Shown here in pieces: positions 1 to 64,000 of a DNA stretch of 64,000 bases. The notes below the pieces were generated by a model. That model saw nothing but the letters and a program-made list of their open reading frames with translations. It made no database searches and was not told the DNA's origin. Origin of the DNA: Corynebacterium sphenisci DSM 44792 (GTDB lineage: Bacteria > Actinomycetota > Actinomycetes > Mycobacteriales > Mycobacteriaceae). Every line of letters begins with the position of its first letter. Position 1 is the first letter of the stretch. Made by a program: the position numbers and the translations under genes. Location: positions 1,736,001 to 1,800,000 of the forward strand of contig NZ_CP009248.1 in the NCBI RefSeq assembly GCF_001941505.1, given 5' to 3'.

Positions 1-212
1 GGGTGACCATGCACGGGCTGGCCCTCAATTGCGACAACACCCTCGACTACTACGGCCATATCGTGCCCTGCGGGATCGCCGACGCCGGGGTGACCACCCT
101 GAGCGCGGAAACCGGCCGCCGCATCGGCGTCGAGGAGATGCGCGAACCCCTGGTCGTGGCGGTGTCCGCGGCGCTAGCGGGGCGGCTGCCGGTTTCCCCG
201 CACGACTTGTAG
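1..212 (+). CDS. lipB: Lipoate-protein ligase LipB, C-terminal part
   Basis: This is the tail of octanoyl-[acyl carrier protein]:protein N-octanoyltransferase, which transfers octanoate from ACP to the lipoyl domains of 2-oxoacid dehydrogenases. The gene runs in from outside the window; about 70 residues are visible, in the frame whose first full codon is at base 3. The segment [12 protein letters not shown] followed by YGHIVPCGI is the conserved C-terminal LipB stretch with the catalytic-region Cys. The TAG stop at 210-212 doubles as the start of the likely -10 box of lipA. The next gene, lipA, inserts the sulfurs, so the two form the lipoate pathway. Confidence 0.93.
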
Positions 213-222
213 GGTGGGGCCC

Positions 223-1272
223 ATGGCACAAGCACCGAAGGGACGTCGCCTGCTGCGCATCGAGGCGAAGAACGCGCAGACCCCGATCGAGGCCAAACCC
301 GGCTGGATCCGCACCACCGCGAAAACCGGCCCGGAGTACCGGGAGATGAAGTCCCGGGTGTCCGGGGCCTCCCTGCACACGGTGTGCCAGGAGGCCAACT
401 GCCCCAACATGTACGAATGCTGGGAATCCCGGGAGGCGACCTTCCTCATCGGCGGCGGCCGCTGCACCCGGCGCTGCGACTTCTGCAATATCGCCACCGG
501 CAAACCCGAGGCCCTGGACCGCGATGAGCCGCGCCGGGTCGCCGAGTCGGTGCGCGAGATGGGCCTGCGCTACGCCACGGTCACCGGGGTGGCCCGCGAT
601 GACCTGCCCGACGGGGCCAGCTGGCTCTACGCGGAGACCTGCCGGCAGATCCACGAGCTCAACCCGGGCACCGGGGTGGAGCTGCTGGTCGACGACTTCC
701 GCGGCGACGGCTCCGCGGCCGAGGCGGTCTTCGAGGCCCGCCCGGAGGTGTTCGCGCACAACCTGGAGACGGTGCCACGGATCTTCAAGAAGATCCGGCC
801 GGCCTTCCGCTACGAGCGCAGCCTGGAGATGATCCACCGGGCCCGGGAGTACGGCCTGGTCACCAAGTCGAACCTCATCCTGGGCATGGGCGAGACCCGG
901 GAGGAGATCCTGGACACCATGCACGATCTGCTGGAGTCCGGCTGCGACATCCTCACCGTCACCCAGTACCTGCGGCCGACGAACCTGCACCACCCGATCG
1001 ACCGCTGGGTCAAGCCCGAGGAGTTCGTGGAGCTGTCCAATATCGCCCGGGAGATGGGTTTCGCCGGGGTGATGGCCGGTCCCCTGGTGCGCTCCTCCTA
1101 CCGGGCCGGCACCCTCTACGCCCGGGCGCTGGCCGCCCGCGGCGAGGAGCTGCCGGAGCACCTGGCGGGCCTGGCGGAGGGCTCCGACAGCACCGCCCAG
1201 GAGGCCTCCAGCGTACTGGCCCGCTTCGGCGCCTCCACGGACGTGCCGGTGGCGCCCTCCAAGGCCAGCTGA
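223..1272 (+). CDS. lipA: Lipoyl synthase LipA
   Basis: A radical-SAM enzyme that inserts two sulfur atoms into protein-bound octanoyl groups to make lipoyl cofactors, here presumably for pyruvate and 2-oxoglutarate dehydrogenase. The 349-residue product has both iron-sulfur motifs: the auxiliary cluster cysteines C55, C60 and C66 ([12 protein letters not shown]) and the radical-SAM CxxxCxxC at C81, C85 and C88 (CTRRCDFC). I chose the ATG at 223 over the GTG at 214. The protein then begins [17 protein letters not shown] as in Corynebacterium, and a TAGGGT box at 210-215 lies 7 bases upstream, which fits leaderless initiation. It follows lipB by 10 bases. Confidence 0.96.
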
Positions 1273-1329
1273 CCGGGACGGCGCAGGGGCCCCGTGGGGC
1301 GGCCCCGGCGATGCCCTAAGCTGGTGGGC

Positions 1330-2112
1330 ATGGCGAAAAACGATGACGTGAAGGCGTTCAAGAAGGCCCAGCGGCAGGCCAAGCGCGCCCAGCGCAAGCA
1401 GACCTGGGGCCAGATGTGGCAGGCCTTCAAGCTGCTCAAGGGCCGGGACAAGAAGCTCATCCCGCTGATGGCCCTGGGCTTCTTCGGGCCGATCCTGGTG
1501 CTGCTGCTCATCGGGCTGGCGCTCGGCGGGATCTGGGTGTGGTTCCTGCCGCTGCTCGGCATCATGATCGGCGCCACCGTGGCGATGTGGATCTTCTCCA
1601 CCCGGCTGCAGAACAGCTTCTACGCCGAGGCCGAGGGCCAGGCCGGGGCGGCCGCCTGGGCGCTGGACAACATGCGCTCCGGGGTGGGCATGATCTGGCA
1701 CGTCAAGACCGGGGTGGTCGCCAACCAGCACATGGACGCCGTGCACCGGGTGGTGGGCAACCCGGGCATCGTGCTCGTCGGCGAGGGCGATGAGCAGCGG
1801 GTGCGCGCCATGATGGCCCGGGAGAAGCGCACCCTGGCCCGGATCGTCGGCGAGACCCCCATCTACGAGGTGATGTCCGGCTCCGCCGAGGGCCAGGTGC
1901 CGGCGAAGCGGCTGCAGCGGGAGCTGCTGCGCTTCCCGCGCAACTACAACAAGGACGAGGCCACCGCCATCGACCGCAAGCTGCGCACCATGGACGCCAA
2001 CCGGGACGCCCGCGCGGGCCTGCCCAAGGGGCCGATGCCCAAGGGCGCCTCCACCGCCGGGATGAACCGGCGGGCCCGCCGCGCCGCGGAACGCAAACAG
2101 CGCCGCGGATAG
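1330..2112 (+). CDS. DUF4191 integral membrane protein
   Basis: A 260-residue conserved actinobacterial membrane protein that regularly follows lipA; its function is not known. A Lys/Arg-rich cytosolic N-terminus (about residues 1-45) precedes two adjacent hydrophobic segments (about 48-95). A soluble domain follows, and the tail ends in a basic run (NRRARRAAERKQRRG). The chosen ATG lies 7 bases after TAAGCT (1317-1322), a leaderless arrangement; the longer ORF from 1294 has no ribosome binding site. A perfect 15-bp hairpin closes the unit downstream. Confidence 0.85.
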   Translation: MAKNDDVKAFKKAQRQAKRAQRKQTWGQMWQAFKLLKGRDKKLIPLMALGFFGPILVLLLIGLALGGIWVWFLPLLGIMIGATVAMWIFSTRLQNSFYAEAEGQAGAAAWALDNMRSGVGMIWHVKTGVVANQHMDAVHRVVGNPGIVLVGEGDEQRVRAMMAREKRTLARIVGETPIYEVMSGSAEGQVPAKRLQRELLRFPRNYNKDEATAIDRKLRTMDANRDARAGLPKGPMPKGASTAGMNRRARRAAERKQRRG

Positions 2113-2129
2113 TCGCCGCCGCCACATGC

Positions 2130-2163
2130 AAACCCGGTTGTGCGCTATCGCACAACCGGGTTT
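2130..2163. terminator. Perfect 15-bp hairpin terminator
   Basis: AAACCCGGTTGTGCG, loop CTAT, CGCACAACCGGGTTT. The left arm starts with A residues and the right arm ends in TTT, so it could work in both directions. It ends the lipB-lipA-DUF4191 unit before the transporter gene. Confidence 0.85.
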
Positions 2164-2252
2164 CCGCGTAATTTCGCCTTGAATTAGATTAGCTATTGAC
2201 CTGCGGTGATGCCCTTTCTGCAGGAATCGACGGGCTATGTCACTATGGACAC

Positions 2253-3872
2253 GTGCATATCCTCGTAGATGAACCGCTTCTCGCCCTCATGCTCATCATG
2301 GCGATCGGCATCGCCATCGGCCAGATCCGGATCGGCGGGTTCAAGCTGGGCGTCGCGGCGGTGCTCTTCGTCGGCCTCGGCTTCGCCACCGTGGAGCCGG
2401 GCATCGAGCTGCCGCCCATCGTCTACATCATCGGGCTGTCCATGTTCGTCTACACCATCGGCCTGGAGTCCGGGCCCGAGTTCTTCGCCAACTTCCGCTC
2501 CACCGGCTGGCGGCACAACCTCTTCGGCGCCGCGATGCTCGCCGCGCTGGCCGCGGTGGCCTGGCTGCTCATCCACCTCTTCCCCCTGGACAACATCGAG
2601 GGCGTGGGCACCTACACCGGCGCGGTGACCAACACCCCGGCCCTGGCCGCGGTGGTCGACGCGCTGCCCGGGCTGATCGCCGAGGACGCCGACCGGGGCG
2701 CCGCCCTGGCGATGCCGGTGGTCGGCTACTCCCTGGCCTACCCCATCGGCGTGCTCGGGGTGATCGCCTCCATCGCCATCATGGCCCGGGTGTTCCGGGT
2801 GGATCACGACCGGGAGGCGATGGAGGCCGGGGTGGCGGCGCTGCCGCTGCACACCCGCCGGGTGGAGATCACCGGCGCGGAGCTGCCGGAGGTCGGCGAG
2901 ATGCCCCGGGTGTTCGGCCTGGACTTCTCCATCTCCCGGATCGAGCACAAGGGCAAGCTGTACGTGCCCGCCGACTCGGACACCGTCGACGCCGGGGACA
3001 TCGTCACCGTGGTGGCCACCGAGGACGTCATCGAGGAGGTGGCCACCCGGGTCGGCGAACTGCTGCCCGGCGATCCCACCGCGGACGGCCGGCTGGACTT
3101 CCGGCGCATCTTCGTCTCCTCGGAGCGGGTGTGCGGGGTGCCGCTGGCGGAGCTGCACACCGAGATGAACGGGATGGTGATCACCCGGGTGCGCCGCGGC
3201 GACCTGGACATGGTGGCCTCCCCGGAGATGAAGCTGGAGCTCGGCGACCGGGTGCGGGTGGTGGCCACCCCGGACAGGATCGAGGAGGCCACGAAGTTCT
3301 TCGGCGACTCCTACAAGCGCCTCTCCGACGTCAACCTGCTGCCCATGGTGCTGGGCCTGACCCTGGGCATCCTGATCGGCATGATCGAGATCCCGATCCC
3401 CGGCGGGGTGGGCCTGAAGCTGGGCTCGGCCGGCGGCCCCCTGGTCGTCGCGCTCATCCTCGGCGCGCTGGGCCGCACCGGCCCGCTGGTGTGGCCCATC
3501 CCCTACTCCGCGAACCTCGCCTTCCGGCAGGTGGGCCTGGCGCTGTTCCTCGCCGGCATCGGCACCACCGCCGGCGCCGGGTTCAAGGCGGCGCTGTCCG
3601 ACCCGGCCTCCCTCATCGTGCTGGGCCTGGCCGGGATCATCGCGGTGACCATGTCCATGGGCACCCTGATCGTGGGCCACAAGGTGCTGCGGATCCCCTT
3701 CGGCCAGACCGCGGGCATCCTCGCCGGGCTGCAGACCCACCCGGCGGTGCTCACCTACGTCAACGACCAGTCCCGCAATGAGCTGCCCGCGATGGGCTAC
3801 ACCACCGTCTACCCGATGGCGATGATCGTCAAGATCATCCTCGCCCAGCTGCTCATCGTCACCCTGGTGTGA
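2253..3872 (+). CDS. AspT/YidE-family transporter with RCK_C domains
   Basis: A 539-residue membrane protein of the aspartate:alanine exchanger (AspT/YidE/YbjL) family. Two membrane blocks (about residues 5-185 and 375-539) flank a cytosolic middle part holding two RCK_C/TrkA-C-like regulatory domains (about 205-285 and 295-365), the typical order for this family. The substrate cannot be read from sequence; an amino or dicarboxylic acid is likely. The start chosen is GTG 2253 (HILVDEPLLALML follows), 6 bases after CACTAT at 2241-2246, so probably leaderless. The longer ORF beginning at 2196 would place non-hydrophobic residues before the first membrane segment. Its position between lipA and glnA is also seen in other corynebacteria. 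Confidence 0.85.
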   Translation: MHILVDEPLLALMLIMAIGIAIGQIRIGGFKLGVAAVLFVGLGFATVEPGIELPPIVYIIGLSMFVYTIGLESGPEFFANFRSTGWRHNLFGAAMLAALAAVAWLLIHLFPLDNIEGVGTYTGAVTNTPALAAVVDALPGLIAEDADRGAALAMPVVGYSLAYPIGVLGVIASIAIMARVFRVDHDREAMEAGVAALPLHTRRVEITGAELPEVGEMPRVFGLDFSISRIEHKGKLYVPADSDTVDAGDIVTVVATEDVIEEVATRVGELLPGDPTADGRLDFRRIFVSSERVCGVPLAELHTEMNGMVITRVRRGDLDMVASPEMKLELGDRVRVVATPDRIEEATKFFGDSYKRLSDVNLLPMVLGLTLGILIGMIEIPIPGGVGLKLGSAGGPLVVALILGALGRTGPLVWPIPYSANLAFRQVGLALFLAGIGTTAGAGFKAALSDPASLIVLGLAGIIAVTMSMGTLIVGHKVLRIPFGQTAGILAGLQTHPAVLTYVNDQSRNELPAMGYTTVYPMAMIVKIILAQLLIVTLV

Positions 3873-3939
3873 CACCGGGCCCGGTGCGGCCGGGGAGGGC
3901 GGCGGCGCCCCGGCCCGGCGCACCCGGCCCCGGGCATGA

Positions 3940-3996
3940 AAGAACCCGCCAATTTGAGGATGCGCTCTCGCGAGCGCACTAGCCTGGGCGGGTCTT
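3940..3996. other. Imperfect stem-loop between convergent genes
   Basis: AAGAACCCGCC (3940-3950) pairs, with one bulged A, with GGCGGGTCTT (3987-3996). Inside lies a second perfect stem, TGCGCTC/GAGCGCA with loop TCGC (3961-3978). The element lies between the plus-strand transporter and the minus-strand RDD gene and is probably a bidirectional terminator. No other function is evident in the 175-base gap. Confidence 0.5.
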
Positions 3997-4047
3997 GTTG
4001 ATCCGGAAGCGTAGGCGCCCACCCCCGGGGCGTCAACCCCGGCGGGC

Positions 4048-4566
4048 TCAGGCGCGGATCACGGCGGTGCCGGTGGCCCGGTCGTGCATACCGCGCAGAT
4101 CCGAGTCCTGGATGATCGGCGGCAGCAGCAGCAGGGTGAGGAAGCTGCGCACGAAGGCCCGCCACAGGCCGACCCGCTGGTCGGGCTTGTCGATCCGGGC
4201 CACGCCCATGCCGAGCACCGCATGGCCCGGGGTGCGCGCGAAGAGCCACACCGACACCGTGCCCACGATGAGGAAGATGATGAAGGTCCAGGTGGCGGAG
4301 AAGGACTGCCAGGCGATGAAGGGGTCGCCGTACTGCTCCATCTGGGACTGGTCGGGGCCGAAGAAGGGGTAGACCAGGGTGGTCAGCATCATCGAGACCA
4401 GCCAGTCGATGGCCAGCGCCCCGACCCGGCGGCCCAGGCTGGCCTGGGAGCCGGAGCCGGTGCGCTCCAGGCCCAGGTTCTGCCCGGGGTACTCGGAGAG
4501 GTTCTCGGGGTCTTCGTATTGGCCGGGGACCTGGGGGCCCTCCAGCCAGTTGTGCTTCTCGGCCAT
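4048..4566 (-). CDS. RDD family membrane protein
   Basis: A 172-residue membrane protein with an RDD domain (about residues 50-165: GRRVGALAIDWL, then the basic and acidic RDD-type positions around ARTPGHAVLGMGVARID) and two to three hydrophobic helices. Its physiological role is unknown. The Pro/Gly-rich N-terminus is cytosolic. The ATG at 4566 lies 6 bases after TATGCT (+ strand 4573-4578), so it appears leaderless. It is divergent from glnA at 4862 and holds the place of the RDD gene next to glnA in other corynebacteria. Confidence 0.88.
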   Translation of the reverse strand: MAEKHNWLEGPQVPGQYEDPENLSEYPGQNLGLERTGSGSQASLGRRVGALAIDWLVSMMLTTLVYPFFGPDQSQMEQYGDPFIAWQSFSATWTFIIFLIVGTVSVWLFARTPGHAVLGMGVARIDKPDQRVGLWRAFVRSFLTLLLLPPIIQDSDLRGMHDRATGTAVIRA

Positions 4567-4662
4567 GCGGTCAGCATAGCCGCCGCGGCGGCGGCCCCGA
4601 ACCGGGCCGGGGCCGGCCGCCACCGCCGCCGTGACGGGGCCGCGGCGCCGGGGGCCATTGGT

Positions 4663-4861
4663 TATGCTGGTGTGCATGGCCGTGGGTCAACCCGGCCGCA
4701 TGCTCCCGCGATCGCACGGGCACCCCGCCCCGCCCGGCGGGGCGCCCGCGCGGCGCGCCGGCGGTGCGGACGTCGACGCCCACCCGGTCGACCGGCGGGG
4801 CGCCCCTGCACCCCCTGTCCGAGCCCCGCCGGGGACTCAACCCCCACAAGGAGCATGCACC
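4663..4861 (+). promoter_or_regulatory. glnA1 promoter and leader with in-frame upstream ATG
   Basis: TATGCT (4663-4668) is the best -10 box. Seven bases later is an ATG at 4676, in frame with the glutamine synthetase and with no stop before it. The normal start at GTG 4862 has a good ribosome binding site, AAGGAG at 4848-4853. The leader is therefore either a 5' UTR of about 186 bases or a 62-residue Pro/Arg-rich N-terminal extension. No convincing AmtR box was found. Confidence 0.5.
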
Positions 4862-6298
4862 GTGGCTTTCACCTCCCCCGAGGACGTGGTCAAGTTCATC
4901 GAGGACGAGGCCGTCGAGTTCGTCGACGTCCGCTTCACCGACGTCCCCGGCACCGAGCAGCACGTCACCATCCCCGCCTCGGCCTTCGACGTCGACGCCA
5001 TGGAGGACGGGCTCGCCTTCGACGGCTCGTCGATCCGGGGCTTCACCACCATCGACGAATCCGATATGACCCTGCTGCCGGATCTCGCCACGGCGCGGCT
5101 GGACCCCTTCCGCACCGCGAAAACCCTGAACATCCGCTTCTTCGTGCATGACCCCTTCACCCTGGAGCCGTTCAGCCGGGATCCGCGCAACGTCGCCCGC
5201 AAGGCCGAGGAGTACCTCGTGTCCACCGGGATCGCGGACACCTGCTTCTTCGGCGCGGAGGCGGAGTTCTACGTCTTCGACTCGGTGCGCTTCGCCACCG
5301 GCATCAACGGCGGCCACTACGAGGTGGATTCCGTGGAGGGCTGGTGGAACCGGGGCAAGGAGGCCAATCCGGACGGCTCGGCGAACCTGGGCTACAAGAC
5401 CCGGGTCAAGGGCGGCTACTTCCCCACCGCGCCCTACGACCACTACCAGGACCTGCGCGACGAGATGTGCAGGGAGCTCGCCGCGGCCGGCTTCGAGCTG
5501 GAGCGCGCCCACCACGAGGTGGGCACCGGCGGGCAGATGGAGATCAACTACAAGTTCAACTCCATGCTGCACGCCGCCGATGATCTGCAGTCCTTCAAGT
5601 ACATCGTGAAGAACGTCGCCTGGCGGGCGGGCAAGTCCGCCACCTTCATGCCCAAGCCCCTGGCCGGGGACAACGGCTCCGGGATGCACGCGCACATGTC
5701 GCTGTGGAAGGACGGCGAGCCGCTCTTCCACGACGAGTCGGGCTACGGGGGGCTCTCCGACATCGCCAGGTTCTACATCGGCGGCATCCTGGCGCATGCC
5801 GGGGCGGTGCTGGCCTTCACCAACCCGACGCTGAACTCCTACCACCGGCTGGTGAAGGGCTTCGAGGCGCCGATCAACCTGGTGTACTCGCAGCGCAACC
5901 GCTCCGCGGCGGTGCGCATCCCGATCACCGGCTCCAACCCCAAGGCGAAGCGGATCGAGTTCCGCGCCCCGGATCCCTCGGGCAACCCCTACCTGGGCTT
6001 CGCGGCGATGATGATGGCCGGCCTCGACGGCATCCGCAACCGGATCGAGCCGGACGCGCCGGTGGACAAGGATCTCTACGAGCTGCCCCCCGAGGAGGCC
6101 GCCAGCATCCCGCAGGCGCCGACCTCCCTGGAGGCCGCGCTGGCCGCCCTGGAGGCCGATCACGAGTTCCTGCTCGAGGGCGATGTGTTCACCGAGGACC
6201 TGATCGAGACCTACATCGCGTACAAGTACGACAACGAAATCGCCCCGGTGCGGCTGCGGCCCACCCCCCAGGAGTTCGAGCTCTACTACGACGTGTAG
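4862..6298 (+). CDS. glnA: Glutamine synthetase type I, copy 1 (syntenic glnA)
   Basis: ATP-dependent ligation of ammonium to glutamate. The 478 residues match the GSI-beta length. Visible motifs are the ammonium-site loop FDGSSIRGF (about 53-61), the catalytic loop [14 protein letters not shown] with Asn271, the flap GFEAP with Glu335, NRSAAVRIP, and the adenylylation loop [11 protein letters not shown] with Tyr406, the predicted target of GlnE (30824-33994). Position next to the RDD gene makes this the syntenic glnA. Oddly, the flap reads LVKGFEAP: Lys332 replaces a proline that copies 2 and 3 keep and that I recall as conserved in bacterial GSI. GTG 4862 follows AAGGAG by 8 bases. A 14-bp hairpin terminates it. 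Confidence 0.95.
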
Positions 6299-6330
6299 CG
6301 CCCGGCGGGCAGCGTCCCCGCCGCACCACC

Positions 6331-6362
6331 GGCCGCCCGGCCCCGCATGGGGCCGGGCGGCC
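6331..6362. terminator. 14-bp hairpin after glnA1
   Basis: GGCCGCCCGGCCCC, loop GCAT, GGGGCCGGGCGGCC: a perfect stem with no T-tract, lying 33 bases after the glnA1 stop. It separates glnA1 from the ThDP-enzyme gene. Confidence 0.75.
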
Positions 6363-6522
6363 GGCCGTGTCCCCGGGGGGGCGCCGCCCGGATGCCCGGG
6401 CGGGCGATCCCACCCCGGGGTTCCGGCGGATTCCCGGTTCCCCCACCATCGGACCACCCCCGCGTCCCCCCGTTTTTCCCTCGGCGATCCGCCACCCGCC
6501 CCATTCCGGGGGTGCGTGGATG

Positions 6523-6557
6523 TAGCATGGGTCACTTCCGGGGCGATACATTCCCCG
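6523..6557 (+). promoter_or_regulatory. Promoter and inverted repeat upstream of the ThDP enzyme
   Basis: In the 345-base gap after glnA1, besides the terminator, TAGCAT (6523-6528) is a plausible -10 box. Just downstream, around the expected transcription start, is CGGGG-N9-CCCCG (6539-6557) with an AT-rich centre. This could be an operator or a 5' hairpin. The remaining sequence to 6643 is GC-rich without other signals, except AAGGA (6634-6638) as the ribosome binding site. Confidence 0.4.
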
Positions 6558-6643
6558 ACCACCCCGCGCCGGCGGCCGGCCCGGCCGCCGGCGCCGCGCG
6601 GGCGCCCCCGGCGCACCGCGCCACGCACCACCGAAGGACCCCC

Positions 6644-8335
6644 ATGACCCTCGCCCAGCACCTCGCCGATCCCCTCGTGGAACCCGACCTGCACGAGCCC
6701 ACCGTCTCCCAGGTGGTGGCCGACGCGATCGCCGTCCACGCCGATCACGTCTTCGGCCTGGTCGGCAACGCCAACTCCCATATCGTCTCCTCGCTGACCC
6801 GCCGCGGCTTCCCCTACACCGCGGTGCGCCACGAGAGCGCCACGGTCGCCGCCGCGGACGCCTTCCACCGCGCCGGCGGCGGGATCGCGGTGGCCACCAC
6901 CACCTGCGGGGCCGGGTTCACCAACACGCTCACCGCCCTGGCCGAGGCCGCGAAGGCCCGGATCCCGCTGGTGCTGGTCACCGGCGCCGCCCCGACCGCG
7001 CCCCGCCCCTTCGACCTGGACCAGGCCGGGCTGGTGGACGCCCTGGGCGTGCCCCGGCGCACCGCGGCCCCCGGGCGCGCGGGCGCCGAGGCCGCCGCCG
7101 CCTTCGCCGAGGCGGCCGCCTCGCGCACCCCGGTGGTGCTCGAGGTGCCCTTCGACGCGCAGACCGCCCCCGCCGGGGCCGGCGCCGCTGCGGCGCCGGC
7201 CAACCCGGTGGCAGCCCCCGCCCCGGCCGCACCCGAGCCGGCGGTGGTGGCCGCCCTGGCCCGGCGCCTGGCCGGCGCGGCCCGGCCGCTCATCATCGCC
7301 GGGCGCGGGGTGGTCGACTCCGGCACCGCCGGGGCGGTCGCCGCCCTGGCCGAGCGGCTCGGCGCGCTGCACATGCACACCGCGATGGCCGCCAACGTCC
7401 TCGGCGGGCCCTGGTGCCTGGGTACCGCCGGCGGATTCGCGCACGCCTCCCGCCTGGGACTCACCCGGGCCGCCGACGTGGTGCTGAGCCTCGGCGCCTC
7501 GCACAACGCCTTCCAGGTCCGCGGCGGCCGGCTGCTGGACCCGGCGGCGCACGTCATCCAGGTCGTCGACGAAGCGCATCCGGCGGCCCGGCCGGTCGAC
7601 GAGCTGGTGCTCGCCGATCTGCGCGACCTGCTGCCGGCGCTGCTGGAGGCCCTGGCCGGGCTGCCCGGGCCCGCGGCGACCTGGCGCGAGGAGCTCGGCG
7701 CGCTCGGGCCGGCCGAGGACCGCGCGGCCACCCCGGAGCTGTTCGCGGAAACCGGCGCGGACGGCCGGATCGACCCGCGGGCGGCGCTGCGCCGGATCGA
7801 CGCGGCGCTGCCGGCGGAGCGCACCGTGGTCACCGACGGCGGGCACTTCCTGGGCTGGGTGCCCAAGCACCTCACCGCCACCGATCCGCATGGCCAGGTG
7901 CTGGTGGGCACCGCGGTGCAGTCCATCGGCCTGGGCTTCGGCTCCGCGGTGGGCGCCGCCGCGGCCCGCCCGGGGGCGGCGACGGTGCTGGTCACCGGCG
8001 ACGGCGGCGGGCTGATGGCGCTGGCCGACCTGGACTCCTTCCTGCGCACCGTGCGCCATGGCGCGGTGGTGGTGCTCAACGACGCCGCCTACGGCGCGGA
8101 GCTGCACCAGTACGCCGCCGAGGGCCTGCACACCGCCTCGATGCTGATCGAGGACGTGGACTTCGCCGCCCTGGGCCGCGCCCTCGGCGCCCGCGGGGTG
8201 ACCGTGGCCGATCCGGCGGACTGGCCGGCCGCGGAGGCCGCCCTCGCCGCACCGGAGGGGGTCACCGTGGTGGACGTGAAGATCTCCCGGGAGGTCGTCG
8301 CCGACTTCATCGCCGAGGTGCTCAAGCGCCAGTAG
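6644..8335 (+). CDS. ThDP-dependent enzyme, acetolactate synthase-like
   Basis: A 563-residue protein of the thiamine-diphosphate decarboxylase/acetolactate synthase superfamily. The Pyr domain (about residues 18-180) carries the activating Glu64 (AVRHESATVAAADAF). A central domain spans about 215-355, and the PP domain (about 385-550) holds the ThDP/Mg motif GDGGG at 452-456 ending in VVVLNDAAYG. The actual 2-oxoacid substrate cannot be told. Ala/Pro-rich linkers separate the domains. The ATG is chosen for AAGGA 5 bases upstream. No small ALS regulatory subunit lies nearby, so it is probably not the housekeeping IlvB. Its place between two glutamine synthetase genes suggests a shared pathway, which is inference. 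Confidence 0.85.
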   Translation: MTLAQHLADPLVEPDLHEPTVSQVVADAIAVHADHVFGLVGNANSHIVSSLTRRGFPYTAVRHESATVAAADAFHRAGGGIAVATTTCGAGFTNTLTALAEAAKARIPLVLVTGAAPTAPRPFDLDQAGLVDALGVPRRTAAPGRAGAEAAAAFAEAAASRTPVVLEVPFDAQTAPAGAGAAAAPANPVAAPAPAAPEPAVVAALARRLAGAARPLIIAGRGVVDSGTAGAVAALAERLGALHMHTAMAANVLGGPWCLGTAGGFAHASRLGLTRAADVVLSLGASHNAFQVRGGRLLDPAAHVIQVVDEAHPAARPVDELVLADLRDLLPALLEALAGLPGPAATWREELGALGPAEDRAATPELFAETGADGRIDPRAALRRIDAALPAERTVVTDGGHFLGWVPKHLTATDPHGQVLVGTAVQSIGLGFGSAVGAAAARPGAATVLVTGDGGGLMALADLDSFLRTVRHGAVVVLNDAAYGAELHQYAAEGLHTASMLIEDVDFAALGRALGARGVTVADPADWPAAEAALAAPEGVTVVDVKISREVVADFIAEVLKRQ

Positions 8336-8393
8336 CCGGCCCCGAGGGGCCCCGCGGCGGGCCCACGCGGCGGCCCCCCGGGGGCGTCGCGAT

Positions 8394-8473
8394 GGTTACC
8401 TGGCGGCAACACGGGGGAACGGGACGGGAAACACCGGGTACCTAACGTCGGCGACGTCCCCGGATCGGGTACC
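8394..8473 (+). promoter_or_regulatory. Candidate promoter of glutamine synthetase copy 2
   Basis: The 250-base gap after the ThDP gene contains TAACGT (8443-8448) as the best -10 box. It is flanked by two GGTACC palindromes (8437-8442 and 8468-8473, 31 bp apart, about three helical turns) and preceded by GGTTACC (8394-8400). The 12-mer CCTAACGTCGGC (8441-8452) recurs upstream of the gene at 54987. A small GGCCCC-GA-GGGGCC hairpin follows the ThDP stop codon. Confidence 0.4.
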
Positions 8474-8585
8474 CCCCGGACCGTGGACGCCACGGGCGCC
8501 GGCCGCAGGTTCGTGACCGGCAGGGGCGCCTGCGGCCGGCCCCTCCCGGGGCGGCCCGAAGCCAGCCAACCATCTAGGAGTCATC

Positions 8586-10022
8586 GTGGGCACCACCTCA
8601 CCCGAAACCATCGAGCAGCTCATCCGGGACGAGGGCGTCGAATTCGTCGACGTCCGCTTCACCGACGTCCCCGGCACCGAGCAGCACGTCACCATCCCCG
8701 CCTCGGCCTTCGACGCCGACGCGATGACCGAGGGGCTCGCCTTCGACGGCTCCTCGGTGCGCGGGTTCACCTCCATCGACGAGTCCGACATGGCCCTGCT
8801 GCCGGACCTGGACACCGCCCGGATCGACCCCTTCCGCACCGCGAAGACCCTGAACATCAAGTTCTTCGTGCACGATCCCTTCACCCTGGAGCCCTTCAGC
8901 CGGGATCCGCGCAACGTGGCCCGCAAGGCCGAGGAGTACCTGGTCTCCACCGGCATCGCGGACACCTGCTTCTTCGGCGCCGAGGCCGAGTTCTACCTCT
9001 TCGACAACGTCCGCTTCGCCACCGGCATGAACGAGGGCTTCTACCGGGTGGACTCCGTGGAGGGCTGGTGGAACCGCGGGGCCGAGGCCAACCCCGACGG
9101 GTCGGCCAACCTCGGCTACAAGACCCGGGTCAAGGGCGGCTACTTCCCCACCGCGCCCTACGACCACTACCAGGACCTGCGCGACGAGATGTGCCTGAAC
9201 CTGGCCGCCGCCGGGTTCGAGCTGGAGCGCGCCCACCACGAGGTCGGCACCGGCGGCCAGCAGGAGATCAACTACAAGTTCAACACCCTGCTGCACGCCG
9301 CCGACGACCTGCAGTCCTTCAAGTACATCGTGAAGAACGTCGCCTGGCGCGCCGGCAAGTCCGCCACCTTCATGCCCAAGCCCCTGGCCGGGGACAACGG
9401 CTCCGGGATGCACGCCCACCAGTCCCTGTGGGCCGGCGGTGAGCCGCTCTTCCACGATGAGGCCGGCTACGGCGGCCTGTCGGACATCGCCCGCTTCTAC
9501 ATCGGCGGCATCCTCGCGCACGCCGGGGCGGTGCTGGCCTTCACCAACCCGACCCTGAACTCCTACCACCGCCTGGTGCCCGGGTTCGAGGCCCCGATCA
9601 ACCTGGTGTACTCCCAGCGCAACCGCTCCGCGGCGGTGCGCATCCCGATCACCGGCTCCAACCCCAAGGCCAAGCGCCTGGAATTCCGGGCCCCGGACCC
9701 CTCGGCGAACCCGTACTTCGCCTTCGCGGCCATGATGATGGCCGGCCTCGACGGGATCCGCAACCGGATCGAGCCCGATGCCCCGGTGGACAAGGACCTC
9801 TACGAGCTGCCCCCGGAGGAGGCCGCGAACATCCCGCAGGCGCCGACCTCCCTGGAGGCCGCCCTCGCCGCCCTCGCGGAGGACAACGAGTTCCTGCAGG
9901 AGGGCGACGTGTTCACCCCGGATCTGCTGGAGACCTACCTGGCCTACAAGCACGACAACGAGATCGCCCCGGCCCGGCTGCGGCCCACCCCCCAGGAGTT
10001 CGAGCTCTACTACGACGTCTAG
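8586..10022 (+). CDS. Glutamine synthetase type I, copy 2
   Basis: 478 residues, aligned without gaps to copy 1. All recognisable substrate and nucleotide motifs are intact: [23 protein letters not shown] with Asn271, LVPGFEAP with the normal proline, NRSAAVRIP, and [11 protein letters not shown] with adenylylatable Tyr406. By sequence it looks fully functional and closest to the corynebacterial GlnA consensus. The start is GTG 8586, preceded by AGGAG at 8576-8580. A 73-bp tract (8643-8715) is identical to copy 1 (4919-4991), and a 101-bp tract (9518-9618) is identical to copy 3 (12598-12698), although the surroundings differ at silent sites. It has its own terminator. Confidence 0.93.
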
Positions 10023-10044
10023 CCCCGGACCCTCCTCCACCGTC

Positions 10045-10092
10045 ATCGCGCCGCACCGCGACCCGCCCCGGCGGGCCGCGGTGCGGCGCGAT
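10045..10092. terminator. 16-bp perfect hairpin after copy 2
   Basis: ATCGCGCCGCACCGCG (10045-10060) pairs perfectly with CGCGGTGCGGCGCGAT (10077-10092), 23 bases after the stop codon. There is no T-tract. Confidence 0.75.
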
Positions 10093-10196
10093 CACGTCCC
10101 GCCGGGCGCTCCCGGACCGCCCAGAGCAGCGGTGTTAGCCCGCAGGACCCGCCCCGCAGCCCATGGTGCAGGCGATGCACCCTCCCCCGCGGCCTG

Positions 10197-10231
10197 TAAT
10201 ATGTTTCTTCGGCGGGATTTTCAGTCCCGCC
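10197..10231 (+). promoter_or_regulatory. Promoter with inverted repeat upstream of the cyclodeaminase-like gene
   Basis: The 383-base gap 10023-10405 holds the terminator of copy 2 and then an AT-rich island unusual for this DNA: TAATAT (10197-10202), a near-consensus -10 box. Immediately downstream is GGCGGGA-N7-TCCCGCC (10211-10231), a perfect 7-bp inverted repeat over the expected start site. It could be an operator or an mRNA hairpin. The remaining leader to 10405, about 175 bases, shows nothing recognisable. Confidence 0.5.
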
Positions 10232-10405
10232 TATGAGACAAGCGAACACAGTGACGGTCCGCCCTCGCCCGCTCGGGGGTGGACGGGTACCTGGAACCCC
10301 CCGGAGGCCACCCCGGCGCCGCGGCCCGCCCCACCACCGGGCGCGGTCGCGCGGCGGAGGCAGTCCCCGTCGCGTGAACCCCGGAAAGGCTGGGCACACC
10401 ACCCC

Positions 10406-11563
10406 ATGACCGGTTTTCCAGATAACCCCCGCATCGACTTCCTCTACCTGGACGAGGAGGACATGCTCGCCGCCGGCGTCGACGACGCCGCGAAATGCGT
10501 CGAGTGCATGGAGGAGACGCTGATCCTGCTCGCCGAGGGCGACTTCCGGATGGCCGGCGCCTCGGCGAACTCCCATGGCGCGCAGATCAACTTCCCCGCC
10601 GACCCCGAGCATCCCAGGATGCCCGCGGACGGCCCGGACCGGCGCTTCATGGCCATGCCGGCCTACCTCGGCGGCCGCTTCGGCACCGCCGGGGTGAAGT
10701 GGTACGGCTCCAACGCGGAGAACCGCGAGCACGATCTGCCGCGCTCCATCCACGTCTTCGTGCTCAACGACGCCACCACCGGCGCGCCCCTGGCCATCAT
10801 GAGCGCCAACCTGCTCTCCGCCTACCGCACCGGCGCGGTGCCCGGCGTGGGCGTCAAGCACCTCGCCCTCGCCGAGGCCGAGACCGTGGGCATCATCGGC
10901 CCCGGCGTGATGAGCCGCACCATCCTCGGCTCGGCGCTGTCCCAGCGCCCCGGCATCCGCACCGTGAAGGTCAAGGGCCGCTCGCGCCGGTCCACGGAGA
11001 AGGCCGTGGCCTGGATCCGCGAGACCTACCCGCAGCTGACCGAGGTGCGCGTGGTGGACAGCGAGCGCGAGGCGATCGAGGGCTCCGACATCGTCATCGC
11101 CGGCACCTCCACCTCCCCGGACGGCCCGGAGGGCTTCCCGCATTTCCGGCGGGAGTGGATCAAGCCCGGCGCGCTGCTGCTGATGCCGGCCGCCGCCCGC
11201 CTCGACGACGACTTCGTCACCTCCGAGGAGGCCAACCTGGTGGTCGACTACCGCGGCCTGTACCAGGAGTGGTTCCACGAGAACGGCCCCGGCGTCACCT
11301 ACGAGCGGCTGCTGGGCATCCCCGGCAACCGCTGGTGGGATATGAAGGAGGAGGGCACCCTCCCCGAGGAGCGGATCGTCAACATCGGCGACATCGCCGC
11401 CGGCCGCGCCCCCGGGCGCGAGAACGACGAGCAGATCTTCTGCTACTCCATCGGCGGCATGCCGGTGGAGGACGTCGCCTGGGCCACCGACCTCTACCAT
11501 GCGGCGAAGGAGCGGGGCATCGGCACCACCCTGAACCTCTGGGAGACCCCGCGGCTGGCCTGA
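10406..11563 (+). CDS. Ornithine cyclodeaminase/mu-crystallin family enzyme
   Basis: 385 residues of the OCD/alanine dehydrogenase/SbnB superfamily: NAD(P)-dependent enzymes acting on amino acids or imines. Visible features are RRFMAMPAYLGG (79-90), the family lysine in GVKWYGSN (Lys98), the RTGA signature (141-144), and the Rossmann loop GIIGPGVMSR (162-171) followed by VKVKGRS. The substrate is unknown: ornithine cyclodeaminase, an SbnB-like dehydrogenase and an imine reductase are all possible. The ATG is at 10406, with GGAAAGG at 10383-10389 rather far upstream (16 bases). Copy 3 of glutamine synthetase follows after 102 bases, probably in the same unit, which points to an amino-acid ligation or modification pathway. 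Confidence 0.82.
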   Translation: MTGFPDNPRIDFLYLDEEDMLAAGVDDAAKCVECMEETLILLAEGDFRMAGASANSHGAQINFPADPEHPRMPADGPDRRFMAMPAYLGGRFGTAGVKWYGSNAENREHDLPRSIHVFVLNDATTGAPLAIMSANLLSAYRTGAVPGVGVKHLALAEAETVGIIGPGVMSRTILGSALSQRPGIRTVKVKGRSRRSTEKAVAWIRETYPQLTEVRVVDSEREAIEGSDIVIAGTSTSPDGPEGFPHFRREWIKPGALLLMPAAARLDDDFVTSEEANLVVDYRGLYQEWFHENGPGVTYERLLGIPGNRWWDMKEEGTLPEERIVNIGDIAAGRAPGRENDEQIFCYSIGGMPVEDVAWATDLYHAAKERGIGTTLNLWETPRLA

Positions 11564-11592
11564 GCGGCCGCCGCGACCCGCGCCCCCGGCGC

Positions 11593-11610
11593 CCGGGCGG
11601 CCCCGCCCGG
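11593..11610. other. Short stem-loop between cyclodeaminase-like gene and copy 3
   Basis: CCGGGCGG/CCGCCCGG with a 2-base centre lies in the 102-base gap. It is too short and tightly looped to be a sure terminator and may cause partial attenuation. Downstream, AGGGA at 11651-11655 serves GTG 11666. Confidence 0.35.
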
Positions 11611-11665
11611 ACCCGGACAACCGAATACCCAACCAAGCACCATCTGAATCAGGGATTGATTTACC

Positions 11666-13102
11666 GTGGCTTTCGAAAGCCCGTCTGACATCGTGTCGTT
11701 CATCAGGGACCGGGGGATCCGCTGGGTCGACGTCCGCTTCACCGATGTGCCGGGGGTGATGCAGCACCTGTCCATCCCCGCGCACCAGTTCGACGAGGAG
11801 GCCATGATCGACGGGCTCGCCTTCGACGGCTCCTCGATCAGCGGCTACACCTCGGTGGACAACTCCGACATGAACCTGGTGCCGGACATCTCCACCGCCT
11901 ACGTCGACCCCTTCCGGGAGTCGCCGACGCTGAACATGATGTTCTTCGTGCAGGACCCGCACACCACCGAGCCCTTCTCCCGGGACCCGCGCAACATCGC
12001 GCTGAAGGCGGAGAAGTACCTCGCGTCCACCGGGATCGCGGACACCTGCTTCCTCGGCTCCGAGGCGGAGTTCTACATCTTCGACAAGGTCCGCTACGAC
12101 ACCACCTCCAACCGCTCCTTCCACGAGGTCGACTCCGTGGAGGGCTGGTGGAACTCCGGGAAGGAGTACAACCCGGACGGCTCCCGCAACCTGGGGCACA
12201 AGGTGCGCACCAAGGGCGGCTACTTCCCGGTGGCCCCCTACGACCACCTGGAGCACCTGCGCGACGAGATCGGCGAGACCCTGGACTCCATCGGCTTCAC
12301 CGTGGAGCGCGCCCACCACGAGATGGGCTCCGGCGGCCAGCAGGAGGTCAACTACAAGTTCAACACCCTGCTGCACGCCGCCGATGACCTGCAGACCTTC
12401 AAGTACATCGTGAAGAACGTGGCCAAGCGCAACGGCCGCTCCGCGACCTTCATGCCCAAGCCCCTGGCCGGCGACGGCGGCTCCGGGATGCACGTGCACC
12501 AGTCGCTGTGGAAGGACGGCGAACCGCTCTTCCACGACGAGGGCGGCTACGGGGGCCTGTCGGACCTCGCCCGGTTCTACATCGGCGGGATCCTGGAGCA
12601 CGCCGGGGCGGTGCTGGCCTTCACCAACCCGACCCTGAACTCCTACCACCGCCTGGTGCCCGGGTTCGAGGCCCCGATCAACCTGGTGTACTCCCAGCAG
12701 AACCGCTCCGCGGCGATCCGGATCCCGCTGACCGGGCCGAACCCGAAGGCCAAGCGGATCGAGTTCCGCGCCCCGGACGCCTCCGGCAACCCCTACCTGG
12801 GCTTCACCGCGATGCTCATGGCCGGCCTGGACGGGATCCGCAACCGCATCGAGCCGCCCGCGCCGGTGGACAAGGACCTCTACGAACTGCCCCCCGAGGA
12901 GGCCAAGGGCATCCCCACGGTGCCCACCTCCCTGGAGGCGGCGCTGCACGCCCTGGAGGACGACCACGAGTTCCTGGTCGCCGGGGACGTGTTCACCGAG
13001 GACCTCATCGAGGCCCATATCCGGCACAAGTTCGACGAGGAGATCGTGCCCGCCCGGCTGCGCCCGACCACCCAGGAGTTCGAGCTCTACTACGACTGCT
13101 GA
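11666..13102 (+). CDS. Glutamine synthetase type I, copy 3 (divergent)
   Basis: 478 residues, collinear with copies 1 and 2 but the most divergent. Adenylylation Tyr406 ([11 protein letters not shown]) and flap LVPGFEAP are intact. Two positions near the glutamate site are changed. Asn271 of the catalytic loop is Gly ([14 protein letters not shown]); by alignment this is Asn264 of Salmonella GS. Arg345 is Gln (YSQQNRSA), Arg337 in Salmonella numbering. The ammonium loop reads FDGSSISGY. Synthesis of glutamine is therefore less certain; a gamma-glutamyl ligase for another amine or acid is possible. It probably shares a transcript with the cyclodeaminase-like gene. The start is GTG with AGGGA upstream. 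A 101-bp tract is identical to copy 2. Confidence 0.9.
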
Positions 13103-13127
13103 CCGCCGCGCGCGCCCCGCGCGGCCC

Positions 13128-13166
13128 ACGGCCCCGGCCCCCGCATCCCGCGGGGGCCGGGGCCGT
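13128..13166. terminator. 17-bp bidirectional hairpin
   Basis: ACGGCCCCGGCCCCCGC (13128-13144), loop ATCCC, and the perfect complement at 13150-13166. It lies between the convergent copy 3 and niaP genes. Confidence 0.8.
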
Positions 13167-13187
13167 CCGCCCTCACGCGGGCGGGGC

Positions 13188-14507
13188 TCAGGCCTCCAGG
13201 GCGGCGCCGGTGCGCTCGGGCAGGGTGAACGCCGCCGCGGCGGCGAGCACGAAGGCCGCGGCGAAGACCCCGAAGACCAGGCCCTGGCCCCCGGGCAGCA
13301 GCAGCGGCACCACCAGCGGCGCGGCGATCGAGGCCAGCCGCCCGAAGGCCGCGGCCGACCCGGTGCCGGAGCCGCGGGTGGCGGTGGGGTAGAGCTCCGG
13401 GCCGATCGCGTACAGCGCGCCCCAGGCGCCCAGGTTGAAGAAGGACAGCGCGCAGCCGGCGGCGATGACCTGCCACACGTCCCCGGAGAAGCCGAAGGCG
13501 GCGGCGGCCACCGCGGAGCCGGCGAGGAAGGCCGCCAGGGTCACCCGGCGCCCCCAGCGCTCGATGAGCCAGGCGGCCAGGGCGTAGCCGGGCAGCTGGG
13601 CCAGGGTGATGACCAGGGTGTAGCCGAAGGAGCGGACCAGGTCGAAACCGCGGTCCACGAGCAGGCTGGGCAGCCAGATGAAGGCCCCGTAGTAGGAGAA
13701 GTTGATGCAGAACCACACCGCCCACAGCGCCGCGGTGCGCGCCCGCAGCCGGGCCGACCAGATCGACTCGCCCTCGCCGCGGGCCCCCTCCGGCGCCGCC
13801 GGCGGCGCGGCCCGGTCGGCGGCGGGCCGCGCGGTGCGGCCCGCGGCGGCCTCGAACTCGGCGACGATCGCCTCGGCCTCGTCGGCCCGGCCCCGGGTCT
13901 CCAGGAAGCGCACCGACTCCGGCAGCCGCGCCCGCACGTAGATGGCGTAGGCCGCCGGCACCACCCCCAGGGCCAGCGCCCAGCGCCAGCCGTCCGCCCC
14001 GGCGGGGATGATGAGGTAGCCGATGAGCGCGGCGAGCAGCCAGCCCAGCGCCCAGAAGGCCTCCAGGATGACCAGCACCCGGCCCCGGATCCGCTTCGGC
14101 GCGAACTCGGCGACCAGGGTGGAGGCCACCGGCAGCTCCGCGCCCAGGCCCAGGCCCACCACGAAGCGCAGCGCCATCAGCGCGCCCACCCCGGCGGCCA
14201 GGGCGGAGGCGCCGGTGGCGATGCCGTAGACCAGCAGGGTCAGCGCGAACACCTGGCGGCGCCCGATCCGGTCGGCGAGCAGCCCGCCGAGGGCGGCGCC
14301 CAGGGCCATCCCGATGAAGCCCACCGAGCCCAGCCAGGACAGCTGTGTGGTGGAGAGGTTCCACTGCACCGCCAGCGCCGCCATCACGAAGGAGATGAGC
14401 CCCACGTCCATCGCGTCCAGGGCCCAGCCGACCCCCGATCCGAGCAGCAGCCGGCGGTGTTTTCCGGTGAAGGGCAGGCCGTCGAGGCGTTCCGTGCGGG
14501 TCAGCAT
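13188..14507 (-). CDS. niaP: NiaP-type major facilitator transporter
   Basis: A 439-residue, 12-helix MFS carrier that strongly resembles the niacin transporter NiaP and the aromatic-acid:H+ symporters. NiaP-like stretches include GWALDAMDVGLISF, GMALGAALGGLLADRIGRR, GAELPVASTLVAEFAP, RGRVLVILEAFWALGW, WFCINFSYYGAFIWLPS, LAQLPGYALAAWLIERWGRR and LSFFNLGAWGALYA. A long Ala/Arg-rich loop separates the two halves. Nicotinate is the likeliest substrate; another small carboxylic acid linked to the neighbouring cluster is possible. The start ATG 14507 (MLTRTERL) lies 6 bases after TACCTT, suggesting leaderless translation; the 19 extra residues of the longer ORF are not MFS-like. Confidence 0.82.
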   Translation of the reverse strand: MLTRTERLDGLPFTGKHRRLLLGSGVGWALDAMDVGLISFVMAALAVQWNLSTTQLSWLGSVGFIGMALGAALGGLLADRIGRRQVFALTLLVYGIATGASALAAGVGALMALRFVVGLGLGAELPVASTLVAEFAPKRIRGRVLVILEAFWALGWLLAALIGYLIIPAGADGWRWALALGVVPAAYAIYVRARLPESVRFLETRGRADEAEAIVAEFEAAAGRTARPAADRAAPPAAPEGARGEGESIWSARLRARTAALWAVWFCINFSYYGAFIWLPSLLVDRGFDLVRSFGYTLVITLAQLPGYALAAWLIERWGRRVTLAAFLAGSAVAAAAFGFSGDVWQVIAAGCALSFFNLGAWGALYAIGPELYPTATRGSGTGSAAAFGRLASIAAPLVVPLLLPGGQGLVFGVFAAAFVLAAAAAFTLPERTGAALEA

Positions 14508-14652
14508 GGGGGCAAGGTAGCAGAGCCTCACCCACCCCCGGGGGGTGAAACCGGGGGCGGCCACCGAAGCGACACGCCGATTTCACCCGCCCGCAACCTG
14601 GGGCGGCGCCCGGGCAGGATCGGGGGCGGATCCGATGCATCGAGGAGGCGCC
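14508..14652. promoter_or_regulatory. Divergent region upstream of niaP
   Basis: TACCTT (minus strand, 14514-14519) is the -10 box of niaP. GGGTGAAA (14543-14550) and TTTCACCC (14581-14588) form a widely spaced 8-bp inverted repeat between niaP and the plus-strand gene at 14653. It could be an operator pair; no regulator gene is nearby. Confidence 0.4.
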
Positions 14653-15246
14653 ATGACCCCGGACTGGGTGACCGCGATCGCCGCGGTGGCCACCGCGGTG
14701 ATCACCCTGGGCGCGGCGCTGGTCGCGCTCGGCCAGCTGCGCGCCGCACGGGAGGAGCAGCGGCAGGTCAACCGGCCGATGATGATCGCCGAATACGAGT
14801 TCCCGGCCGGGGGCGGGGCGCCGCAGGGGATTTCGGTGCAGAACATCGGCCGGACCATCGCCCACGATGTGCGGATCAGCTTCGAGCCGCCGCTGCCCGG
14901 CCCCCCGCCGGGGCCGACCGCGGGGCAGGGCCCCGGGGCGCTGACCGCGAGCGCGCTGGCGCGCACCACCTTCGGCACCTGGGCCCCGGGGCAGCGGCTG
15001 CGGGTGCCGCTGCGGCCCCCGCACCCGGCGGACGCCGGCGCCGCGGCACCGCACGAGGGCGCCCCGGGCCGCCGGCGGATCCGCATCCGCTACCGCGGCC
15101 ATGACGGCCGCGGGCACGAGGAGACCCTGGAGCTCGACTCCGCGATCGGCGCCGGGGCGCTCATCGGCGAGGGGGAACCGACCCGGATCCGGCGGGAGCT
15201 GGCCGGGATCCGCGCCGAGATGCGCCGGATCGCCCGGGGCCGGTGA
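14653..15246 (+). CDS. Unrecognised single-helix membrane-anchored protein
   Basis: I do not recognise this 197-residue protein. An N-terminal hydrophobic helix (about residues 5-25) is followed by a short charged coiled stretch (QLRAAREEQRQVNRP). A beta-rich soluble domain (about 40-165) includes the phrase ISVQNIGRTIAHDVRISF, typical of small conserved hypothetical proteins that have a lone N-terminal helix. Pro/Gly-rich insertions interrupt it. The ATG is preceded by GAGGAGG (14642-14648). It stands alone, divergent from niaP. Confidence 0.6.
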   Translation: MTPDWVTAIAAVATAVITLGAALVALGQLRAAREEQRQVNRPMMIAEYEFPAGGGAPQGISVQNIGRTIAHDVRISFEPPLPGPPPGPTAGQGPGALTASALARTTFGTWAPGQRLRVPLRPPHPADAGAAAPHEGAPGRRRIRIRYRGHDGRGHEETLELDSAIGAGALIGEGEPTRIRRELAGIRAEMRRIARGR

Positions 15247-15342
15247 CCGCCGACCGGGCCCGCCGCGGGGGATGAAGATTCCTCACCCGTAATCATCCGA
15301 CATCCCGCGGGCACCTGGTCTTTCGCAAACGCCATCAATCCT

Positions 15343-15356
15343 TTAGGCTTGCCTGA
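15343..15356 (+). promoter_or_regulatory. Near-palindrome resembling a DtxR box
   Basis: TTAGGC-TT-GCCTGA lies 45 bases upstream of the surface-protein ATG in a 154-base gap. It overlaps a possible -10 box (TAGGCT, 15344-15349). It matches the core of the DtxR/IdeR operator (TTAGGTTAGCCTAACCTAA) in the left two thirds but not at the right end, so iron control is only a suggestion. Confidence 0.35.
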
Positions 15357-15400
15357 GGACTGTTCCGTCGCATTACCACAACGAGAGAAGCGTTCCCCAT

Positions 15401-17668
15401 ATGAATCGTCGCCCCCAGGGGATCCGACTGCGCGCCATCGCCGTCGCCGGAGCCATCGCGCTCGCCGGCGCCGGGCTGCCGCTGCTCGCCGGATCCGCCG
15501 CCGCCCAGGATGCGCCCTCGGGCAGCTCCGCGCTGCCGAACATCACCGACAAGCTGCCCGACCTCCCCTCGGGGTCGCTGACCCCCGGGCCCTCGGACAT
15601 CCCGAATCTGCCCATCCCCGGGCTGCCCGGCGGGAAGAAGTCCGGGGAGCCGGCCATGGATCTGTCGAAGTCCACCGGCCTGGCCGATGGGGAGACGATC
15701 ACCATCACCGGCACCGGCTACCGCCCCGATGACGGGGTGTACATCGCGCAGACCATCGAGAAGCCCAAGGTCGGCTTCCCGCAGACCTACGGCGAGGCCG
15801 TGAAGGTCACCCCGGACGAGTCCGGCTCCTTCACCGCGAAGCTGCCGGTCAACGTGGTCTTCGGCGAGGTGGACTGCCGGAAGACCGACTGTTACGTCGG
15901 CTCCTTCACCGCCTTCCCGAACCTGGTGGACCGCACGCAGGACGTGTGGAAGCCGATCTCCTTCGCCGCGGGCGTCAAGCCCGCCGCCGGGGCCGCCGGC
16001 ACGGGCGACGCCGGCAAGGGCGATTCCGGCAAGGGCAATTCCGGCCCGGCCGCCACCGGCGGCGGCGACTCGGCGACCTCGAAGTCCTCCTCCGGGGCGA
16101 CCGTCACGGTCAGCCCGGTCAGCGGGCTCAAGCCCGCCGGGGACACCGTGCGGGTCGTCGGCCGCGGTTTCAAGACCTCCGGCAACGGCGTCTACGTCGG
16201 CCTGGTCGACGTGGCGAAGTTCAGCCCGATCAACCGGGACGCCTTCGCCCCGGGCACCGTCTGGGTGGCCCGGAACAACAACAAGCTGAAGGAGGACGGC
16301 TCCTTCGCGATCGACCTGCCGGTGCAGGCCAAGTTCAACGACACCGACTGCACCAAGGTCGAATGCGCCGTCTACACCTTCGCCGCGCACGGTTCCCCGG
16401 ACCGCAGCCAGGACACCTCCACCCCCGTGAAGTTCGCCGCCGGCGCGGCCGGCACCGGCACCGGCGGCACCGACTCGGGCAAGGGCACCGACTCCGGCGC
16501 GGGCACCGGCACCGACTCGAACGCCTCCGGTGACTCCGGCACCTCCGGCGCCTCCGGCACCGGCACCGCGTCGAACTCCTCCGGGGTCTCCGTCTCGGCC
16601 ACCCCGACCACCGGGCTGAATCCGGCCGGGGACACCGTCACGGTCAGCGGCAGCGGCTTCAAGACCGGCGAGCCCGGCATCTACGTCGGCATCGCCGCCA
16701 ACGACAACTTCTCCCCCACCAACCAGGACGCCTTCGGCCCGGACACCATCTGGGTCGCGGAGAAGAACGGCCGGATGAGCTCCGACGGCTCCTTCACCGT
16801 CTCCCTGCCGGTGCAGGCGAAGTTCGGCTCCACCAACTGCCTGACGCAGCGCTGCTCCATCTTCACCTTCGCCGCGCACGGGTCCTCGGACCGCAGCCAG
16901 GACACCGCCACCCCGGTGGGCTTCACCGGCGGCGTCGCCCCCGGCGCCGCCGGCGAGACCCCCGAGGCCAAGGCCGGCTCGGGCGGCACCAGCGGCGGCA
17001 ACTACGCCGCCGCCGGCTCCGACGCCGACTCCGACGATGACGCCGACTCCGCGTCCTCCTCGAACGGCTCGCTGTCGGTGACCGCCTCGCCGACCACCAT
17101 CGCCGCGAAGGGCTCCACCCCGGTGACCGTCTCCGGCTCCGGCTTCTCCACCGACGGCCCCGGCATCTACGTCGGCGTCGCCGAGAAGTCCAAGTTCTCC
17201 CACGTCGACGCCTCCGTCTTCGGTGCCGTGGAGTTCATCCGGGCCTCCGAGATGGGCTCCGACGGGTCCTGGTCCACCACCCTGGACATCTCCCCGGTGT
17301 TCCCCTCCGGCAACTGCATCGACAACCAGTGCGCCATCTTCACCTTCGCCGCGCACGGGTCCTCCGACCGCAGCCAGGACACCGCCACCGACATCACCGT
17401 CTCCGGCAGCGAGAAGGAGAAGGAGGAGGCCCGCAAGGCCGCCGAGGAGGAGAAGGACAAGGCCGACAAGGAGGGCACCGACGGCAAGGACAAGGCCGGC
17501 ATGGTCGGCTCCGATGACGCCGCCGACGCCGACGTCGACCGCACCGCCAAGTCCAGCGGCCTCGGCTACTTCGGCTTCGGCCTGCTCGGCTTCATCCTCG
17601 GCGGGATCGTCGTGTTCCTGATCGGCGCCGCCCGGCGCAAGAAGGACCGCGAGCAACCCGCCGCGTAG
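15401..17668 (+). CDS. Cell-surface protein with four Ig-like repeats
   Basis: A 755-residue exported protein. A signal peptide (about 1-36) has an Arg-rich start and ends GSAAAQD. A Pro-rich spacer is followed by four homologous domains (starting near 86, 232, 385 and 555) with the pattern TVSGSGFKTGEPGIYVG, a CxxxxC pair (DCRKTDC, DCTKVEC, NCLTQRC, NCIDNQC) and FAAHGSSDRSQDT. The linkers are Ser/Gly/Thr/Asp-rich. A Lys/Glu-rich segment precedes the C-terminal helix (about 722-743) and a basic tail, so the protein is membrane-anchored and wall-spanning. The repeats resemble neocarzinostatin-like Ig folds and the domains found beside HtaA-type haem proteins in corynebacteria. No sortase motif was seen. 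Function unknown; ligand binding is possible. Confidence 0.75.
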   Translation: MNRRPQGIRLRAIAVAGAIALAGAGLPLLAGSAAAQDAPSGSSALPNITDKLPDLPSGSLTPGPSDIPNLPIPGLPGGKKSGEPAMDLSKSTGLADGETITITGTGYRPDDGVYIAQTIEKPKVGFPQTYGEAVKVTPDESGSFTAKLPVNVVFGEVDCRKTDCYVGSFTAFPNLVDRTQDVWKPISFAAGVKPAAGAAGTGDAGKGDSGKGNSGPAATGGGDSATSKSSSGATVTVSPVSGLKPAGDTVRVVGRGFKTSGNGVYVGLVDVAKFSPINRDAFAPGTVWVARNNNKLKEDGSFAIDLPVQAKFNDTDCTKVECAVYTFAAHGSPDRSQDTSTPVKFAAGAAGTGTGGTDSGKGTDSGAGTGTDSNASGDSGTSGASGTGTASNSSGVSVSATPTTGLNPAGDTVTVSGSGFKTGEPGIYVGIAANDNFSPTNQDAFGPDTIWVAEKNGRMSSDGSFTVSLPVQAKFGSTNCLTQRCSIFTFAAHGSSDRSQDTATPVGFTGGVAPGAAGETPEAKAGSGGTSGGNYAAAGSDADSDDDADSASSSNGSLSVTASPTTIAAKGSTPVTVSGSGFSTDGPGIYVGVAEKSKFSHVDASVFGAVEFIRASEMGSDGSWSTTLDISPVFPSGNCIDNQCAIFTFAAHGSSDRSQDTATDITVSGSEKEKEEARKAAEEEKDKADKEGTDGKDKAGMVGSDDAADADVDRTAKSSGLGYFGFGLLGFILGGIVVFLIGAARRKKDREQPAA

Positions 17669-17699
17669 CACCCCCGCCCCGCGCCCCGCGCGAGGCGCC

Positions 17700-17729
17700 G
17701 CCGGCCCGCCCCACCCGGGGCGGGCCGGC
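17700..17729. terminator. 13-bp hairpin between the two surface genes
   Basis: GCCGGCCCGCCCC, loop ACCC, GGGGCGGGCCGGC. It may end or attenuate the transcript of the repeat protein before the lipoprotein gene. Confidence 0.65.
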
Positions 17730-17763
17730 CGCATACCCCCACAACCGCACAGGAGGAACCCCC

Positions 17764-18312
17764 ATGCACCGCACCATCATCACCCGCGCCGGCCTCGCCG
17801 GGCTCGCCGCCGCCGCCCTGGCCCTCGGCGCCTGCTCCGACGACGACTCCGCCGGCATCGACGCCGGCGCCAGCGCCGAGATCACCACCGAGGCAGCCAC
17901 CGGCGACGCCGCCGGGACCGCCACCAGCGAGGACGGCTCGGTGACGGTCACCGTCGACCCCGCCACGGATCTCCAGGACGGCCAGCGGGTGGCCATCGAC
18001 ATCACCGGCGCCGACCCGGAGATGGGCTACTACGTGGCGGTGTGCACCGGCGAGAAGCAGGGCCCGGTGCCGGTGTGCATCGGCGACCGCGACGCCGGCG
18101 GCACCCAGCTGTGGATCACCAACAAGTACGAGGACGGCACCATCCCCGAGGACGGCCACGTCACCGACGAGCTCACGGTCACCCGCACCGGGCGGAGCGA
18201 GGACGGCACCGACATCGACTGCGCCGCCGAGGAGTGCACCCTGAAGGTCTTCGGCGATCACGCCAACGGCTTCGTCGACGTCGCCGATGTGCCGCTGACC
18301 TTCGCCGAGTAG
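17764..18312 (+). CDS. Neocarzinostatin-like lipoprotein
   Basis: A 182-residue lipoprotein. The signal peptide ends in a lipobox-like LALGAC (Cys at about 25), followed by an Asp/Ala/Thr-rich linker. One Ig-like domain (about 58-180) contains TVTVDPATDLQDGQRVAIDI, YYVAVC and CIGD, and a second Cys pair (DCAAEEC). The domain is related to the four repeats of the upstream surface protein, so the pair may act together on the cell surface. The ribosome binding site AGGAGGAA is just upstream. No enzymatic residues are evident. Confidence 0.72.
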   Translation: MHRTIITRAGLAGLAAAALALGACSDDDSAGIDAGASAEITTEAATGDAAGTATSEDGSVTVTVDPATDLQDGQRVAIDITGADPEMGYYVAVCTGEKQGPVPVCIGDRDAGGTQLWITNKYEDGTIPEDGHVTDELTVTRTGRSEDGTDIDCAAEECTLKVFGDHANGFVDVADVPLTFAE

Positions 18313-18328
18313 GGCCGCGCCCGCACCG

Positions 18329-18358
18329 GGCGGGGCGGGGCTACTCCCCCGCCCCGCC
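18329..18358. terminator. 12-bp hairpin with the tag stop codon in its loop
   Basis: GGCGGGGCGGGG (18329-18340), loop CTACTC, CCCCGCCCCGCC (18347-18358). The loop contains CTA, the stop codon of the minus-strand tag gene, so one arm lies in the tag C-terminal coding sequence. It serves the convergent lipoprotein and tag genes. Confidence 0.7.
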
Positions 18359-18985
18359 GGGGCCCGCGCCCGCGCCGGCCGGCCATACCCCGGAGGCACC
18401 GCGGCGATGGGTGCCCACCAGGTTGGTGTCCACCACCCCGATCGCCTCCATCAGGGCGAACATGGTGGTCGGCCCGACGAAGCGGAAGCCCGCGGCCTTG
18501 AGCTCGCGGGCCAGCGCCGCCGACTCCGCGGAGCGGGTGGGCACCTCCGCCATGGTGCGCGGCGCCGGGGTCGCCGCGGGCCGGTGCGACCACACCAGGC
18601 CCGCCAGGCCGCCGCGCCCGCGCAGCCGCAGCGTCGCCGCGGCATTGCCGATGGTCGCCTCGATTTTGGCGCGGTTGCGCACAATCGCCGCATCGTCGAG
18701 GAGCCGCGCCACGTCGGCCCGCCCGAAGGCGGCGACCGCCGCCGGGTCGAAGCCGGCGAAGGCGGCGCGGAAGGCCTCCCGCTTGCGCAGGATGGTCGCC
18801 CAGGACAGCCCCGACTGGAAGGCCTCCAGGCTCAGCCGCTCGAAGACGCCCCGCTCATCGCGCACCGGCATCCCCCACTCCCGGTCGTAGTAGTCGCGCA
18901 GCAGCGGATCGGCCGCCGCCCAGGGCGGCCGGAGCAGCCCGTCGGGCCCGCGGACCGGGCCGCCGCGCGGATCCGGGGCGGGCAC
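18341..18985 (-). CDS. tag: DNA-3-methyladenine glycosylase I family protein
   Basis: 214 residues of the Tag family, which removes 3-methyladenine from alkylated DNA in base excision repair. Recognisable parts are PLLRDYYDREWGMPV, LEAFQSGLSWATILRKREAF, AIVRNRAKI and GFRFVGPTTMFALMEAIGVV. The four zinc-snap ligands of E. coli Tag (Cys4, His17, His175, Cys179) are replaced: RPPW (Pro20), DYYDREWG (Tyr33), and a C-terminus reading VVDTNLVGTHRR (Asn188, Thr192). The enzyme presumably folds without zinc, or acts differently. GTG 18985 is 5 bases after the thrC stop, so it is probably translated from the thrC transcript. Confidence 0.88.
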   Translation of the reverse strand: MPAPDPRGGPVRGPDGLLRPPWAAADPLLRDYYDREWGMPVRDERGVFERLSLEAFQSGLSWATILRKREAFRAAFAGFDPAAVAAFGRADVARLLDDAAIVRNRAKIEATIGNAAATLRLRGRGGLAGLVWSHRPAATPAPRTMAEVPTRSAESAALARELKAAGFRFVGPTTMFALMEAIGVVDTNLVGTHRRGASGVWPAGAGAGPGGAGE

Positions 18986-18990
18986 CGGGC

Positions 18991-20436
18991 TCAGCGCACC
19001 TCGGTGGCGTCGATGGACTCGGCGATGAAGGCCTTGACCGCCTCGGCGTCATTGGGCAGGTCGGTGACGTGCCGGCCGGCGTCCATCACCCCGGCGAAGC
19101 GCTCCGGCACCTCCGGGTCCGCCCCGGTGGCCTCCCGGATGGTGTCCGCGAACTTCACCGGCAGCGCGGTCTCCAGGCAGACGATCGGGGTGGCCACCCG
19201 ATCCCGCAGGCCCCGGGCGACGTGGATGCCGTCGGCGGTGTGCGGGTCCACCAGCACGCCCAGCCGGGAGTGCAGATCGGCGATCACGGCGACCCGGTCG
19301 GCGTGCGTGGATCGGCCGGAGAGGAAGCCGAAGCGGCCCGCGGCATCGGCGAAGGAGGGGTCGTCGGCCAGGGAGAACCCGCCCTCGCGGACCCGGCGCC
19401 CGAAGAGCTCGGCGGTCCGGTCGGCGTCCCGGCCCAGCAGGTCGAAGACGAAGCGCTCGAAGTTCGAGGCCCGGGAGATGTCCATCGAGGGCGAGGAGGT
19501 CGCCTCGGTCTCCGCGGCGGTGCGCACCCGGTAGTCGCCGGTGCGGAAGAACTCGTCGAGCACGTCGTTCTCGTTGGTGGCCACGATCAGCCGGTCGATG
19601 GGCACCCCCATGGACTTGGCGATGTGCCCGGCGCAGATGTCGCCGAAGTTGCCGGTGGGCACGGCGAAGGACACCCGCTCGGCGTCATCCTCGGTGACCC
19701 GGATCCAGCAGGAGACGTAGTAGACCACCTGGGCCATCAGCCGCGCCCAGTTGATGGAGTTCACCGCGCCGATCCGGCGGGCCGCCTTGAACCCGGCGTC
19801 CGCGGAGACCGCCTTGACCACGTCCTGGCAGTCGTCGAAGACCCCGTCCAGGGCGATGTTGAAGATGTTCGGGTCGTCCAGGCCGAACATCTGGGCCTGC
19901 TGGAAGGGGGTCATCCGGCCGGCGGGGGTGAGCATGAACACCCGGATCCCGGTGCGCCCGCGCATCGCGTACTCCGCCGAGGAGCCGGTGTCCCCGGAGG
20001 TGGCGCCGAGGATGTTCAGGGTCTCCCCGCGGCGGCCCAGCTCGTACTCGAAGAGCTCCCCGAGCAGCTGCATGGCCATGTCCTTGAAGGCCGCGGTCGG
20101 GCCCATGGACAGGTGCCCGATGTGCAGCCCGTCCTCCAGTTCGCTCACCGGCACGATCTGCGGGTCGGAGAACACCGGGGTGCGGTAGGCCCGGTGCACG
20201 ATGGCGCGCAGGTCCTCGGCGGGGATGTCGTCGACGAAGAGGGAGAGCACCTCGAAGGCCAGCTCGGCGTAGCCGGATTCGGCGAGCACCCTGCGCCAGC
20301 GGGCCAGGTCGGCCGCGTCGACGCGGGGGTAGGCGGCGGGCAGGTACAGGCCGCCGTCGGGGGCGAGCCCGCCGAGCAGGATGTCGGAGAAGGCCGCCGG
20401 GGTCGCCTGGGGGTCACGCGTCGAGATGTAGTCCAC
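18991..20436 (-). CDS. thrC: Threonine synthase
   Basis: A PLP enzyme converting O-phosphohomoserine to threonine. The 481-residue product is of corynebacterial length. The PLP lysine is Lys118 (GPTAAFKDMAMQ). The phosphate-binding loop region GATSGDTGSSAEYAM and NSINWARLMAQ are present. The start is GTG 20436 (DYISTRDPQATPAAFSDIL, as in C. glutamicum), which lies 7 bases after TACCCT, so probably leaderless; the longer ORF to 20604 has an Arg/Pro-rich nonsense N-terminus. It stands apart from hom-thrB, as usual in corynebacteria, and is followed by tag. Confidence 0.95.
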   Translation of the reverse strand: MDYISTRDPQATPAAFSDILLGGLAPDGGLYLPAAYPRVDAADLARWRRVLAESGYAELAFEVLSLFVDDIPAEDLRAIVHRAYRTPVFSDPQIVPVSELEDGLHIGHLSMGPTAAFKDMAMQLLGELFEYELGRRGETLNILGATSGDTGSSAEYAMRGRTGIRVFMLTPAGRMTPFQQAQMFGLDDPNIFNIALDGVFDDCQDVVKAVSADAGFKAARRIGAVNSINWARLMAQVVYYVSCWIRVTEDDAERVSFAVPTGNFGDICAGHIAKSMGVPIDRLIVATNENDVLDEFFRTGDYRVRTAAETEATSSPSMDISRASNFERFVFDLLGRDADRTAELFGRRVREGGFSLADDPSFADAAGRFGFLSGRSTHADRVAVIADLHSRLGVLVDPHTADGIHVARGLRDRVATPIVCLETALPVKFADTIREATGADPEVPERFAGVMDAGRHVTDLPNDAEAVKAFIAESIDATEVR

Positions 20437-20506
20437 GGCACACAGGGTACAAGGTCGCCGCCGCCGCCCCGGCCCGCCGGGCCGGCGGCCCCGGCGGGGC
20501 GGTGGC

Positions 20507-21226
20507 TCAGTTGTCCGGGATGGTGCCCCGGTGGGCGACCCGCGCCCCGTCCCAACGGTACTCCACGTCCTGGTAGTGGTGCGGGGCCATGACATGGGGC
20601 TCACCGGCCTCGTTGAGCGCCCGCCAGTCCTTGTAGCGCACCTGGACGACCTCCCCGTCGCCGGCGACGTGCATCGCCTGCTGCGGGTTGAGGGTGTCCA
20701 CGCCGAGGTAGCGGCCGTGGTGGAAGAACATCAGCCTGGTGCCGAACTGGGCGCTGCCCTGGGGCTGCTGCACCAGCAGCGCGTAGGTCAGCGGCCCGCA
20801 GATCTCGTAGTTGGATTCGCCGTCGAACTCCCAGCGCTGCCCGGCCCCCGGGGGATCGATGGAGTCGATGTGCGCGGCGACGGCCTCCGCGGCGGTGCCC
20901 TCGCAGGCGAGGATCCCCTCGCCGTCGCCGCCGGCGCCGCGGCCGGGGCGCGGGACGGTGCTCGTGGTGGTCGCGGTGGTCGCGGCGTCCCGGGGGCCGG
21001 CGCCCGCGGTGGGATCGGGCCGGTCGGCGTCGGCGTCGTGGTCGCCGCCGGCCGGGGCGGCGGTGCCCGCGGTGGCCGCGCCCCGGTCGCCGGGGCCGGC
21101 GCCGGGTTCGCCGCCGGCGCAGCTGGCGAGCAGCGCCGCGGCGGCGATGGCGGCGAACGCGATCCGGCCGCGGCGCGGGCGGGGGCCGGTCGGGGGGATC
21201 GGGGACGGCCGGACGGCGTCGTGCAT
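20507..21226 (-). CDS. Secreted lipoprotein of unknown function
   Basis: 239 residues. A basic N-terminus and hydrophobic stretch end in the lipobox LLASC, so it is probably a lipoprotein. A low-complexity Ala/Gly/Asp/Thr linker (about 40-100) leads to a C-terminal domain (about 100-239) with two Cys and many aromatics: GQRWEFDGESNYEICGPL, MFFHHGRYLGVDTLNPQQAM, HHYQDVEYRW. The C-terminal domain resembles LppP/LprE-type lipoproteins of actinobacteria; this is a weak match. AAAGGTGAT lies 6 bases before ATG 21226. It is divergent from the MFS gene. Confidence 0.7.
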   Translation of the reverse strand: MHDAVRPSPIPPTGPRPRRGRIAFAAIAAAALLASCAGGEPGAGPGDRGAATAGTAAPAGGDHDADADRPDPTAGAGPRDAATTATTTSTVPRPGRGAGGDGEGILACEGTAAEAVAAHIDSIDPPGAGQRWEFDGESNYEICGPLTYALLVQQPQGSAQFGTRLMFFHHGRYLGVDTLNPQQAMHVAGDGEVVQVRYKDWRALNEAGEPHVMAPHHYQDVEYRWDGARVAHRGTIPDN

Positions 21227-21355
21227 GTCGATCACCTTTCTCCTCGGCGGCGAGCGTACCGCCGGGGCGGCCGCCCGCGCCGGGGCGCCGCCCCGCGGGG
21301 GTAGCCTGTGGCGGTCCCGATCCCCGCCGCCGACCCGCCCGCAGGAGCGCCCCCG

Positions 21356-22678
21356 ATGAACCGCACCCGCCCCACCGCATCGCGCCGGCCGGATCCGCGC
21401 CGCGCGGTGGCGGTGTGGGCGGCGGCGACCGCGGTGTACGTGGTGGCGATCCTGGGCCGGACCTCCTTCGGGGTTGCCGGGGTCGACGCGATCGACCGCT
21501 TCGGGGTGGACGCCTCCCGGCTGGCGGTGTTCACCGCGGTGCAGGTCGGCGTGTACGCGGCGGCGCAGATCCCCGCCGGGATGCTCATCGACCGCTGGGG
21601 CGCCCGGCGCAGCCTGGTCGGCGGGGCCCTGGTGATGGCCGCCGGCCAGCTGGTGCTGGCGGCCACCGCCGGCTACCCGGCGGCGGTGGCCGCCCGGGTG
21701 CTGGTCGGCGCCGGCGACGCCGGGGCCTTCCTCTCGGTGATGCGGCTGCTGCCGACCTGGTTCGACATGCGGCGCACCCCGCTGTTCACCCAGCTGACCT
21801 CGGCGCTCGGCCAGGCCGGGCAGTTCCTCTCCGCGGTGCCCTTCCTGGCGCTGCTGCACGGCCCCGGCTGGACCCCGGCCTTCACCGCCCTGGCCGCCGC
21901 CGGCGCGCTGGTGGCGCTGCTGGCCTGGCTGGCGGTGCGCGACGCCCCCGGGGACGCCGCCGCGGCGGGCGCGGCCGCGGGGCCGGGGCCGGGCCCGCGG
22001 GCGGCGCTGGGCGCGGTGCTGCGCCACCCCGCCTGCTGGCAGGGCTTCTTCACCCACTTCACCGGGCTGCTCTCCATGGGCGTGTTCACCCTGCTGTGGG
22101 GGATGCCGCTGATGACCCTGGGCCAGGGCATGACCCCGGCCGCCGCGGGCCGGGTGCTGGTCTGGTTCACCGTGGCGACCATCGCCGCCGGGCCGGCGGT
22201 GGGGCTGCTCTCCGCCCGACTGGGCGCCCGCCGGCCGGCCGCGGCGCTGGCCGGCGGGCTCATCATCGCCGCCGCCTGGACCTGGTTCCTCGCCCCGGCC
22301 GAGCCCCGCGGCCCGGCCGCGGCCACCGCCCTGGCGGTGCTCGTGGCGGTGTGCACCCCGGTGGCGAACACCGGCTTCGACACGGTGCGCGAACGGGTGG
22401 ACCGGCGGGTGCTCGCCGCCGGCACCGGGCTGGCGAACATGGGCGGGTTCCTGGCCACCATGGCCGCCGCCCAGGGCATCGGGCTGGCCCTGGACGCCGC
22501 CGCCCCCGACGGCGCCTACGGCTGGGCGGATTTCCGGCTCGCCTTCCTGGCCATGGCCGCGGTGTGGGCCGTGGGCATGATCGGGCTGGCGGTGACCTCC
22601 CGGGCGGATCTCGCCCCGCGCCGGCCCCGGCCGGTGCGCCCCGCCGGCGGGCGCCCCACCGGTGGGCGCCCCGGGTGA
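21356..22678 (+). CDS. Major facilitator superfamily transporter
   Basis: A 440-residue, 12-helix MFS protein. The loop 2-3 motif appears as GMLIDRWGARRSLVGGAL; other markers are RVLVGAGDAGAFLSVMRLLP and MRRTPLFTQLTSALGQAGQF. The type is related to nitrate/nitrite-like or unspecified prokaryotic carriers; the substrate is not predictable. The ATG follows AGGAG (21343-21347). TAGCCT at 21302-21307 is the likely -10 box, giving a short leader. The glutaminase gene starts 53 bases downstream but has its own box. Confidence 0.8.
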   Translation: MNRTRPTASRRPDPRRAVAVWAAATAVYVVAILGRTSFGVAGVDAIDRFGVDASRLAVFTAVQVGVYAAAQIPAGMLIDRWGARRSLVGGALVMAAGQLVLAATAGYPAAVAARVLVGAGDAGAFLSVMRLLPTWFDMRRTPLFTQLTSALGQAGQFLSAVPFLALLHGPGWTPAFTALAAAGALVALLAWLAVRDAPGDAAAAGAAAGPGPGPRAALGAVLRHPACWQGFFTHFTGLLSMGVFTLLWGMPLMTLGQGMTPAAAGRVLVWFTVATIAAGPAVGLLSARLGARRPAAALAGGLIIAAAWTWFLAPAEPRGPAAATALAVLVAVCTPVANTGFDTVRERVDRRVLAAGTGLANMGGFLATMAAAQGIGLALDAAAPDGAYGWADFRLAFLAMAAVWAVGMIGLAVTSRADLAPRRPRPVRPAGGRPTGGRPG

Positions 22679-22731
22679 GCGCCGCTCCCCCGCCCCGGGG
22701 CGCGCGACGGCGCCGAGTAGGGTCGATGGCC

Positions 22732-24039
22732 ATGTCCGAGCGCACCATCTCCTCGCCCTTCCGGGACACCCTCGCCGAGATCACCGAGCGCTGCCGACCC
22801 GGTGACGAGGGCGCCAACGCCGACTACATCGGCGGCCTCGCCGCGGTGGACCCGGCCCTCTACGCCACCGCGGCGATCACCCCGGACGGCGATCTCTACG
22901 CCTTCGGCGACGCCGATCACGAGTTCACCATCCAGTCCATGTCCAAGCCCCTGGTCTACGGGCTGGCGATCGAGGAGCTGGGCCTGGCCGCGGTGCTGCG
23001 CCGGGTGGGCGTGGAGCCCTCCGGGGACTCCTTCAACTCCATCTCGCTCTCCCCCGGCGGCCGGCCGGTGAACCCCATGATCAACGCCGGGGCGCTGGCC
23101 GTGCACGGGCTGCTGCACGACCGGATCCTGGACTGCTCCGCCGCGGACCCCGATGAGCTGGTGCTCGACGGGCTCTCCCGCCTGGCCGGCCGCCGGCTCA
23201 CCGTGGACGAGGAGCTCTTCGCCGACGAGGCCGCCACCGGCTACCGCAATCTGGCGATCGCGAACCTGCTGCGCTCGGCGGGCACCATCGAGGGCAACCC
23301 CCGGCACGTCTACGAGGGCTACTGCCGGCAGTGCTCGATCCGGGTCACCGTCCGGGATCTGGCGATGATCGGGGCGACCCTGGCCGCCGGCGGGATCCAC
23401 CCGGCCACCGGGGAGCGGGTGCTGCGCGCGGAGACGGTGCAGTGGGTGCTGTCCGTGATGAGCACCTGCGGCATGTACGACTCCGCCGGGTCCTGGATGA
23501 ACACCGTGGGCATCCCCGCGAAATCCGGGGTCTCCGGGGGCATCCTCGGGGTGATCCCCGGCCAGCTGGCGATCGTGGCCTTCTCCCCGCGGCTGGACGA
23601 GGTGGGCACCTCGGTGCGCGGGGCCCGGTTCTTCCGCACCGCCTCCGCCGAGCTGGGCCTGCACATGATGCGCATCACCGGCCGGCCCACCGGGGCGCTG
23701 CGCAACCGGGCGGTGGTGGACTTCGACGATGACGGGGTGCGCGACACCACCCTGCTGCGCCTCTACGGCGACATCGACTTCACCTCCTACGAGTCCATCG
23801 ACCGGGAGGTGATCTACGACGCGGAGCGGCACCGCTCCCTGTTCCTGGATCTGGTGGAGGTCCGCTCCATCGGCGCGGTCGCCGCGGCGCACATCCACCG
23901 GCTGCTGGACCGGATCTCCGGGGAGGTGCGGGTCTTCGTGCACGACCCGGCCGAACTGCTCGAGCACGACCGGCATCCGCAGGTCACCTGGGTGGACGCG
24001 GCCACGGTGCGCGAGTACCGCTCCACCCGGTCCAGTTGA
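22732..24039 (+). CDS. glsA: Glutaminase A fused to a STAS domain
   Basis: 435 residues. The N-terminal serine-type glutaminase domain (about 10-310) hydrolyses glutamine to glutamate and ammonium; the catalytic SxxK is Ser69-Lys72 (FTIQSMSKPLVY), with NAGALAVHG, YRNLAIANLLRSAG and PAKSGVSGGILGV further on. A C-terminal STAS domain (about 325-435) may regulate it or bind nucleotides. ATG 22732 is chosen; ATG 22726 is an in-frame alternative. TAGGGT (22718-22723) sits 8 bases upstream, a near-leaderless arrangement. It opposes the four glutamine synthetases in the window and suggests active glutamine turnover. Confidence 0.92.
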   Translation: MSERTISSPFRDTLAEITERCRPGDEGANADYIGGLAAVDPALYATAAITPDGDLYAFGDADHEFTIQSMSKPLVYGLAIEELGLAAVLRRVGVEPSGDSFNSISLSPGGRPVNPMINAGALAVHGLLHDRILDCSAADPDELVLDGLSRLAGRRLTVDEELFADEAATGYRNLAIANLLRSAGTIEGNPRHVYEGYCRQCSIRVTVRDLAMIGATLAAGGIHPATGERVLRAETVQWVLSVMSTCGMYDSAGSWMNTVGIPAKSGVSGGILGVIPGQLAIVAFSPRLDEVGTSVRGARFFRTASAELGLHMMRITGRPTGALRNRAVVDFDDDGVRDTTLLRLYGDIDFTSYESIDREVIYDAERHRSLFLDLVEVRSIGAVAAAHIHRLLDRISGEVRVFVHDPAELLEHDRHPQVTWVDAATVREYRSTRSS

Positions 24040-24124
24040 GCGACCCGGCCGCGGCTACCCTGATCCGGGTCCCGCGGCGGCATGGCCCGGGACGGCATCA
24101 TCGGCGCACCGGCATGGAGGGTGA

Positions 24125-24670
24125 GTGGAGTTGAGGATCGGCGTGATCACGGGCAGCACCCGCGGCGGCAACCGGGGGGCGGCGATCGGCGACGCGGTGG
24201 TCGCCGCGCTGGCCGGGCGGGCCGATGTCGAGGTCGCGGATCTGCGGGTGGCGGATTTCGATCTGGGCCTGCTGGCGGATCCGGTGCTGCCGGCGCACGC
24301 CGACGGCCGCTACGCGGACCCGGCCACCGCGCGCTGGGCGGCGGCGGTGGCGCCCTGCGAGGCCTTCATCTTCGTCACCCCCGAGTACAACGCGGCGCCC
24401 CCGGCGGCGATGAAGAACGCGGTGGACCTGCTGTGGGCGGAGTGGCGGGCCAAGCCGGTGGGCTTCGTCGGCTACGCCTTCAACGGGGCGGTGCGCGCCA
24501 TCTCGCATTGGCGCGACATCACCGCCAACCTGGGCATGCGGGTGGTGCAGCCGGCGGTGACCGTGAACCTGGCCACCGACTACCCCGACGGCGGGTCCTT
24601 CACCCCGGCCGGGGATTTCGCGGACCGGCTGCACGGCCTGGTCGACGCGCTGCTCGCCGAACGGGGCTGA
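24125..24670 (+). CDS. NADPH-dependent FMN reductase family protein
   Basis: A 181-residue flavodoxin-like quinone/FMN/azo reductase. The phosphate loop GSTRGGNRG (about 10-18) and the VTPEYNAAPPAAMKNAVD motif mark the FMN_red family. It reduces flavin or quinones with NAD(P)H in the cytosol; the physiological acceptor is unknown. The start is uncertain: GTG 24125 or TTG 24131 after GGAGGG (24116-24121). It is convergent with metE across a stem-loop. Confidence 0.85.
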   Translation: MELRIGVITGSTRGGNRGAAIGDAVVAALAGRADVEVADLRVADFDLGLLADPVLPAHADGRYADPATARWAAAVAPCEAFIFVTPEYNAAPPAAMKNAVDLLWAEWRAKPVGFVGYAFNGAVRAISHWRDITANLGMRVVQPAVTVNLATDYPDGGSFTPAGDFADRLHGLVDALLAERG

Positions 24671-24687
24671 GGCCCCCGGGGGCCGCG

Positions 24688-24727
24688 CCCCGCGCCCCGG
24701 CCGCTCGGCCGGGCGCGGAGCGCGGGG
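24688..24727. terminator. Interrupted hairpin between convergent genes
   Basis: The outer arms CCCCGCGC (24688-24695) and GCGCGGGG (24720-24727) enclose an inner CCCGGCCG/CGGCCGGG stem. It probably terminates both the FMN reductase gene and metE. Confidence 0.6.
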
Positions 24728-24731
24728 CGGC

Positions 24732-27062
24732 TCAGCCGGCGAGTTCGGCGCGCACCCGCCGCGCCGCGGCGACCATGTTGCGCAGCGCCGGGACGCACTC
24801 CTCCGGGCGCCGGGTCTTCAGCCCGCAGTCCGGGTTCACCCACAGCCGGTCCGCGGGCACCGCCGCGGCGGCGCGGCGCAGCGACTCGGCGAGCTCCTCC
24901 ACCCCGGGCACCCGCGGGGAGTGGATGTCGTAGATGCCCGGCCCGATGCCCAGGGCGAAGCCGGCGCGGTCCAGGTCGGCGACGATGCCCATGGTGGACC
25001 GGGCCGCCTCGATGGAGGTGACGTCGGCGTCCAGGGCGGCGATGGAGTCGATGAGCTCCCCGAACTCCGAGTAGCACATGTGCGTGTGGATGGCGGTGGC
25101 CGGCGCGGCGCCGGCGGTGGCCAGCCGGAAGGCGCGCACCGACCAGTCCAGGTAGGCGGGCCGATCCGCGGCCCGCGGGGGCAGCAGCTCGCGCAGCGCC
25201 GGCTCGTCGACCTGGATGATGGCCAGCCCGGCGGCCTCCAGGTCGGCGACCTCGTCGCGGATCGCCAGCGCCACCTGGGCGGCGGTGTCCGCGGCCGGGA
25301 TGTCCTCCCGGACGAAGGACCAAGCGAGCATGGTCACCGGCCCGGTGAGCATGCCCTTGACCGGCCGGTCGGTGAGCGAGGCGGCGAAGCGGGCCCAGTC
25401 CACGGTCATCGGCCGCGGCCGGGCGACGTCGCCGAAGAGGATCGGCGGGCGCACGCAGCGGGTGCCGTAGGACTGCACCCAGCCGGCGGCGGTGGCGGCG
25501 TAGCCGTCGAGCTGCTCGGCGAAGTACTGCACCATGTCGTTGCGCTCCGGCTCCCCGTGCACCAGCACGTCCAGGCCGAGGTCCTCCTGCAGGGCGATCA
25601 CCTCGCGGACCTCCTCGCGCATCCGCTCCCGGTAGGCGGCCTCGTCGATCTCGCCGGCGCGCAGCCGCGCCCGGGCGGCGCGCAGCTGGGCGGTCTGCGG
25701 GAAGGAGCCGATGGTGGTGGTCGGCAGCGGCGGCAGCGCGGTGGCCGCCGCCTGCGCGGCGGCGCGCTCCGGGTAGGGGGCGCGGGCCAGGTCGGCCTCG
25801 TCGACGGCGGCGACCCGCTCGCGCACCGCGGCCCGGTGCAGCCGGGGGTCCTCGGCGGTGAGCCGGGCCGCCCGCCGGGAGGCGGCCAGCGCCCCGGCGA
25901 TGGCCCGCTCCGGGTCCGCCGCGGCCAGGGCGGTGGCCAGGGCGGCGACCTCGGTGATCTTCTCCTCGGCGAAGGCCAGCCGGGCGACCAGCTCGGGATC
26001 GCGTTCGGCGAGCGCGGTTTCCGCGGCCAGGCCGTAGGGCACGTGCAGCAGGGAGCAGGAGGTGCCCACGGCCAGATGCCCCACCTGGGGGGCCAGCGCG
26101 CGCAGGGTGGCCAGGGCGGCGTCGAGATCGGCGCGCCACACGTTGCGGCCGTCGACGATCCCGGTGAGGAGGGTCTTGTCCGCGAATCCGGCGGGCAGCC
26201 GCTCCGGGACGCCCCCGGCGACCAGGTCCAGGCCCACCGCCTCCACCGGGGCGGCGGCGAGCAGGTCCAGGGCCGGGCCGGGGTCGCCGAAGTAGGTCTG
26301 CACCAGGATCGCGGGCCGATCCGGGGTCTCGCCGAGGGCGGCCAGGGCCCGCCGGGCGGCGTCGAGCTCCGCCTCGCCGAGATCGGTGACCAGGGCGGGC
26401 TCGTCGATCTGCACCCAGTCGGCGCCGGCGACGCGCAGCCGGGCGAGCAGGGTGCGGTAGTGCGGCAGCAGCTCCTCCAGCTTGTCCAGCGGGTCGAAGC
26501 CGGCGGCGGCGCCGGCGGCGGGCTTGGCCGCCCGCAGCAGGGTCAGCGGGCCGATCAGCACCGGCCGGGCCGGGGCGCCGGCGGCGACGGCCTCGCGCAC
26601 CTCCGCCAGCAGCGCCTCATCGTGCAGGGTGAGGCTGGTCGCCTCGCTGAGCTCCGGCACCAGGTGGTGGTAGTTCGTGTCGAACCACTTGGTCATCTCC
26701 AGCGGCGCGGCCTCGGCGGTGCCGCGGGCGGCGGCGAAGTAGGCGGCCAGGACGTCGCGCGGTTCCCCGGCGGCGTCGAGCAGATGCCGCGGCGCGTGCA
26801 TGCCGAACAGGGCGGCGGCGTCGAGCACCTGGTCGTAGAGCGAGTGCACGCCGACCGGCACCGAGTCGAGCCCGGCGGCGAGGAGCCGGTCGCGGGCGTC
26901 CCGGCGCAGCCGATCCCGCACGGCGAGCACCTCCCCGGCCTCGGCGCGGCCGGCCCAGTGCGCCTCGATGACGCGCTTGAGCTCCCGGTCCGGGCCGATC
27001 CGGGGCAGGCCCGGCACCGTGGCGGCGAAGGCGGGCGCGGTGGTGGATGTCGTGGTGGTCAT
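24732..27062 (-). CDS. metE: Cobalamin-independent methionine synthase
   Basis: Transfers the methyl group of 5-methyltetrahydropteroyl-triglutamate to homocysteine without B12. The 776 residues comprise an N-terminal half (about 20-340) and a catalytic C-terminal half. The latter has zinc-site signatures: [21 protein letters not shown] and [11 protein letters not shown], whose His and Cys residues are the usual metal ligands. ATG 27062 is chosen because AAGGAA lies about 9 bases upstream; an ATG at 27071 is too close to it. A cobalamin riboswitch and its promoter lie upstream (27252-27532), so expression should fall when B12 is present. Confidence 0.96.
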
Positions 27063-27251
27063 GGTCCCCATTTCCTTGTTCGATGACGAGGCCATCCCGC
27101 CCATGGGGGACGTCGCCGGGGACTCGTGGCCCGCCCGCGGGGCACCCGCCCCACGTCATCCGGGGGCGGGCGCGCGCGGGCGCGATTCGCCGGCCGTCCG
27201 CCCGATCCTCGAGGCGGGGGTGGCCGGCCGCCGGGGTTCCGGCGGCCGCGG

Positions 27252-27490
27252 CCGGCAGGTGATCGGACTTGCGCCCCCGCCGCCTGCGGAGCCCCTGGTG
27301 TCGGCGGCCGTCGCCGGACGGGCGGCGGCGCCGGGGCCCGCGGGGGCCGGCCCGTCGCGCGGCGCGCGGCGGGGCGTCCCCGGCGGGGGCGGATACCGTT
27401 GCGGGTCAGTCCCGGATTCGCACCGGGTTCCCTCGTTGTCGGCCGACTCCGCGCGGGCGGGGCTCCACGGTGCGCGGGCGGGCCGAACCG
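27252..27490 (-). promoter_or_regulatory. Cobalamin riboswitch upstream of metE
   Basis: Read on the minus strand, 27424-27396 gives GGTGCGAATCCGGGACTGAC followed by CCGCAACGG, the B12 box of cobalamin riboswitches, preceded by GGGAAC. The 3' conserved element AGTCCGATCACCTGCCGG follows at 27269-27252. The length and order fit the class. About 190 bases of GC-rich sequence between the aptamer and metE can hold the expression platform. Known logic: adenosyl- or methylcobalamin binding represses the B12-independent synthase. Confidence 0.9.
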
Positions 27491-27503
27491 GACCGTGCCG
27501 GCG

Positions 27504-27532
27504 ATGCTAGCACGGGCAGACAAAGCGGTCTA
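27504..27532 (-). promoter_or_regulatory. Promoter of the riboswitch-metE transcript
   Basis: On the minus strand, TAGACC (27532-27527) and TAGCAT (27509-27504) are separated by exactly 17 bases. This would start transcription about 10 bases before the aptamer. Confidence 0.65.
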
Positions 27533-27559
27533 TCCCCGGGGCCCCCGGCGGGGCGCCCC

Positions 27560-28513
27560 TCACATGATGACGACCAGGTCGCCCTCGTTGAGCCGCTCGA
27601 AGAAGGTCGGCGCATCCTGGTGGGCCAGGTGCAGGCAGCCGTGCGAGTTCTCCGCCAGCGGGCCCTCGTGGAAGGCGATCCCGTTGTCGGTGAAGTACAC
27701 CGCGAAGGGCAGCCGCTGCCCGTAGCGCTCGCTGATGTCGTCGACGTTCTTCCACAGCACCCGGAAGGACCCCCGGGGGGTGGGCTCGGCCTCCGGGCCG
27801 CCGATGGTGGGCACCGGCCCGTAGAACACGCCCCCGGCGTCCTGCAGCCAGGCCAGCCGGTTGTCCAGGTCCACGCAGGCGCGGGCCTCCGGGGGGCAGT
27901 CATTGCGCACCAGGGTGCCGTCGGCGCGCAGGTTCCACTGCGCCAGCTGCCCGTCCACGGCCCGGCGCACCTGCTCCGCATCGGCGAAGCCGCCGCCGTC
28001 GATGACGTCGGCCAGGGCCATGTTGCGCGGATACGGCAGCCGCACCCCGGTGGTGTACTCGGCGACGATCCGCTCCACCTCGGGCTCCGGCAGCGCCGCC
28101 GGGGTGGTCGGCTCGCCCGGGGCGGTGATGTCCCGCTCCCCGCCGAGGGCCAGGCCGCCGGCGACGACCAGGGTGATCACCCCGGCCAGCGCCACCAGGG
28201 CGGCGTCCGCGCCGACGCCGGTGCGCCGGCGGAAGGCCGCCGCGGCGGCGGGCAGGCCCCCGCCGGATCGGCGGCGGCCGCCGCGGCCGCGCACCGGCCG
28301 GCTGCCGCCGGCGCCGGCCGTGCGCGCGGCATGGGCGGCGTAGGGGGTGTGCGCGGGCCGGTCCGGCCCGGCCTGCGCCCGGGCCGCGGCGCTCCCCCGC
28401 CGCGGGCCCGCATCGGCCCGCCCGGTGCCCCGGGGACGCCGGGGGCCCCGGCGAACGTCATCGTTCGACGGGGTGCGCGGCCCTGGCGGCGGGCCCGGCG
28501 TCCTGGGGCTCAT
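27560..28513 (-). CDS. L,D-transpeptidase family protein
   Basis: A 317-residue membrane-anchored YkuD-fold enzyme predicted to form 3-3 peptidoglycan cross-links or attach proteins outside the membrane. A long Pro/Arg-rich cytosolic N-terminus (about 1-110) is followed by one helix (about 125-145, ALVALAGVITLVVAGGLAL) and an extracellular stalk. The catalytic domain (about 230-317) has AFHEGPLAENSHGCLHL, with nucleophile Cys293 and His291. The ATG at 28513 lies 7 bases after TAGGCT (+ strand 28521-28526), a leaderless start. A single gene, divergent in function from its neighbours. Confidence 0.85.
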   Translation of the reverse strand: MSPRTPGPPPGPRTPSNDDVRRGPRRPRGTGRADAGPRRGSAAARAQAGPDRPAHTPYAAHAARTAGAGGSRPVRGRGGRRRSGGGLPAAAAAFRRRTGVGADAALVALAGVITLVVAGGLALGGERDITAPGEPTTPAALPEPEVERIVAEYTTGVRLPYPRNMALADVIDGGGFADAEQVRRAVDGQLAQWNLRADGTLVRNDCPPEARACVDLDNRLAWLQDAGGVFYGPVPTIGGPEAEPTPRGSFRVLWKNVDDISERYGQRLPFAVYFTDNGIAFHEGPLAENSHGCLHLAHQDAPTFFERLNEGDLVVIM

Positions 28514-28613
28514 CGTCCCCAGCCTACCCGGCGCCCCCGCCGCCCGGCGCCACAGCCGCCCCGCGCGCCACGTCCGCCCCATCCGCCCCGGTGCCGGGGC
28601 CGGCTCCCGGGAC

Positions 28614-30767
28614 CTAGAACAGGCGCAGCTGCGCCGGGTCCGCGCCCGGGCCGCCATCGCCCTCGCCGGGGTCCCCGGCATCGCCCGGCCCGCCCGGATC
28701 GGCCTCCCCGGCGGCGGGCTCGGCCGGGGCGTCCGCGCCCGGCGCGGCCGCCTCCCCGGCGTCGGCCCCCTCCCCGGCCAGGCGCAGGTCCAGCTCCAGG
28801 TCCACCGCCTCGCCGAGGGCGCGCAGCCGCCGGATGAGCAGCGCCCGGCCCCCGCCGCGGGCCCCGGCGGCGGTGAAGTCGGCGACGATCCCGGCGGCGG
28901 TGCGGCCGCGCCGGATCCCCGCGGCCAGGGCCTCCGGGTCCAGCAGCCAGCGCGAACGCGCCCCGGTGGCCTCCCGGTGCCCGCAGTCGTCGAGCAGCGC
29001 CGCCAGATGCGCCCCCGGCACCCCGGAGACCACCGCGACCAGCTGCGGGTGCCGCGGATCGCCGGGATCGGGCCGGGTGCGCAGGCGCACCCGGTCGGCG
29101 ACCCGGACGAACCCGGGGGCGCGCTCCAGCAGGGTCGCCGCGATGGCGTCGGCCGGCAGATCCTGGCGGCTCAGCCACAGCTCGGACAGCGCCGCGGCGA
29201 TATGCCCCGCCGGCGCCCCGCCCACCCCGTCGACGAAGACGCCCAGGGTGCGGGCCCCGTGCAGCGCCTTGCCGGCGAGTTCGCGCCACTCCTCGCCGCG
29301 GCCGAAGAACGGGGCCCCGCAGCGCCACCACAGGTGATCCTCCACGCAGCACTCGTAGGCCATCATGGTCGGCTCCAGGCCGGCGGCGAAGACGGTGAGC
29401 TCCCGGCACGCCCGGCGCAGCACATGGGCCATCCGCTCCGGGGAGAGCGGATCGGAGGGGTGCCGGGGGACGCCGCCGAACCACTCGTCGGGCCCGCGCA
29501 GCCAGCCGGCGGCCAACCAGGTCCAGCGCTCCGCGGGCCCGGCGGTGAACCAGTGCGCGTGGGCGGCCGCGGTGGGCAGCCCGGTGGCCGGGTCGATGAG
29601 CCGCACCGCGGCGAGCATCCCGATCACGTCGAAGAGCTCGCCCTCGTCGATGCCGTGCACCGCGGCGAAGTCCCCGGCGGCCACCGCCCCCTCGAACTGG
29701 CGCAGATCCCCGTCCAGGTAGCCGCCGTGGCCCCACAGGTCCATGTACGCCGAGGCGATCGCCACCGCCGCGGTGGCCCGGGCCACCGGATCCGGCTGGT
29801 GGCCCGGCGGCAGCGGCCGGGCCTCGATCTCGTGCGGCCGGGGCAGGGCGTGCCGGTCCCCGCGCAGGGCCAGCGCCACCGGCGCCGGCATGGCCGCGTT
29901 CCAGCCCGCCGCCGGGTCCCCGGCCAGCTCCTCCCCCTCCGCGGGGCCGGCGGCGCCGGTGTCGGCCTCCCCGGGGAAGAGCACCAGCAGCAGGTGCTCC
30001 AGGCCCCAGGCCACCGCCTCCCGCCGCCGCGGCGCCCAGTCCGCGGAGTCCAGGTGCACCCCCTCCACCGCGAAATGGCGCAGCTCCCGGCGCACCGCGT
30101 GCGGGGCGGTGGACACCAGGGCGCGCACCCGGCGGGGGCAGCACAGGAAGGAGCGCAGCGCCGCGGCGTGCCGGGCCGGGTCGAACTCCTCCCCGGCGCC
30201 GATGAGGCCCAGTCCCCGGGCCCGGCGGGTCAGCGCGGCCGCCCCGGTGAAGCGCAGCAGATGGTCCACGGTGGTGGCCAGGGTCGGCTCCGGCAGCAGC
30301 GCCTCGGCGGCGTGGCCGGGCAGGTTCCACACCCCGGCCGGCTCCTCCCACACCAGGCCCAGCCGGTCGGCCCGGTCCAGCACCGCGCGCATCTCGGCGC
30401 GGGTGGCCGCCGGCCGCACCGGCGAGGGCGCGGTGTCGCCCTCGTGCGGGAAGGTCTCGGTCTCCGCCACCCACCAGGCCAGCGCCAGCAGATCGTCGAT
30501 ATGCGCCCGGCCCTCCAGGGCGTGGATGAGCAGCAGCACCGCGGGCACGTCCACGGTCGCCTCGGACAGCGCGCCCACCGCCCCGTCGGCGGACATGATC
30601 TCGCGCAGCATCCGGGCGGGGCCGGGCCGGGCGGCGCCGGCGCCGGCGGCGGCCCCGGCGCGGCCGGGCACCGCGGTGAGGTAGAGCTCCCGGATGGCGG
30701 GCTCGCCCCGATCCCGCCAATGGCGCCACCAGGAGCGCTCCACCGAGTAGTCCGTCTGTCCCCGCAC
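28614..30767 (-). CDS. Large protein with helicase-associated-like C-terminal region
   Basis: 717 residues, Ala-rich. The C-terminal part (about 550-690) resembles the XPB/Ssl2-type helicase-associated domain: FVRVADRVRLRTRP, then WLLDPEALAAGIRRGRTAAG, as in mycobacterial Rv0862c-type proteins. No Walker motifs are visible, so it is not itself a helicase. The tail is an acidic Gly/Pro/Asp run ending AQLRLF. The start is uncertain: GTG 30767 sits 7 bases after CATGAT (30775-30780), like the leaderless genes here, while ATG 30779 adds four residues. It lies 56 bases downstream of glnE. Role unknown; a link to DNA repair or transcription is conjecture. Confidence 0.55.
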   Translation of the reverse strand: MRGQTDYSVERSWWRHWRDRGEPAIRELYLTAVPGRAGAAAGAGAARPGPARMLREIMSADGAVGALSEATVDVPAVLLLIHALEGRAHIDDLLALAWWVAETETFPHEGDTAPSPVRPAATRAEMRAVLDRADRLGLVWEEPAGVWNLPGHAAEALLPEPTLATTVDHLLRFTGAAALTRRARGLGLIGAGEEFDPARHAAALRSFLCCPRRVRALVSTAPHAVRRELRHFAVEGVHLDSADWAPRRREAVAWGLEHLLLVLFPGEADTGAAGPAEGEELAGDPAAGWNAAMPAPVALALRGDRHALPRPHEIEARPLPPGHQPDPVARATAAVAIASAYMDLWGHGGYLDGDLRQFEGAVAAGDFAAVHGIDEGELFDVIGMLAAVRLIDPATGLPTAAAHAHWFTAGPAERWTWLAAGWLRGPDEWFGGVPRHPSDPLSPERMAHVLRRACRELTVFAAGLEPTMMAYECCVEDHLWWRCGAPFFGRGEEWRELAGKALHGARTLGVFVDGVGGAPAGHIAAALSELWLSRQDLPADAIAATLLERAPGFVRVADRVRLRTRPDPGDPRHPQLVAVVSGVPGAHLAALLDDCGHREATGARSRWLLDPEALAAGIRRGRTAAGIVADFTAAGARGGGRALLIRRLRALGEAVDLELDLRLAGEGADAGEAAAPGADAPAEPAAGEADPGGPGDAGDPGEGDGGPGADPAQLRLF

Positions 30768-30823
30768 GCCCCACATCATGCACCAGGTGCCGGGGGGAAT
30801 CGAGCCGAGGGGCCGGGCCCGCC

Positions 30824-33800
30824 CTAGTGGTAGTCCGGGGCCTCCTCGCCCCAGAACACCCGGTCCACCACCTTCCGGGACAGCCGGGTCACCCGCAGGT
30901 AGTGCTCCATGAACCCGGTGGAGTCGCGGTGATCCCAGCCCGCGGCGGCGGCGACGTGCGCCAGATGCGGGCCCGGCTGGGGCAGCTGGTCGGTGCGCTT
31001 GCCGCGGGCGAGCACCAGCGCGTTGCGGGCCCGGGTGGCGGTCAACCAGGCGGTACGCAGATGCGCCACGTCCGCCGCGGCCAGGGTGCCGGCCTCCTCC
31101 AGGGCGTCCAGGCAGCGCAGCGTGGAGGTGTCGTGCAGCGCGGGCACCTCGTGGGCGTGCTGGAAGGTGAGCAGCTGCACCGTCCACTCGATGTCGGTGA
31201 GCGCCCCGGAGCCGAGCTTAGTGTGCGTGCGCCGGTTCGCCCCGCGCGGCAGCCGCTCATCGTCGACCCGGGCCTTCATCCGGCGCACCTCCCGGATGGT
31301 GGCCTCCGGCACCCCGCCCGCGGGGTAGCGGAAGGGGTCCACGCCCTCCAGGAAACGCCGGCCGAGATCGGCGTCCCCGGCGATCCAGGTCGCCCGCAGC
31401 AGCGCCTGCAGCTCCCAGGTCTCCCCCCAGCGCTCGTAGTAGCGCAGGTAGCTGTGCAGGGTGCGCACCGGCGGCCCGGAGCGGCCCTCCGGGCGCAGGT
31501 CCAGGTCCACCTCCAGGGGCGGGTCCTGGCTGGGCCGGGCCAGCCGGCGGCGCATCCGCTCGCAGATCCCGGTGGCCCAGCGCACCGCCTCGGTCTCCTC
31601 GGCGCCCTCGGCGACCTCGCAGACGAACATCACGTCCGCATCGGAGCCGTAGCCCAGCTCCGCCCCGCCGAGCCGGCCCATCCCGATCACCGAGATGGTC
31701 GCCGGCGGGGCCGCGGCACCGGCGTCGGGGTCCGCGGCGGCGTCCCGGGCCCAGCCGCGGATCTCCGCCTGCAGGGCCGCCTCCAGCACCGCGTCCCAGA
31801 CCAGGGACAGCGAACGGCACACCTCCCGGACCTCCATCAGGCCCAGCAGATCCGCCGAGGCCACCCGGGCCAGCTCCGCCCGGCGCAGCGCCCGGGCCAC
31901 CGAAATCGCCCGATCCGGGTCCTCGTAGCGGCCCGCGGCGGCGACCAGGGAGCGGCACACCGTGGTCGGGTCGGCGTCCAGCAGCTTCGGCCCGTGCGCC
32001 CCGTCGCCGTAGAGCTTCACCGCGTCCGGGGCGGCCAGCAGCAGCCCCGCCACGTACGGGGAGGTGCCCAGCACGTGCATCAGGCGGCGCCCCACGATGC
32101 CCTCATCGCGCAGCATGCGCAGGAACCAGGGCTTCTCGTGCAGGGCATCGGAGAGCCGCCGGTAGTTGAGCAGCCCCGCGTCCGGATCCGGGGTGCCGGA
32201 GAGCCACTCCATCAGGGTGGGCAGCAGCATCGCCTGGATCCGGGCCTTGCGCGAGCCCCCGGCGGCCAGGGCGGAGAGGTGCTCGAAGGCCCGGTCCGGG
32301 TAGCGGTAGCCCAGCACCGCCAGCTGCCGCTTCGCCGCGTCCGCGGACAGCTGCAGGGTGCCGATGTCCTGCTCCACCACGGAGTTGAGCAGCGGCCGGT
32401 AGAACAGCTTGTTGTGCAGGCTGCGAATGCCCAGCGCGGTGGCGCGGACCTCCCGGTCCAGGGCGGTGCCGTGGTCGTCGGAGCCGGCGGCGCGGATCCC
32501 GGCGGCCCGGGCCAGCCAGCGCCGGCCGTGCGCGTCCCCGGCCTCCGGCAGGGTGTGCGTGCGGCGCATCCGCTGCAGCTGCAGCCGGTGCTCCAGCAGC
32601 CGCATGAACTCGTAGGAGTCGATCATCGCCGCCCCGTCCTCGCGGCCGATGTAGCCGGCCTCCACCAGCGCCTCCAGGGCGTCCACGGTGGCGGTGCCGC
32701 GCAGCGTCGGGTCATAGCGGCCGTGCACCATCTGCAGCAGCTGCACCGCGAACTCCACGTCGCGCAGACCCCCGGGGCCGAGCTTGAGCTCCCGCTCGCG
32801 CAGCTCCTCGGGCACGTTGTCGATGACCCGCACCCGCATCGCCTGCACATCGTCGACGAAGGACTCCCGCTGGGAGGCCTCCCACACCATCGGCGCCAGG
32901 GCCGCCACGTAGGCCCGGCCCAGGGCCATGTCCCCGGTCATCGGCCGGGCCTTCAGCAGCGCCTGGAACTCCCAGGTGCTCGCCCAGCGCCGGTAGTAGG
33001 CGATATGCGAGTCCAGGGTGCGCACCAGCGCCCCGGACTTGCCCTCCGGGCGCAGCGCCGCATCCACCTCGAAAAAGCAGCGGCAGGACACCCGGACGAA
33101 CTCCCCGGCCAGCCGGGTGGCCCGGTTGTCGGCGGGTTCGGCGACGAAGATGACGTCCACGTCGGAGATGTAGTTCAGCTCCCGGGCGCCGCATTTGCCC
33201 ATCGCCAGCACCGCCAGCCGGCCGGTCACCGGCCGGGAGGGGTGGGTGCGCGCCACCGCCACCGCCAGGGAGGCGGTCAGCGCCGCATCGGCGAGATCGG
33301 AGAGCATCCCGGTGAGCTCCGCGAAGGGCACCGGGGGCTGCCCGGGCCGGCGCGGCCCGCGCGGGTAGGTGCCGGCCAGGTCCACCGCGGCGATCCGCAG
33401 CAGCAGGTTGCGGTAGGCCCGGCGCAGCGCCCGCTCCGCGTCCACCCCGTCCACCCCGGCCCGGTACAGCCCCGGGCCCGAGCCGTCCGGGGCGGGCCCC
33501 GCCGGCTCCGCGGCCCCGGCGCCGGGATCGTCCGCGCCGTCCCCGGCGGCGGCGACCTCCGGCTCCGCCGCCACCGCGCCGAGCATGCCCCGGAACATCT
33601 CCGCCCGGGTGGGCAGCTCCTCGGCCAGGGTCGGCCACTGCGCCGGATTGGCCACCAGATGATCGCCCAGCGCCGCGGACCCGCCGAGCAGGGCGAACAC
33701 CCGGGTGCGCATCGCCACGGTGCCGCGCAGCGCCGCGTCGAGGGCCGCCCAGCCCGCCCATTCGGGCAGCTCCCCGGATTCCCGCCCGGCGTCGAGGGCC

Positions 33801-33994
33801 TCCTTCAGCCGCACCATGGCGTTGAGCGCCAGATCCGGGTCCGAGGCTCCGGCCAGGCCCCAGAGCAGCTCCAGGCCGTCATCGTCGTACCAGCCCAGGG
33901 CGCGCAGATCGGCCAGGGTGCGCTCCCCGCCGGCCATGCCGAGCGCCGCCGGGGTGGGCAGGGTGCTTCGCGAGGTCCGCGGGCGATTCGTCAC
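30824..33994 (-). CDS. glnE: Glutamine synthetase adenylyltransferase/deadenylylase
   Basis: A bifunctional 1056-residue enzyme that adenylylates and deadenylylates the tyrosine of GSI-beta enzymes in response to nitrogen status. Two nucleotidyltransferase domains are visible: GKCGARELNYISDVDVIFV near residue 265 (deadenylylation half) and GMGRLGGAELGYGSDADVMF near 768 (adenylylation half). Helical linkers and a C-terminal domain follow. It starts 10 bases after the glnA2 stop, so it is an operon with glnA2. The window has three possible substrates carrying Tyr406 (the genes at 4862, 8586 and 11666). Confidence 0.95.
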   Translation of the reverse strand: MTNRPRTSRSTLPTPAALGMAGGERTLADLRALGWYDDDGLELLWGLAGASDPDLALNAMVRLKEALDAGRESGELPEWAGWAALDAALRGTVAMRTRVFALLGGSAALGDHLVANPAQWPTLAEELPTRAEMFRGMLGAVAAEPEVAAAGDGADDPGAGAAEPAGPAPDGSGPGLYRAGVDGVDAERALRRAYRNLLLRIAAVDLAGTYPRGPRRPGQPPVPFAELTGMLSDLADAALTASLAVAVARTHPSRPVTGRLAVLAMGKCGARELNYISDVDVIFVAEPADNRATRLAGEFVRVSCRCFFEVDAALRPEGKSGALVRTLDSHIAYYRRWASTWEFQALLKARPMTGDMALGRAYVAALAPMVWEASQRESFVDDVQAMRVRVIDNVPEELRERELKLGPGGLRDVEFAVQLLQMVHGRYDPTLRGTATVDALEALVEAGYIGREDGAAMIDSYEFMRLLEHRLQLQRMRRTHTLPEAGDAHGRRWLARAAGIRAAGSDDHGTALDREVRATALGIRSLHNKLFYRPLLNSVVEQDIGTLQLSADAAKRQLAVLGYRYPDRAFEHLSALAAGGSRKARIQAMLLPTLMEWLSGTPDPDAGLLNYRRLSDALHEKPWFLRMLRDEGIVGRRLMHVLGTSPYVAGLLLAAPDAVKLYGDGAHGPKLLDADPTTVCRSLVAAAGRYEDPDRAISVARALRRAELARVASADLLGLMEVREVCRSLSLVWDAVLEAALQAEIRGWARDAAADPDAGAAAPPATISVIGMGRLGGAELGYGSDADVMFVCEVAEGAEETEAVRWATGICERMRRRLARPSQDPPLEVDLDLRPEGRSGPPVRTLHSYLRYYERWGETWELQALLRATWIAGDADLGRRFLEGVDPFRYPAGGVPEATIREVRRMKARVDDERLPRGANRRTHTKLGSGALTDIEWTVQLLTFQHAHEVPALHDTSTLRCLDALEEAGTLAAADVAHLRTAWLTATRARNALVLARGKRTDQLPQPGPHLAHVAAAAGWDHRDSTGFMEHYLRVTRLSRKVVDRVFWGEEAPDYH

Positions 33995-34004
33995 CGGCGC
34001 CGCC

Positions 34005-35345
34005 TCAGTAGTCCAGGTTCGCGCGCAGCTCCCAGGGGGTGACCTGGGACTGGTACTCGCGGCATTCCCGCCACTTGTTGCGCAGGAAGAACTCGTAGAC
34101 GTGATCGCCGAGGGTGTCCGCCACCAGCTCGGAGCGCTCCATCTCGCGCAGCGCCTCCTCCAGGGAGGTCGGCAGATCCCGGTAGCCCAGCGCCCGGCGC
34201 TCCCGCAGGGTCATCTCCGAGATGTTGTCCTCCGCCTGCGGGGGCAGCTCGTAGCCCTCGGTGATCCCGCGCAGGCCCGCGGCGAGCACCACCGAGAAGG
34301 CCAGGTAGGGGTTGCACGCCGAGTCGATGGAGCGGATCTCCACCCGCCGGGAGGAGGCCTTGCCCGGGGAGTACATCGGCACCCGCACCATCGCCGAGCG
34401 GTTCGCCATCCCCCAGGTCGCCGCGGTCGGCGCCTCCGCGCCGAAGACGGTGCGCTTGTAGGAGTTCACCCACTGGTTGGTCACCGCCGAGATCTCGTTG
34501 GCGTGGGTGAGCACCCCGGCGATGAACCCGCGCGCGGTGCGGGAGAGCTGGAACTCGTCATCGGGGTCGTTGAAGGCGTTCTCGTCGCCCTCGAACAGGG
34601 ACATGTGCGTGTGCATCGCCGAGCCGGGCTGGTCGGCGAAGGGCTTCGGCATGAACGTCGCGCGCACCCCGTTGTCCATCGCCACCCGCTTCACCAGGTA
34701 GCGGAAGGTCATGATGTTGTCCGCCATGGCCAGCGCATCGGCGTAGCGCAGGTCGATCTCCTGCTGACCCGGGGCGCCCTCGTGGTGGGAGTACTCCACC
34801 TGGATGCCCATCGCCTCCAGGGCGGTGATCGCGTCGCGCCGGAAATGCGGGGCCTTCTCGTGCACCGCCTGGTCGAAATAGCCGCCGCCGTCGGCCGGCA
34901 CCGGCGGCCGGCCCCCCGTGTCCAGGCTCTCCACCAGGAAGAACTCGATCTCCGGGTGCACCAGGGGGCTCAGCCCCTGCTCCGCGGCGGCCCGGATCTG
35001 GCCGCGCAGCACATGGCGCGGATCCGCCCAGCTGGGCTGGCCGTCGGGCATCACGATATCGCAGAACATCCGGGCCGAATGGGGCTGCTCGTCATCCTGG
35101 CGCCAGGGCAGCACCTGGAAGGTGGAGGGATCCGGCTTGGCGATGGTGTCGGCCTCGGAGACCCGGGAGAAGCCCTCGATGGCGGAGCCGTCGAAGCCGA
35201 TGCCCTCCTCGAAGGCGCCCTCCAGCTCCGCGGGGGACACCGCCACGGACTTCAGGTAGCCCTGGATGTCGGTGAACCAGAGCCGGATGAACTTGATCTC
35301 GCGTTCCTCGACGGTGCGCAGCACGAATTCCTGTTGGCGGTCCAT
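34005..35345 (-). CDS. glnA2: Glutamine synthetase, GSI-alpha type
   Basis: 446 residues, the length of corynebacterial and mycobacterial GlnA2. It has FDGSAIEGF, the catalytic loop PGSAMHTHMSLFEG, GAEAPTAATWG and NRSAMVRVP. The adenylylation loop DLYELPPEE is absent (here GYELPPQAEDNIS), so it should not be a GlnE target despite sharing its operon. C. glutamicum GlnA2 contributes little to ammonium assimilation; the role here is inferred to be similar. ATG 35345 lies 7 bases after TATCGT (+ strand 35353-35358), which suggests leaderless translation. Confidence 0.93.
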   Translation of the reverse strand: MDRQQEFVLRTVEEREIKFIRLWFTDIQGYLKSVAVSPAELEGAFEEGIGFDGSAIEGFSRVSEADTIAKPDPSTFQVLPWRQDDEQPHSARMFCDIVMPDGQPSWADPRHVLRGQIRAAAEQGLSPLVHPEIEFFLVESLDTGGRPPVPADGGGYFDQAVHEKAPHFRRDAITALEAMGIQVEYSHHEGAPGQQEIDLRYADALAMADNIMTFRYLVKRVAMDNGVRATFMPKPFADQPGSAMHTHMSLFEGDENAFNDPDDEFQLSRTARGFIAGVLTHANEISAVTNQWVNSYKRTVFGAEAPTAATWGMANRSAMVRVPMYSPGKASSRRVEIRSIDSACNPYLAFSVVLAAGLRGITEGYELPPQAEDNISEMTLRERRALGYRDLPTSLEEALREMERSELVADTLGDHVYEFFLRNKWRECREYQSQVTPWELRANLDY

Positions 35346-35404
35346 GGATCCGACGATAGCCGCCGCGCGGACGCGCGGCGCCGGCTCATGGCAGACTTCG
35401 GGGC
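35346..35404. promoter_or_regulatory. Divergent leaderless promoters of glnA2 and panB
   Basis: In 59 bases, TATCGT (minus, 35353-35358) ends 7 bases before the glnA2 ATG, and CAGACT (plus, 35392-35397) ends 7 bases before the panB ATG. No ribosome binding site is present on either side. Confidence 0.5.
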
Positions 35405-36214
35405 ATGAGCGCGAAGCAGACCCGACTCCATGACCTCGCCCGCTGGAAGTCCGAGCGCCGCCGCTGGGCGATGCTCACCGCCTACGACTACTCCACCGCC
35501 CGCGCCTTCGCCGAGGCCGGGATCGAGGTGCTGCTGGTGGGCGATTCCGCCGCGAACGTGGTCTACGGCATGGGCACCACCGCCGAGGTCACCCTCGAGG
35601 AGCTCATCCCGCTGGCCCGGGCGGTGGTGCGCGGCGCCCCGCGGGCCCTGGTCGTCGCGGATCTGCCCTTCGGCAGCTACGAGGCCTCCGATGCGCAGGC
35701 GGTGCTCTCCGCGGCCCGGATGATGCGCGAATCCGGGGCGCACATGGTCAAGATCGAGGGCGGGGAGCGGATCGCCCCCCGGATCCGGGCGCTGGTCGCC
35801 GCGGGCATCCCGGTGATGGCGCATATCGGCTTCACCCCGCAGTCCGTGCACGCCCTGGGCGGGTTCCGGGTGCAGGGCCGCGGCGCCGCCGCCGAGGCGC
35901 TGCGCGCCGACGCGGCGGCGGTGCAGGCCGCCGGGGCGGCGGCGGTGGTGCTGGAGATGGTGCCCGGGGCGCTGGCCGCGGAGATCACCGCCGACCTGGC
36001 GATCCCCACCGTCGGCATCGGCGCCGGGGCGGACTGCGATGCCCAGGTGCTGGTCTGGCAGGACATGCTGGGGGTGCCCGAGGACGGCCGCCGGCCCAGC
36101 TTCAGCCACGTCTTCGCCGAGGCGGGCCGGGCGATGACCGAGGGCGCCCGCGCCTACCGGGAGGCCGTGGAGGCCGGGGACTTCCCCACCGCCGGGCACA
36201 CCTTCGACGGCTGA
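35405..36214 (+). CDS. panB: 3-methyl-2-oxobutanoate hydroxymethyltransferase
   Basis: First step of pantothenate synthesis: a hydroxymethyl group from methylenetetrahydrofolate is added to 2-oxoisovalerate to give ketopantoate. The 269 residues cover the whole TIM-barrel, with [30 protein letters not shown] (metal Asp), [27 protein letters not shown] and TVGIGAG. panC is not adjacent. The ATG follows a CAGACT box by 7 bases. It is divergent from glnA2. Confidence 0.95.
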
Positions 36215-36229
36215 GCCGCCCTCCCGGCG

Positions 36230-36255
36230 CCGCGGCCGGGCGCGCCCGGCCGCGG
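36230..36255. terminator. 26-bp perfect palindrome after panB
   Basis: CCGCGGCCGGGCG and its exact reverse complement are adjacent. As RNA it would form a stable hairpin 16 bases after the panB stop, just before the box of the next gene. Confidence 0.6.
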
Positions 36256-36273
36256 CCCCGGTAGGGTCGGGGC

Positions 36274-37989
36274 ATGAACGCGACGAGGGCCATCGAGGTG
36301 GAGGCGAAGTTCGCCGCCGGGGACGATCTGCCGGACCCGGGGCTCGAGGAGCTGATCGGGGTGGCGGGGGTGGCCGCGGTCGGGGAGCCGGAGACCATCG
36401 GGCTCTCCGCGGTCTACCACGACACCGACCGGCTCACCCTCACCCGCGCCCGGTGCACCCTGCGCCGGCGCACCGGGGGCGCCGACGCCGGCTGGCATCT
36501 GAAGACCCCCGCCGAGGCCGGCCGGGTGGAGTACGGCGCGCCCCTGGGCGAGCCGGACGCGCCCCCGCCGGCGGAGGTGCTCGCCCCGGTGCGCGCCCTG
36601 GTGCGCGGCCGGGAGCTCTCCCCCATCGCGGTGGTGGACAACACCCGCCGGGTCACCCGGCTGCGCGACGCGGCCGGCGCCGTGCTCGGCGAGTTCTGCG
36701 ATGACCGGGTGCGGGCGCGCTCCCTGCTGCCCAGGGGCACCGCGACCAGCTGGCGGGAATGGGAGTTCGAGCTCGCCGAGGACCTCGCCGGCGATCCCCG
36801 CGGCGCCGAGCTGCTGGCGGCGGCGCGGGAGCTGCTGCTGGCCGCCGGCGCCACCGAGGCGGAGAGCCCCTCGAAGCTGGCCACCGCGCTCGGCGACTCG
36901 GTGCGCAACGTGCCCGCCCCGGACGCCCCGGCGCGGCCGCCGAAGGGCACCGCGGCTCGGGCGGTGGTCGACGCGCTGGCCGGCAACCGGGACGTGCTGC
37001 TGGACATGGATCCGCGGGTGCGCCGCGACGAGTTCGACTCGGTGCACCGGATGCGGGTGGCCACCCGGGAGCTGCGCAGCCATCTGCGCACCTTCCGCGG
37101 GATCCTCGGCGGGGAGCGCTACGAGCTCGTCGCCGCGGAGCTGAAGGCGCTGGGCCGGGTGCTCGGCGCCGCCCGGGACGCGGAGGTGGTCGCCGAGCGG
37201 CTGGCGGCGGACCTGGACCGGGAGGAGGCCCGGGATCTCGATGAGGGGATCCGGGCGCATCTGGTCGAGGACATCCGCCGCGACTACGCCCGGGCGCACC
37301 GCCGGGTGGTGCTGGCCCTGGACTCGGATCGCTATCTGCGGCTGCTCGACGAGCTCGACGCGCTGATCGCGGATCCGCCGGTGCAGGACGGGGCCGACGC
37401 GGCCGGCCCGGCGGGGCCCGCCGCGCCGGCCGGGGAGGCCGGGGCGGACGACGCCGGGGACGCGGCCGGGACCGGGGCGGAGCCGGTCCCGGGGGATCCG
37501 GGCACGGGGGCCGCGAAGAAGGCCGGGAAGGCCCGGAAGAAGGCCAAGCGCCGGGAGCGGGAGCGCACCCGGGCCACCCTGCTGCGCCATCTCGAGGCCG
37601 CCTACGCCGAGCTCATCGCCGACCATGAGGCCGTCGCCGAGGCGCCCGACCCGGCGGAGCGGGATCGGCGGCTGCACGAGGTGCGCAAGGCGGCGAAGAA
37701 GCTGCGCTACTCCGCGGACGCGGCGAAGGCCGCCGGGGTGCGCACCCGGGGGCTGCGCCGGGCCTGCCGGGAGCTGCAGACCAGCCTCGGCGAGCACCAG
37801 GACGCGGTCACCGCCCGGGCGGTGCTGCGCCGGCACGCCCGCCGGGCCCGCCGGCTGGGCCGGGACACCTTCGGCTACGGGGTGCTGCACCAGATGGAGT
37901 ACGCCGCCGGGCGGGCGGCGCTGGCCGACTACGACGAGCGGATCCGGGAGATCCGCCGCCGGCACCGGAGGATGATCCGGGGGGACTGA
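36274..37989 (+). CDS. CYTH and CHAD domain protein
   Basis: 571 residues. The N-terminal CYTH (triphosphate tunnel) domain (about 5-200) carries the ExExK signature at Glu8, Glu10 and Lys12 (IEVEAKF), with further Arg/Lys/Glu pairs such as CTLRRRTGG. The C-terminal CHAD helical domain (about 225-560) is rich in conserved His/Arg: DSVHRMRVATRELRSHLRTF, LHEVRKAAKKLRYSADA, LGEHQDAVTA. A low-complexity Ala/Gly/Lys insertion (about 370-430) interrupts CHAD. Such proteins are thought to act on inorganic polyphosphate or triphosphates. TAGGGT (36262-36267) ends 6 bases before the ATG, so it is leaderless. Confidence 0.9.
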   Translation: MNATRAIEVEAKFAAGDDLPDPGLEELIGVAGVAAVGEPETIGLSAVYHDTDRLTLTRARCTLRRRTGGADAGWHLKTPAEAGRVEYGAPLGEPDAPPPAEVLAPVRALVRGRELSPIAVVDNTRRVTRLRDAAGAVLGEFCDDRVRARSLLPRGTATSWREWEFELAEDLAGDPRGAELLAAARELLLAAGATEAESPSKLATALGDSVRNVPAPDAPARPPKGTAARAVVDALAGNRDVLLDMDPRVRRDEFDSVHRMRVATRELRSHLRTFRGILGGERYELVAAELKALGRVLGAARDAEVVAERLAADLDREEARDLDEGIRAHLVEDIRRDYARAHRRVVLALDSDRYLRLLDELDALIADPPVQDGADAAGPAGPAAPAGEAGADDAGDAAGTGAEPVPGDPGTGAAKKAGKARKKAKRRERERTRATLLRHLEAAYAELIADHEAVAEAPDPAERDRRLHEVRKAAKKLRYSADAAKAAGVRTRGLRRACRELQTSLGEHQDAVTARAVLRRHARRARRLGRDTFGYGVLHQMEYAAGRAALADYDERIREIRRRHRRMIRGD

Positions 37990-38001
37990 GCCCCGGCCGG
38001 G

Positions 38002-38211
38002 CTAGTCGCCGGACGTGCGCGCCGGCTCGCCCCAGTCGTCGTCGGCCTCGTCCCATTCATCGGCGGCGGCGTTGCGGGCCTGCACCCGCTCCAGGGCCGC
38101 CCGGGCCTCCGCCTCCGTGTCATAGGGGCCCATCCGGTCGTCCCAGCCGTGCAACTTGCCCCGCACCACCTCGCCGGTGCTGAGCAGGTAGTACCACTTC
38201 TCGCCGCCCAT
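38002..38211 (-). CDS. Small conserved actinobacterial protein
   Basis: 69 residues: an aromatic N-terminus (EKWYYLLSTGEVVRGKLHGW), DDRMGPYDTEAEARAALERV, and an acidic tail. I recognise it as the short conserved protein between glnA2 and galK-type genes in corynebacteria, of unknown function. The shape resembles an SPOR-like or single small-domain protein. ATG 38211 is supported by AAGGAGG about 7 bases upstream. It is convergent with the CYTH-CHAD gene. Confidence 0.75.
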   Translation of the reverse strand: MGGEKWYYLLSTGEVVRGKLHGWDDRMGPYDTEAEARAALERVQARNAAADEWDEADDDWGEPARTSGD

Positions 38212-38363
38212 CGGGCGCCTCCTTCCCGGTGCCGGCCGCCGGCGGGGCCCGCCCGCGGCCCGGTGAACGCTGCTGTCCCCACGGTAGCGCCGGCGCCGCG
38301 CGGCCGCCGCCCGGCGGGCTCCCCCCGGGCCCCGGCGCCCCCGGCCCCGGCTACCATGTGCCG

Positions 38364-39587
38364 ATGACCACCCCCGACGCCGCCCGATCCGTGGAGAGGA
38401 CCCCGATGCCCGGCACCCCCGCCCTCGACCGCGTCCTGGCCGCCGTGCGCGGCGGAGCCGATGCGCGCGCACTGCCCGACGGCCACGCCGCCGCCTCCGC
38501 CCCGGCCTCCGTGGAGCTCATCGGCGACCCCTGCGCCCGCGCCGGCGGGATGCTGCTCACCGCCGCCGCCGGGGCGTCCGCGGCGGTGGCGCTGGGCCCC
38601 GCCGAGGACGACGCCCTGGTGATCCGCGCCGGCGGGGAGGAGCACCGGATGCCGATGCCGGACGCGACCCCCGAGGGGCTGCCGCGCACCGCGGCGACGG
38701 TGGCCGCCGCGGTGGTCGCCCTGCAGCAGGCGGTGCCGCTCATCCCGCGCACCGGGCGGGGCCTCAGCGTCACCGTGGCATCGGACATCCCCTCCCGCCG
38801 GGGCCTGGGCGAGCGCGCCGCGATCGGGGCGGCGCTGGCGCTGGCCGCCAACGAGATCTGGGGCGACCGCGATGACGTGCCCACCCGGGCCCGCTACGCC
38901 GCCGCACTGCACGAGGCGCAGGCCGCGCACCTGGGCCGGGACATCCCGCTGCACCCGTACACGGTGGCGCTGCGCGCCCGGGCCGGGCACGTGGCCCTGT
39001 GCAACCACGCCGACGGGGCGGTCACCCAGGTGCCGGTGCCGGATCACCTCCGGCTGCTGGTGGCCTGGTCCCCGGATGTCACCGGCGCGGAGCCGCCGGT
39101 GGCCCGGGACCGGTTCTTCGCCGAGGCCTGCCGGGCCTTCGGGGTGCCCACCCTGGCGGAGCTGCCGGACGCGGACACCCGGGTGCTGGAGTGGATCCGG
39201 GCCCGCCACCAGGTGGACCCGGACTCCGACGCGCCCACCGAGTCCCGGGCCGCGGCCTGGCTGGAGCGGGCCGGCGCCGGGGCGGACCGGTGCCGGGCGA
39301 TCTCCGGGCACCTGCGCCACGGCGACGTCGCCGCGGCGCTGAACACCGTGGCCGTGGACATCCGGGACCACGGCGGCGCCCCCGACGCGGACGCCCCGCT
39401 GGGCCAGCTCACCGCCGCCGCCGCCGACGCCGGCGCCCTGGTGCGCCCGCTGGGCGCCCCGGCGGCGGCCCTGGTGGCCTGGGCGCCGGCCGGGGCGGCC
39501 GCGGCGACCGCCGCGGCGATCCGCGCCGCCGGAGGTTCCGCAATCCCCGTGGCGGCCACCCCCGCCGGGCTACCCTGGGGGGCATGA
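38364..39587 (+). CDS. Galactokinase-like GHMP family protein
   Basis: 407 residues with the overall layout of galactokinase, but the signatures are degenerate. The N-terminal sugar-binding motif GRxNLIGEHxDY appears only as [15 protein letters not shown], and the phosphate-binding GLSSSAA loop as [18 protein letters not shown]. Kinase activity is doubtful. It sits in the place of the galK-type gene of this region in C. glutamicum. The ATG is 6 bases after TACCAT (38352-38357), leaderless. Its end overlaps the trpB2-like start by 4 bases (ATGA), so the two are translationally coupled. Confidence 0.65.
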
Positions 39588-40954
39588 GCCCCGAACAGCG
39601 CGACCCCGCCCCCGTCCCCTCCTCCGGACCCGAGCAGGCCGGCCCCGCAGGCCCCGTCGACCGGCACATGACCAAGGCGGTGCTGCCCGAGTCGCTGATG
39701 CCGACGCACTGGTACAACCTCGCCGCGGACTTCCCCGAGCCGATGCCGCCGCATCTGCACCCGGGCACCGGCGAACCCCTCGCCCCGGAGGACATGACCC
39801 CGCTGTTCGCCACCGGACTGGTCGAGCAGGAGTTCTCCCGGGAGCGCTATATCGAGATCCCGGAGCCGGTGCGCGACATCTACCGGCTGTGGCGGCCCTC
39901 CCCGCTGGCCCGGGCGCCCCGGCTGGAGCGCGCCCTGGGCACCTCGGCGCGGATCTACTTCAAGAACGAGTCGGTCTCCCCCATCGGCTCGCATAAGCCG
40001 AACACCTCGATCGCCCAGGCGTACTACAACCGGGTCGACGGGATCACCAAGCTGACCACGGAGACCGGCGCCGGCCAGTGGGGCGCCTCCCTGGCCTTCG
40101 CCGGCCAGTTCTTCGACCAGGAGGTCGAGGTCTGGCAGGTGCGCGCCTCCTACGACTCCAAGCCCTACCGGCGGATGCTCATGCACGTCTACGGCGCCAC
40201 CGTGCACCCCTCCCCCTCCGACCTCACCGAGGCCGGCCGGGCGATGCTGGCCAAGGACCCGGACACCCCCGGGTCGCTGGGCATGGCGGTCTCCGAGGCG
40301 ATCGAGGTCGCGGTGGGCACCGAGGGCGCCCGGTACTCCCTGGGCTCGGTGCTCAACCACGTGATGCTGCACCAGACGATCATCGGCCAGGAGGCGATCC
40401 GGCAGCTGGAGATGTTCGGCGAGGACGCCGGCCCGGACATCGTGATCGGCTGCGCGGGCGGCGGCTCCAACCTCGCCGGGCTGTCCTTCCCCTTCATCGG
40501 GGCGAACATCCGCGGCGAGACCGCCGCCCGGATCCTCGCCGTGGAGCCGGCCCGCTGCCCCTCCCTGACCAAGGGCGAGTACCGCTACGACCACGGCGAC
40601 GTCGCCGGGCTGACCCCGCTGCTGAAGATGCACACCCTGGGCCGGGACTTCGTCCCGGATCCGATCCACGCCGGCGGGCTGCGCTACCACGCGATGGCCC
40701 CGATGGTCTCCCATGCGGTGGAGACCGGGCTGATGGAGGCCCGCTCGATCACCCAGGAGGAGGCCTTCGCCGCCGGGATCCTCTTCGCCCGCACCGAGGG
40801 CACCGTGCCCGCCCCGGAGTCCAACCACGCCATCGCCGCCGCGGTGGCGGAGGCCCGCCGGCACACCGGGGAGCCCGGCTCCGGCCCGGTGATCCTGATC
40901 GGCCTGTCCGGCAACGGGTTCCTGGACCTGCCCGCCTACGACCAGTTCCTGTAG
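39584..40954 (+). CDS. TrpB2-type tryptophan synthase beta-like protein
   Basis: A 456-residue PLP-dependent enzyme of the TrpB2 type. The PLP lysine is Lys138 ([15 protein letters not shown]). ETGAGQWG, the phosphate loop [16 protein letters not shown] and [15 protein letters not shown] are typical. TrpB2 enzymes make tryptophan from indole and serine without TrpA, or salvage indole. No trpA lies nearby. It overlaps the galactokinase-like gene by 4 bases, but TACCCT (39571-39576), 7 bases upstream, could give an extra leaderless transcript. Confidence 0.88.
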
Positions 40955-40962
40955 CCGCCGGG

Positions 40963-40997
40963 GCCGCGGGCGGGCCCCGGCGGGGCCCGCCCGCGGC
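40963..40997. terminator. 16-bp hairpin between trpB2-like gene and rnpB
   Basis: GCCGCGGGCGGGCCCC, loop GGC, GGGGCCCGCCCGCGGC. The stem is perfect and serves the convergent trpB2-like gene (plus) and RNase P RNA (minus). Confidence 0.8.
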
Positions 40998-41011
40998 GGG
41001 GGCTGTGCGGT

Positions 41012-41469
<458 letters not shown>

Positions 41470-41476
41470 GGACAGC

Positions 41477-42142
41477 CTACCCCAGGTGCCCGGTGTCGTT
41501 GACCAGGGTCACCGAGGTGGGCCCGTCCGCGTAGAACTCGGCGACGCTCACCGAGGCGAGATCCAGGTGCAGGTTGACGAAGAGCTCGAAGCCCACCCCC
41601 AGGCCCTGCCGCAGCAGCGCCTTGATCGGGGTGACGTGGCTGACCACGAGCAGATCCGCCGGCCCCCGGCCGGCCAGGCGCCCCCGGGCGGCGCGCACCC
41701 GGGCGTCGACCTCGGCGAAGGCCTCCCCGCCGGGCGGGGCCAGTGTCGGGTCGGCCAGCCAGTCGGCGTGCCGGCGCGGGTCCCGGGCGGCGGCCTCGGC
41801 GAAGGTGAGCCCCTCCCAGGAGCCGAAGTCGGTCTCCCGCAGATCCTCGTCGACCTCCACCTCCAGGCCGAGCGCCGCCGCGGCGTGGCCGGCGGTGGCC
41901 CGGGCCCGGCGCTGCGGGGAGCTCACCACGGCGGCGAACCGCCAGCCGGCCCCGGCCAGGCGGCGCGCCGCCGCGCGGGCCTGGGCGTGGCCGAGCTCGG
42001 TGAGCCCCGGGTCGGAGGCGGAGCCGGAGTAGCGCCGGTCCACGCTCATCGCCGTCTGCCCGTGGCGCAGCAGCACCAGCCGGGTGGGCGCCCCCGTCGC
42101 CCCGGTCCAGCCCGGCGCGGCCGCGGCCCCGGCGGCGCTCAC
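41477..42142 (-). CDS. Histidine phosphatase (phosphoglycerate mutase family)
   Basis: 221 residues of the histidine phosphatase superfamily, with the catalytic RHG (LVLLRHGQTAMSV), SSPQRRARATAG, the acid ETDFGSWEGL and the second His in LLVVSHVTPIKALL. At this syntenic position mycobacteria have a fused RNase HI-phosphatase (Rv2228c); here only the phosphatase half is present. It may act on alpha-ribazole phosphate or another small phosphate ester. GTG 42142 overlaps the preceding stop (GTGA), so it is coupled to the zinc-ribbon gene. It is the last gene of a four-gene operon. Confidence 0.85.
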   Translation of the reverse strand: MSAAGAAAAPGWTGATGAPTRLVLLRHGQTAMSVDRRYSGSASDPGLTELGHAQARAAARRLAGAGWRFAAVVSSPQRRARATAGHAAAALGLEVEVDEDLRETDFGSWEGLTFAEAAARDPRRHADWLADPTLAPPGGEAFAEVDARVRAARGRLAGRGPADLLVVSHVTPIKALLRQGLGVGFELFVNLHLDLASVSVAEFYADGPTSVTLVNDTGHLG

Positions 42143-42873
42143 CGGCGGCCCGCCTCGATGGTCTCCGGGCGCACCAGCCAGCACAGGCACTCCGGGCACA
42201 CCGCGACCTCGTCGACGTCCAGGGCGGCGAATTCGCGCAGCGTGGCCGGGTCCAGGTCCATGAAGCAGCTGCGGCACTGCCGGCCGGCGAGCCGGGCCAC
42301 CGCGATGCCGACCTCCTCCTCCAGGGCGTCGTAGCGGGCGAGCAGCCCCGGCTCCACCCCGGCGCGCAGCCGGGCGGCCTCGGCGGTGAGCTCCTCGCGT
42401 TCGGCGACCAGGGCCGCGTCCGCGGCGTCCAGGGCCCGCCGGGCCGCGGCGAGGCGGTCGTCGACGTCCCCGCCGGCGGCCCCGGCGTGCATCTGCAGGG
42501 CGTCGCGGTGGTCGCGCACCTCGGCGATCCGGGCCTCCAGGGCCTCCCGGCGGCGGGCGGTGGAGCGCAGATCGTGCTCGATGTCCCGGCGGGTGCGGGC
42601 GTCGCCGACGGCGCCGAGCACCCGGCGGTCATCGGCCTCCCGGCGGCGCATCTTCTCCAGATCCGCCTCCAGCCGGCGCAGGTCCATGCCCAGGTCCTTG
42701 GCGGCCAGCCGGGCCCGGGCGGAGTCGGTGCGGCTGCGCGCGGCCTCGGCCTGCAGCCGGGTCCACTCGGCGCGCTCGGGCAGCGATTCCCGGCGGGCGG
42801 CGATGCCGTCGAGGCGGGTGCGGCAGGTGGACAGGTCCAGCAGCCGCACCTGCAGCGCGGGGTCGATCCTCAT
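42139..42873 (-). CDS. Coiled-coil zinc-ribbon protein
   Basis: 244 residues: a long Arg/Glu/Ala-rich helical coiled coil (about 20-180), then a C4 zinc ribbon (CRSC ... CPEC, about 195-230). This is the conserved Rv2229c-type family found with NIF3 proteins. A role in nucleic-acid or flagellin-like regulation has been proposed for relatives, but none is firm. The start ATG overlaps the stop of the NIF3 gene (ATGA), and its own stop overlaps the phosphatase start. Confidence 0.88.
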   Translation of the reverse strand: MRIDPALQVRLLDLSTCRTRLDGIAARRESLPERAEWTRLQAEAARSRTDSARARLAAKDLGMDLRRLEADLEKMRRREADDRRVLGAVGDARTRRDIEHDLRSTARRREALEARIAEVRDHRDALQMHAGAAGGDVDDRLAAARRALDAADAALVAEREELTAEAARLRAGVEPGLLARYDALEEEVGIAVARLAGRQCRSCFMDLDPATLREFAALDVDEVAVCPECLCWLVRPETIEAGRR

Positions 42874-44060
42874 CGCCGCGGCCCCCCGTCCCCGGCCCCG
42901 GCCGCGGGCCCGTCCGGGGCCCGGCCGCGGCCGCCGGCGGCGAGGGTCCACGGGTCGGTGCGGATGTCGAGCACCTCGGCGGCGATCCCGGCGCGCTCGG
43001 CGATGAGCGCCGCGGCGGCGGCGCACCAGGGCGATTCGCTGGCCCAGTGCGCGGTATCCACGATGCAGGGCCCGCCGGCGCGCAGCGCCTCGTCCACCGG
43101 GTGGTGCCGCAGATCGGAGGTGACGAAGGCGTCCACCCCGGCGGCCGCGGCGGCGCCGAGGAAGGAGTCCCCGGAGCCGCTGGCCACCGCCACGGTGCGG
43201 ATCCGCCGGTCCGGGTCCCCGGCCCCGCGCACCCCCCATTCGGTGGCGGGCAGCCGCTCGGCGACCCGGGCCACGAAATCGCGGAAGGCCATCGGCCGGT
43301 CCAGTTCCCCGATCCGGCCCAGCCCGGTGGCCCGGTCCGGGTCGACGGTGGGGGCGGCGGACTCGATGATGTCGAAGGCCGGCTCCTCGTAGGGGTGCGC
43401 CGCGCGGAGCGCGGCGAGCACCCGGGCCCGGGCCGGCCGCGGGGCGACCAGCTCCAGCTTGGTCTCCGCGACGGCCTCCTCCACCCCGGCGGCGCCGATA
43501 TGCGGCCGGGCGCCGGGGCCGGGCCGGAAGCGGCCGGTGCCGGCGGTGTCGAAGCGGCACCGGTCGTAGTCGCCGATCGCCCCGGCCCCGGCGTCGAACA
43601 GCGCCGCGGCGACCGCGTCGGCGTCACCGGCCGGCACCTTCACCGCCCACAGGTCCAGGCCCGGGTCGGGGGTCGGCGCCAGGGGCCGGCCGGGGCGCAC
43701 CCCGAGCAGTTCGGCGAGGGCGTCGTTGACCCCGGGCCGGGCGGAGTCGGCGTTGGTGTGCGCGGCGAACAGGGCCACCCCGGCGCGGATCAGCCGGTGC
43801 AGGATCCGGCCCTTGGGGGTGTCCGCGGCGACGCTGCTCACCCCGCGCAGCAGCAGCGGGTGGTGCACCACCAGCAGCTGCGCCCCGGTCTCGATCGCCG
43901 CCTCGGCGACGGCGTCGGTGCAGTCCAGGGCGACCGCCACCCGGTCCACCGGGGCGGCGGGGTCACCGCAGATCAACCCCACCCGGTCCCAGTCCTCGGC
44001 CAGCTGCGGGGGGTAGGCCCGGTCCAGCAGGTCCCGGATCTCCCCGACGGTCACGCTCAT
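42870..44060 (-). CDS. NIF3-like (YbgI/DUF34) metal-binding protein
   Basis: 396 residues, the longer NIF3 form with an inserted domain (about 130-245) between the two halves of the metal-binding core. Metal ligands are visible in LLVVHHPLLLRG, FAAHTNADS and the C-terminal TSDLRHHPVDEA and DTAHWASE. Proposed functions of the family include GTP cyclohydrolase-like activity and metal insertion; none is settled. It is the second gene of the cobC-NIF3-zinc ribbon-phosphatase operon, and both ends overlap their neighbours by 4 bases. Confidence 0.92.
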   Translation of the reverse strand: MSVTVGEIRDLLDRAYPPQLAEDWDRVGLICGDPAAPVDRVAVALDCTDAVAEAAIETGAQLLVVHHPLLLRGVSSVAADTPKGRILHRLIRAGVALFAAHTNADSARPGVNDALAELLGVRPGRPLAPTPDPGLDLWAVKVPAGDADAVAAALFDAGAGAIGDYDRCRFDTAGTGRFRPGPGARPHIGAAGVEEAVAETKLELVAPRPARARVLAALRAAHPYEEPAFDIIESAAPTVDPDRATGLGRIGELDRPMAFRDFVARVAERLPATEWGVRGAGDPDRRIRTVAVASGSGDSFLGAAAAAGVDAFVTSDLRHHPVDEALRAGGPCIVDTAHWASESPWCAAAAALIAERAGIAAEVLDIRTDPWTLAAGGRGRAPDGPAAGAGDGGPRR

Positions 44061-45211
44061 CGTGGTTCCTCTCCTCCGGCGCGCCCGGGCCGGCTGCCGC
44101 GGGCGAGCTGATGCACCTCGTCCACCAGTGTGCCCACCTCCGGCGCGGCGCGCACCGCCAACCGCCACCAGGGCCCGCCGAGGCCGCCGCCGGCCAGGCC
44201 GGGGAAGGTGTCGCAGCGGCGCACCGCGATCCCGCGGGCGCCCAGCCGGGCGCGCAGCCGGTGCAGCTCGGCCACCGCCGCGGCCGGGTCCGCGGCCGGG
44301 TCGGCGGCCAGCGGCGGCCGGGCGAGCAGGAAGGGCGCCGCCGAGGCCGCCACCGTCCAGCCCGCGGCGCGAAGCCGGGCGGTCATCGCGGTGCGCTCGG
44401 CGCGCAGCCGCTCCCGGATGGCGGGCAGTTCGGCGGGCCCGCGGGCGGCGACGGCGGCCATGGCGCGCAGCTGCAGGGTGCCCACCGGCCAGGCCGGCCG
44501 GCGCCGCGCCAGCCGGGCCAGCACCCCCGGCTCGCCCAGGGCGTAGCCGCAGCGCAGGCCGGCCAGCCCCCAGGTCTTGGTCAGGGAGCGCAGCACCAGC
44601 ACCCGCGGGTCGCGCACCCCGGCCAGGGCCGGCTCCGCCCCGCCGGGGTGGTCGGCGGGGTGCACCACGTCGGCGAAGGCCTCGTCGACGAGGAGCAGCC
44701 GGTCGGGGCCGGCCAGCCGGCGCAGCCGCGCCCCCGGGTGCAGCGCCCCGGTGGGGTTGACCGGGTTGCCGGCCACCACCAGCGCCGCACCGGCCAGGTC
44801 GGGCCCGTCCGGGTCGGGCAGCCGCCGCGGCGCCTCGGCGAGGATCCGGCGCACCGGCACGCCCGCGGCGCGCAGCGCCGCCTCCGGTTCGGTGAACTGG
44901 GGGTGCAGCACCGCCGCGGGCCGGCCGGCGGGGACCAGATCGGGCAGCAGGGCGAAGCCCTCGGCGGCCCCGGCCAGGGGCAGCACCTCCTCGGCGGGCC
45001 GGCCGTGCAGGGCGCCGAGCGCCTCGCGCACCCGCCGCTCCAGGGCCGCGTCCGGGTAGCCGGCGAGCCCGTCGACGGCGGCGCGCAGCTCCCGGACCAG
45101 CCACTCCGGCGCCGGGCCGCGGACGTTCACCGCGAAGTCCAGGCGGGCCCCGGCGGCGGCGAGGTCGCCGTGGTAGCGCAGCGGATCGACCGGGGGCGGG
45201 TGCGGGGCCAT
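44057..45211 (-). CDS. cobC: CobC-like PLP aminotransferase/decarboxylase
   Basis: 384 residues of fold-type I PLP enzymes, like mycobacterial Rv2231c (CobC) and histidinol-phosphate aminotransferase. The Schiff-base lysine is about Lys212 (RSLTKTWGLAGLRCGY), with NPVNPTGALH and LLVDEAFADV before it. It is expected to supply the aminopropanol arm of cobalamin (threonine-phosphate decarboxylation), consistent with cobD at 48345. ATG 45211 follows TAGGCT by 6 bases (leaderless). It is the first gene of the operon and divergent from the HAD gene 34 bases away. Confidence 0.8.
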   Translation of the reverse strand: MAPHPPPVDPLRYHGDLAAAGARLDFAVNVRGPAPEWLVRELRAAVDGLAGYPDAALERRVREALGALHGRPAEEVLPLAGAAEGFALLPDLVPAGRPAAVLHPQFTEPEAALRAAGVPVRRILAEAPRRLPDPDGPDLAGAALVVAGNPVNPTGALHPGARLRRLAGPDRLLLVDEAFADVVHPADHPGGAEPALAGVRDPRVLVLRSLTKTWGLAGLRCGYALGEPGVLARLARRRPAWPVGTLQLRAMAAVAARGPAELPAIRERLRAERTAMTARLRAAGWTVAASAAPFLLARPPLAADPAADPAAAVAELHRLRARLGARGIAVRRCDTFPGLAGGGLGGPWWRLAVRAAPEVGTLVDEVHQLARGSRPGRAGGEEPR

Positions 45212-45245
45212 GCCGCCAGCCTAGGCGGCGGGCCATACTGGGCCC
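45212..45245. promoter_or_regulatory. 34-base divergent leaderless promoter pair
   Basis: TAGGCT on the minus strand (45218-45223) ends 6 bases before the cobC-like ATG. CATACT on the plus strand (45234-45239) ends 6 bases before the HAD gene ATG. Each promoter's -35 region must lie inside the other gene's coding sequence. Confidence 0.55.
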
Positions 45246-45986
45246 ATGGACGCCCACCCGCACCCGCCGACCGTGCTCATCGACGTCGACGGCACCATCA
45301 GCGACTCCCTGCCCGGGATCCGGGCCGGGTTCCTCGCCGCGCTGGCCGCCGTGGACGAGCCGACGCCCGAGGAATCCTTCCTGGCCCGGATCGCGGGCCC
45401 GCCGATGGTGGACTCCTTCGCCGCCCTGGGCATCACCGGGGACCGGGCGCGGCGGGCCCTGGCGGCCTACCGGGCGCAGCAGGCCGCCGGCGGCTGGGCG
45501 GACACCCGGATGTTCGACGGCTGGCCGGGGCTGCTCGACGGCTGGCGCGCCGCGGGCTTCCGGATCGCCACCGCCACCTCCAAGGGCGGGGTGTTCACCC
45601 GCCGGGTGCTGGCCCGGTTCGGGATCCTGGACCGCTTCGACGCGATCGGGGCCGCCGACGACGCCGGGGACCGCCGGGCCAAGGACGAGGTGATCGGGCA
45701 CACCCTGCGGATGCTGGGCCTGCCCGCGGTCCGCCGGGCCGGCTACCGCCCGGACGACCCGGACGCCGCCGGCGGGGCGGGGCCGGGCGGGCCGGCGCTG
45801 GCGGGGGTGGTGCTGGTCGGCGACCGCAGCCACGACTTCGCCGGGGCGCATGTCTTCGGCCTGCCCGCGGTGGCGGTGGGCTGGGGCTACGGCGACGCCG
45901 CGGAGCGGGCCCGGGCCGATGAGATCGCCGCGGACGCGGCGGGCCTGGACGCGGCGGTGCGCCGGCTGCTGGCCGGCGCCGGATGA
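45246..45986 (+). CDS. HAD-family phosphatase (PtkA-position)
   Basis: 246 residues of the HAD superfamily: nucleophile Asp13 and Asp15 (LIDVDGTISDS), the Thr in ATATSKGG, the Lys in DRRAKDEVIGH and the metal site in VVLVGDRSHDFAGA. Likely a phosphoglycolate-type phosphatase. In M. tuberculosis the protein at this place (Rv2232) is PtkA, a tyrosine kinase paired with the phosphatase PtpA two genes on; the same neighbour occurs here, so a PtkA-like role is possible but unproven. An insertion rich in Gly/Ala/Pro (about 165-185) is present. Leaderless start. Confidence 0.85.
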   Translation: MDAHPHPPTVLIDVDGTISDSLPGIRAGFLAALAAVDEPTPEESFLARIAGPPMVDSFAALGITGDRARRALAAYRAQQAAGGWADTRMFDGWPGLLDGWRAAGFRIATATSKGGVFTRRVLARFGILDRFDAIGAADDAGDRRAKDEVIGHTLRMLGLPAVRRAGYRPDDPDAAGGAGPGGPALAGVVLVGDRSHDFAGAHVFGLPAVAVGWGYGDAAERARADEIAADAAGLDAAVRRLLAGAG

Positions 45987-46069
45987 GCCGCACCCCGCCG
46001 ATGGTCTACCCTCGGTGGGCGGTCCGGCGCCGGTGAGGCGGCGCCGGCGGAAGCGAAGGGAGGCGCCGC

Positions 46070-46573
46070 GTGCGCGATATGGATCGGACCGAGCCCGTCT
46101 ACCTGGTGTTCGTGTGCACCGGCAACATCTGCCGCTCCCCGATGGCCGAGATCATCGTCCGCGACGCCCTCGACGAGGCGGGCCTGGGCGACCGGGTGCG
46201 GGTGCGCTCCTGCGGGATCGGCGGCTGGCATGTGGGCCAGGGCGCCGACCCGCGCGCCGCCGCGGAGCTCCTCGCCGCCGGGCACGACCCGGCGCATGTG
46301 GCCGCGCAGCTCGGCCCGGAGCACGCCGGCGCCGACCTGTACGTGGCGATGGACGCCGGCCATGTCCGGGAGCTGCGCGCCGCCGGGATCCCGGCGGACC
46401 GGATCCGGCTGCTGCGCTCCTTCGACCCGGATTCGCCGGCCGGGGCGGAGGTCGCCGACCCCTACTACGGGGATCGGTCCGGGTTCACCCGCACCCGGGA
46501 GGAGATCGACGCCGCCGCCCCGGGTCTGGTGGCGTGGGCGCGTGGGCTGCTCGAGGAGATCTCCGGCCGCTGA
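46070..46573 (+). CDS. ptpA: Low molecular weight protein-tyrosine phosphatase
   Basis: 167 residues with the catalytic P-loop CTGNICRS (Cys16, Arg22) and the general acid in DPYYGD. It matches PtpA in sequence and synteny. It dephosphorylates tyrosine in the cytosol or after secretion; its substrates here are unknown, with the upstream HAD protein a candidate partner. GTG 46070 is supported by AAGGGAGG (46056-46063). A GC-rich 83-base gap separates it from the HAD gene. Confidence 0.93.
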   Translation: MRDMDRTEPVYLVFVCTGNICRSPMAEIIVRDALDEAGLGDRVRVRSCGIGGWHVGQGADPRAAAELLAAGHDPAHVAAQLGPEHAGADLYVAMDAGHVRELRAAGIPADRIRLLRSFDPDSPAGAEVADPYYGDRSGFTRTREEIDAAAPGLVAWARGLLEEISGR

Positions 46574-46582
46574 GGGCCCCCG

Positions 46583-46600
46583 GCCGGGCACCGGCCCGGC
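46583..46600. terminator. Short hairpin between convergent ptpA and GtrA genes
   Basis: GCCGGGC, loop ACCG, GCCCGGC, ending directly at the GtrA stop codon. A weak bidirectional terminator candidate. Confidence 0.45.
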
Positions 46601-47167
46601 TCAGGCCAGATCCACCCGGGGGCGCTGCCCGCGGCCGCGCACCCGGAAGGTCCACAGCTTGTTGATCAGGAAGTTCGCCGGGGTGCCCAGCAGCACGCCG
46701 ATGAGGTTCGCCCAGTAGAAGCGGGTGCGCAGCCCGGTGGAGTCGTCGAAGATCTCCGGCGGCAGCGCCAGCGGGGAGGTGGGGTTGGTCAGCGCGGTGA
46801 TCGTGATCAGCCCGACCAGCAGCCCGGACAGCCCCGCCACCAGGAAGGGCAGGAACTGCCGGAACCAGTTCGGCCGGTCGGCGACCCGGAAGGTCCAGGA
46901 GCGGTTGAGCTGGAAGTTCCAGATGTTGGCCACCAGGAAGGCGAGGGTGGCGTAGACGTGTGACCAGCGGATGTTCCACCGGGTGCCCAGCAGGTTGAGG
47001 AACACCTGGTGCTCGTCGACGCCGAAATGCAGCCCGGTTTTGCGCACCGCCACCGCCACGGCGGTGTTGACCACCACCCCGGTGCCGCCGACCAGCCCGA
47101 ACTTGATGAACTGGCCGAGCACGCGGCGTCGGCGGCCCGATGCGGGCTGGGCTGCGGTGGCGGGCAC
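46601..47167 (-). CDS. GtrA family membrane protein
   Basis: 188 residues with four hydrophobic helices and the GtrA features FIKFGLVGGTGVVVNTAVAV, ANIWNFQLNRSWTFR and, as a second copy at the C-terminus, NFLINKLWTFRV. GtrA-like proteins are thought to move lipid-linked sugars, in actinobacteria for cell-wall polysaccharide. GTG 47167 (PATAAQPASGRRRR) is chosen because GGAGGAG lies just upstream; the 63 residues of the longer ORF are Arg/Pro-rich and unlike the family. Convergent with ptpA, divergent from SURF1. Confidence 0.88.
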   Translation of the reverse strand: MPATAAQPASGRRRRVLGQFIKFGLVGGTGVVVNTAVAVAVRKTGLHFGVDEHQVFLNLLGTRWNIRWSHVYATLAFLVANIWNFQLNRSWTFRVADRPNWFRQFLPFLVAGLSGLLVGLITITALTNPTSPLALPPEIFDDSTGLRTRFYWANLIGVLLGTPANFLINKLWTFRVRGRGQRPRVDLA

Positions 47168-47325
47168 GGTCTCCTCCGGGTGGGGCGTGGGGCGGGCCGG
47201 CTCGCGCCGGCGCCGCCGGGGCGCCCGAGTCGGCGTCGGCGCCCAGTTTACCCCGGTGCCGCGGCGGGCCCACCGCCCGCGGCGGCCGGGCGCGACGGGG
47301 GTGAGGGCAACGTAAGGTGAAGGGC

Positions 47326-48348
47326 GTGGGAAGCAGAATCCGCCAGTTCCTGACACCCGGCTGGGTGCTCGCCGCCGTGGTGGCGATCGCCTTCGCCTAT
47401 CTCGCGTTCACGGTGCTCGCCCCCTGGCAGCTGGGCAAGAACACCGCGACCCAGGAGCGCAACCACCAGCTGCGGGAGGCCTTCGAGACCGACCCGGTGC
47501 CGGCGGCGGAGGTCTTCGACCCGGCCGGGCGGATCCCGGAGGGCGCGGAATGGCGCCGGGTGGAGCTCACCGGGCGCTACCAGGTGCGCGAGCAGGCCCA
47601 GCTGCGCAACCGGCCGGTGGAGTCGGTGCCGGCGGTGCAGGTGCTCACCGTGTTCCGCGCCGCGGACGGCCGGGCCTTCCTGGTGAACCGGGGCTGGGTG
47701 CCGCCGGCGGAGGGCCGCACCCCGGACATCGAGCCGGCGCCGGCCGGGGAGGTCACCATCCGCGGCTACGCCCGCCGCGGGGAGCGCACCCCGGAGCGCC
47801 CGCCCATCGTGGACGCGGACGCGGTGCAGGTCTACGGCATCGACACCGCCCAGATCGGGGAGCTGATCGGCGCCGAGGTGGCCCCGGACTGGGTGCAGCT
47901 GGCCGAGGAGCAGCCCGGCGGGCTGAACCCGATCCCGCTGCCGCAGCTGGAGTCCGGGCCCTACCTGTCCTACGGCATCCAGTGGATCTTCTTCGGTTTC
48001 GCCGCCCCGTTGACCGTGCTCTGGTTCGTCTACGCCGAGGTGCGGGAGCGCCGCCGGGAGCAGGAGGAGCAGGCCGAGCATGAGGCGGCGCTGGCCGCCG
48101 CCCGCCGCGGCGGCGCCGCCCCGGCGCCGCGCCCCGGGGCGGGCTACTCCGCCGCCGACGCCACCGCCCGGCGCGACGCGGCCGAGCCCGGGGCCGCCCC
48201 GGCGACGCCGGCCGGGAGCGATCCCGGGGACCGGTCGGCCGCGGGGGACGCCGAGGAGGAGCGGGCCCGCCGGCTGGCCGCCCGCTACGGCGGCTCCGGG
48301 CACACCGAGGCGCTGCACCGCTCCCGCCGCGGCCGGGAGCGCTTCTAG
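47326..48348 (+). CDS. SURF1 family protein
   Basis: A 340-residue SURF1 homologue, an assembly factor for the haem-copper cytochrome aa3 oxidase. One N-terminal helix (about 11-31) precedes the external domain with WQLGKNTATQERNHQL, GRYQVREQAQLRNRPVE and FLVNRGWVPP, followed by the C-terminal helix YLSYGIQWIFFGFAAPLTVL (about 206-226). The last 110 residues are a charged, Ala-rich cytosolic tail not needed by the family. GTG 47326 follows TAAGGT (47313-47318) by 7 bases, leaderless. Its TAG stop overlaps the stop of cobD in one CTAG. Confidence 0.9.
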   Translation: MGSRIRQFLTPGWVLAAVVAIAFAYLAFTVLAPWQLGKNTATQERNHQLREAFETDPVPAAEVFDPAGRIPEGAEWRRVELTGRYQVREQAQLRNRPVESVPAVQVLTVFRAADGRAFLVNRGWVPPAEGRTPDIEPAPAGEVTIRGYARRGERTPERPPIVDADAVQVYGIDTAQIGELIGAEVAPDWVQLAEEQPGGLNPIPLPQLESGPYLSYGIQWIFFGFAAPLTVLWFVYAEVRERRREQEEQAEHEAALAAARRGGAAPAPRPGAGYSAADATARRDAAEPGAAPATPAGSDPGDRSAAGDAEEERARRLAARYGGSGHTEALHRSRRGRERF

Positions 48349-49322
48349 GGCCGGTCCCCCGGCCGGGCGGCCGCCGCGGCGAGCAGCCCGGCGAGCACCA
48401 TGGCGGCCGCGATCGCCTGCACCCGGGCGCCCAGGCGCACCATCCGGCGCACATCCGCCGGCCCCGGCGCCGCCCCGTCGCCGAGCGTGGGGCGGCGCTC
48501 CACGCCGTGCCGGTAGCGGGTGGGCCCGCCCAGGCGCAGCCCCAGGGCGCCGGCGGCGGCGGCCTCCACCGCCCCGGCGTTCGGGCTGGGGTGGGCGGCG
48601 GCGTCGCGCGCCCAGGCGCGCAGCGCGCCGCGCCGGTCGGAGCCGGCGGCCACGGTGGCCGCGGCGGTGAGCCGGGCCGGGCCCAGATTGGCCAGATCAT
48701 CGGCGCGGGCGGCGGCCCAGCCGAAGCGGCGGTACCGGTCGTCGCGGTAGCCGATCATCGCGTCCAGGGTGTTCAGGCAGCGGTGCGCGACCACCCCCGG
48801 GGCCCCGGCGAGCGCACCCCAGAACAGGGTGCCGGTGACCGCGTCGGAGGTGTTCTCCGCCAGGGACTCCACCGTGGCCCGGGCGATCCCGGCCGCGTCC
48901 AGCGCCGCCGGGTCCCGGGAGCACAGCCAGGGCACCAGCCCGCGGGCCGGGTCGAGGGAGCCGGGCGCGGCCGGGTCGGCGTCCGCCAGGGCGGCGGCCA
49001 TCCGGTCCCCGGTGCGCAGCAGGGTGGTGCCGCCGAGGGCCGCCCAGGTCGCCGCGGCCAGGGTGATCGCCGGGGCCCGGCGGGCCAGCGCGGCCGCGGC
49101 CAGGGTGGGGGCGGCCACCAGCGCGGCGGCGTAGACCGCGCCACGGGGGCGGGAGTCGGCCCAGCAGGCCCGTTCCGCGGCGGCGGCGGCGGAGCCGAAC
49201 CAGGCCACCGGGTGGTGCCGGGACGGGTCGCCGAACACCCGGTCCGCGGCGGCGCCGACGGCCAGGGCCGCGGCGCGCAGCAGCAGCCGGCGGCGCCGCG
49301 GCGGACGCGCGGTGGCGGGCAT
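48345..49322 (-). CDS. cobD: Adenosylcobinamide-phosphate synthase
   Basis: A 325-residue CobD/CbiB membrane enzyme that attaches (R)-1-amino-2-propanol phosphate to adenosylcobyric acid. Signatures include GDPSRHHPVAWFG, ATVESLAENTSDAVTGTLFW, GAPGVVAHRCLNTLDAMIGY and HPSPNAGAVEAAAAGALG. Several hydrophobic helices are visible. ATG 49322 is preceded by GGAGG. TAGAGT (minus, 49392-49397) may be its -10 box. With the cobC-like gene it makes the nucleotide-loop arm, which suggests the organism makes or salvages B12, the ligand of the metE riboswitch. Confidence 0.92.
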   Translation of the reverse strand: MPATARPPRRRRLLLRAAALAVGAAADRVFGDPSRHHPVAWFGSAAAAAERACWADSRPRGAVYAAALVAAPTLAAAALARRAPAITLAAATWAALGGTTLLRTGDRMAAALADADPAAPGSLDPARGLVPWLCSRDPAALDAAGIARATVESLAENTSDAVTGTLFWGALAGAPGVVAHRCLNTLDAMIGYRDDRYRRFGWAAARADDLANLGPARLTAAATVAAGSDRRGALRAWARDAAAHPSPNAGAVEAAAAGALGLRLGGPTRYRHGVERRPTLGDGAAPGPADVRRMVRLGARVQAIAAAMVLAGLLAAAAARPGDRP

Positions 49323-49569
49323 GGGTCCTCCCCGGGGTCGGCTGCGGCGGGCGGGCCGGGGTGCCCGCCGCCGGCGGGGTTCGCGATGGCACTCTACCGC
49401 CGCCGGCGCTCGGGCGGCCCCCGTCCCCGGCCGGGTCCGCCGGCGGGGCTCCCCGCCCCCGGGGCGCGCGACCGCGCCGCGCGGGGCGCGCCGCGGCCCC
49501 GCGGTGCGTGCCGGCACCCCGCCGGGGCCCGGATCCGGTGCGGCGGGCCCCGATGCCGGGGCCCGCCGA

Positions 49570-49644
49570 TGGTGCGGAGAGAGGGTGTCGAACCCCCGAC
49601 CGCTGGTGTGTAAGACCAGTGCTCTACCGCTGAGCTATCTCCGC
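49570..49644 (-). tRNA. tRNA-Val(UAC)
   Basis: On the minus strand: acceptor GCGGAGA, D-arm GCTCAGCGGTAGAGC, anticodon stem CTGGT-CTTACAC-ACCAG with anticodon TAC, T-arm GGGGGTTCGACACCCTC, 3' strand TCTCCGC, discriminator A and an encoded CCA (49572-49570). All stems pair. The sequence from 49323 to here holds only the possible cobD promoter. Confidence 0.97.
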
Positions 49645-49682
49645 CTGCGGCCGGATCCCGCGCGCCCGGCCGGATGCATGGG

Positions 49683-50102
49683 CTACTGCCGCTTCGTGCC
49701 GCGCGGCACCAGGCAGTTGCCCTGCCAGTCGCCGAGCCGGGTCGCCGAGGTGCCGGTGAGCCCGGCCAGCTGCGCGGACTCGTCGATCACCCCGGCCTCC
49801 AGGGCGCCGGGCCGGCCCGCGCCGGGGGTGAGCAGCCAGATGCAGCCGCCCTCGCCGAGCGGGCGGATCAGGTCGACCAGGCCGTCGACCAGATCCCCGT
49901 CGTCCTCCCGGAACCAGTACAGCACCATGTCGACGACCTCGTCGGTGTCCTCGTCGAGCAGATCCGCGCCGAGGAAGGTCTCCACCGCCTCGCTCAGCGA
50001 GCTGTCGCAGTCCTCGTCCCAGCCGATCTCCTGGATGCGCATGCCCTTGCGCACGCCCAGTACGTCGATGGTCCGCCCGGCAGCGCCGGAGGCGTCGTCC
50101 AC
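49683..50102 (-). CDS. DUF3052 protein
   Basis: 139 residues of a small acidic actinobacterial family (Rv2239c type) found next to aceE in corynebacteria and mycobacteria. A conserved core: LGVRKGMRIQEIGWDEDCD, DEVVDMVLYWFREDDGDLVD, and GGCIWLLTPGAGRPGALEAG near the C-terminus. Function unknown. GTG 50102 is chosen, 10 bases after GAGGAGG; no other start leaves the conserved region intact with a plausible site. Divergent from aceE, so possible co-regulation. Confidence 0.88.
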   Translation of the reverse strand: MDDASGAAGRTIDVLGVRKGMRIQEIGWDEDCDSSLSEAVETFLGADLLDEDTDEVVDMVLYWFREDDGDLVDGLVDLIRPLGEGGCIWLLTPGAGRPGALEAGVIDESAQLAGLTGTSATRLGDWQGNCLVPRGTKRQ

Positions 50103-50169
50103 TTCCCTGATCCTCCTCGGTTCACCGGGACCGGGCTCGGCCCCGCGGTTGTCGTCGTTCCAGCGCGAA

Positions 50170-50261
50170 AGTTTACCGTCCGCCGCGGCGAACGCACAGG
50201 CCGGGGGCCGGGAACCGCCCCGCGGCGGGCCGATGCGCCCCGGCGGCGGGCTACGTAGGGT
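50170..50261. promoter_or_regulatory. Divergent promoters of DUF3052 gene and aceE
   Basis: TAAACT on the minus strand (50170-50175) and TAGGGT on the plus strand (50256-50261) are plausible -10 boxes in the 243-base gap. They would give leaders of about 60 and 78 bases. aceE has GGGAGGA upstream of its ATG. Confidence 0.45.
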
Positions 50262-50345
50262 GGGGGAAAGACGGCGGGGACCACCCGCCACGAGAACACC
50301 GCTGGGCCACCGCATCCCCAGCGCCGTCACCACCGGGAGGACCCC

Positions 50346-53126
50346 ATGGCCGACACCACGCCCCGCTCCGCCGACGACTCCAACTTCGCGATGATCCGCG
50401 ACGGCGTCGCCTCCTACCTCAACGACGCCGACCCGGAGGAGACCCGGGAGTGGATGGAGTCCCTCGACGGGCTCCTCGAATCCGCCGGGCCCGAGCGGGC
50501 CCGCTTCCTGATGCTCCGGCTGCTCGAGCGCGCCACCGCGAAGCGGGTGAACCTGCCCCCGCTGACCTCCACCGACCACGTCAACACGATCCCCACCTCC
50601 ATGGAGCCGGAGTTCCCCGGCGACGAGGACGTGGAGAAGCGCTACCGGCGCTGGATCCGCTGGAACGCGGCGATCATGGTGCATCGGGCGCAGCGCCCCG
50701 GCGTCGGCGTGGGCGGGCACATCTCCACCTACGCCTCCTCCGCCCCGCTCTACGAGGTCGGCTTCAACCACTTCTTCCGCGGCAAGGACCATCCCGGCGG
50801 CGGGGACCAGATCTTCTTCCAGGGCCACGCCTCCCCCGGCATCTACGCCCGCGCCTTCCTGGAGGGCCGGCTCGGCGAGGACGACCTCGACGGGTTCCGC
50901 CAGGAGGTCTCGCACCCCGGCGGGGGCCTGCCCTCCTACCCGCACCCGCATGGGATGCCGGGCTTCTGGGAGTTCCCCACCGTGTCCATGGGCCTGGGCC
51001 CGATGGACGCCATCTACCAGGCCCGGTTCAACCGCTACCTGCACGACCGCGGGATCCGGGACACCTCCGACCAGCACGTGTGGGCCTTCCTCGGCGACGG
51101 GGAGATGGACGAGCCGGAGTCGCGCGGGCTGATCCAGACCGCGGCGCTGAACAACCTCGACAACCTCACCTTCGTGATCAACTGCAACCTGCAGCGCCTG
51201 GACGGGCCGGTGCGCGGCAACTCGCAGATCATCGCCGAGCTGGAGAGCTTCTTCCGCGGCGCCGGCTGGAACGTGATCAAGGTGGTCTGGGGCCGGGAAT
51301 GGGACCGCCTCTTCGAGGCCGACCGCACCGGCGCCCTGGTCAACCTGATGAACCGCACCACCGACGGCGACTACCAGACCATCAAGGCCAACGACGGCGC
51401 CTACGTGCGCGAGCACTTCTTCCGGGAGGACCCGGAGGTGGCGGCGCTGGTGGCGGACTGGACCGACGAGGAGCTGTGGAACCTGCGCCGCGGCGGCCAC
51501 GACTACCGCAAGATCTACGCCGCCTACGCCAAGGCCCTGGAGACCAAGGACCAGCCCACGGTGATCCTGGCGCACACCATCAAGGGCTACGGCCTGGGCC
51601 ACAACTTCGAGGGCCGCAACGCCACCCACCAGATGAAGAAGCTCACCCTCGACGATCTCAAGCTGTTCCGGGACAAGCAGCGGATCCCGATCACCGACGA
51701 GCAGCTGGAGGCCGACCCCTACCTGCCGCCCTACTACCACCCCGGCGAGGACGCCCCCGAGATCCGCTATCTCAAGGAGCGCCGCGCCGAGCTGGGCGGG
51801 TTCGTGCCCACCCGCACCGAGGGCTACGAGCCGCTCGCCGTGCCCCCGGTGGAGCAGCTCAAGTCGGTGCTCAAGGGCTCCGGGAAGCAGAAGGTGGCCA
51901 CCACCATGGCGGTGGTGCGGATCTTCAAGGAGCTCATGCGGGACAAGGGGCTGAAGGACCGGTTCGTGCCGATCATCCCCGATGAGGCGCGCACCTTCGG
52001 CATGGACTCCTGGTTCCCGACGCTGAAGATCTACAACCCGCACGGGCAGAACTACACCCCGGTGGACCATGATCTGATGCTCAGCTACCGGGAGGCCACG
52101 GACGGGCAGATCCTGCACGAGGGCATCTCCGAGGCCGGGGCGATGGCCTCCTTCATCGCCGCCGGCTCCGCCTACGCCACCCAGTCCACCGCCATGATCC
52201 CGATGTACATCTTCTACTCGATGTTCGGGTTCCAGCGCACCGGCGACTCCATGTGGGCCGCCGGGGACCAGATGTGCCGCGGCTTCCTGCTCGGCGCCAC
52301 CGCCGGGCGCACCACCCTCACCGGCGAGGGCCTGCAGCACATGGACGGCCACTCCCCGGTGCTGGCCTCCACCAACCCGGCGGTGGTCAGCTACGACCCG
52401 GCCTTCGCCTACGAGGCGGCGCACCTCATCCGGGAGGGCATCGACCGGATGTACGGGCCCGACCGCGGCGAGAACGTGATCTACTACCTGACCATCTACA
52501 ACGAGCCCACCGCGCAACCGGCGCAGCCGGCGGACCTGGACGTCGAGGGCCTGCACAAGGGCATCTACCGCTACCGGGCGGCCGAGGGCGACAAGCACGT
52601 CAACCTGCTGGCCTCCGGGATCGGCATGCAGGCGGCGCTGCGGGCCGCGGACATCCTCGCCGAGGAGTTCGACGTCCCGGCGTCGATCTACTCGGTGACC
52701 TCCTGGAACGAGCTGGCCCGGGACGGGCTGGCCCGGGAGACCGAGGTGCTGCGCGCCCCCGGCGAGTCCCACGAGCGGCCCTTCGTGGAGCGCGCCCTGG
52801 AGGACGCCGACGGGCCCTTCGTGGCGGTCACCGACTTCGCCAAGGCGCTGCCGGAGCAGATCCGGCGCTGGGTGCCCGGCGACTACACGGTGCTCGGCTG
52901 CGACGGGTTCGGCTTCTCCGACACCCGCGAGGCCGCCCGCCGCTACTTCAACACCGACGCCGAGTCGGTGGTCGTCGCCGCCCTGGCCGGCCTGGCCCGG
53001 GAGGGCAAGCTGGACATGAAGGTCGCCGACGAGGCGGCCCGCCGGTTCCGGCTCACCGACCCCACCGCGGTGTCCGCGTCGACGAAGAGGCAGTCCGACG
53101 TCGACCCCGACTCGGGCGCGGAGTAG
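50346..53126 (+). CDS. aceE: Pyruvate dehydrogenase E1 component
   Basis: The homodimeric type E1, 926 residues. It decarboxylates pyruvate with ThDP and passes the acetyl group to the lipoyl domain of E2. The ThDP motif [12 protein letters not shown] lies near residue 250 and continues to [15 protein letters not shown]. Other signatures are [40 protein letters not shown], and in the second half [20 protein letters not shown]. In corynebacteria E2 and E3 are encoded elsewhere. It depends on lipoate from LipA/LipB at the left end of this window. An ACP gene follows by 6 bases. Confidence 0.97.
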
Positions 53127-53132
53127 CCGGCG

Positions 53133-53552
53133 ATGACCCGCAGCCTGGGTGATGCGCTGGCGGCGATGCTCGGCGAGCAATCCGCCGCCGAGGACGCCGA
53201 CGGGACCGCCGCGGCCCCGGACGGCACCGCCGGGGAGGTCGCCGGGGTGCTCCGCCGGGTGCTCGGCGAGGACGCCTTCGCCGACCCCGGGACGGACCCG
53301 CCCGACGCGGACGCGGCCGGGGACGACGCGGATGCCGCCGGGGCGGCGCCGGCAATGGCCTGGCCGCCGGCGCCGGAGGCGCGCCTGGTCGACGACCTCG
53401 GCATGGACTCGCTGGCCGTGGTGGAGTTCGTGGTCCGCGTGGAGGAGGCCACCGGGGTGCGCATCGAGGACGCCGACGCCGCCGGTTTCCGCACCCTCGG
53501 CGATATCGTCGACTACGTCGAGGCCCGCCGCGGCGAACCCGGGGCCGGCTGA
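53133..53552 (+). CDS. Acyl carrier protein with extended linker
   Basis: 139 residues, longer than a plain ACP (about 80). The phosphopantetheine site is Ser93 in DDLGMDSLAVVEF, with VRVEEATGVRI and FRTLGDIVDYVEA following. An N-terminal extension (1-30) and an Asp/Ala-rich insertion (about 50-80) in loop I account for the extra length. It begins 6 bases after the aceE stop and so probably shares its transcript. It may serve fatty acid or octanoate/lipoate synthesis, or mycolate-related FAS. Confidence 0.9.
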   Translation: MTRSLGDALAAMLGEQSAAEDADGTAAAPDGTAGEVAGVLRRVLGEDAFADPGTDPPDADAAGDDADAAGAAPAMAWPPAPEARLVDDLGMDSLAVVEFVVRVEEATGVRIEDADAAGFRTLGDIVDYVEARRGEPGAG

Positions 53553-53680
53553 GCCGGCGGGTGCCGCGCGCCGCCGGGGACGGCCCCCGGGCGACCCTGC
53601 CGCTCCTCCCGGGGGACGGGGCGGCAATCGACGGGGCCGGTCCCCCGCGGCGTCGTCCCGGATCCGTCCCCGGGGTCCGT

Positions 53681-54802
53681 TCAGGACCTTTCGGCACCGG
53701 GCGCGCCGAGCCCCGGTACGGCCCCGGCGCCGGCACGCCCCGCCACCCGCCGCATCAGCGACGGTGCGACGGCGACCACCGTCTCCGACGCGTCCACCGC
53801 GATCCACTCGCCCCCGGTGACGCGGGATGCGCCGTTGAGCTCCACCGTCTCGGTGCGGTGCGGCTCCCGGACCGGGCCGACCGTGCATTTCCGGGTGCCT
53901 CCCCCGCGGAGCGGGTTAAACCGGTGGACGCAATGCAGGAGCAGCACCCCGCCGGCCCATTCCCCGGGCCGGCCCGGCTCCCCGTCCAGCACCCGGGTTG
54001 CCCCGGCCACGAACCGGTTCCACTCCCCCAGCAGATGCGCCCGATGCCACCGCACCCCGGCCACCACGGAGGCGATGCAGATCGCCGCGCCGAGGACCCC
54101 CACCACCGGGTTGAAGCCCAGGCCCAATGTCGCCGAGGTGAGGCCGCCCCAGGAGAGGAGCAACAGCATCCCCGTCACGAACGCCATGCTGTCCCGGCGG
54201 CCGAGCCACCCGACCAGGAGAACCGGCGGGGCCATGAAGACGACCCCGATGAGCAGGAACACGACGATGACCAGGGCCCGTCCCCCGGGTGAGTCGGGCA
54301 CCACCCCCTCGCCCACGCTCGCCCCCAGGAGCAGGATGGCCAGGCAGCCGATCCCGAGCGCCGCCCCCAGACCGAGGCGCAGCAGCCGATCCGCCCGCGG
54401 CCCCGAGGTGGCGTCCACCTCGACGATCCAGTCCGCCAGCGGCCCCACCCGGGCCCGCAGGATCGGATCCCGCAGGGAGCCGCGGAACCACCGGGACAGC
54501 TCGTTGACCTCGGGGTCATCGACGCAGTAGCCGCGGATCCGGTCGAGGAACGCATGGAAAGCGACCGGATCCCGGGAGGCGTCGATGGCGTGCAGCTGCG
54601 CCAGATCCGCGTCGAGCCGCGCGCTCGCGGCGGTGAGCCGGTCCCGCACCGCCGCCCCGGCGGCGGTGGCCGGCCCCTCCTCGGCGCGCAACCCGCGCAC
54701 CTCGTTGCGGGCCTGGTGCAGCCGGCCCTCGTCGAGGAGCCGATCCACCGGCCCCCAGATCCGGGCGTCACGTTCGCGCCCGCTTTCCCGCCACTTCACC
54801 AT
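53681..54802 (-). CDS. Unrecognised membrane protein
   Basis: 373 residues, not recognised. The N-terminal half (1-150) is charged and helical, with two short repeats of helix pairs (RLLDEGRLHQARNEVRGL; HAFLDRIRGYCVDDPEVNEL). Then come four hydrophobic helices (about 165-270: LGLGAALGIGCLAILLLG, ALVIVVFLLIGVVFMAPPVL, VTGMLLLLSWGG, VGVLGAAICIASVVAGV) and a soluble tail with GEWIAVDASETVVAVAP. ATG 54802 has GGAGGAG 8 bases upstream. It is divergent from the 54987 group and shares its GTTCC-rich upstream region, so it probably belongs to the same accessory locus. Confidence 0.65.
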   Translation of the reverse strand: MVKWRESGRERDARIWGPVDRLLDEGRLHQARNEVRGLRAEEGPATAAGAAVRDRLTAASARLDADLAQLHAIDASRDPVAFHAFLDRIRGYCVDDPEVNELSRWFRGSLRDPILRARVGPLADWIVEVDATSGPRADRLLRLGLGAALGIGCLAILLLGASVGEGVVPDSPGGRALVIVVFLLIGVVFMAPPVLLVGWLGRRDSMAFVTGMLLLLSWGGLTSATLGLGFNPVVGVLGAAICIASVVAGVRWHRAHLLGEWNRFVAGATRVLDGEPGRPGEWAGGVLLLHCVHRFNPLRGGGTRKCTVGPVREPHRTETVELNGASRVTGGEWIAVDASETVVAVAPSLMRRVAGRAGAGAVPGLGAPGAERS

Positions 54803-54822
54803 GGTCACCGCTCCTCCGCGCC

Positions 54823-54936
54823 GTTCCTCGTCTCTGGCCACCCCTGTTCCTAGGCGCGGGGCCCCTCCCCCGGAACCGTGGCGGGGACTGTTCCCCGCGG
54901 GGCTTCGCCCCCGGTCGCCGCGCCCCTAACGTCGGC
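54823..54936. promoter_or_regulatory. Divergent control region with repeated GTTCC/GGAAC sites
   Basis: GTTCC occurs at 54823-54827, 54846-54850 and 54890-54894, and GGAAC at 54872-54876. The last two form GGAAC-N13-GTTCC. TAACGT (54927-54932, inside CCTAACGTCGGC) is the likely -10 box of the 54987 gene. Confidence 0.45.
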
Positions 54937-54986
54937 CGCGCAGACACCCCACCGGCCGCGGGGCCGGCGGAAGAGGAGGAGCCCCC

Positions 54987-55982
54987 ATGACCGCACGCGA
55001 AGGCACCGCCGGCATCGATCCGGCCCTGCTGCGCGACACCGTCACCGAGGAGGAGATCCGCCGGTGCTTCCGCGCCCCGGCGATCGATCTCGACGCCACC
55101 GGCGCGACGACCGAGGTGGAACGGCACCGCGCCGCCCATGAGCGGATGACCGCGGTGTTCCGGCAGGGCATGGTCCGGGTCATCGACCTGGTGCGCTCCC
55201 GCCCGGGGCGCTGGCTGCCCGCCGGCTGGGATCCCGAGGGGCTGCGCACCGGGGCGTTCCTGCCCGAGCCGGTGCAGCCGGCGCCGGATCCGGTGCCCGC
55301 ACCGGGTGCGGAGCCGCAGCCGGTGCCGCGGGTGCGCGAGGCCCTGCCGCTCGCCGGAGCGGCCATCGGGGCGTTCCTCGGCGTCTTCCTGCTGTCCGTG
55401 CCCTTCGCGCTGTTCACCGCGATCGCCACGGCCCTCGTCGCCGACGATGTGGAGCGGCGGGCCGCGGCCTGCGGCGGGGACGAGGCCTGCCTCGCCGGGG
55501 TGCTGCCCGACGATGCCACGCTCCTGCTCATCGGGGCCGTGGGGACCGGCCTCTGGCTGCTGTGCACCGGCGCCATCGGATGGTGGATCGGCCGCCGGCT
55601 GGTGCACCGGGATCGGACCCGCGCGGCGGCGGTCGCCGCCGGCAATGCCGAGTCGGAGGCCACCGAGGCCCGCAGGCTCCAGGTGATCCGCCGCAACGAG
55701 GCCCGCGCGGGCCGGCACCGGCAGGAGGTGCACGAGTGGCGGAGGGCCAACGCCGAATGCAACGCCGCCTGGGGCACCGCCCTGCGCAGGGCCTTCGGGC
55801 TGCCCGCCGAGGGCGACTGGGCGGGGGCCTGGGCCGGCGCCGCCGAGCGCCGCGCCTACGCGGCGCACCGGGTCGGCGCCCTGGAGCTCGACCCCGGGCT
55901 GCCGCGGTTCACCCGCGAGGCGCTCTCCCCGACGCGGGACGACCTCATCGAACAGCTGCGCCGGGGCCGGGCCGCCGACTGA
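54987..55982 (+). CDS. Unrecognised membrane protein, paralogue of the 56038 product
   Basis: 331 residues, not recognised. A soluble N-terminus (1-120) contains RWLPAGWDPEGLRTGAFLPE. Two membrane helices follow (about 128-155, LPLAGAAIGAFLGVFLLSVP; about 180-205, LLLIGAVGTGLWLLCTGAIG), then a charged coiled region rich in Arg/Glu/Ala. The C-terminal motif EGDWAGAWAGAAERRAYAAH matches GADWSEDWATGAERERHA in the next gene; the GWLP...FLP motif is shared too. AGGAGGAG lies before the ATG. It is the first gene of an apparent operon with 56038 and 57272. Confidence 0.68.
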   Translation: MTAREGTAGIDPALLRDTVTEEEIRRCFRAPAIDLDATGATTEVERHRAAHERMTAVFRQGMVRVIDLVRSRPGRWLPAGWDPEGLRTGAFLPEPVQPAPDPVPAPGAEPQPVPRVREALPLAGAAIGAFLGVFLLSVPFALFTAIATALVADDVERRAAACGGDEACLAGVLPDDATLLLIGAVGTGLWLLCTGAIGWWIGRRLVHRDRTRAAAVAAGNAESEATEARRLQVIRRNEARAGRHRQEVHEWRRANAECNAAWGTALRRAFGLPAEGDWAGAWAGAAERRAYAAHRVGALELDPGLPRFTREALSPTRDDLIEQLRRGRAAD

Positions 55983-56037
55983 GCCGGGCCCCGCACCGGA
56001 ACCACCGACAATTCACCGACCCACCGGAGGGAACGAC

Positions 56038-57195
56038 ATGTCCGACTCCTACAACAGCAGGGGGATGCTCTACAACGCCCGGGCCCAGACCGGCCTGCTG
56101 CGGCAGAGCAACCGGATCCAGGCCGCCCAGCTCGCCGTCGAGATGGCGCAGTACGAGATGATCGACGAGCACTTCACGCAGCTGCACGGGGAGATGGGCG
56201 AGCAGACCGAGGCGCTGCGGGGCATCGACCGGGCGATTCGCCGGCAGACGCGGCTCCTGCACGAGGACAATGTGCGGATGGTCGACGCCATCGACGAGCA
56301 GACCGCGGTCCTGGAGCGCAGCGGCGAAGTCGCCGCCGATCAGCGTTTCGCGCAGTGGCGCGACGGCAGCCCGGTGGGCCAGAGGTACTACTACGAGTAC
56401 CGCCCGCGCGCGCTGGCCTACCTGGAGTCCTACCGGCGGATGAGCGAGCTGTGGCGGGCCCAGGTGCTGCTCACCGTCCGGCGCCGCCTGGCGGACTACA
56501 ACTCCTGGCGGGACCCGGGCTGGCTGCCCGACGCCCCCGACACCGGCCGTTTCCTGCCCATGCCGGGACGGCAGTCGCCGCCGGGTGCCGAGCGCGAGGA
56601 CCTCTCGCAGCTGCCGGAGCCCGCGGAGCCGGCCGCCGCCTCCACGGAGCTCAAGGCGCTCTACTACCTCTCGCTCGTGTTCACCGTGCTGGTCGTCCTG
56701 CCGGCCCTGACGTCGATGAACCTCCGCGGGCTGATCATGGCGATTCTGCCGGGGTTGATCTCGTGGTGGCTGCACACCAAGGTGCGGGCCCCGGAGCAGG
56801 CGCACCGGCAGTGGGAGGAGCAGTCGCGCCAGGTCGCCGCGGAGAACCGGCGCCGCGCCGAACTGGCCGCCCTCATCGAACGGGACCGGCTCGAGCGGCG
56901 GCGCTGGGAGACCGAGAACGGGCGATGCCGGGACCGGATGACGATCCTCGTCTGCGAGTACCTGGGCCTCGACCTCGGCGCGGACTGGTCCGAGGACTGG
57001 GCCACCGGCGCCGAACGGGAGCGCCATGCCCGGATCACCGAGGTCATCGCCAACGAGCGGGAGAAGCCGCCCTCGCTCTACGATTTCCACGAACCCGGCA
57101 CGCTGGCGCTGGACATGTCCATGATCGACCCGCTGCTGCGGCCCATGCAGAGTTTCCGGGCCCAGCAGATCCGGGTCCTCGACCACGCGGACTGA
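56038..57195 (+). CDS. Unrecognised membrane/coiled-coil protein, paralogue of the 54987 product
   Basis: 385 residues. A helical, Gln/Arg/Glu-rich N-terminus (1-110; RQSNRIQAAQLAVEMAQYEM, with heptad spacing) looks like a coiled coil. Then PGWLPDAPDTGRFLPMPG (about 160), two hydrophobic helices (about 205-250) and a second coiled segment (EEQSRQVAAENRRRAELAAL). The C-terminal domain carries LGLDLGADWSEDWATGAERE, shared with the 54987 product. Both ends probably face the cytosol. GGAGGGAAC precedes the ATG. Function unknown. Confidence 0.7.
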   Translation: MSDSYNSRGMLYNARAQTGLLRQSNRIQAAQLAVEMAQYEMIDEHFTQLHGEMGEQTEALRGIDRAIRRQTRLLHEDNVRMVDAIDEQTAVLERSGEVAADQRFAQWRDGSPVGQRYYYEYRPRALAYLESYRRMSELWRAQVLLTVRRRLADYNSWRDPGWLPDAPDTGRFLPMPGRQSPPGAEREDLSQLPEPAEPAAASTELKALYYLSLVFTVLVVLPALTSMNLRGLIMAILPGLISWWLHTKVRAPEQAHRQWEEQSRQVAAENRRRAELAALIERDRLERRRWETENGRCRDRMTILVCEYLGLDLGADWSEDWATGAERERHARITEVIANEREKPPSLYDFHEPGTLALDMSMIDPLLRPMQSFRAQQIRVLDHAD

Positions 57196-57271
57196 GCCGC
57201 CCCGACCCGAAACCGACCCCCACCCCCACCGGCGGGCACCGCCCGCCGCCGACGATCCCCGGAGGACCGCC

Positions 57272-57988
57272 ATGACCACCATCCGCCATCAGCGCCTCGC
57301 CGCCGCCCTCGCCGCCGCGGCCCTGCTCACCGCCGCCTGCCAGGACGCCCCCGACGAGGTGGAGGTCCCCGACTTCACCGTCGAGGAATCCACCGGGGCG
57401 AAGGCCCCCGCCGGGTCCACGACCTCCAGCACCACCTCCGAATCGGGGCAGGCCGATGACGGCCGGCCCGAGGATGAGGACGACGCGGCCGAGGATGACT
57501 CCGGTGCCGGGGAGGCCCGCATGGCCGCGCTGGACAATGGCGACGGCAGCTACCGGCTGAGCAGCAAGCCCCCGAGCAACGACGCGCCCAGGGCGGTCAA
57601 GGTCACGTTCGGGGATCTGGAGGACCATGGATTCACCGCCATCGAGTTCGAGATCACCAAGGACAACCAGAACGCCTTCCTCAGCTACCCCACCGGGGAC
57701 TACGGCCCGGACCTGGAGTGGAAGGCCATCGGGCTCAACGGCGAGGTCCAGGAGAGTTCCTGCCTCGGCGAGATGCGGGTGCTGGACGCCGAGGGCGTCG
57801 ACGTCACCGGCAAAGCCGACCAGTGGTTCCACCAGGAGTCGACCACGGAGCTGCGCCAGGAAAGGTGCAAATCCTCCTTCACCCCGATCCTGGAGGAGGG
57901 CATCGACGAGTTCGTCATCGAGTTCACGATCCGGCAGAAGGGCTTCGACCCGATCATCATCCGCCAACCCGTCCGGGGCATGAACTGA
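57272..57988 (+). CDS. Unrecognised lipoprotein
   Basis: A 238-residue lipoprotein: signal peptide with lipobox LLTAAC (Cys about 23), then a Ser/Thr/Glu/Asp-rich linker (about 30-85). A soluble domain (about 90-238) has KVTFGDLEDHGFTAIEFEI and two Cys (SSCLGEM, ERCKSS), probably a beta sandwich like telokin-type or DUF4352 domains, though I cannot assign it. GGAGGA lies 7 bases before the ATG. It follows the two membrane proteins by 76 bases, likely in the same transcript. Confidence 0.65.
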   Translation: MTTIRHQRLAAALAAAALLTAACQDAPDEVEVPDFTVEESTGAKAPAGSTTSSTTSESGQADDGRPEDEDDAAEDDSGAGEARMAALDNGDGSYRLSSKPPSNDAPRAVKVTFGDLEDHGFTAIEFEITKDNQNAFLSYPTGDYGPDLEWKAIGLNGEVQESSCLGEMRVLDAEGVDVTGKADQWFHQESTTELRQERCKSSFTPILEEGIDEFVIEFTIRQKGFDPIIIRQPVRGMN

Positions 57989-58015
57989 CCCGGCGCCCGA
58001 TGGGCGGATGAGGCC

Positions 58016-58041
58016 GGCCGGCGGCGCACCGGCCGCCGGCC
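58016..58041. terminator. 10-bp hairpin after the lipoprotein gene
   Basis: GGCCGGCGGC, loop GCACCG, GCCGCCGGCC: ends the 54987-57988 unit. TAGCCT follows 4 bases later. Confidence 0.65.
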
Positions 58042-58045
58042 GCGA

Positions 58046-58051
58046 TAGCCT
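58046..58051 (+). promoter_or_regulatory. -10 box of the FHA-like gene
   Basis: TAGCCT, about 52 bases before the TTG start at 58103, giving a leader of about 45 bases with GAGGAG as ribosome binding site. Confidence 0.45.
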
Positions 58052-58102
58052 GACCAGGGGGCGAAGACCGCCCCCGCCACCACCGCAGCCCGAGGAGCCA
58101 CG

Positions 58103-58795
58103 TTGAGCAGCACCCCCACCCTCACCATCGACGACGGGATCGGCAACCGCGTCACCATCCTCGCCGGCGACCAGCTCACCGTCGGGCGGAAGGCCGATTT
58201 CGTGATCGGCGACGACGACCGCTACCTGCACCGCCGGCTGCTGACCTTCCACTACGACGGCACCTGGCTGGTCACCAACGTGGGCCGGGCGCTGTCGGTG
58301 ACCATGCAGCCGGTGGGGCCGGGCTACTACAGCGTCACCACCCTCGGCCCCGGGGCGATGAGCCCGGTGCCGCGGGCGCGCACCGCCTTCGTGGTCGCCA
58401 CCGTGGAGCGCACCTACGAACTCACCGTGGAGGTCACCGACGGCCCGCTGCCCGCCCCCCTGGAGGATCTCTCGGAGCTCACCTCCGATCCGACGGTGGA
58501 CGTCTACGAGCCCACCGCCGAGCATCTGCAGCTGATGCGGGCGCTGGCCGCGCCGCTGCTGAAGTACCCGGGCGCCGGCTACTACGACATCCCGACGGTC
58601 AAGGACCTCATGCGGGAGCTGGGCTGGTCGGAGAAGAAGGTCAACACCAAGATCAACTACATCTGCACCCAGCTGCTGAAATCGGGGATCCCGGACTTCC
58701 AGGCGAGGAACGGCAACGCCATCAGCCGCCGGCTCATCCTGGCCCGGTACGCCGCGGAGCGGATCAGCAACGACCCCTACTGGGCGGGGCGCTGA
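58103..58795 (+). CDS. FHA-like domain protein with C-terminal winged-helix-like domain
   Basis: 230 residues. The N-terminal half (about 1-110) has the beta-rich outline of an FHA domain (LTVGRKADFVIGDDDRYLHR, then TFHYDGTWLVTNVGR). The usual SRxH phosphothreonine-binding residues are not clear, so phosphopeptide binding is uncertain. The C-terminal half (about 130-230) is helical, with VKDLMRELGWSEKKVNTKIN followed by ICTQLLKSGIPDFQ, like a winged helix in which a small domain recognises DNA or protein. The start is a TTG with GAGGAG 5 bases upstream; no ATG or GTG gives the whole FHA part. It could be a regulator of the surrounding locus (inference). Confidence 0.7.
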   Translation: MSSTPTLTIDDGIGNRVTILAGDQLTVGRKADFVIGDDDRYLHRRLLTFHYDGTWLVTNVGRALSVTMQPVGPGYYSVTTLGPGAMSPVPRARTAFVVATVERTYELTVEVTDGPLPAPLEDLSELTSDPTVDVYEPTAEHLQLMRALAAPLLKYPGAGYYDIPTVKDLMRELGWSEKKVNTKINYICTQLLKSGIPDFQARNGNAISRRLILARYAAERISNDPYWAGR

Positions 58796-58813
58796 GCGGG
58801 GGGCCGCCAGCGG

Positions 58814-58862
58814 GGAACGGTCCCCGAATCGGTTCCGGGTCCCCCCGGGGCGGTCATAGATT
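58814..58862 (+). promoter_or_regulatory. Palindromic motif and promoter upstream of the J-like gene
   Basis: GGAAC-N13-GTTCC (58814-58836) repeats the arrangement seen at 54872-54894. TAGATT (58857-58862) lies 20 bases further and is the likely -10 box. The following 78-base leader includes GAGAGGA. Confidence 0.45.
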
Positions 58863-58940
58863 GTGTTCGACCCCACCGGGGGAGATTCCTCCCCCGGGCG
58901 GCGTCGCCGACATCGACCACGCCCCGAGAGGACCACGATC

Positions 58941-60071
58941 ATGGCCCATTACGACCTGTACGAGAAGCTGAACCTCAGCCCGCACGCCTCATCCTCGGCG
59001 CTGCGCCTCCAGATCAACCACCGCCTCAAGGGCGTCGACTACGACGACAAGGACGCCCTGGAGCCGCTGCAGGTGGGCATGGCGGTGCTCGGCGACGAGC
59101 GCAAGCGGAAGCTGTACGACCGGCAGCTGGCGGACACCTCCCTGGCGGACATCACCTTCGAGGATCTGCGCCAGCTGGCGGAGATGAAGCTCGACGGCGG
59201 CGCCGAGGACGCCGACTCCGAGGCCACCATCATCCGTCCGCAGCCGACCCCCGACGGGGCCGCGCCCCAGGGCGAGCGCCCGGCCCCGCAGCGGCCCGCG
59301 GCGCAGCCGGCCCCGCAGCAGCCCCAGCAACCCCCGCAGCCCCAGCAGCCGCCGGTGGATCAGAACTGGGCCGCCGGCGCGCAGTACGGCGCCGCCGGGC
59401 AGGCCCCCGGCCAGCAGCCGGCCCCGGGCTTCCCGCAGGGCCCGGGCTACCAGCAGGCCCCCGGCTACCAGCAGGCCCCCGGGGTCGCGCAGGGCCCCCA
59501 GGGCGGCGCCGCCCCGGGCATGGCGCCCACCGCCGGCGGCGGCCAGCTGGGGGCGGCGAAGGCGGTGCTCGGGCAGACCGGTGAGCAGGTCCGGCAGGTC
59601 CCGAAGCAGACCCTGCTGACCATCGTCGCCGCCAGCGTGGTGGCGACCCTGGTGCTGGTCGCCGGCGTCGCCGGCATCATGCGCATCACCTCCGCCGAGT
59701 ACAAGGCGGAGAAGCTCGTCAAGCAGCTGGTGGCGCTGGAGGATCCGGGCAAGGCCGAGAAATGGGTCTCCAAGCACGTCTACGCCGATGCCCGGGACGA
59801 CCTGCGGTCCTTCCTGGAGGTGCGCGCCGACGACGACTACGTGCCGGTGAGCTACACCATCGGCACCGACGACCCGAAGATCATGGCAACCTTCGACCAG
59901 GACGCCCTCACGGCCATCGACCCGTCCCTCAGCGTCCCCGATTCACTCGAGGACCGGATCACCGACGCCTACGTCACCGTCGTCTCCGATGAATGGGACG
60001 ACCCGGTGCTGATGGTCATGGTCGCGGACTTCGGCTCGGGCCAGCAGGTCTTCTACGTCGACACGATGTAG
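58941..60071 (+). CDS. J-domain-like membrane protein
   Basis: 376 residues. The N-terminus (about 1-65; YDLYEKLNLSPHASSSALRL, and near 55 LGDERKRKLYDRQL) has the helix layout of a DnaJ J-domain but lacks HPD, so stimulation of DnaK is unlikely. A Pro/Gln/Gly-rich linker (about 95-215) includes GYQQAPGYQQAPG. Then come one membrane helix (about 228-250, TLLTIVAASVVATLVLVAGV) and an external C-terminal domain (about 255-376). ATG 58941 is favoured over the longer ORF from 58863, whose N-terminus is Arg/Pro-rich. It may tether a cytosolic partner to the membrane; function unknown. Confidence 0.68.
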   Translation: MAHYDLYEKLNLSPHASSSALRLQINHRLKGVDYDDKDALEPLQVGMAVLGDERKRKLYDRQLADTSLADITFEDLRQLAEMKLDGGAEDADSEATIIRPQPTPDGAAPQGERPAPQRPAAQPAPQQPQQPPQPQQPPVDQNWAAGAQYGAAGQAPGQQPAPGFPQGPGYQQAPGYQQAPGVAQGPQGGAAPGMAPTAGGGQLGAAKAVLGQTGEQVRQVPKQTLLTIVAASVVATLVLVAGVAGIMRITSAEYKAEKLVKQLVALEDPGKAEKWVSKHVYADARDDLRSFLEVRADDDYVPVSYTIGTDDPKIMATFDQDALTAIDPSLSVPDSLEDRITDAYVTVVSDEWDDPVLMVMVADFGSGQQVFYVDTM

Positions 60072-60450
60072 ATCCCGCGGCGATTGACCGGAGGGGCCCG
60101 CCCCACCCCGCTTGGTGCCCGGGGGCGGCGGTCCGCCGCGCGGGGTTCATGCCCCCACGGCGGCTGCGCCCATCCCCGCGGCGCCCCGGCTCGCGGCCCC
60201 CGGCCGGCTGGGGCGCCCACGGCGGACGGCCACCCCGGGATGGTCATCGCGACCCGGCCGGCGGAGGCCGCCGCCTCGCCCCTCCCCCGCATCGCCCGCA
60301 TCCGCCTCATCGAAAGGCCGGGGCGGGGCCGGACACCCGGCATGGGATGCCGGCCGGGGCGCACCCGGGGCCCCGCGAACCGAATCCCCCGACCTCGCCG
60401 GACCTCCCCGATCCCGCAATGACGCCCGACCCGACGCCAAGGACCCCGCA
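60072..60450. other. 379-base non-coding gap
   Basis: GC-rich sequence with no convincing gene on either strand. A short hairpin CCGGCAT-GGG-ATGCCGG (60337-60353) may end the J-like transcript. AAGGA (60439-60443) is the ribosome binding site of the next gene. CCCGCAATGA occurs twice (60413 and 60446 regions), so only the second ATG continues into the open frame. No clear -10 box was found. Confidence 0.5.
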
Positions 60451-61353
60451 ATGAACAACCGCTGGCTCGACCCCGGCCCGGACAACCACCGGCTCGACCC
60501 CGCTGCCCCGGAGGACCACCGGGCCGCCACGTGGCCCGCGGACACCGCCGCTCCCCCGGAGCCGGGGCGCCCCGCCGCGCCGACCCTGACCCTGCCCGAC
60601 GGGCCGGGGGCGGCGCAGCACCGGCCGGGGACCCCCGTCCCCGTGGTCGTCGACGGCCCCGCTCCGACTGCCCCGCCACCGTTTCCCCCGGAGCGCCGCA
60701 CGACGATGCCCGGCGCCACCGCCCTGATAATCACGCTGCTCACGCTCATCCTGAGCGCGGTCGCCTACGGCACCGAGACGCTGGCGGACAAAGCCGACGA
60801 GTGGTTTCCGCCGGCCGGGGACACGGCTTCCGCCGAGGAGACGGCCGGGGACGACTACGGCGGATACGGCAGCGTCGAGGAGTACTGCGCGGCCGAACCG
60901 CAGGACTACGTCTGCGTCATGACGAGGTGGACCAACGGCGTGATGGATGCGCCCATCGAGGCGAGCACCGAGGCCACGGGCTTCTTCCTCTGGGATTCCG
61001 AGGGCACCGAAATCCGGTGCGCCTTCGGGGAGGGTTTCGGCATCGGCGCCTGCGCGACCCTGCGGGACTACTGGGAACTGGACAACCGGCCGGCGCAGCA
61101 CTCGGTGAACCTGGCCTCGGGGCTGCCCCTCGGGGATCCCGATGACGACTCCCCCATCGCCGGCACCGCGGCCGCGGTCTGGGACGGGGGCGTCGAGTAC
61201 CTCCCCGCGGACCGGAAGATCGCGCTTCCCGATGGCCGCGGCTGGATCTACTACGACCTCGGGATCCTCATGCGCGGCGGAATCGACGGCGACGAGCAGT
61301 CGCCGGTGGTCTACCTGGAGGACTCGATCTGGATGTTCCTCCGCGATGACTAG
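60451..61353 (+). CDS. Membrane protein of a local three-member family, copy 1
   Basis: 300 residues: a Pro-rich cytosolic N-terminus beginning MNNRWLDPGPDNHRLDP, one membrane helix (about 88-108, ATALIITLLTLILSAVAYG), an acidic linker and an external domain (about 135-300). The external domain contains IRCAFGEGFGIGACATLRDY, a conserved C-x9-C pair, then SVNLASG and GWIYYDLGILMRGGI. The same N-terminal RW-D/N-P motif and Cys-pair domain occur in the next two genes (61450 and 62515). I do not recognise the family. AAGGA is 7 bases before the ATG. Confidence 0.65.
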   Translation: MNNRWLDPGPDNHRLDPAAPEDHRAATWPADTAAPPEPGRPAAPTLTLPDGPGAAQHRPGTPVPVVVDGPAPTAPPPFPPERRTTMPGATALIITLLTLILSAVAYGTETLADKADEWFPPAGDTASAEETAGDDYGGYGSVEEYCAAEPQDYVCVMTRWTNGVMDAPIEASTEATGFFLWDSEGTEIRCAFGEGFGIGACATLRDYWELDNRPAQHSVNLASGLPLGDPDDDSPIAGTAAAVWDGGVEYLPADRKIALPDGRGWIYYDLGILMRGGIDGDEQSPVVYLEDSIWMFLRDD

Positions 61354-61449
61354 GCCAGCGGCGGCCCCGCGGAAAGCCGATCCGCATTATCCGTCCACCC
61401 CGATTCCCGCTACCCGACCCGCACCCGCCCAGACGAAAGGACCGAATCG

Positions 61450-62412
61450 ATGAACGAACGCTGGACCAACCCCGATCAGCCCGGGGATCCCGCCCGGCCA
61501 CCCGAATCCCCCGCGACGGGCCCGGGCCCCGGGCCCGCGGACGGGGCCGGAGACACCCGGATGCTGCCTCAGCAACCCCCGGGTCCCGCGCAGTGGGCCA
61601 CCGGCGCCCAAAGCCCCGCCCAGGGCTACGGCGGACCCGAGGCGGGCTATCCCGGCGGCCCCTGGCCCCCGGCGGGCGCCGTCCCCGGCGCCGGCGACTG
61701 GGCCGGCGCGGCCCCCGCGGACCAGGCGGGATCCGACAAGACCAGGCTGCGCCGCGTCCTCATCGGCATCAGCTTCGTGCTCGTGCTGGTCCTGGCCACC
61801 GGCGGGGCCTACCTGTACGGCGCGGGCAGGTTCCCGGGCTCCGATCCCGTCGTCGCCGCCGACTCCCCGGACTCGGGGGACGGGGACGCCGACCCGGGTT
61901 CCGGGGACTCGACGGGCTCCGCCGGGACCACCTCGGAGAGCACCACCGAGGCCACGGACGCGGAGGACTCCGGGGAAGGTTCGGGGAGGACGATCGAGGA
62001 CTACGTCCGGATCGTCGTCGACGGCTCCTCGGAGAGCACCGACGCCACCGGTTTCTACCTGCGCGACGATGACGAGATCTCCATCCACTGCGCCTTCGGC
62101 GAGGGCTTCGGCCTCGGGGCCTGCTCCACGATAGATGACTACTGGGGGTTCATCGCCGACGGCGACGCGTATTCGCTATACCTCGCCTCCGGGGATCCCG
62201 TCTGGGAATCCGACCTGTCGGTGACGGACGTGGACGTATGGGACGCCGCCTCCGAGGACCTCGAGACCGACACCCGCGTGCTGCTGCCCGATGACGATGG
62301 CTGGGTGTACTACGACGGCTATTACCTCATGCGCGGCGGCATCGAGGTCGGTGGGGAATACCCGGTGATCGTCGTCTCCCCGGGCAGCCACAACATCATC
62401 TGGGATTACTGA
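61450..62412 (+). CDS. Membrane protein of a local three-member family, copy 2
   Basis: 320 residues. N-terminus MNERWTNPDQPGDPARPP, a Pro/Gly/Gln-rich cytosolic part, a basic stop (KTRLRR) and a membrane helix (about 103-125, IGISFVLVLVLATGGAYLYG). A long Ser/Thr/Asp/Glu/Gly linker (about 130-175) suggests a wall-spanning stalk. The external domain (about 178-320) has SIHCAFGEGFGLGACSTIDD, YSLYLASG and GWVYYDGYYLMRGGIEVG, aligned with copy 1. AAAGGA precedes the ATG. It is 96 bases after copy 1, probably co-transcribed. Confidence 0.65.
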   Translation: MNERWTNPDQPGDPARPPESPATGPGPGPADGAGDTRMLPQQPPGPAQWATGAQSPAQGYGGPEAGYPGGPWPPAGAVPGAGDWAGAAPADQAGSDKTRLRRVLIGISFVLVLVLATGGAYLYGAGRFPGSDPVVAADSPDSGDGDADPGSGDSTGSAGTTSESTTEATDAEDSGEGSGRTIEDYVRIVVDGSSESTDATGFYLRDDDEISIHCAFGEGFGLGACSTIDDYWGFIADGDAYSLYLASGDPVWESDLSVTDVDVWDAASEDLETDTRVLLPDDDGWVYYDGYYLMRGGIEVGGEYPVIVVSPGSHNIIWDY

Positions 62413-62415
62413 CCC

Positions 62416-62433
62416 CGCCACCGGCCGGTGGCG
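62416..62433. terminator. 18-bp palindrome after copy 2
   Basis: CGCCACCGGCCGGTGGCG, starting 3 bases after the stop; a possible terminator or protein site before the promoter-like TACCAT at 62479. Confidence 0.45.
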
Positions 62434-62478
62434 CCGCCGCGGCCTGGTCGCCATTCCGTAACCCGGGCCCCACCCCAC

Positions 62479-62484
62479 TACCAT
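62479..62484 (+). promoter_or_regulatory. -10 box of the last gene
   Basis: TACCAT, followed after a leader of about 25 bases by GAAGGA and the ATG at 62515. Confidence 0.4.
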
Positions 62485-62514
62485 CGACCCCACGAAGAGA
62501 CGAAGGACGCCCCG

Positions 62515-64000
62515 ATGAGCAACCGCTGGACCGATCCCACCCCCGACGACCCCGAGGACGCCCGGTCCGGGAAGGACGACGCGGCCGGCATAGCCCGCGA
62601 TGTCGCCGCCGGCGCCCGGCACGCCCCCGCCGGCGACTCCGGCGCCGCCTCGGATCCGGGGATGGACTACGGCTGGGACGTGTCGGTGAACCCGGCGGAC
62701 CCGCCCGCCGGCGAGGGGGCGGCAGGCTCAGCCCCGACCCCGGAGGCCGGGGCCGGCGCCACCGGCCCCGGCCACCCCGGCGGCGAGTGGGCGAACCAGG
62801 GCCCGGGCGGGGGCGCCGGTGACGCGCAGTTCGTCTCCTACCACCAGGACAACCCCGGCTCCTCCGCCCCGCAGGCCGACTGGGTGCACCCCGATGACGC
62901 CACCGTGGTGTCCCATCCGGACGCCGACGGCGGCAACGCTGCGGGCCACCAGCCGGACTGGGTGCACCCCGATGACGCCGGCTCCGCCGCGGGGGCGCAC
63001 TCGCCGGCCGACTCCGGTTCCGCGGGTGGACCCGACTGGGTCCACCCGGATGCGGCCGGACAGCGGCCGGACTGGGTGCACCCCGATGATCTCGGGGCCA
63101 CCGGCGGGGCGGGCTCCGGCACCCCGGACTGGGTGAACCCGAACCCGCCGCCCTCCGACGGGGGATCCGCCGCCGCATCCGGCGCCGGGGGCCCCGACTG
63201 GGTCAACCCCAATCCCCCGCCGGGCGCCCCGTCGGCCGGCACCCCACCCCACGCCGGCGGATCGGGGGCCGGCGTCGCACCGGGGCCCCAGCCGGGGCCC
63301 CACCACCCGGTCCCCGGAACCGATGGCATGGTCAACGCCGGCTACGGCGGCACACCGCCGGCGGGGCCCGGCGCCATGGCGCAGGCCCCGACGCCGCAGC
63401 CCCAGTGGTACGGCCACGGCGCCCCCGGCACACCGCAGGGCATCGGCCCCGCCGGCCCCGCCGGCCCCGCCGGCCCCGGGATGCCGCCGGCCGGCCCGCC
63501 CCCGGGAATCGCGGCGGGCACCGCGCAGGCCGGCGCCGCCGTCCACGGGGGTGCGGCGGCCACGGGCGCCACCGGGGCGTCGTCGATGCTGGCCGGGGCC
63601 GCCCTCGGCGGAGGGGTGAAGACCGTGGGCCTCATCCTCGCGGTGACGCTCCCGCTGGGCTTCGGCAGCTACCAGACGGTGACGCACCTCGCGGAGCGCG
63701 CGGACTCCTCGACCAGCGCATCGGAGAATCTGCCTCCGCTGCCATCGGAGGAATACGTGTGGCAAGTCGCCTCCATGGAAACCACCGATACAGACTATTC
63801 GGCCTTCTCGTTCCGCAACGATGATGGGGTGGAGGTCCATTGCGCCTTCGACCTCCCGGATTTCAGCAATCTCGGAGTTGGTGTTTGCGCAACCGCGGAG
63901 GGGTACTGGAACCTCGATTCCGGGGATGAACTCACCTCGGTCAACCTGAAGAGCGGCAAGAGCCTGGACGACCCGACCGAAGAAAACCCACTACCCGTCA
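62515..64000 (+). CDS. Membrane protein of a local three-member family, copy 3 (truncated by the window end)
   Basis: At least 495 residues, open to the last base. It starts MSNRWTDPTPDDP, like copies 1 and 2. The long cytosolic part (about 1-360) is low-complexity Gly/Pro/Ala/Asp and contains six DWV(H/N)P units (see the repeat entry). A collagen-like GPAGPAGPAGPG run follows near 320. One helix (about 370-388, TVGLILAVTLPLGFGSY) precedes the external domain with VEVHCAFDLPDFSNLGVGVC and EGYWNLDSG, the family's Cys pair with a slightly longer loop. GAAGGA supports the ATG. Function unknown; the repeats may bind a protein partner. Confidence 0.68.
   Translation, partial: MSNRWTDPTPDDPEDARSGKDDAAGIARDVAAGARHAPAGDSGAASDPGMDYGWDVSVNPADPPAGEGAAGSAPTPEAGAGATGPGHPGGEWANQGPGGGAGDAQFVSYHQDNPGSSAPQADWVHPDDATVVSHPDADGGNAAGHQPDWVHPDDAGSAAGAHSPADSGSAGGPDWVHPDAAGQRPDWVHPDDLGATGGAGSGTPDWVNPNPPPSDGGSAAASGAGGPDWVNPNPPPGAPSAGTPPHAGGSGAGVAPGPQPGPHHPVPGTDGMVNAGYGGTPPAGPGAMAQAPTPQPQWYGHGAPGTPQGIGPAGPAGPAGPGMPPAGPPPGIAAGTAQAGAAVHGGAAATGATGASSMLAGAALGGGVKTVGLILAVTLPLGFGSYQTVTHLAERADSSTSASENLPPLPSEEYVWQVASMETTDTDYSAFSFRNDDGVEVHCAFDLPDFSNLGVGVCATAEGYWNLDSGDELTSVNLKSGKSLDDPTEENPLPV
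62878..63215 (+). repeat. Six DWVHPDD/DWVNPNP coding repeats
   Basis: GACTGGGT(G/C)(C/A)ACCC units begin at 62878, 62956, 63034, 63070, 63127 and 63196. All spacings are multiples of three (78, 78, 36, 57, 69), so the frame is kept. The first four read DWVHPD(D/A), the last two DWVNPNPPP. The codons vary slightly, so the repeats are not a fresh slippage product. Confidence 0.8.

Follow-up and report, generated by a model that had tools for sequence, protein, structure and literature searches.

We found that an OCD-family gene and a glutamine synthetase (GS) gene, GS3, of Corynebacterium sphenisci DSM 44792 form a conserved two-gene unit in Corynebacterium, and that the GS of this unit has lost a residue of the canonical active site. 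We see about an even chance that the unit pairs an Asn264-changed gamma-ligase with a ketimine-reductase or opine-type dehydrogenase; the neighboring GS1 and GS2 look ordinary, and the ThDP enzyme and the carrier of the locus are probable bystanders. The locus lies in a 64,000-nt stretch of NZ_CP009248.1, hereafter the window, and all coordinates are window positions. The initial annotation had described three 478-residue GSI genes, a ThDP enzyme, an OCD-family gene and a carrier, and profile matches confirmed that all of these are present, the carrier being of the MFS type. With GlnA2 the genome has four GS genes in total.

4862-6298, + strand: GS1, a glnA of ordinary appearance, 478 residues, adjoining an RDD gene, Asn264 kept; outside the OCD-GS3 unit
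6644-8335, + strand: ThDP-dependent enzyme with three TPP domains; outside the OCD-GS3 unit
8586-10022, + strand: GS2, apparent tandem glnA copy, 478 residues; outside the OCD-GS3 unit
10245-10405, + strand: GC-rich OCD leader, with a counterpart in Corynebacterium sp. TAE3-ERU12 that matches at 84% over 149 bp
10406-11563, + strand: OCD, OCD/mu-crystallin family (PRK06199/NF004848), 385 aa; opens the two-gene unit
11666-13102, + strand: GS3, OCD-linked GSI paralogue, 478 residues, Gly at Asn264 (GDGGSGMH)
13123-13171, no strand assigned: GC-rich hairpin after GS3, 22-nt arms, 91% complementary
13188-14507, - strand: MFS carrier, convergent with GS3; outside the OCD-GS3 unit
34005-35345, - strand: GlnA2, the fourth GS of the genome

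We examined 97 OCD places in Corynebacterium and found a GS beside OCD at 53 of them, which represent 53 of 242 genomes. The linked GS is on the same strand as OCD, lying downstream within 1.7 kb in 51 cases and upstream within 200 bp in two. The gap from OCD to a downstream GS was 300 bp or less in 49 of 52 measurements (median 78.5 bp; the split GS of one locus, L092, was counted twice). In the window the gap is 102 bp, and a hairpin search within it was empty. All 51 GS-linked rows of the OCD tree fall within a single clade, which has 55 rows and an SH-aLRT support of 100. Two related genomes, G195 and G005, have an in-frame TAG in OCD and an intact adjacent GS, which counts against the two-enzyme reading proposed below.

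The hairpin at 13123-13171 is the likely end of the OCD-GS3 unit. Hairpins were also found 3' of GS1 (6302-6391) and of GS2 (10041-10096), with further ones 5' of the ThDP gene and 5' of GS2. These positions fit the four units into which the locus had been divided; simple consensus scans found none of the promoter-like sites proposed along with them and no T-tailed terminators. The OCD leader gave some match in 19 of 242 genomes at E 0.001, and the match was strong only in the window itself and TAE3-ERU12. A known riboswitch in the leader was rejected, as Rfam gave no match in the window stretch save two to XIST that lie within GS genes and fall under the cut-off; the sole match over the gathering cut-off in 13 other loci was a tRNA in L111. 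An energetically structured leader was also rejected (fold z-score -0.14).

All three GS proteins are type I GlnA by TIGR00653 (645, 644 and 625 bits for GS1, GS2 and GS3, cut-off 429) and have the adenylylation Tyr397, which together with a full-length match to M. tuberculosis GlnA1 defines GSI-beta. GS3 aligns over its full length with M. tuberculosis GlnA1 (residues 3-477 on 3-477, 712 bits), and it scores far under the cut-offs for gamma-glutamylputrescine synthetase (NF045547, GGputSyn; 223.9 bits against 650) and for type III GS/methylamide ligase (TIGR03105; 245.3 bits against 469.6). We found that GS1 and GS2 have the full active-site set including Asn264, with 22 of 22 checked positions intact in GS2, whereas GS3 keeps 21 of 22 and has Gly for Asn264. 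By sequence, GS1 and GS2 look like ordinary glutamine synthetases, GS2 being a tandem glnA copy. One glnA and one glnA2 had been taken as the usual number in the genus, and this is borne out by the 242 genomes, of which 165 have two GS, 74 have at least three and 3 have one.

The Asn264 column holds Gly (49) or Ala (2) in all 51 full-length OCD-linked GS, and Asn in 34 of 35 other glnA-type GS. The exception, L252_6747, has no adjacent OCD and clusters with the GS3 clade. This active-site change suggests that GS3 has substrates other than glutamate and ammonia. GS3 may still use ammonia, since the ammonium-site residues Asp50, Ser53, Tyr179 and Glu327 are all intact and Asn264 is the sole change there. 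Asn264 is not a strict marker of substrate, because S. coelicolor GlnA3 has polyamine substrates and yet retains it, according to PMC8998196. The proposal that a GS paralogue of this locus has an altered substrate thus finds support for GS3 only, through its linkage to OCD and the uniform substitution, and not for GS1 and GS2.

We found that OCD matches NF004848/PRK06199 ('tyramine oxidase subunit B') at 608 bits (cut-off 362); a literature search on that name found no paper. OCD falls far short of the ornithine cyclodeaminase model PRK07589 (55.9 bits, cut-off 350). Among proteins of solved structure it comes closest to 4m54 (194 bits), which we take to be SbnB of the staphyloferrin B pathway, followed by a pyrroline-2-carboxylate reductase (132 bits) and an archaeal alanine dehydrogenase (119 bits). 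Other members of the OCD family adjoin N-methyltryptophan/sarcosine-oxidase-like genes, RidA-type genes, amino acid permeases or Amt.

The origin of the linked GS was followed in trees. In full-length GS trees the OCD-linked GS fall into three or more groups, and in trees of the N-terminal part 0 of 200 bootstraps unite them; another count of 0 of 200 treated L252 as unlinked and could not come out otherwise. One-clade tests were compatible with a single origin (p 0.31 and 0.38; 0.19 for two of the groups), and on the N-terminal part they gave p 0.25 and 0.069. In the C-terminal tree a single branch (93/89) parts glnA from all OCD-linked GS. We therefore make no claim of convergence, in which GS would have joined OCD several times independently. 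Gene conversion with the local glnA may blur the GS trees; a nucleotide-window analysis of such conversion was set aside, as base composition may confound it.

We propose that OCD and GS3 would make up a self-contained two-enzyme unit. OCD would most likely be an NAD(P)-dependent dehydrogenase, either a ketimine reductase or of the opine type, and by forming or cleaving a secondary amine it would release or consume the amine (or amino acid) handled by GS3. Because Asn264 is replaced by Gly, GS3 most likely joins substrates other than plain L-glutamate and ammonia; it would be a glutamate-type gamma-ligase that takes an amine other than ammonia, or else a glutamate analogue with a substituent on its nitrogen. 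The pair may act on an N-alkyl amino acid or on an amine released from such a compound. A narrower form of this proposal, which we put forward tentatively and consider rather unlikely, is that Corynebacterium has an undescribed pathway for amino acids that carry an N-alkyl group, of the opine or the N-methyl type. In it an SbnB-like dehydrogenase would interconvert an N-substituted glutamate with an amine and a 2-oxo acid, and the Asn264-less GS would either convert that amine to its gamma-glutamyl amide or amidate the N-substituted glutamate.

It is possible, if somewhat doubtful, that the pair instead recycles nitrogen, in which case OCD would free ammonia from an amino acid, to be fixed at once by GS3 acting as a glutamine synthetase with tuned kinetics. 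The intact ammonium-site residues of GS3 besides Asn264 are consistent with this, as is the occurrence of family OCDs in Amt (ammonium permease) operons. We searched upstream regions for exact CTATN6ATAG, presumably the AmtR box consensus, using mononucleotide shuffles as controls. The box was present at 13 of 19 Amt-DAO places but in 0 of 50 OCD-GS upstream regions, the window included, where one-mismatch boxes numbered 2 against 3.6 expected; AmtR control of the OCD-GS units was rejected on this count. The C. glutamicum ocd gene belongs to the AmtR regulon (PMC1578569), which favors recycling, but overproduced C. glutamicum Ocd gave no ornithine cyclodeaminase activity in crude extract (PMC3702523). 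Recycling also leaves the replacement of Asn264 in every linked GS unexplained.

We regard it as improbable that the two genes have no functional link and that GS3 is a diverged glnA copy standing behind OCD by chance, through gene dosage and drift. GS1 and GS2 are evidence of glnA duplication here, and that duplication is older than the split from TAE3-ERU12. The partners also occur apart: an adjacent GS is missing in just 4 of the 55 rows of the GS3-type OCD clade, where L106 has no GS beside OCD and three further rows are in Amt contexts, and L252 carries a GS3-clade GS with no adjacent OCD. Against this, the 53 linked places occur in differing gene surroundings, and the substitution is uniform while GS3 keeps the other checked residues. 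In addition, at least three GS are found in 55 of 72 OCD genomes versus 19 of 170 others, in species that are not independent.

The initial annotation had joined GS1, the ThDP enzyme, GS2, OCD, GS3 and the carrier in one pathway, so that the ThDP enzyme, OCD, GS and carrier would share one compound. The order GS1-ThDP-GS2-OCD-GS3 recurs in one other genome, TAE3-ERU12 (L067/L125). ThDP relatives are also commoner in OCD-GS genomes, a co-occurrence otherwise unexplained: OCD-GS is found in 21 of 45 ThDP genomes versus 32 of 197 others at E 1e-60, and in 8 of 18 versus 45 of 224 at E 1e-130, again with species not independent. In all 8 strict genomes with both, the ThDP gene and OCD are no more than 20 kb apart, which the closeness of glnA and thrC may explain. 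The co-occurrence in relatives is thus above chance by genome counts, but no OCD over the cut-off is present in 10 of the 18 genomes that carry the closest ThDP relatives (E 1e-130 or better), and a ThDP relative at E 1e-60 is absent from 32 of the 53 genomes with OCD-GS. One condition that the initial annotation set for the failure of the pathway idea was that the ThDP and OCD genes occur without GS; every genome, all 45 ThDP ones included, has glnA, and it is the ThDP gene that often occurs without the OCD-GS unit, while the clade OCD seldom lacks its GS. At 10 of the 14 loci other than those of the window and TAE3-ERU12, the ThDP relative adjoins thrC and not OCD. In the window the intact glnA copy GS2 and hairpins stand between the ThDP gene and OCD-GS3. 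The ThDP enzyme reached at best 152 bits versus 600 against acetolactate synthase and other named ThDP families among the matches listed (25 of 51). The carrier's place in the nearest relative is taken by a different MFS gene that does not cluster with it. The NiaP label of the window carrier was not borne out, as no NCBIfam cut-off was reached among the matches listed (25 of 44); the best score there was 260 bits, for the aromatic acid/H+ symport family TIGR00895 with its cut-off of 418. A single pathway is thus very improbable, and we take both the ThDP enzyme and the carrier for probable bystanders.

GS3-like proteins score as plain glutamine synthetase, yet their uniform active-site change and fixed partner make them a separate group in more than a fifth of the Corynebacterium genomes (53/242). 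If the two-enzyme reading is correct, it gives the PRK06199 'ornithine cyclodeaminase' group a testable role, which PMC3702523 did not settle for the C. glutamicum member, and shows how an enzyme at the center of nitrogen metabolism may come to act on another substrate. A literature search found no paper bringing together Corynebacterium, glnA, glutamine synthetase and an adjacent ornithine cyclodeaminase, and a broader search gave no title on the OCD-GS pair among the matches listed.

GS3 agrees with the canonical GSI-beta GlnA (M. tuberculosis GlnA1, 4XYC, 2BVC) at 21 of the 22 positions checked, among them the adenylylation Tyr, and is unlike 4XYC and 2BVC in its Gly for Asn264; in 16 rows of the GS3 clade Arg59 is also changed, to Ser (12) or Ala (4). 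No other solved structure is as close to the OCD family as SbnB (4M54), and Lys98 and Arg113 are common to both in the alignment; however, OCD is under the cut-off of the SbnB family TIGR03944 (155.9 bits against 326.9). In Arthrobacter sp. B0490 (L154) a family OCD has as neighbors a GS-like ligase of TIGR03105 and a trio of genes whose GATase, GXGXG and glutamate-synthase domains we take to be those of N-methylglutamate synthase. This gene set is similar to that of the N-methylglutamate pathway, but it is the sole case of a GS near OCD in the 56 loci scanned, its GS is of another subfamily, and an unsystematic look noticed none next to the Corynebacterium OCD-GS units read.

The window OCD is 61% identical to the OCD of G065, which we take to be C. 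glutamicum. The C. glutamicum amt-ocd-soxA operon of the AmtR regulon encodes a member of the same OCD family (PMC1578569, PMC3702523); in contrast to the unit described here it has no GS partner, and Amt-DAO units carry AmtR-type boxes whereas OCD-GS units have none that is exact. The GS-like gamma-glutamylamine ligases resemble GS3 in that Asn264 is replaced, by Pro in S. coelicolor GlnA2, a gamma-glutamylpolyamine synthetase that retains Glu327 (PMC8998196), and, in alignments read by eye, by Pro in the glutamate-methylamine ligase 9QUR and by Thr in the type III GS 7CQL. All three belong to other subfamilies than GS3. S. coelicolor GlnA2 has Ser53 and Tyr179 changed as well (PMC8998196), and 9QUR and 7CQL are by eye without Glu327, whereas GS3 keeps all three of these residues.

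The window lies in a Corynebacterium genome of 2.59 Mb (G000:C1:1736001-1800000) and contains three genes for glutamine synthetase (GS), each encoding 478 residues and each scoring above the TIGR00653 cut-off. The gene order is RDD(-), GS1(+), ThDP(+), GS2(+), OCD(+), GS3(+), MFS(-), and a fourth GS of the genome lies further along.

4862-6298, + strand, GS1
6644-8335, + strand, ThDP-dependent enzyme
8586-10022, + strand, GS2
10406-11563, + strand, OCD, an OCD/mu-crystallin-family gene
11666-13102, + strand, GS3
13188-14507, - strand, MFS carrier
34005-35345, GlnA2 (profile match)

By our reading of the genus-wide GS match list, 165 of 242 Corynebacterium genomes have two GS genes, 74 have at least three and three have one. 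The RDD gene adjoins GS1, as it does glnA in relatives where both genes were seen. A hairpin scan detected hairpins directly after GS1, GS2 and GS3 and none in the OCD/GS3 interval, and simple scans found neither a sigma-70 consensus nor a T-tailed terminator consensus. Apart from the long glutamate-synthase-domain match at 72479, the genome has a second strong one (G000:C1:2307896-2308843, 295 bits).

We found that NF004848 (PRK06199), the OCD model, exceeds its cut-off in 72 of the 242 genomes. In stretches around the NF004848 matches we examined 97 OCD places, each spanning more than 0.7 of the query. Their same-strand neighbours were GS (53), Amt and DAO genes (19), DAO (14), Amt (4) or none of these (7). 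The 53 GS-linked places represent 53 different genomes; the GS is downstream of OCD, within 1.7 kb, in 51 (gap at most 300 bp in 49 of 52 measurements) and upstream in two (L066, L068), and the next gene upstream differs among the 21 loci compared. At least three GS genes were present in 55/72 genomes with OCD versus 19/170 others (Fisher p 3e-23, shared ancestry ignored). In an OCD tree of 94 rows, from which three sequences with stops were left out, a single 55-row clade (SH-aLRT 100) takes in every one of the 51 GS-linked rows, plus four more. Three of these four are in Amt settings (L094, L120, L230), in genomes that additionally carry an OCD-GS unit, and one stands alone (L106). No GlnA-type GS partner of OCD was seen in 56 further loci, mostly of other genera; the only GS near OCD among them, at Arthrobacter sp. 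B0490 locus L154, belongs to another subfamily. At E 1e-120, OCD matches occurred in 6 of 151 genomes of the taxonomic family, two of them outside Corynebacterium, and the three OCDs of those two have DAO genes as neighbours. A conserved unit of OCD and a modified GS is well supported.

The modification was read from a GS alignment with M. tuberculosis GlnA1 as reference, in which chain position 271 corresponds to Asn264 of the Asn-loop in Salmonella numbering. Here the 51 full-length OCD-linked GS have Gly (49) or Ala (2), the split or cut GS of L092 and L234 having been left out. Asn is present in 34 of 35 glnA-type GS without an OCD link, the exception (L252_6747, genome G196) being a GS3-clade member with Gly and no adjoining OCD. 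GS3 is unchanged at the remaining 21 checked positions. Among the best 120 database matches to GS3 together with GS1 (n=121), 106 have Asn and 15 Gly, 48 that the pattern did not match being read by eye. Corynebacterium GlnA2 has Pro at this place in 3/3 cases, and an alignment read by eye gives Thr for 7cql and Pro for 9qur. In another OCD-linked GS group of 20 rows, Lys176 is changed in all 20 and Lys352 in 13. PMC8998196 locates Asn264, an active-site residue, at the ammonium site and describes S. coelicolor GlnA2, a gamma-glutamylpolyamine synthetase, in which Asn264 is Pro and Glu327 is retained; S. coelicolor GlnA3 uses polyamines yet retains Asn264. The Asn-loop is counted among the key catalytic elements of GS, and a glycine in or beside it is listed for glutamate binding (PMC10799026). 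The OCD-linked GS likely has altered specificity.

Several loci depart from the common arrangement. In L066 and L068 (G237, G056) GS precedes OCD and has Ala rather than Gly at Asn264, and an opposite-strand gene of one cluster adjoins OCD, carrying a beta-eliminating-lyase domain in L066. In L074 and L077 (G195, G005) OCD has an in-frame TAG and the adjoining GS is intact. L252 (G196:C13:60001-76000) has a GS3-type synthetase near a glnA-type GS, without adjoining OCD.

The OCD-linked GS fall into separate groups in the GS trees. A single origin was compatible with the one-clade tests, whose lowest p value, 0.069, came from the N-terminal part with all groups included. In the C-terminal tree one split sets glnA apart from all OCD-linked GS (support 93/89). 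The simplest account would be one old GS paralogue, inherited together with OCD, whose tree signal is partly blurred.

GS1 and GS2 are 90% identical, and both are intact at 22/22 checked active-site or regulatory positions. In an N-terminal tree of 270 columns GS1 groups with the first copy of Corynebacterium sp. TAE3-ERU12, the nearest relative (100/93), and GS2 with the second (100/91). Since the copies pair one-to-one, the duplication predates the split from TAE3-ERU12; the full-length tree left this order unresolved. GS2 looks like an additional ordinary glutamine synthetase.

The initial annotation had suggested one pathway for the ThDP enzyme, the carrier and the synthetases; we read the ThDP enzyme as probably separate. 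In a strict set of genomes with ThDP relatives (E 1e-130 or better, a threshold of our choosing; 18 genomes including the window) OCD is present in 8 and absent from 10, two of the latter (G168, G169) being fragmented assemblies. Of 14 other ThDP loci, 10 have thrC in the same orientation at a distance of up to 1 kb; among the four that do not is a 4.6-kb contig. Against a separate ThDP enzyme stand the co-occurrence counts, with the OCD-GS unit in 21/45 ThDP genomes versus 32/197 others at E 1e-60 (p 3e-5) and 8/18 versus 45/224 at E 1e-130 (p 0.03), ancestry ignored in both, and a ThDP-OCD distance of at most 20 kb in all 8 strict genomes with both. This proximity may be explained by the glnA-thrC neighbourhood. 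Among the loci read, ThDP relatives and OCD-GS units are adjacent only in the window and TAE3-ERU12. No named family model reaches its cut-off for the ThDP enzyme among the matches listed, and its best database match (93% identical) is from Corynebacterium sphenisci, which makes this species or a close one the probable source of the window. At the carrier's place TAE3-ERU12 has a different MFS gene, also PF07690, which does not cluster with the window carrier.

Upstream regions were scanned with what we take to be the AmtR-type box consensus. Exact boxes were found in 13/19 Amt-DAO (0.1 expected) and 4/14 DAO regions, and in 0/50 OCD-GS regions. The GC-rich OCD leader (window 10245-10405) matches TAE3-ERU12 (L067) at 84% over 149 bp, with one run of 35 identical bases. 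It matched no Rfam family and its folding energy was no better than that of shuffles; it is possibly a regulatory RNA.

The solved proteins nearest the OCD-family profile are 4m54 (194 bits), presumably SbnB, pyrroline-2-carboxylate reductase (132) and archaeal alanine dehydrogenase (119); OCD falls below the cut-offs of both the ornithine cyclodeaminase and SbnB family models. The SbnB substrate is ACEGA, an N-substituted glutamate. Neighbours of the OCD family include N-methyltryptophan/sarcosine-oxidase-like DAO, RidA-type genes, amino acid permeases, Amt and PII. In L154 (2216-11140) OCD adjoins a TIGR03105 GS-like gene (574 bits, cut-off 470), alongside three genes with GATase, GXGXG and glutamate-synthase domains, HutD, DAO and an amidohydrolase, a set that we take to be the N-methylglutamate pathway. 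The solved relatives, the neighbour genes and the L154 set together point to secondary amines, i.e. N-alkyl amino acids, for OCD, and we hypothesize that these are the substrate class of OCD and GS3. ACEGA is described in PMC12414870. C. glutamicum Ocd, from the amt-ocd-sox operon, is reported to have shown no ornithine cyclodeaminase activity and to be missing two active-site residues (PMC3702523); that operon belongs to the AmtR regulon (PMC1578569). Lys98, Arg113, Arg141 and Asp356 are invariant in 48/48 aligned OCD-family members. In the printed alignments 4m54 has Arg113 in common with the OCD family, whereas alanine dehydrogenase and pyrroline-2-carboxylate reductase lack it.
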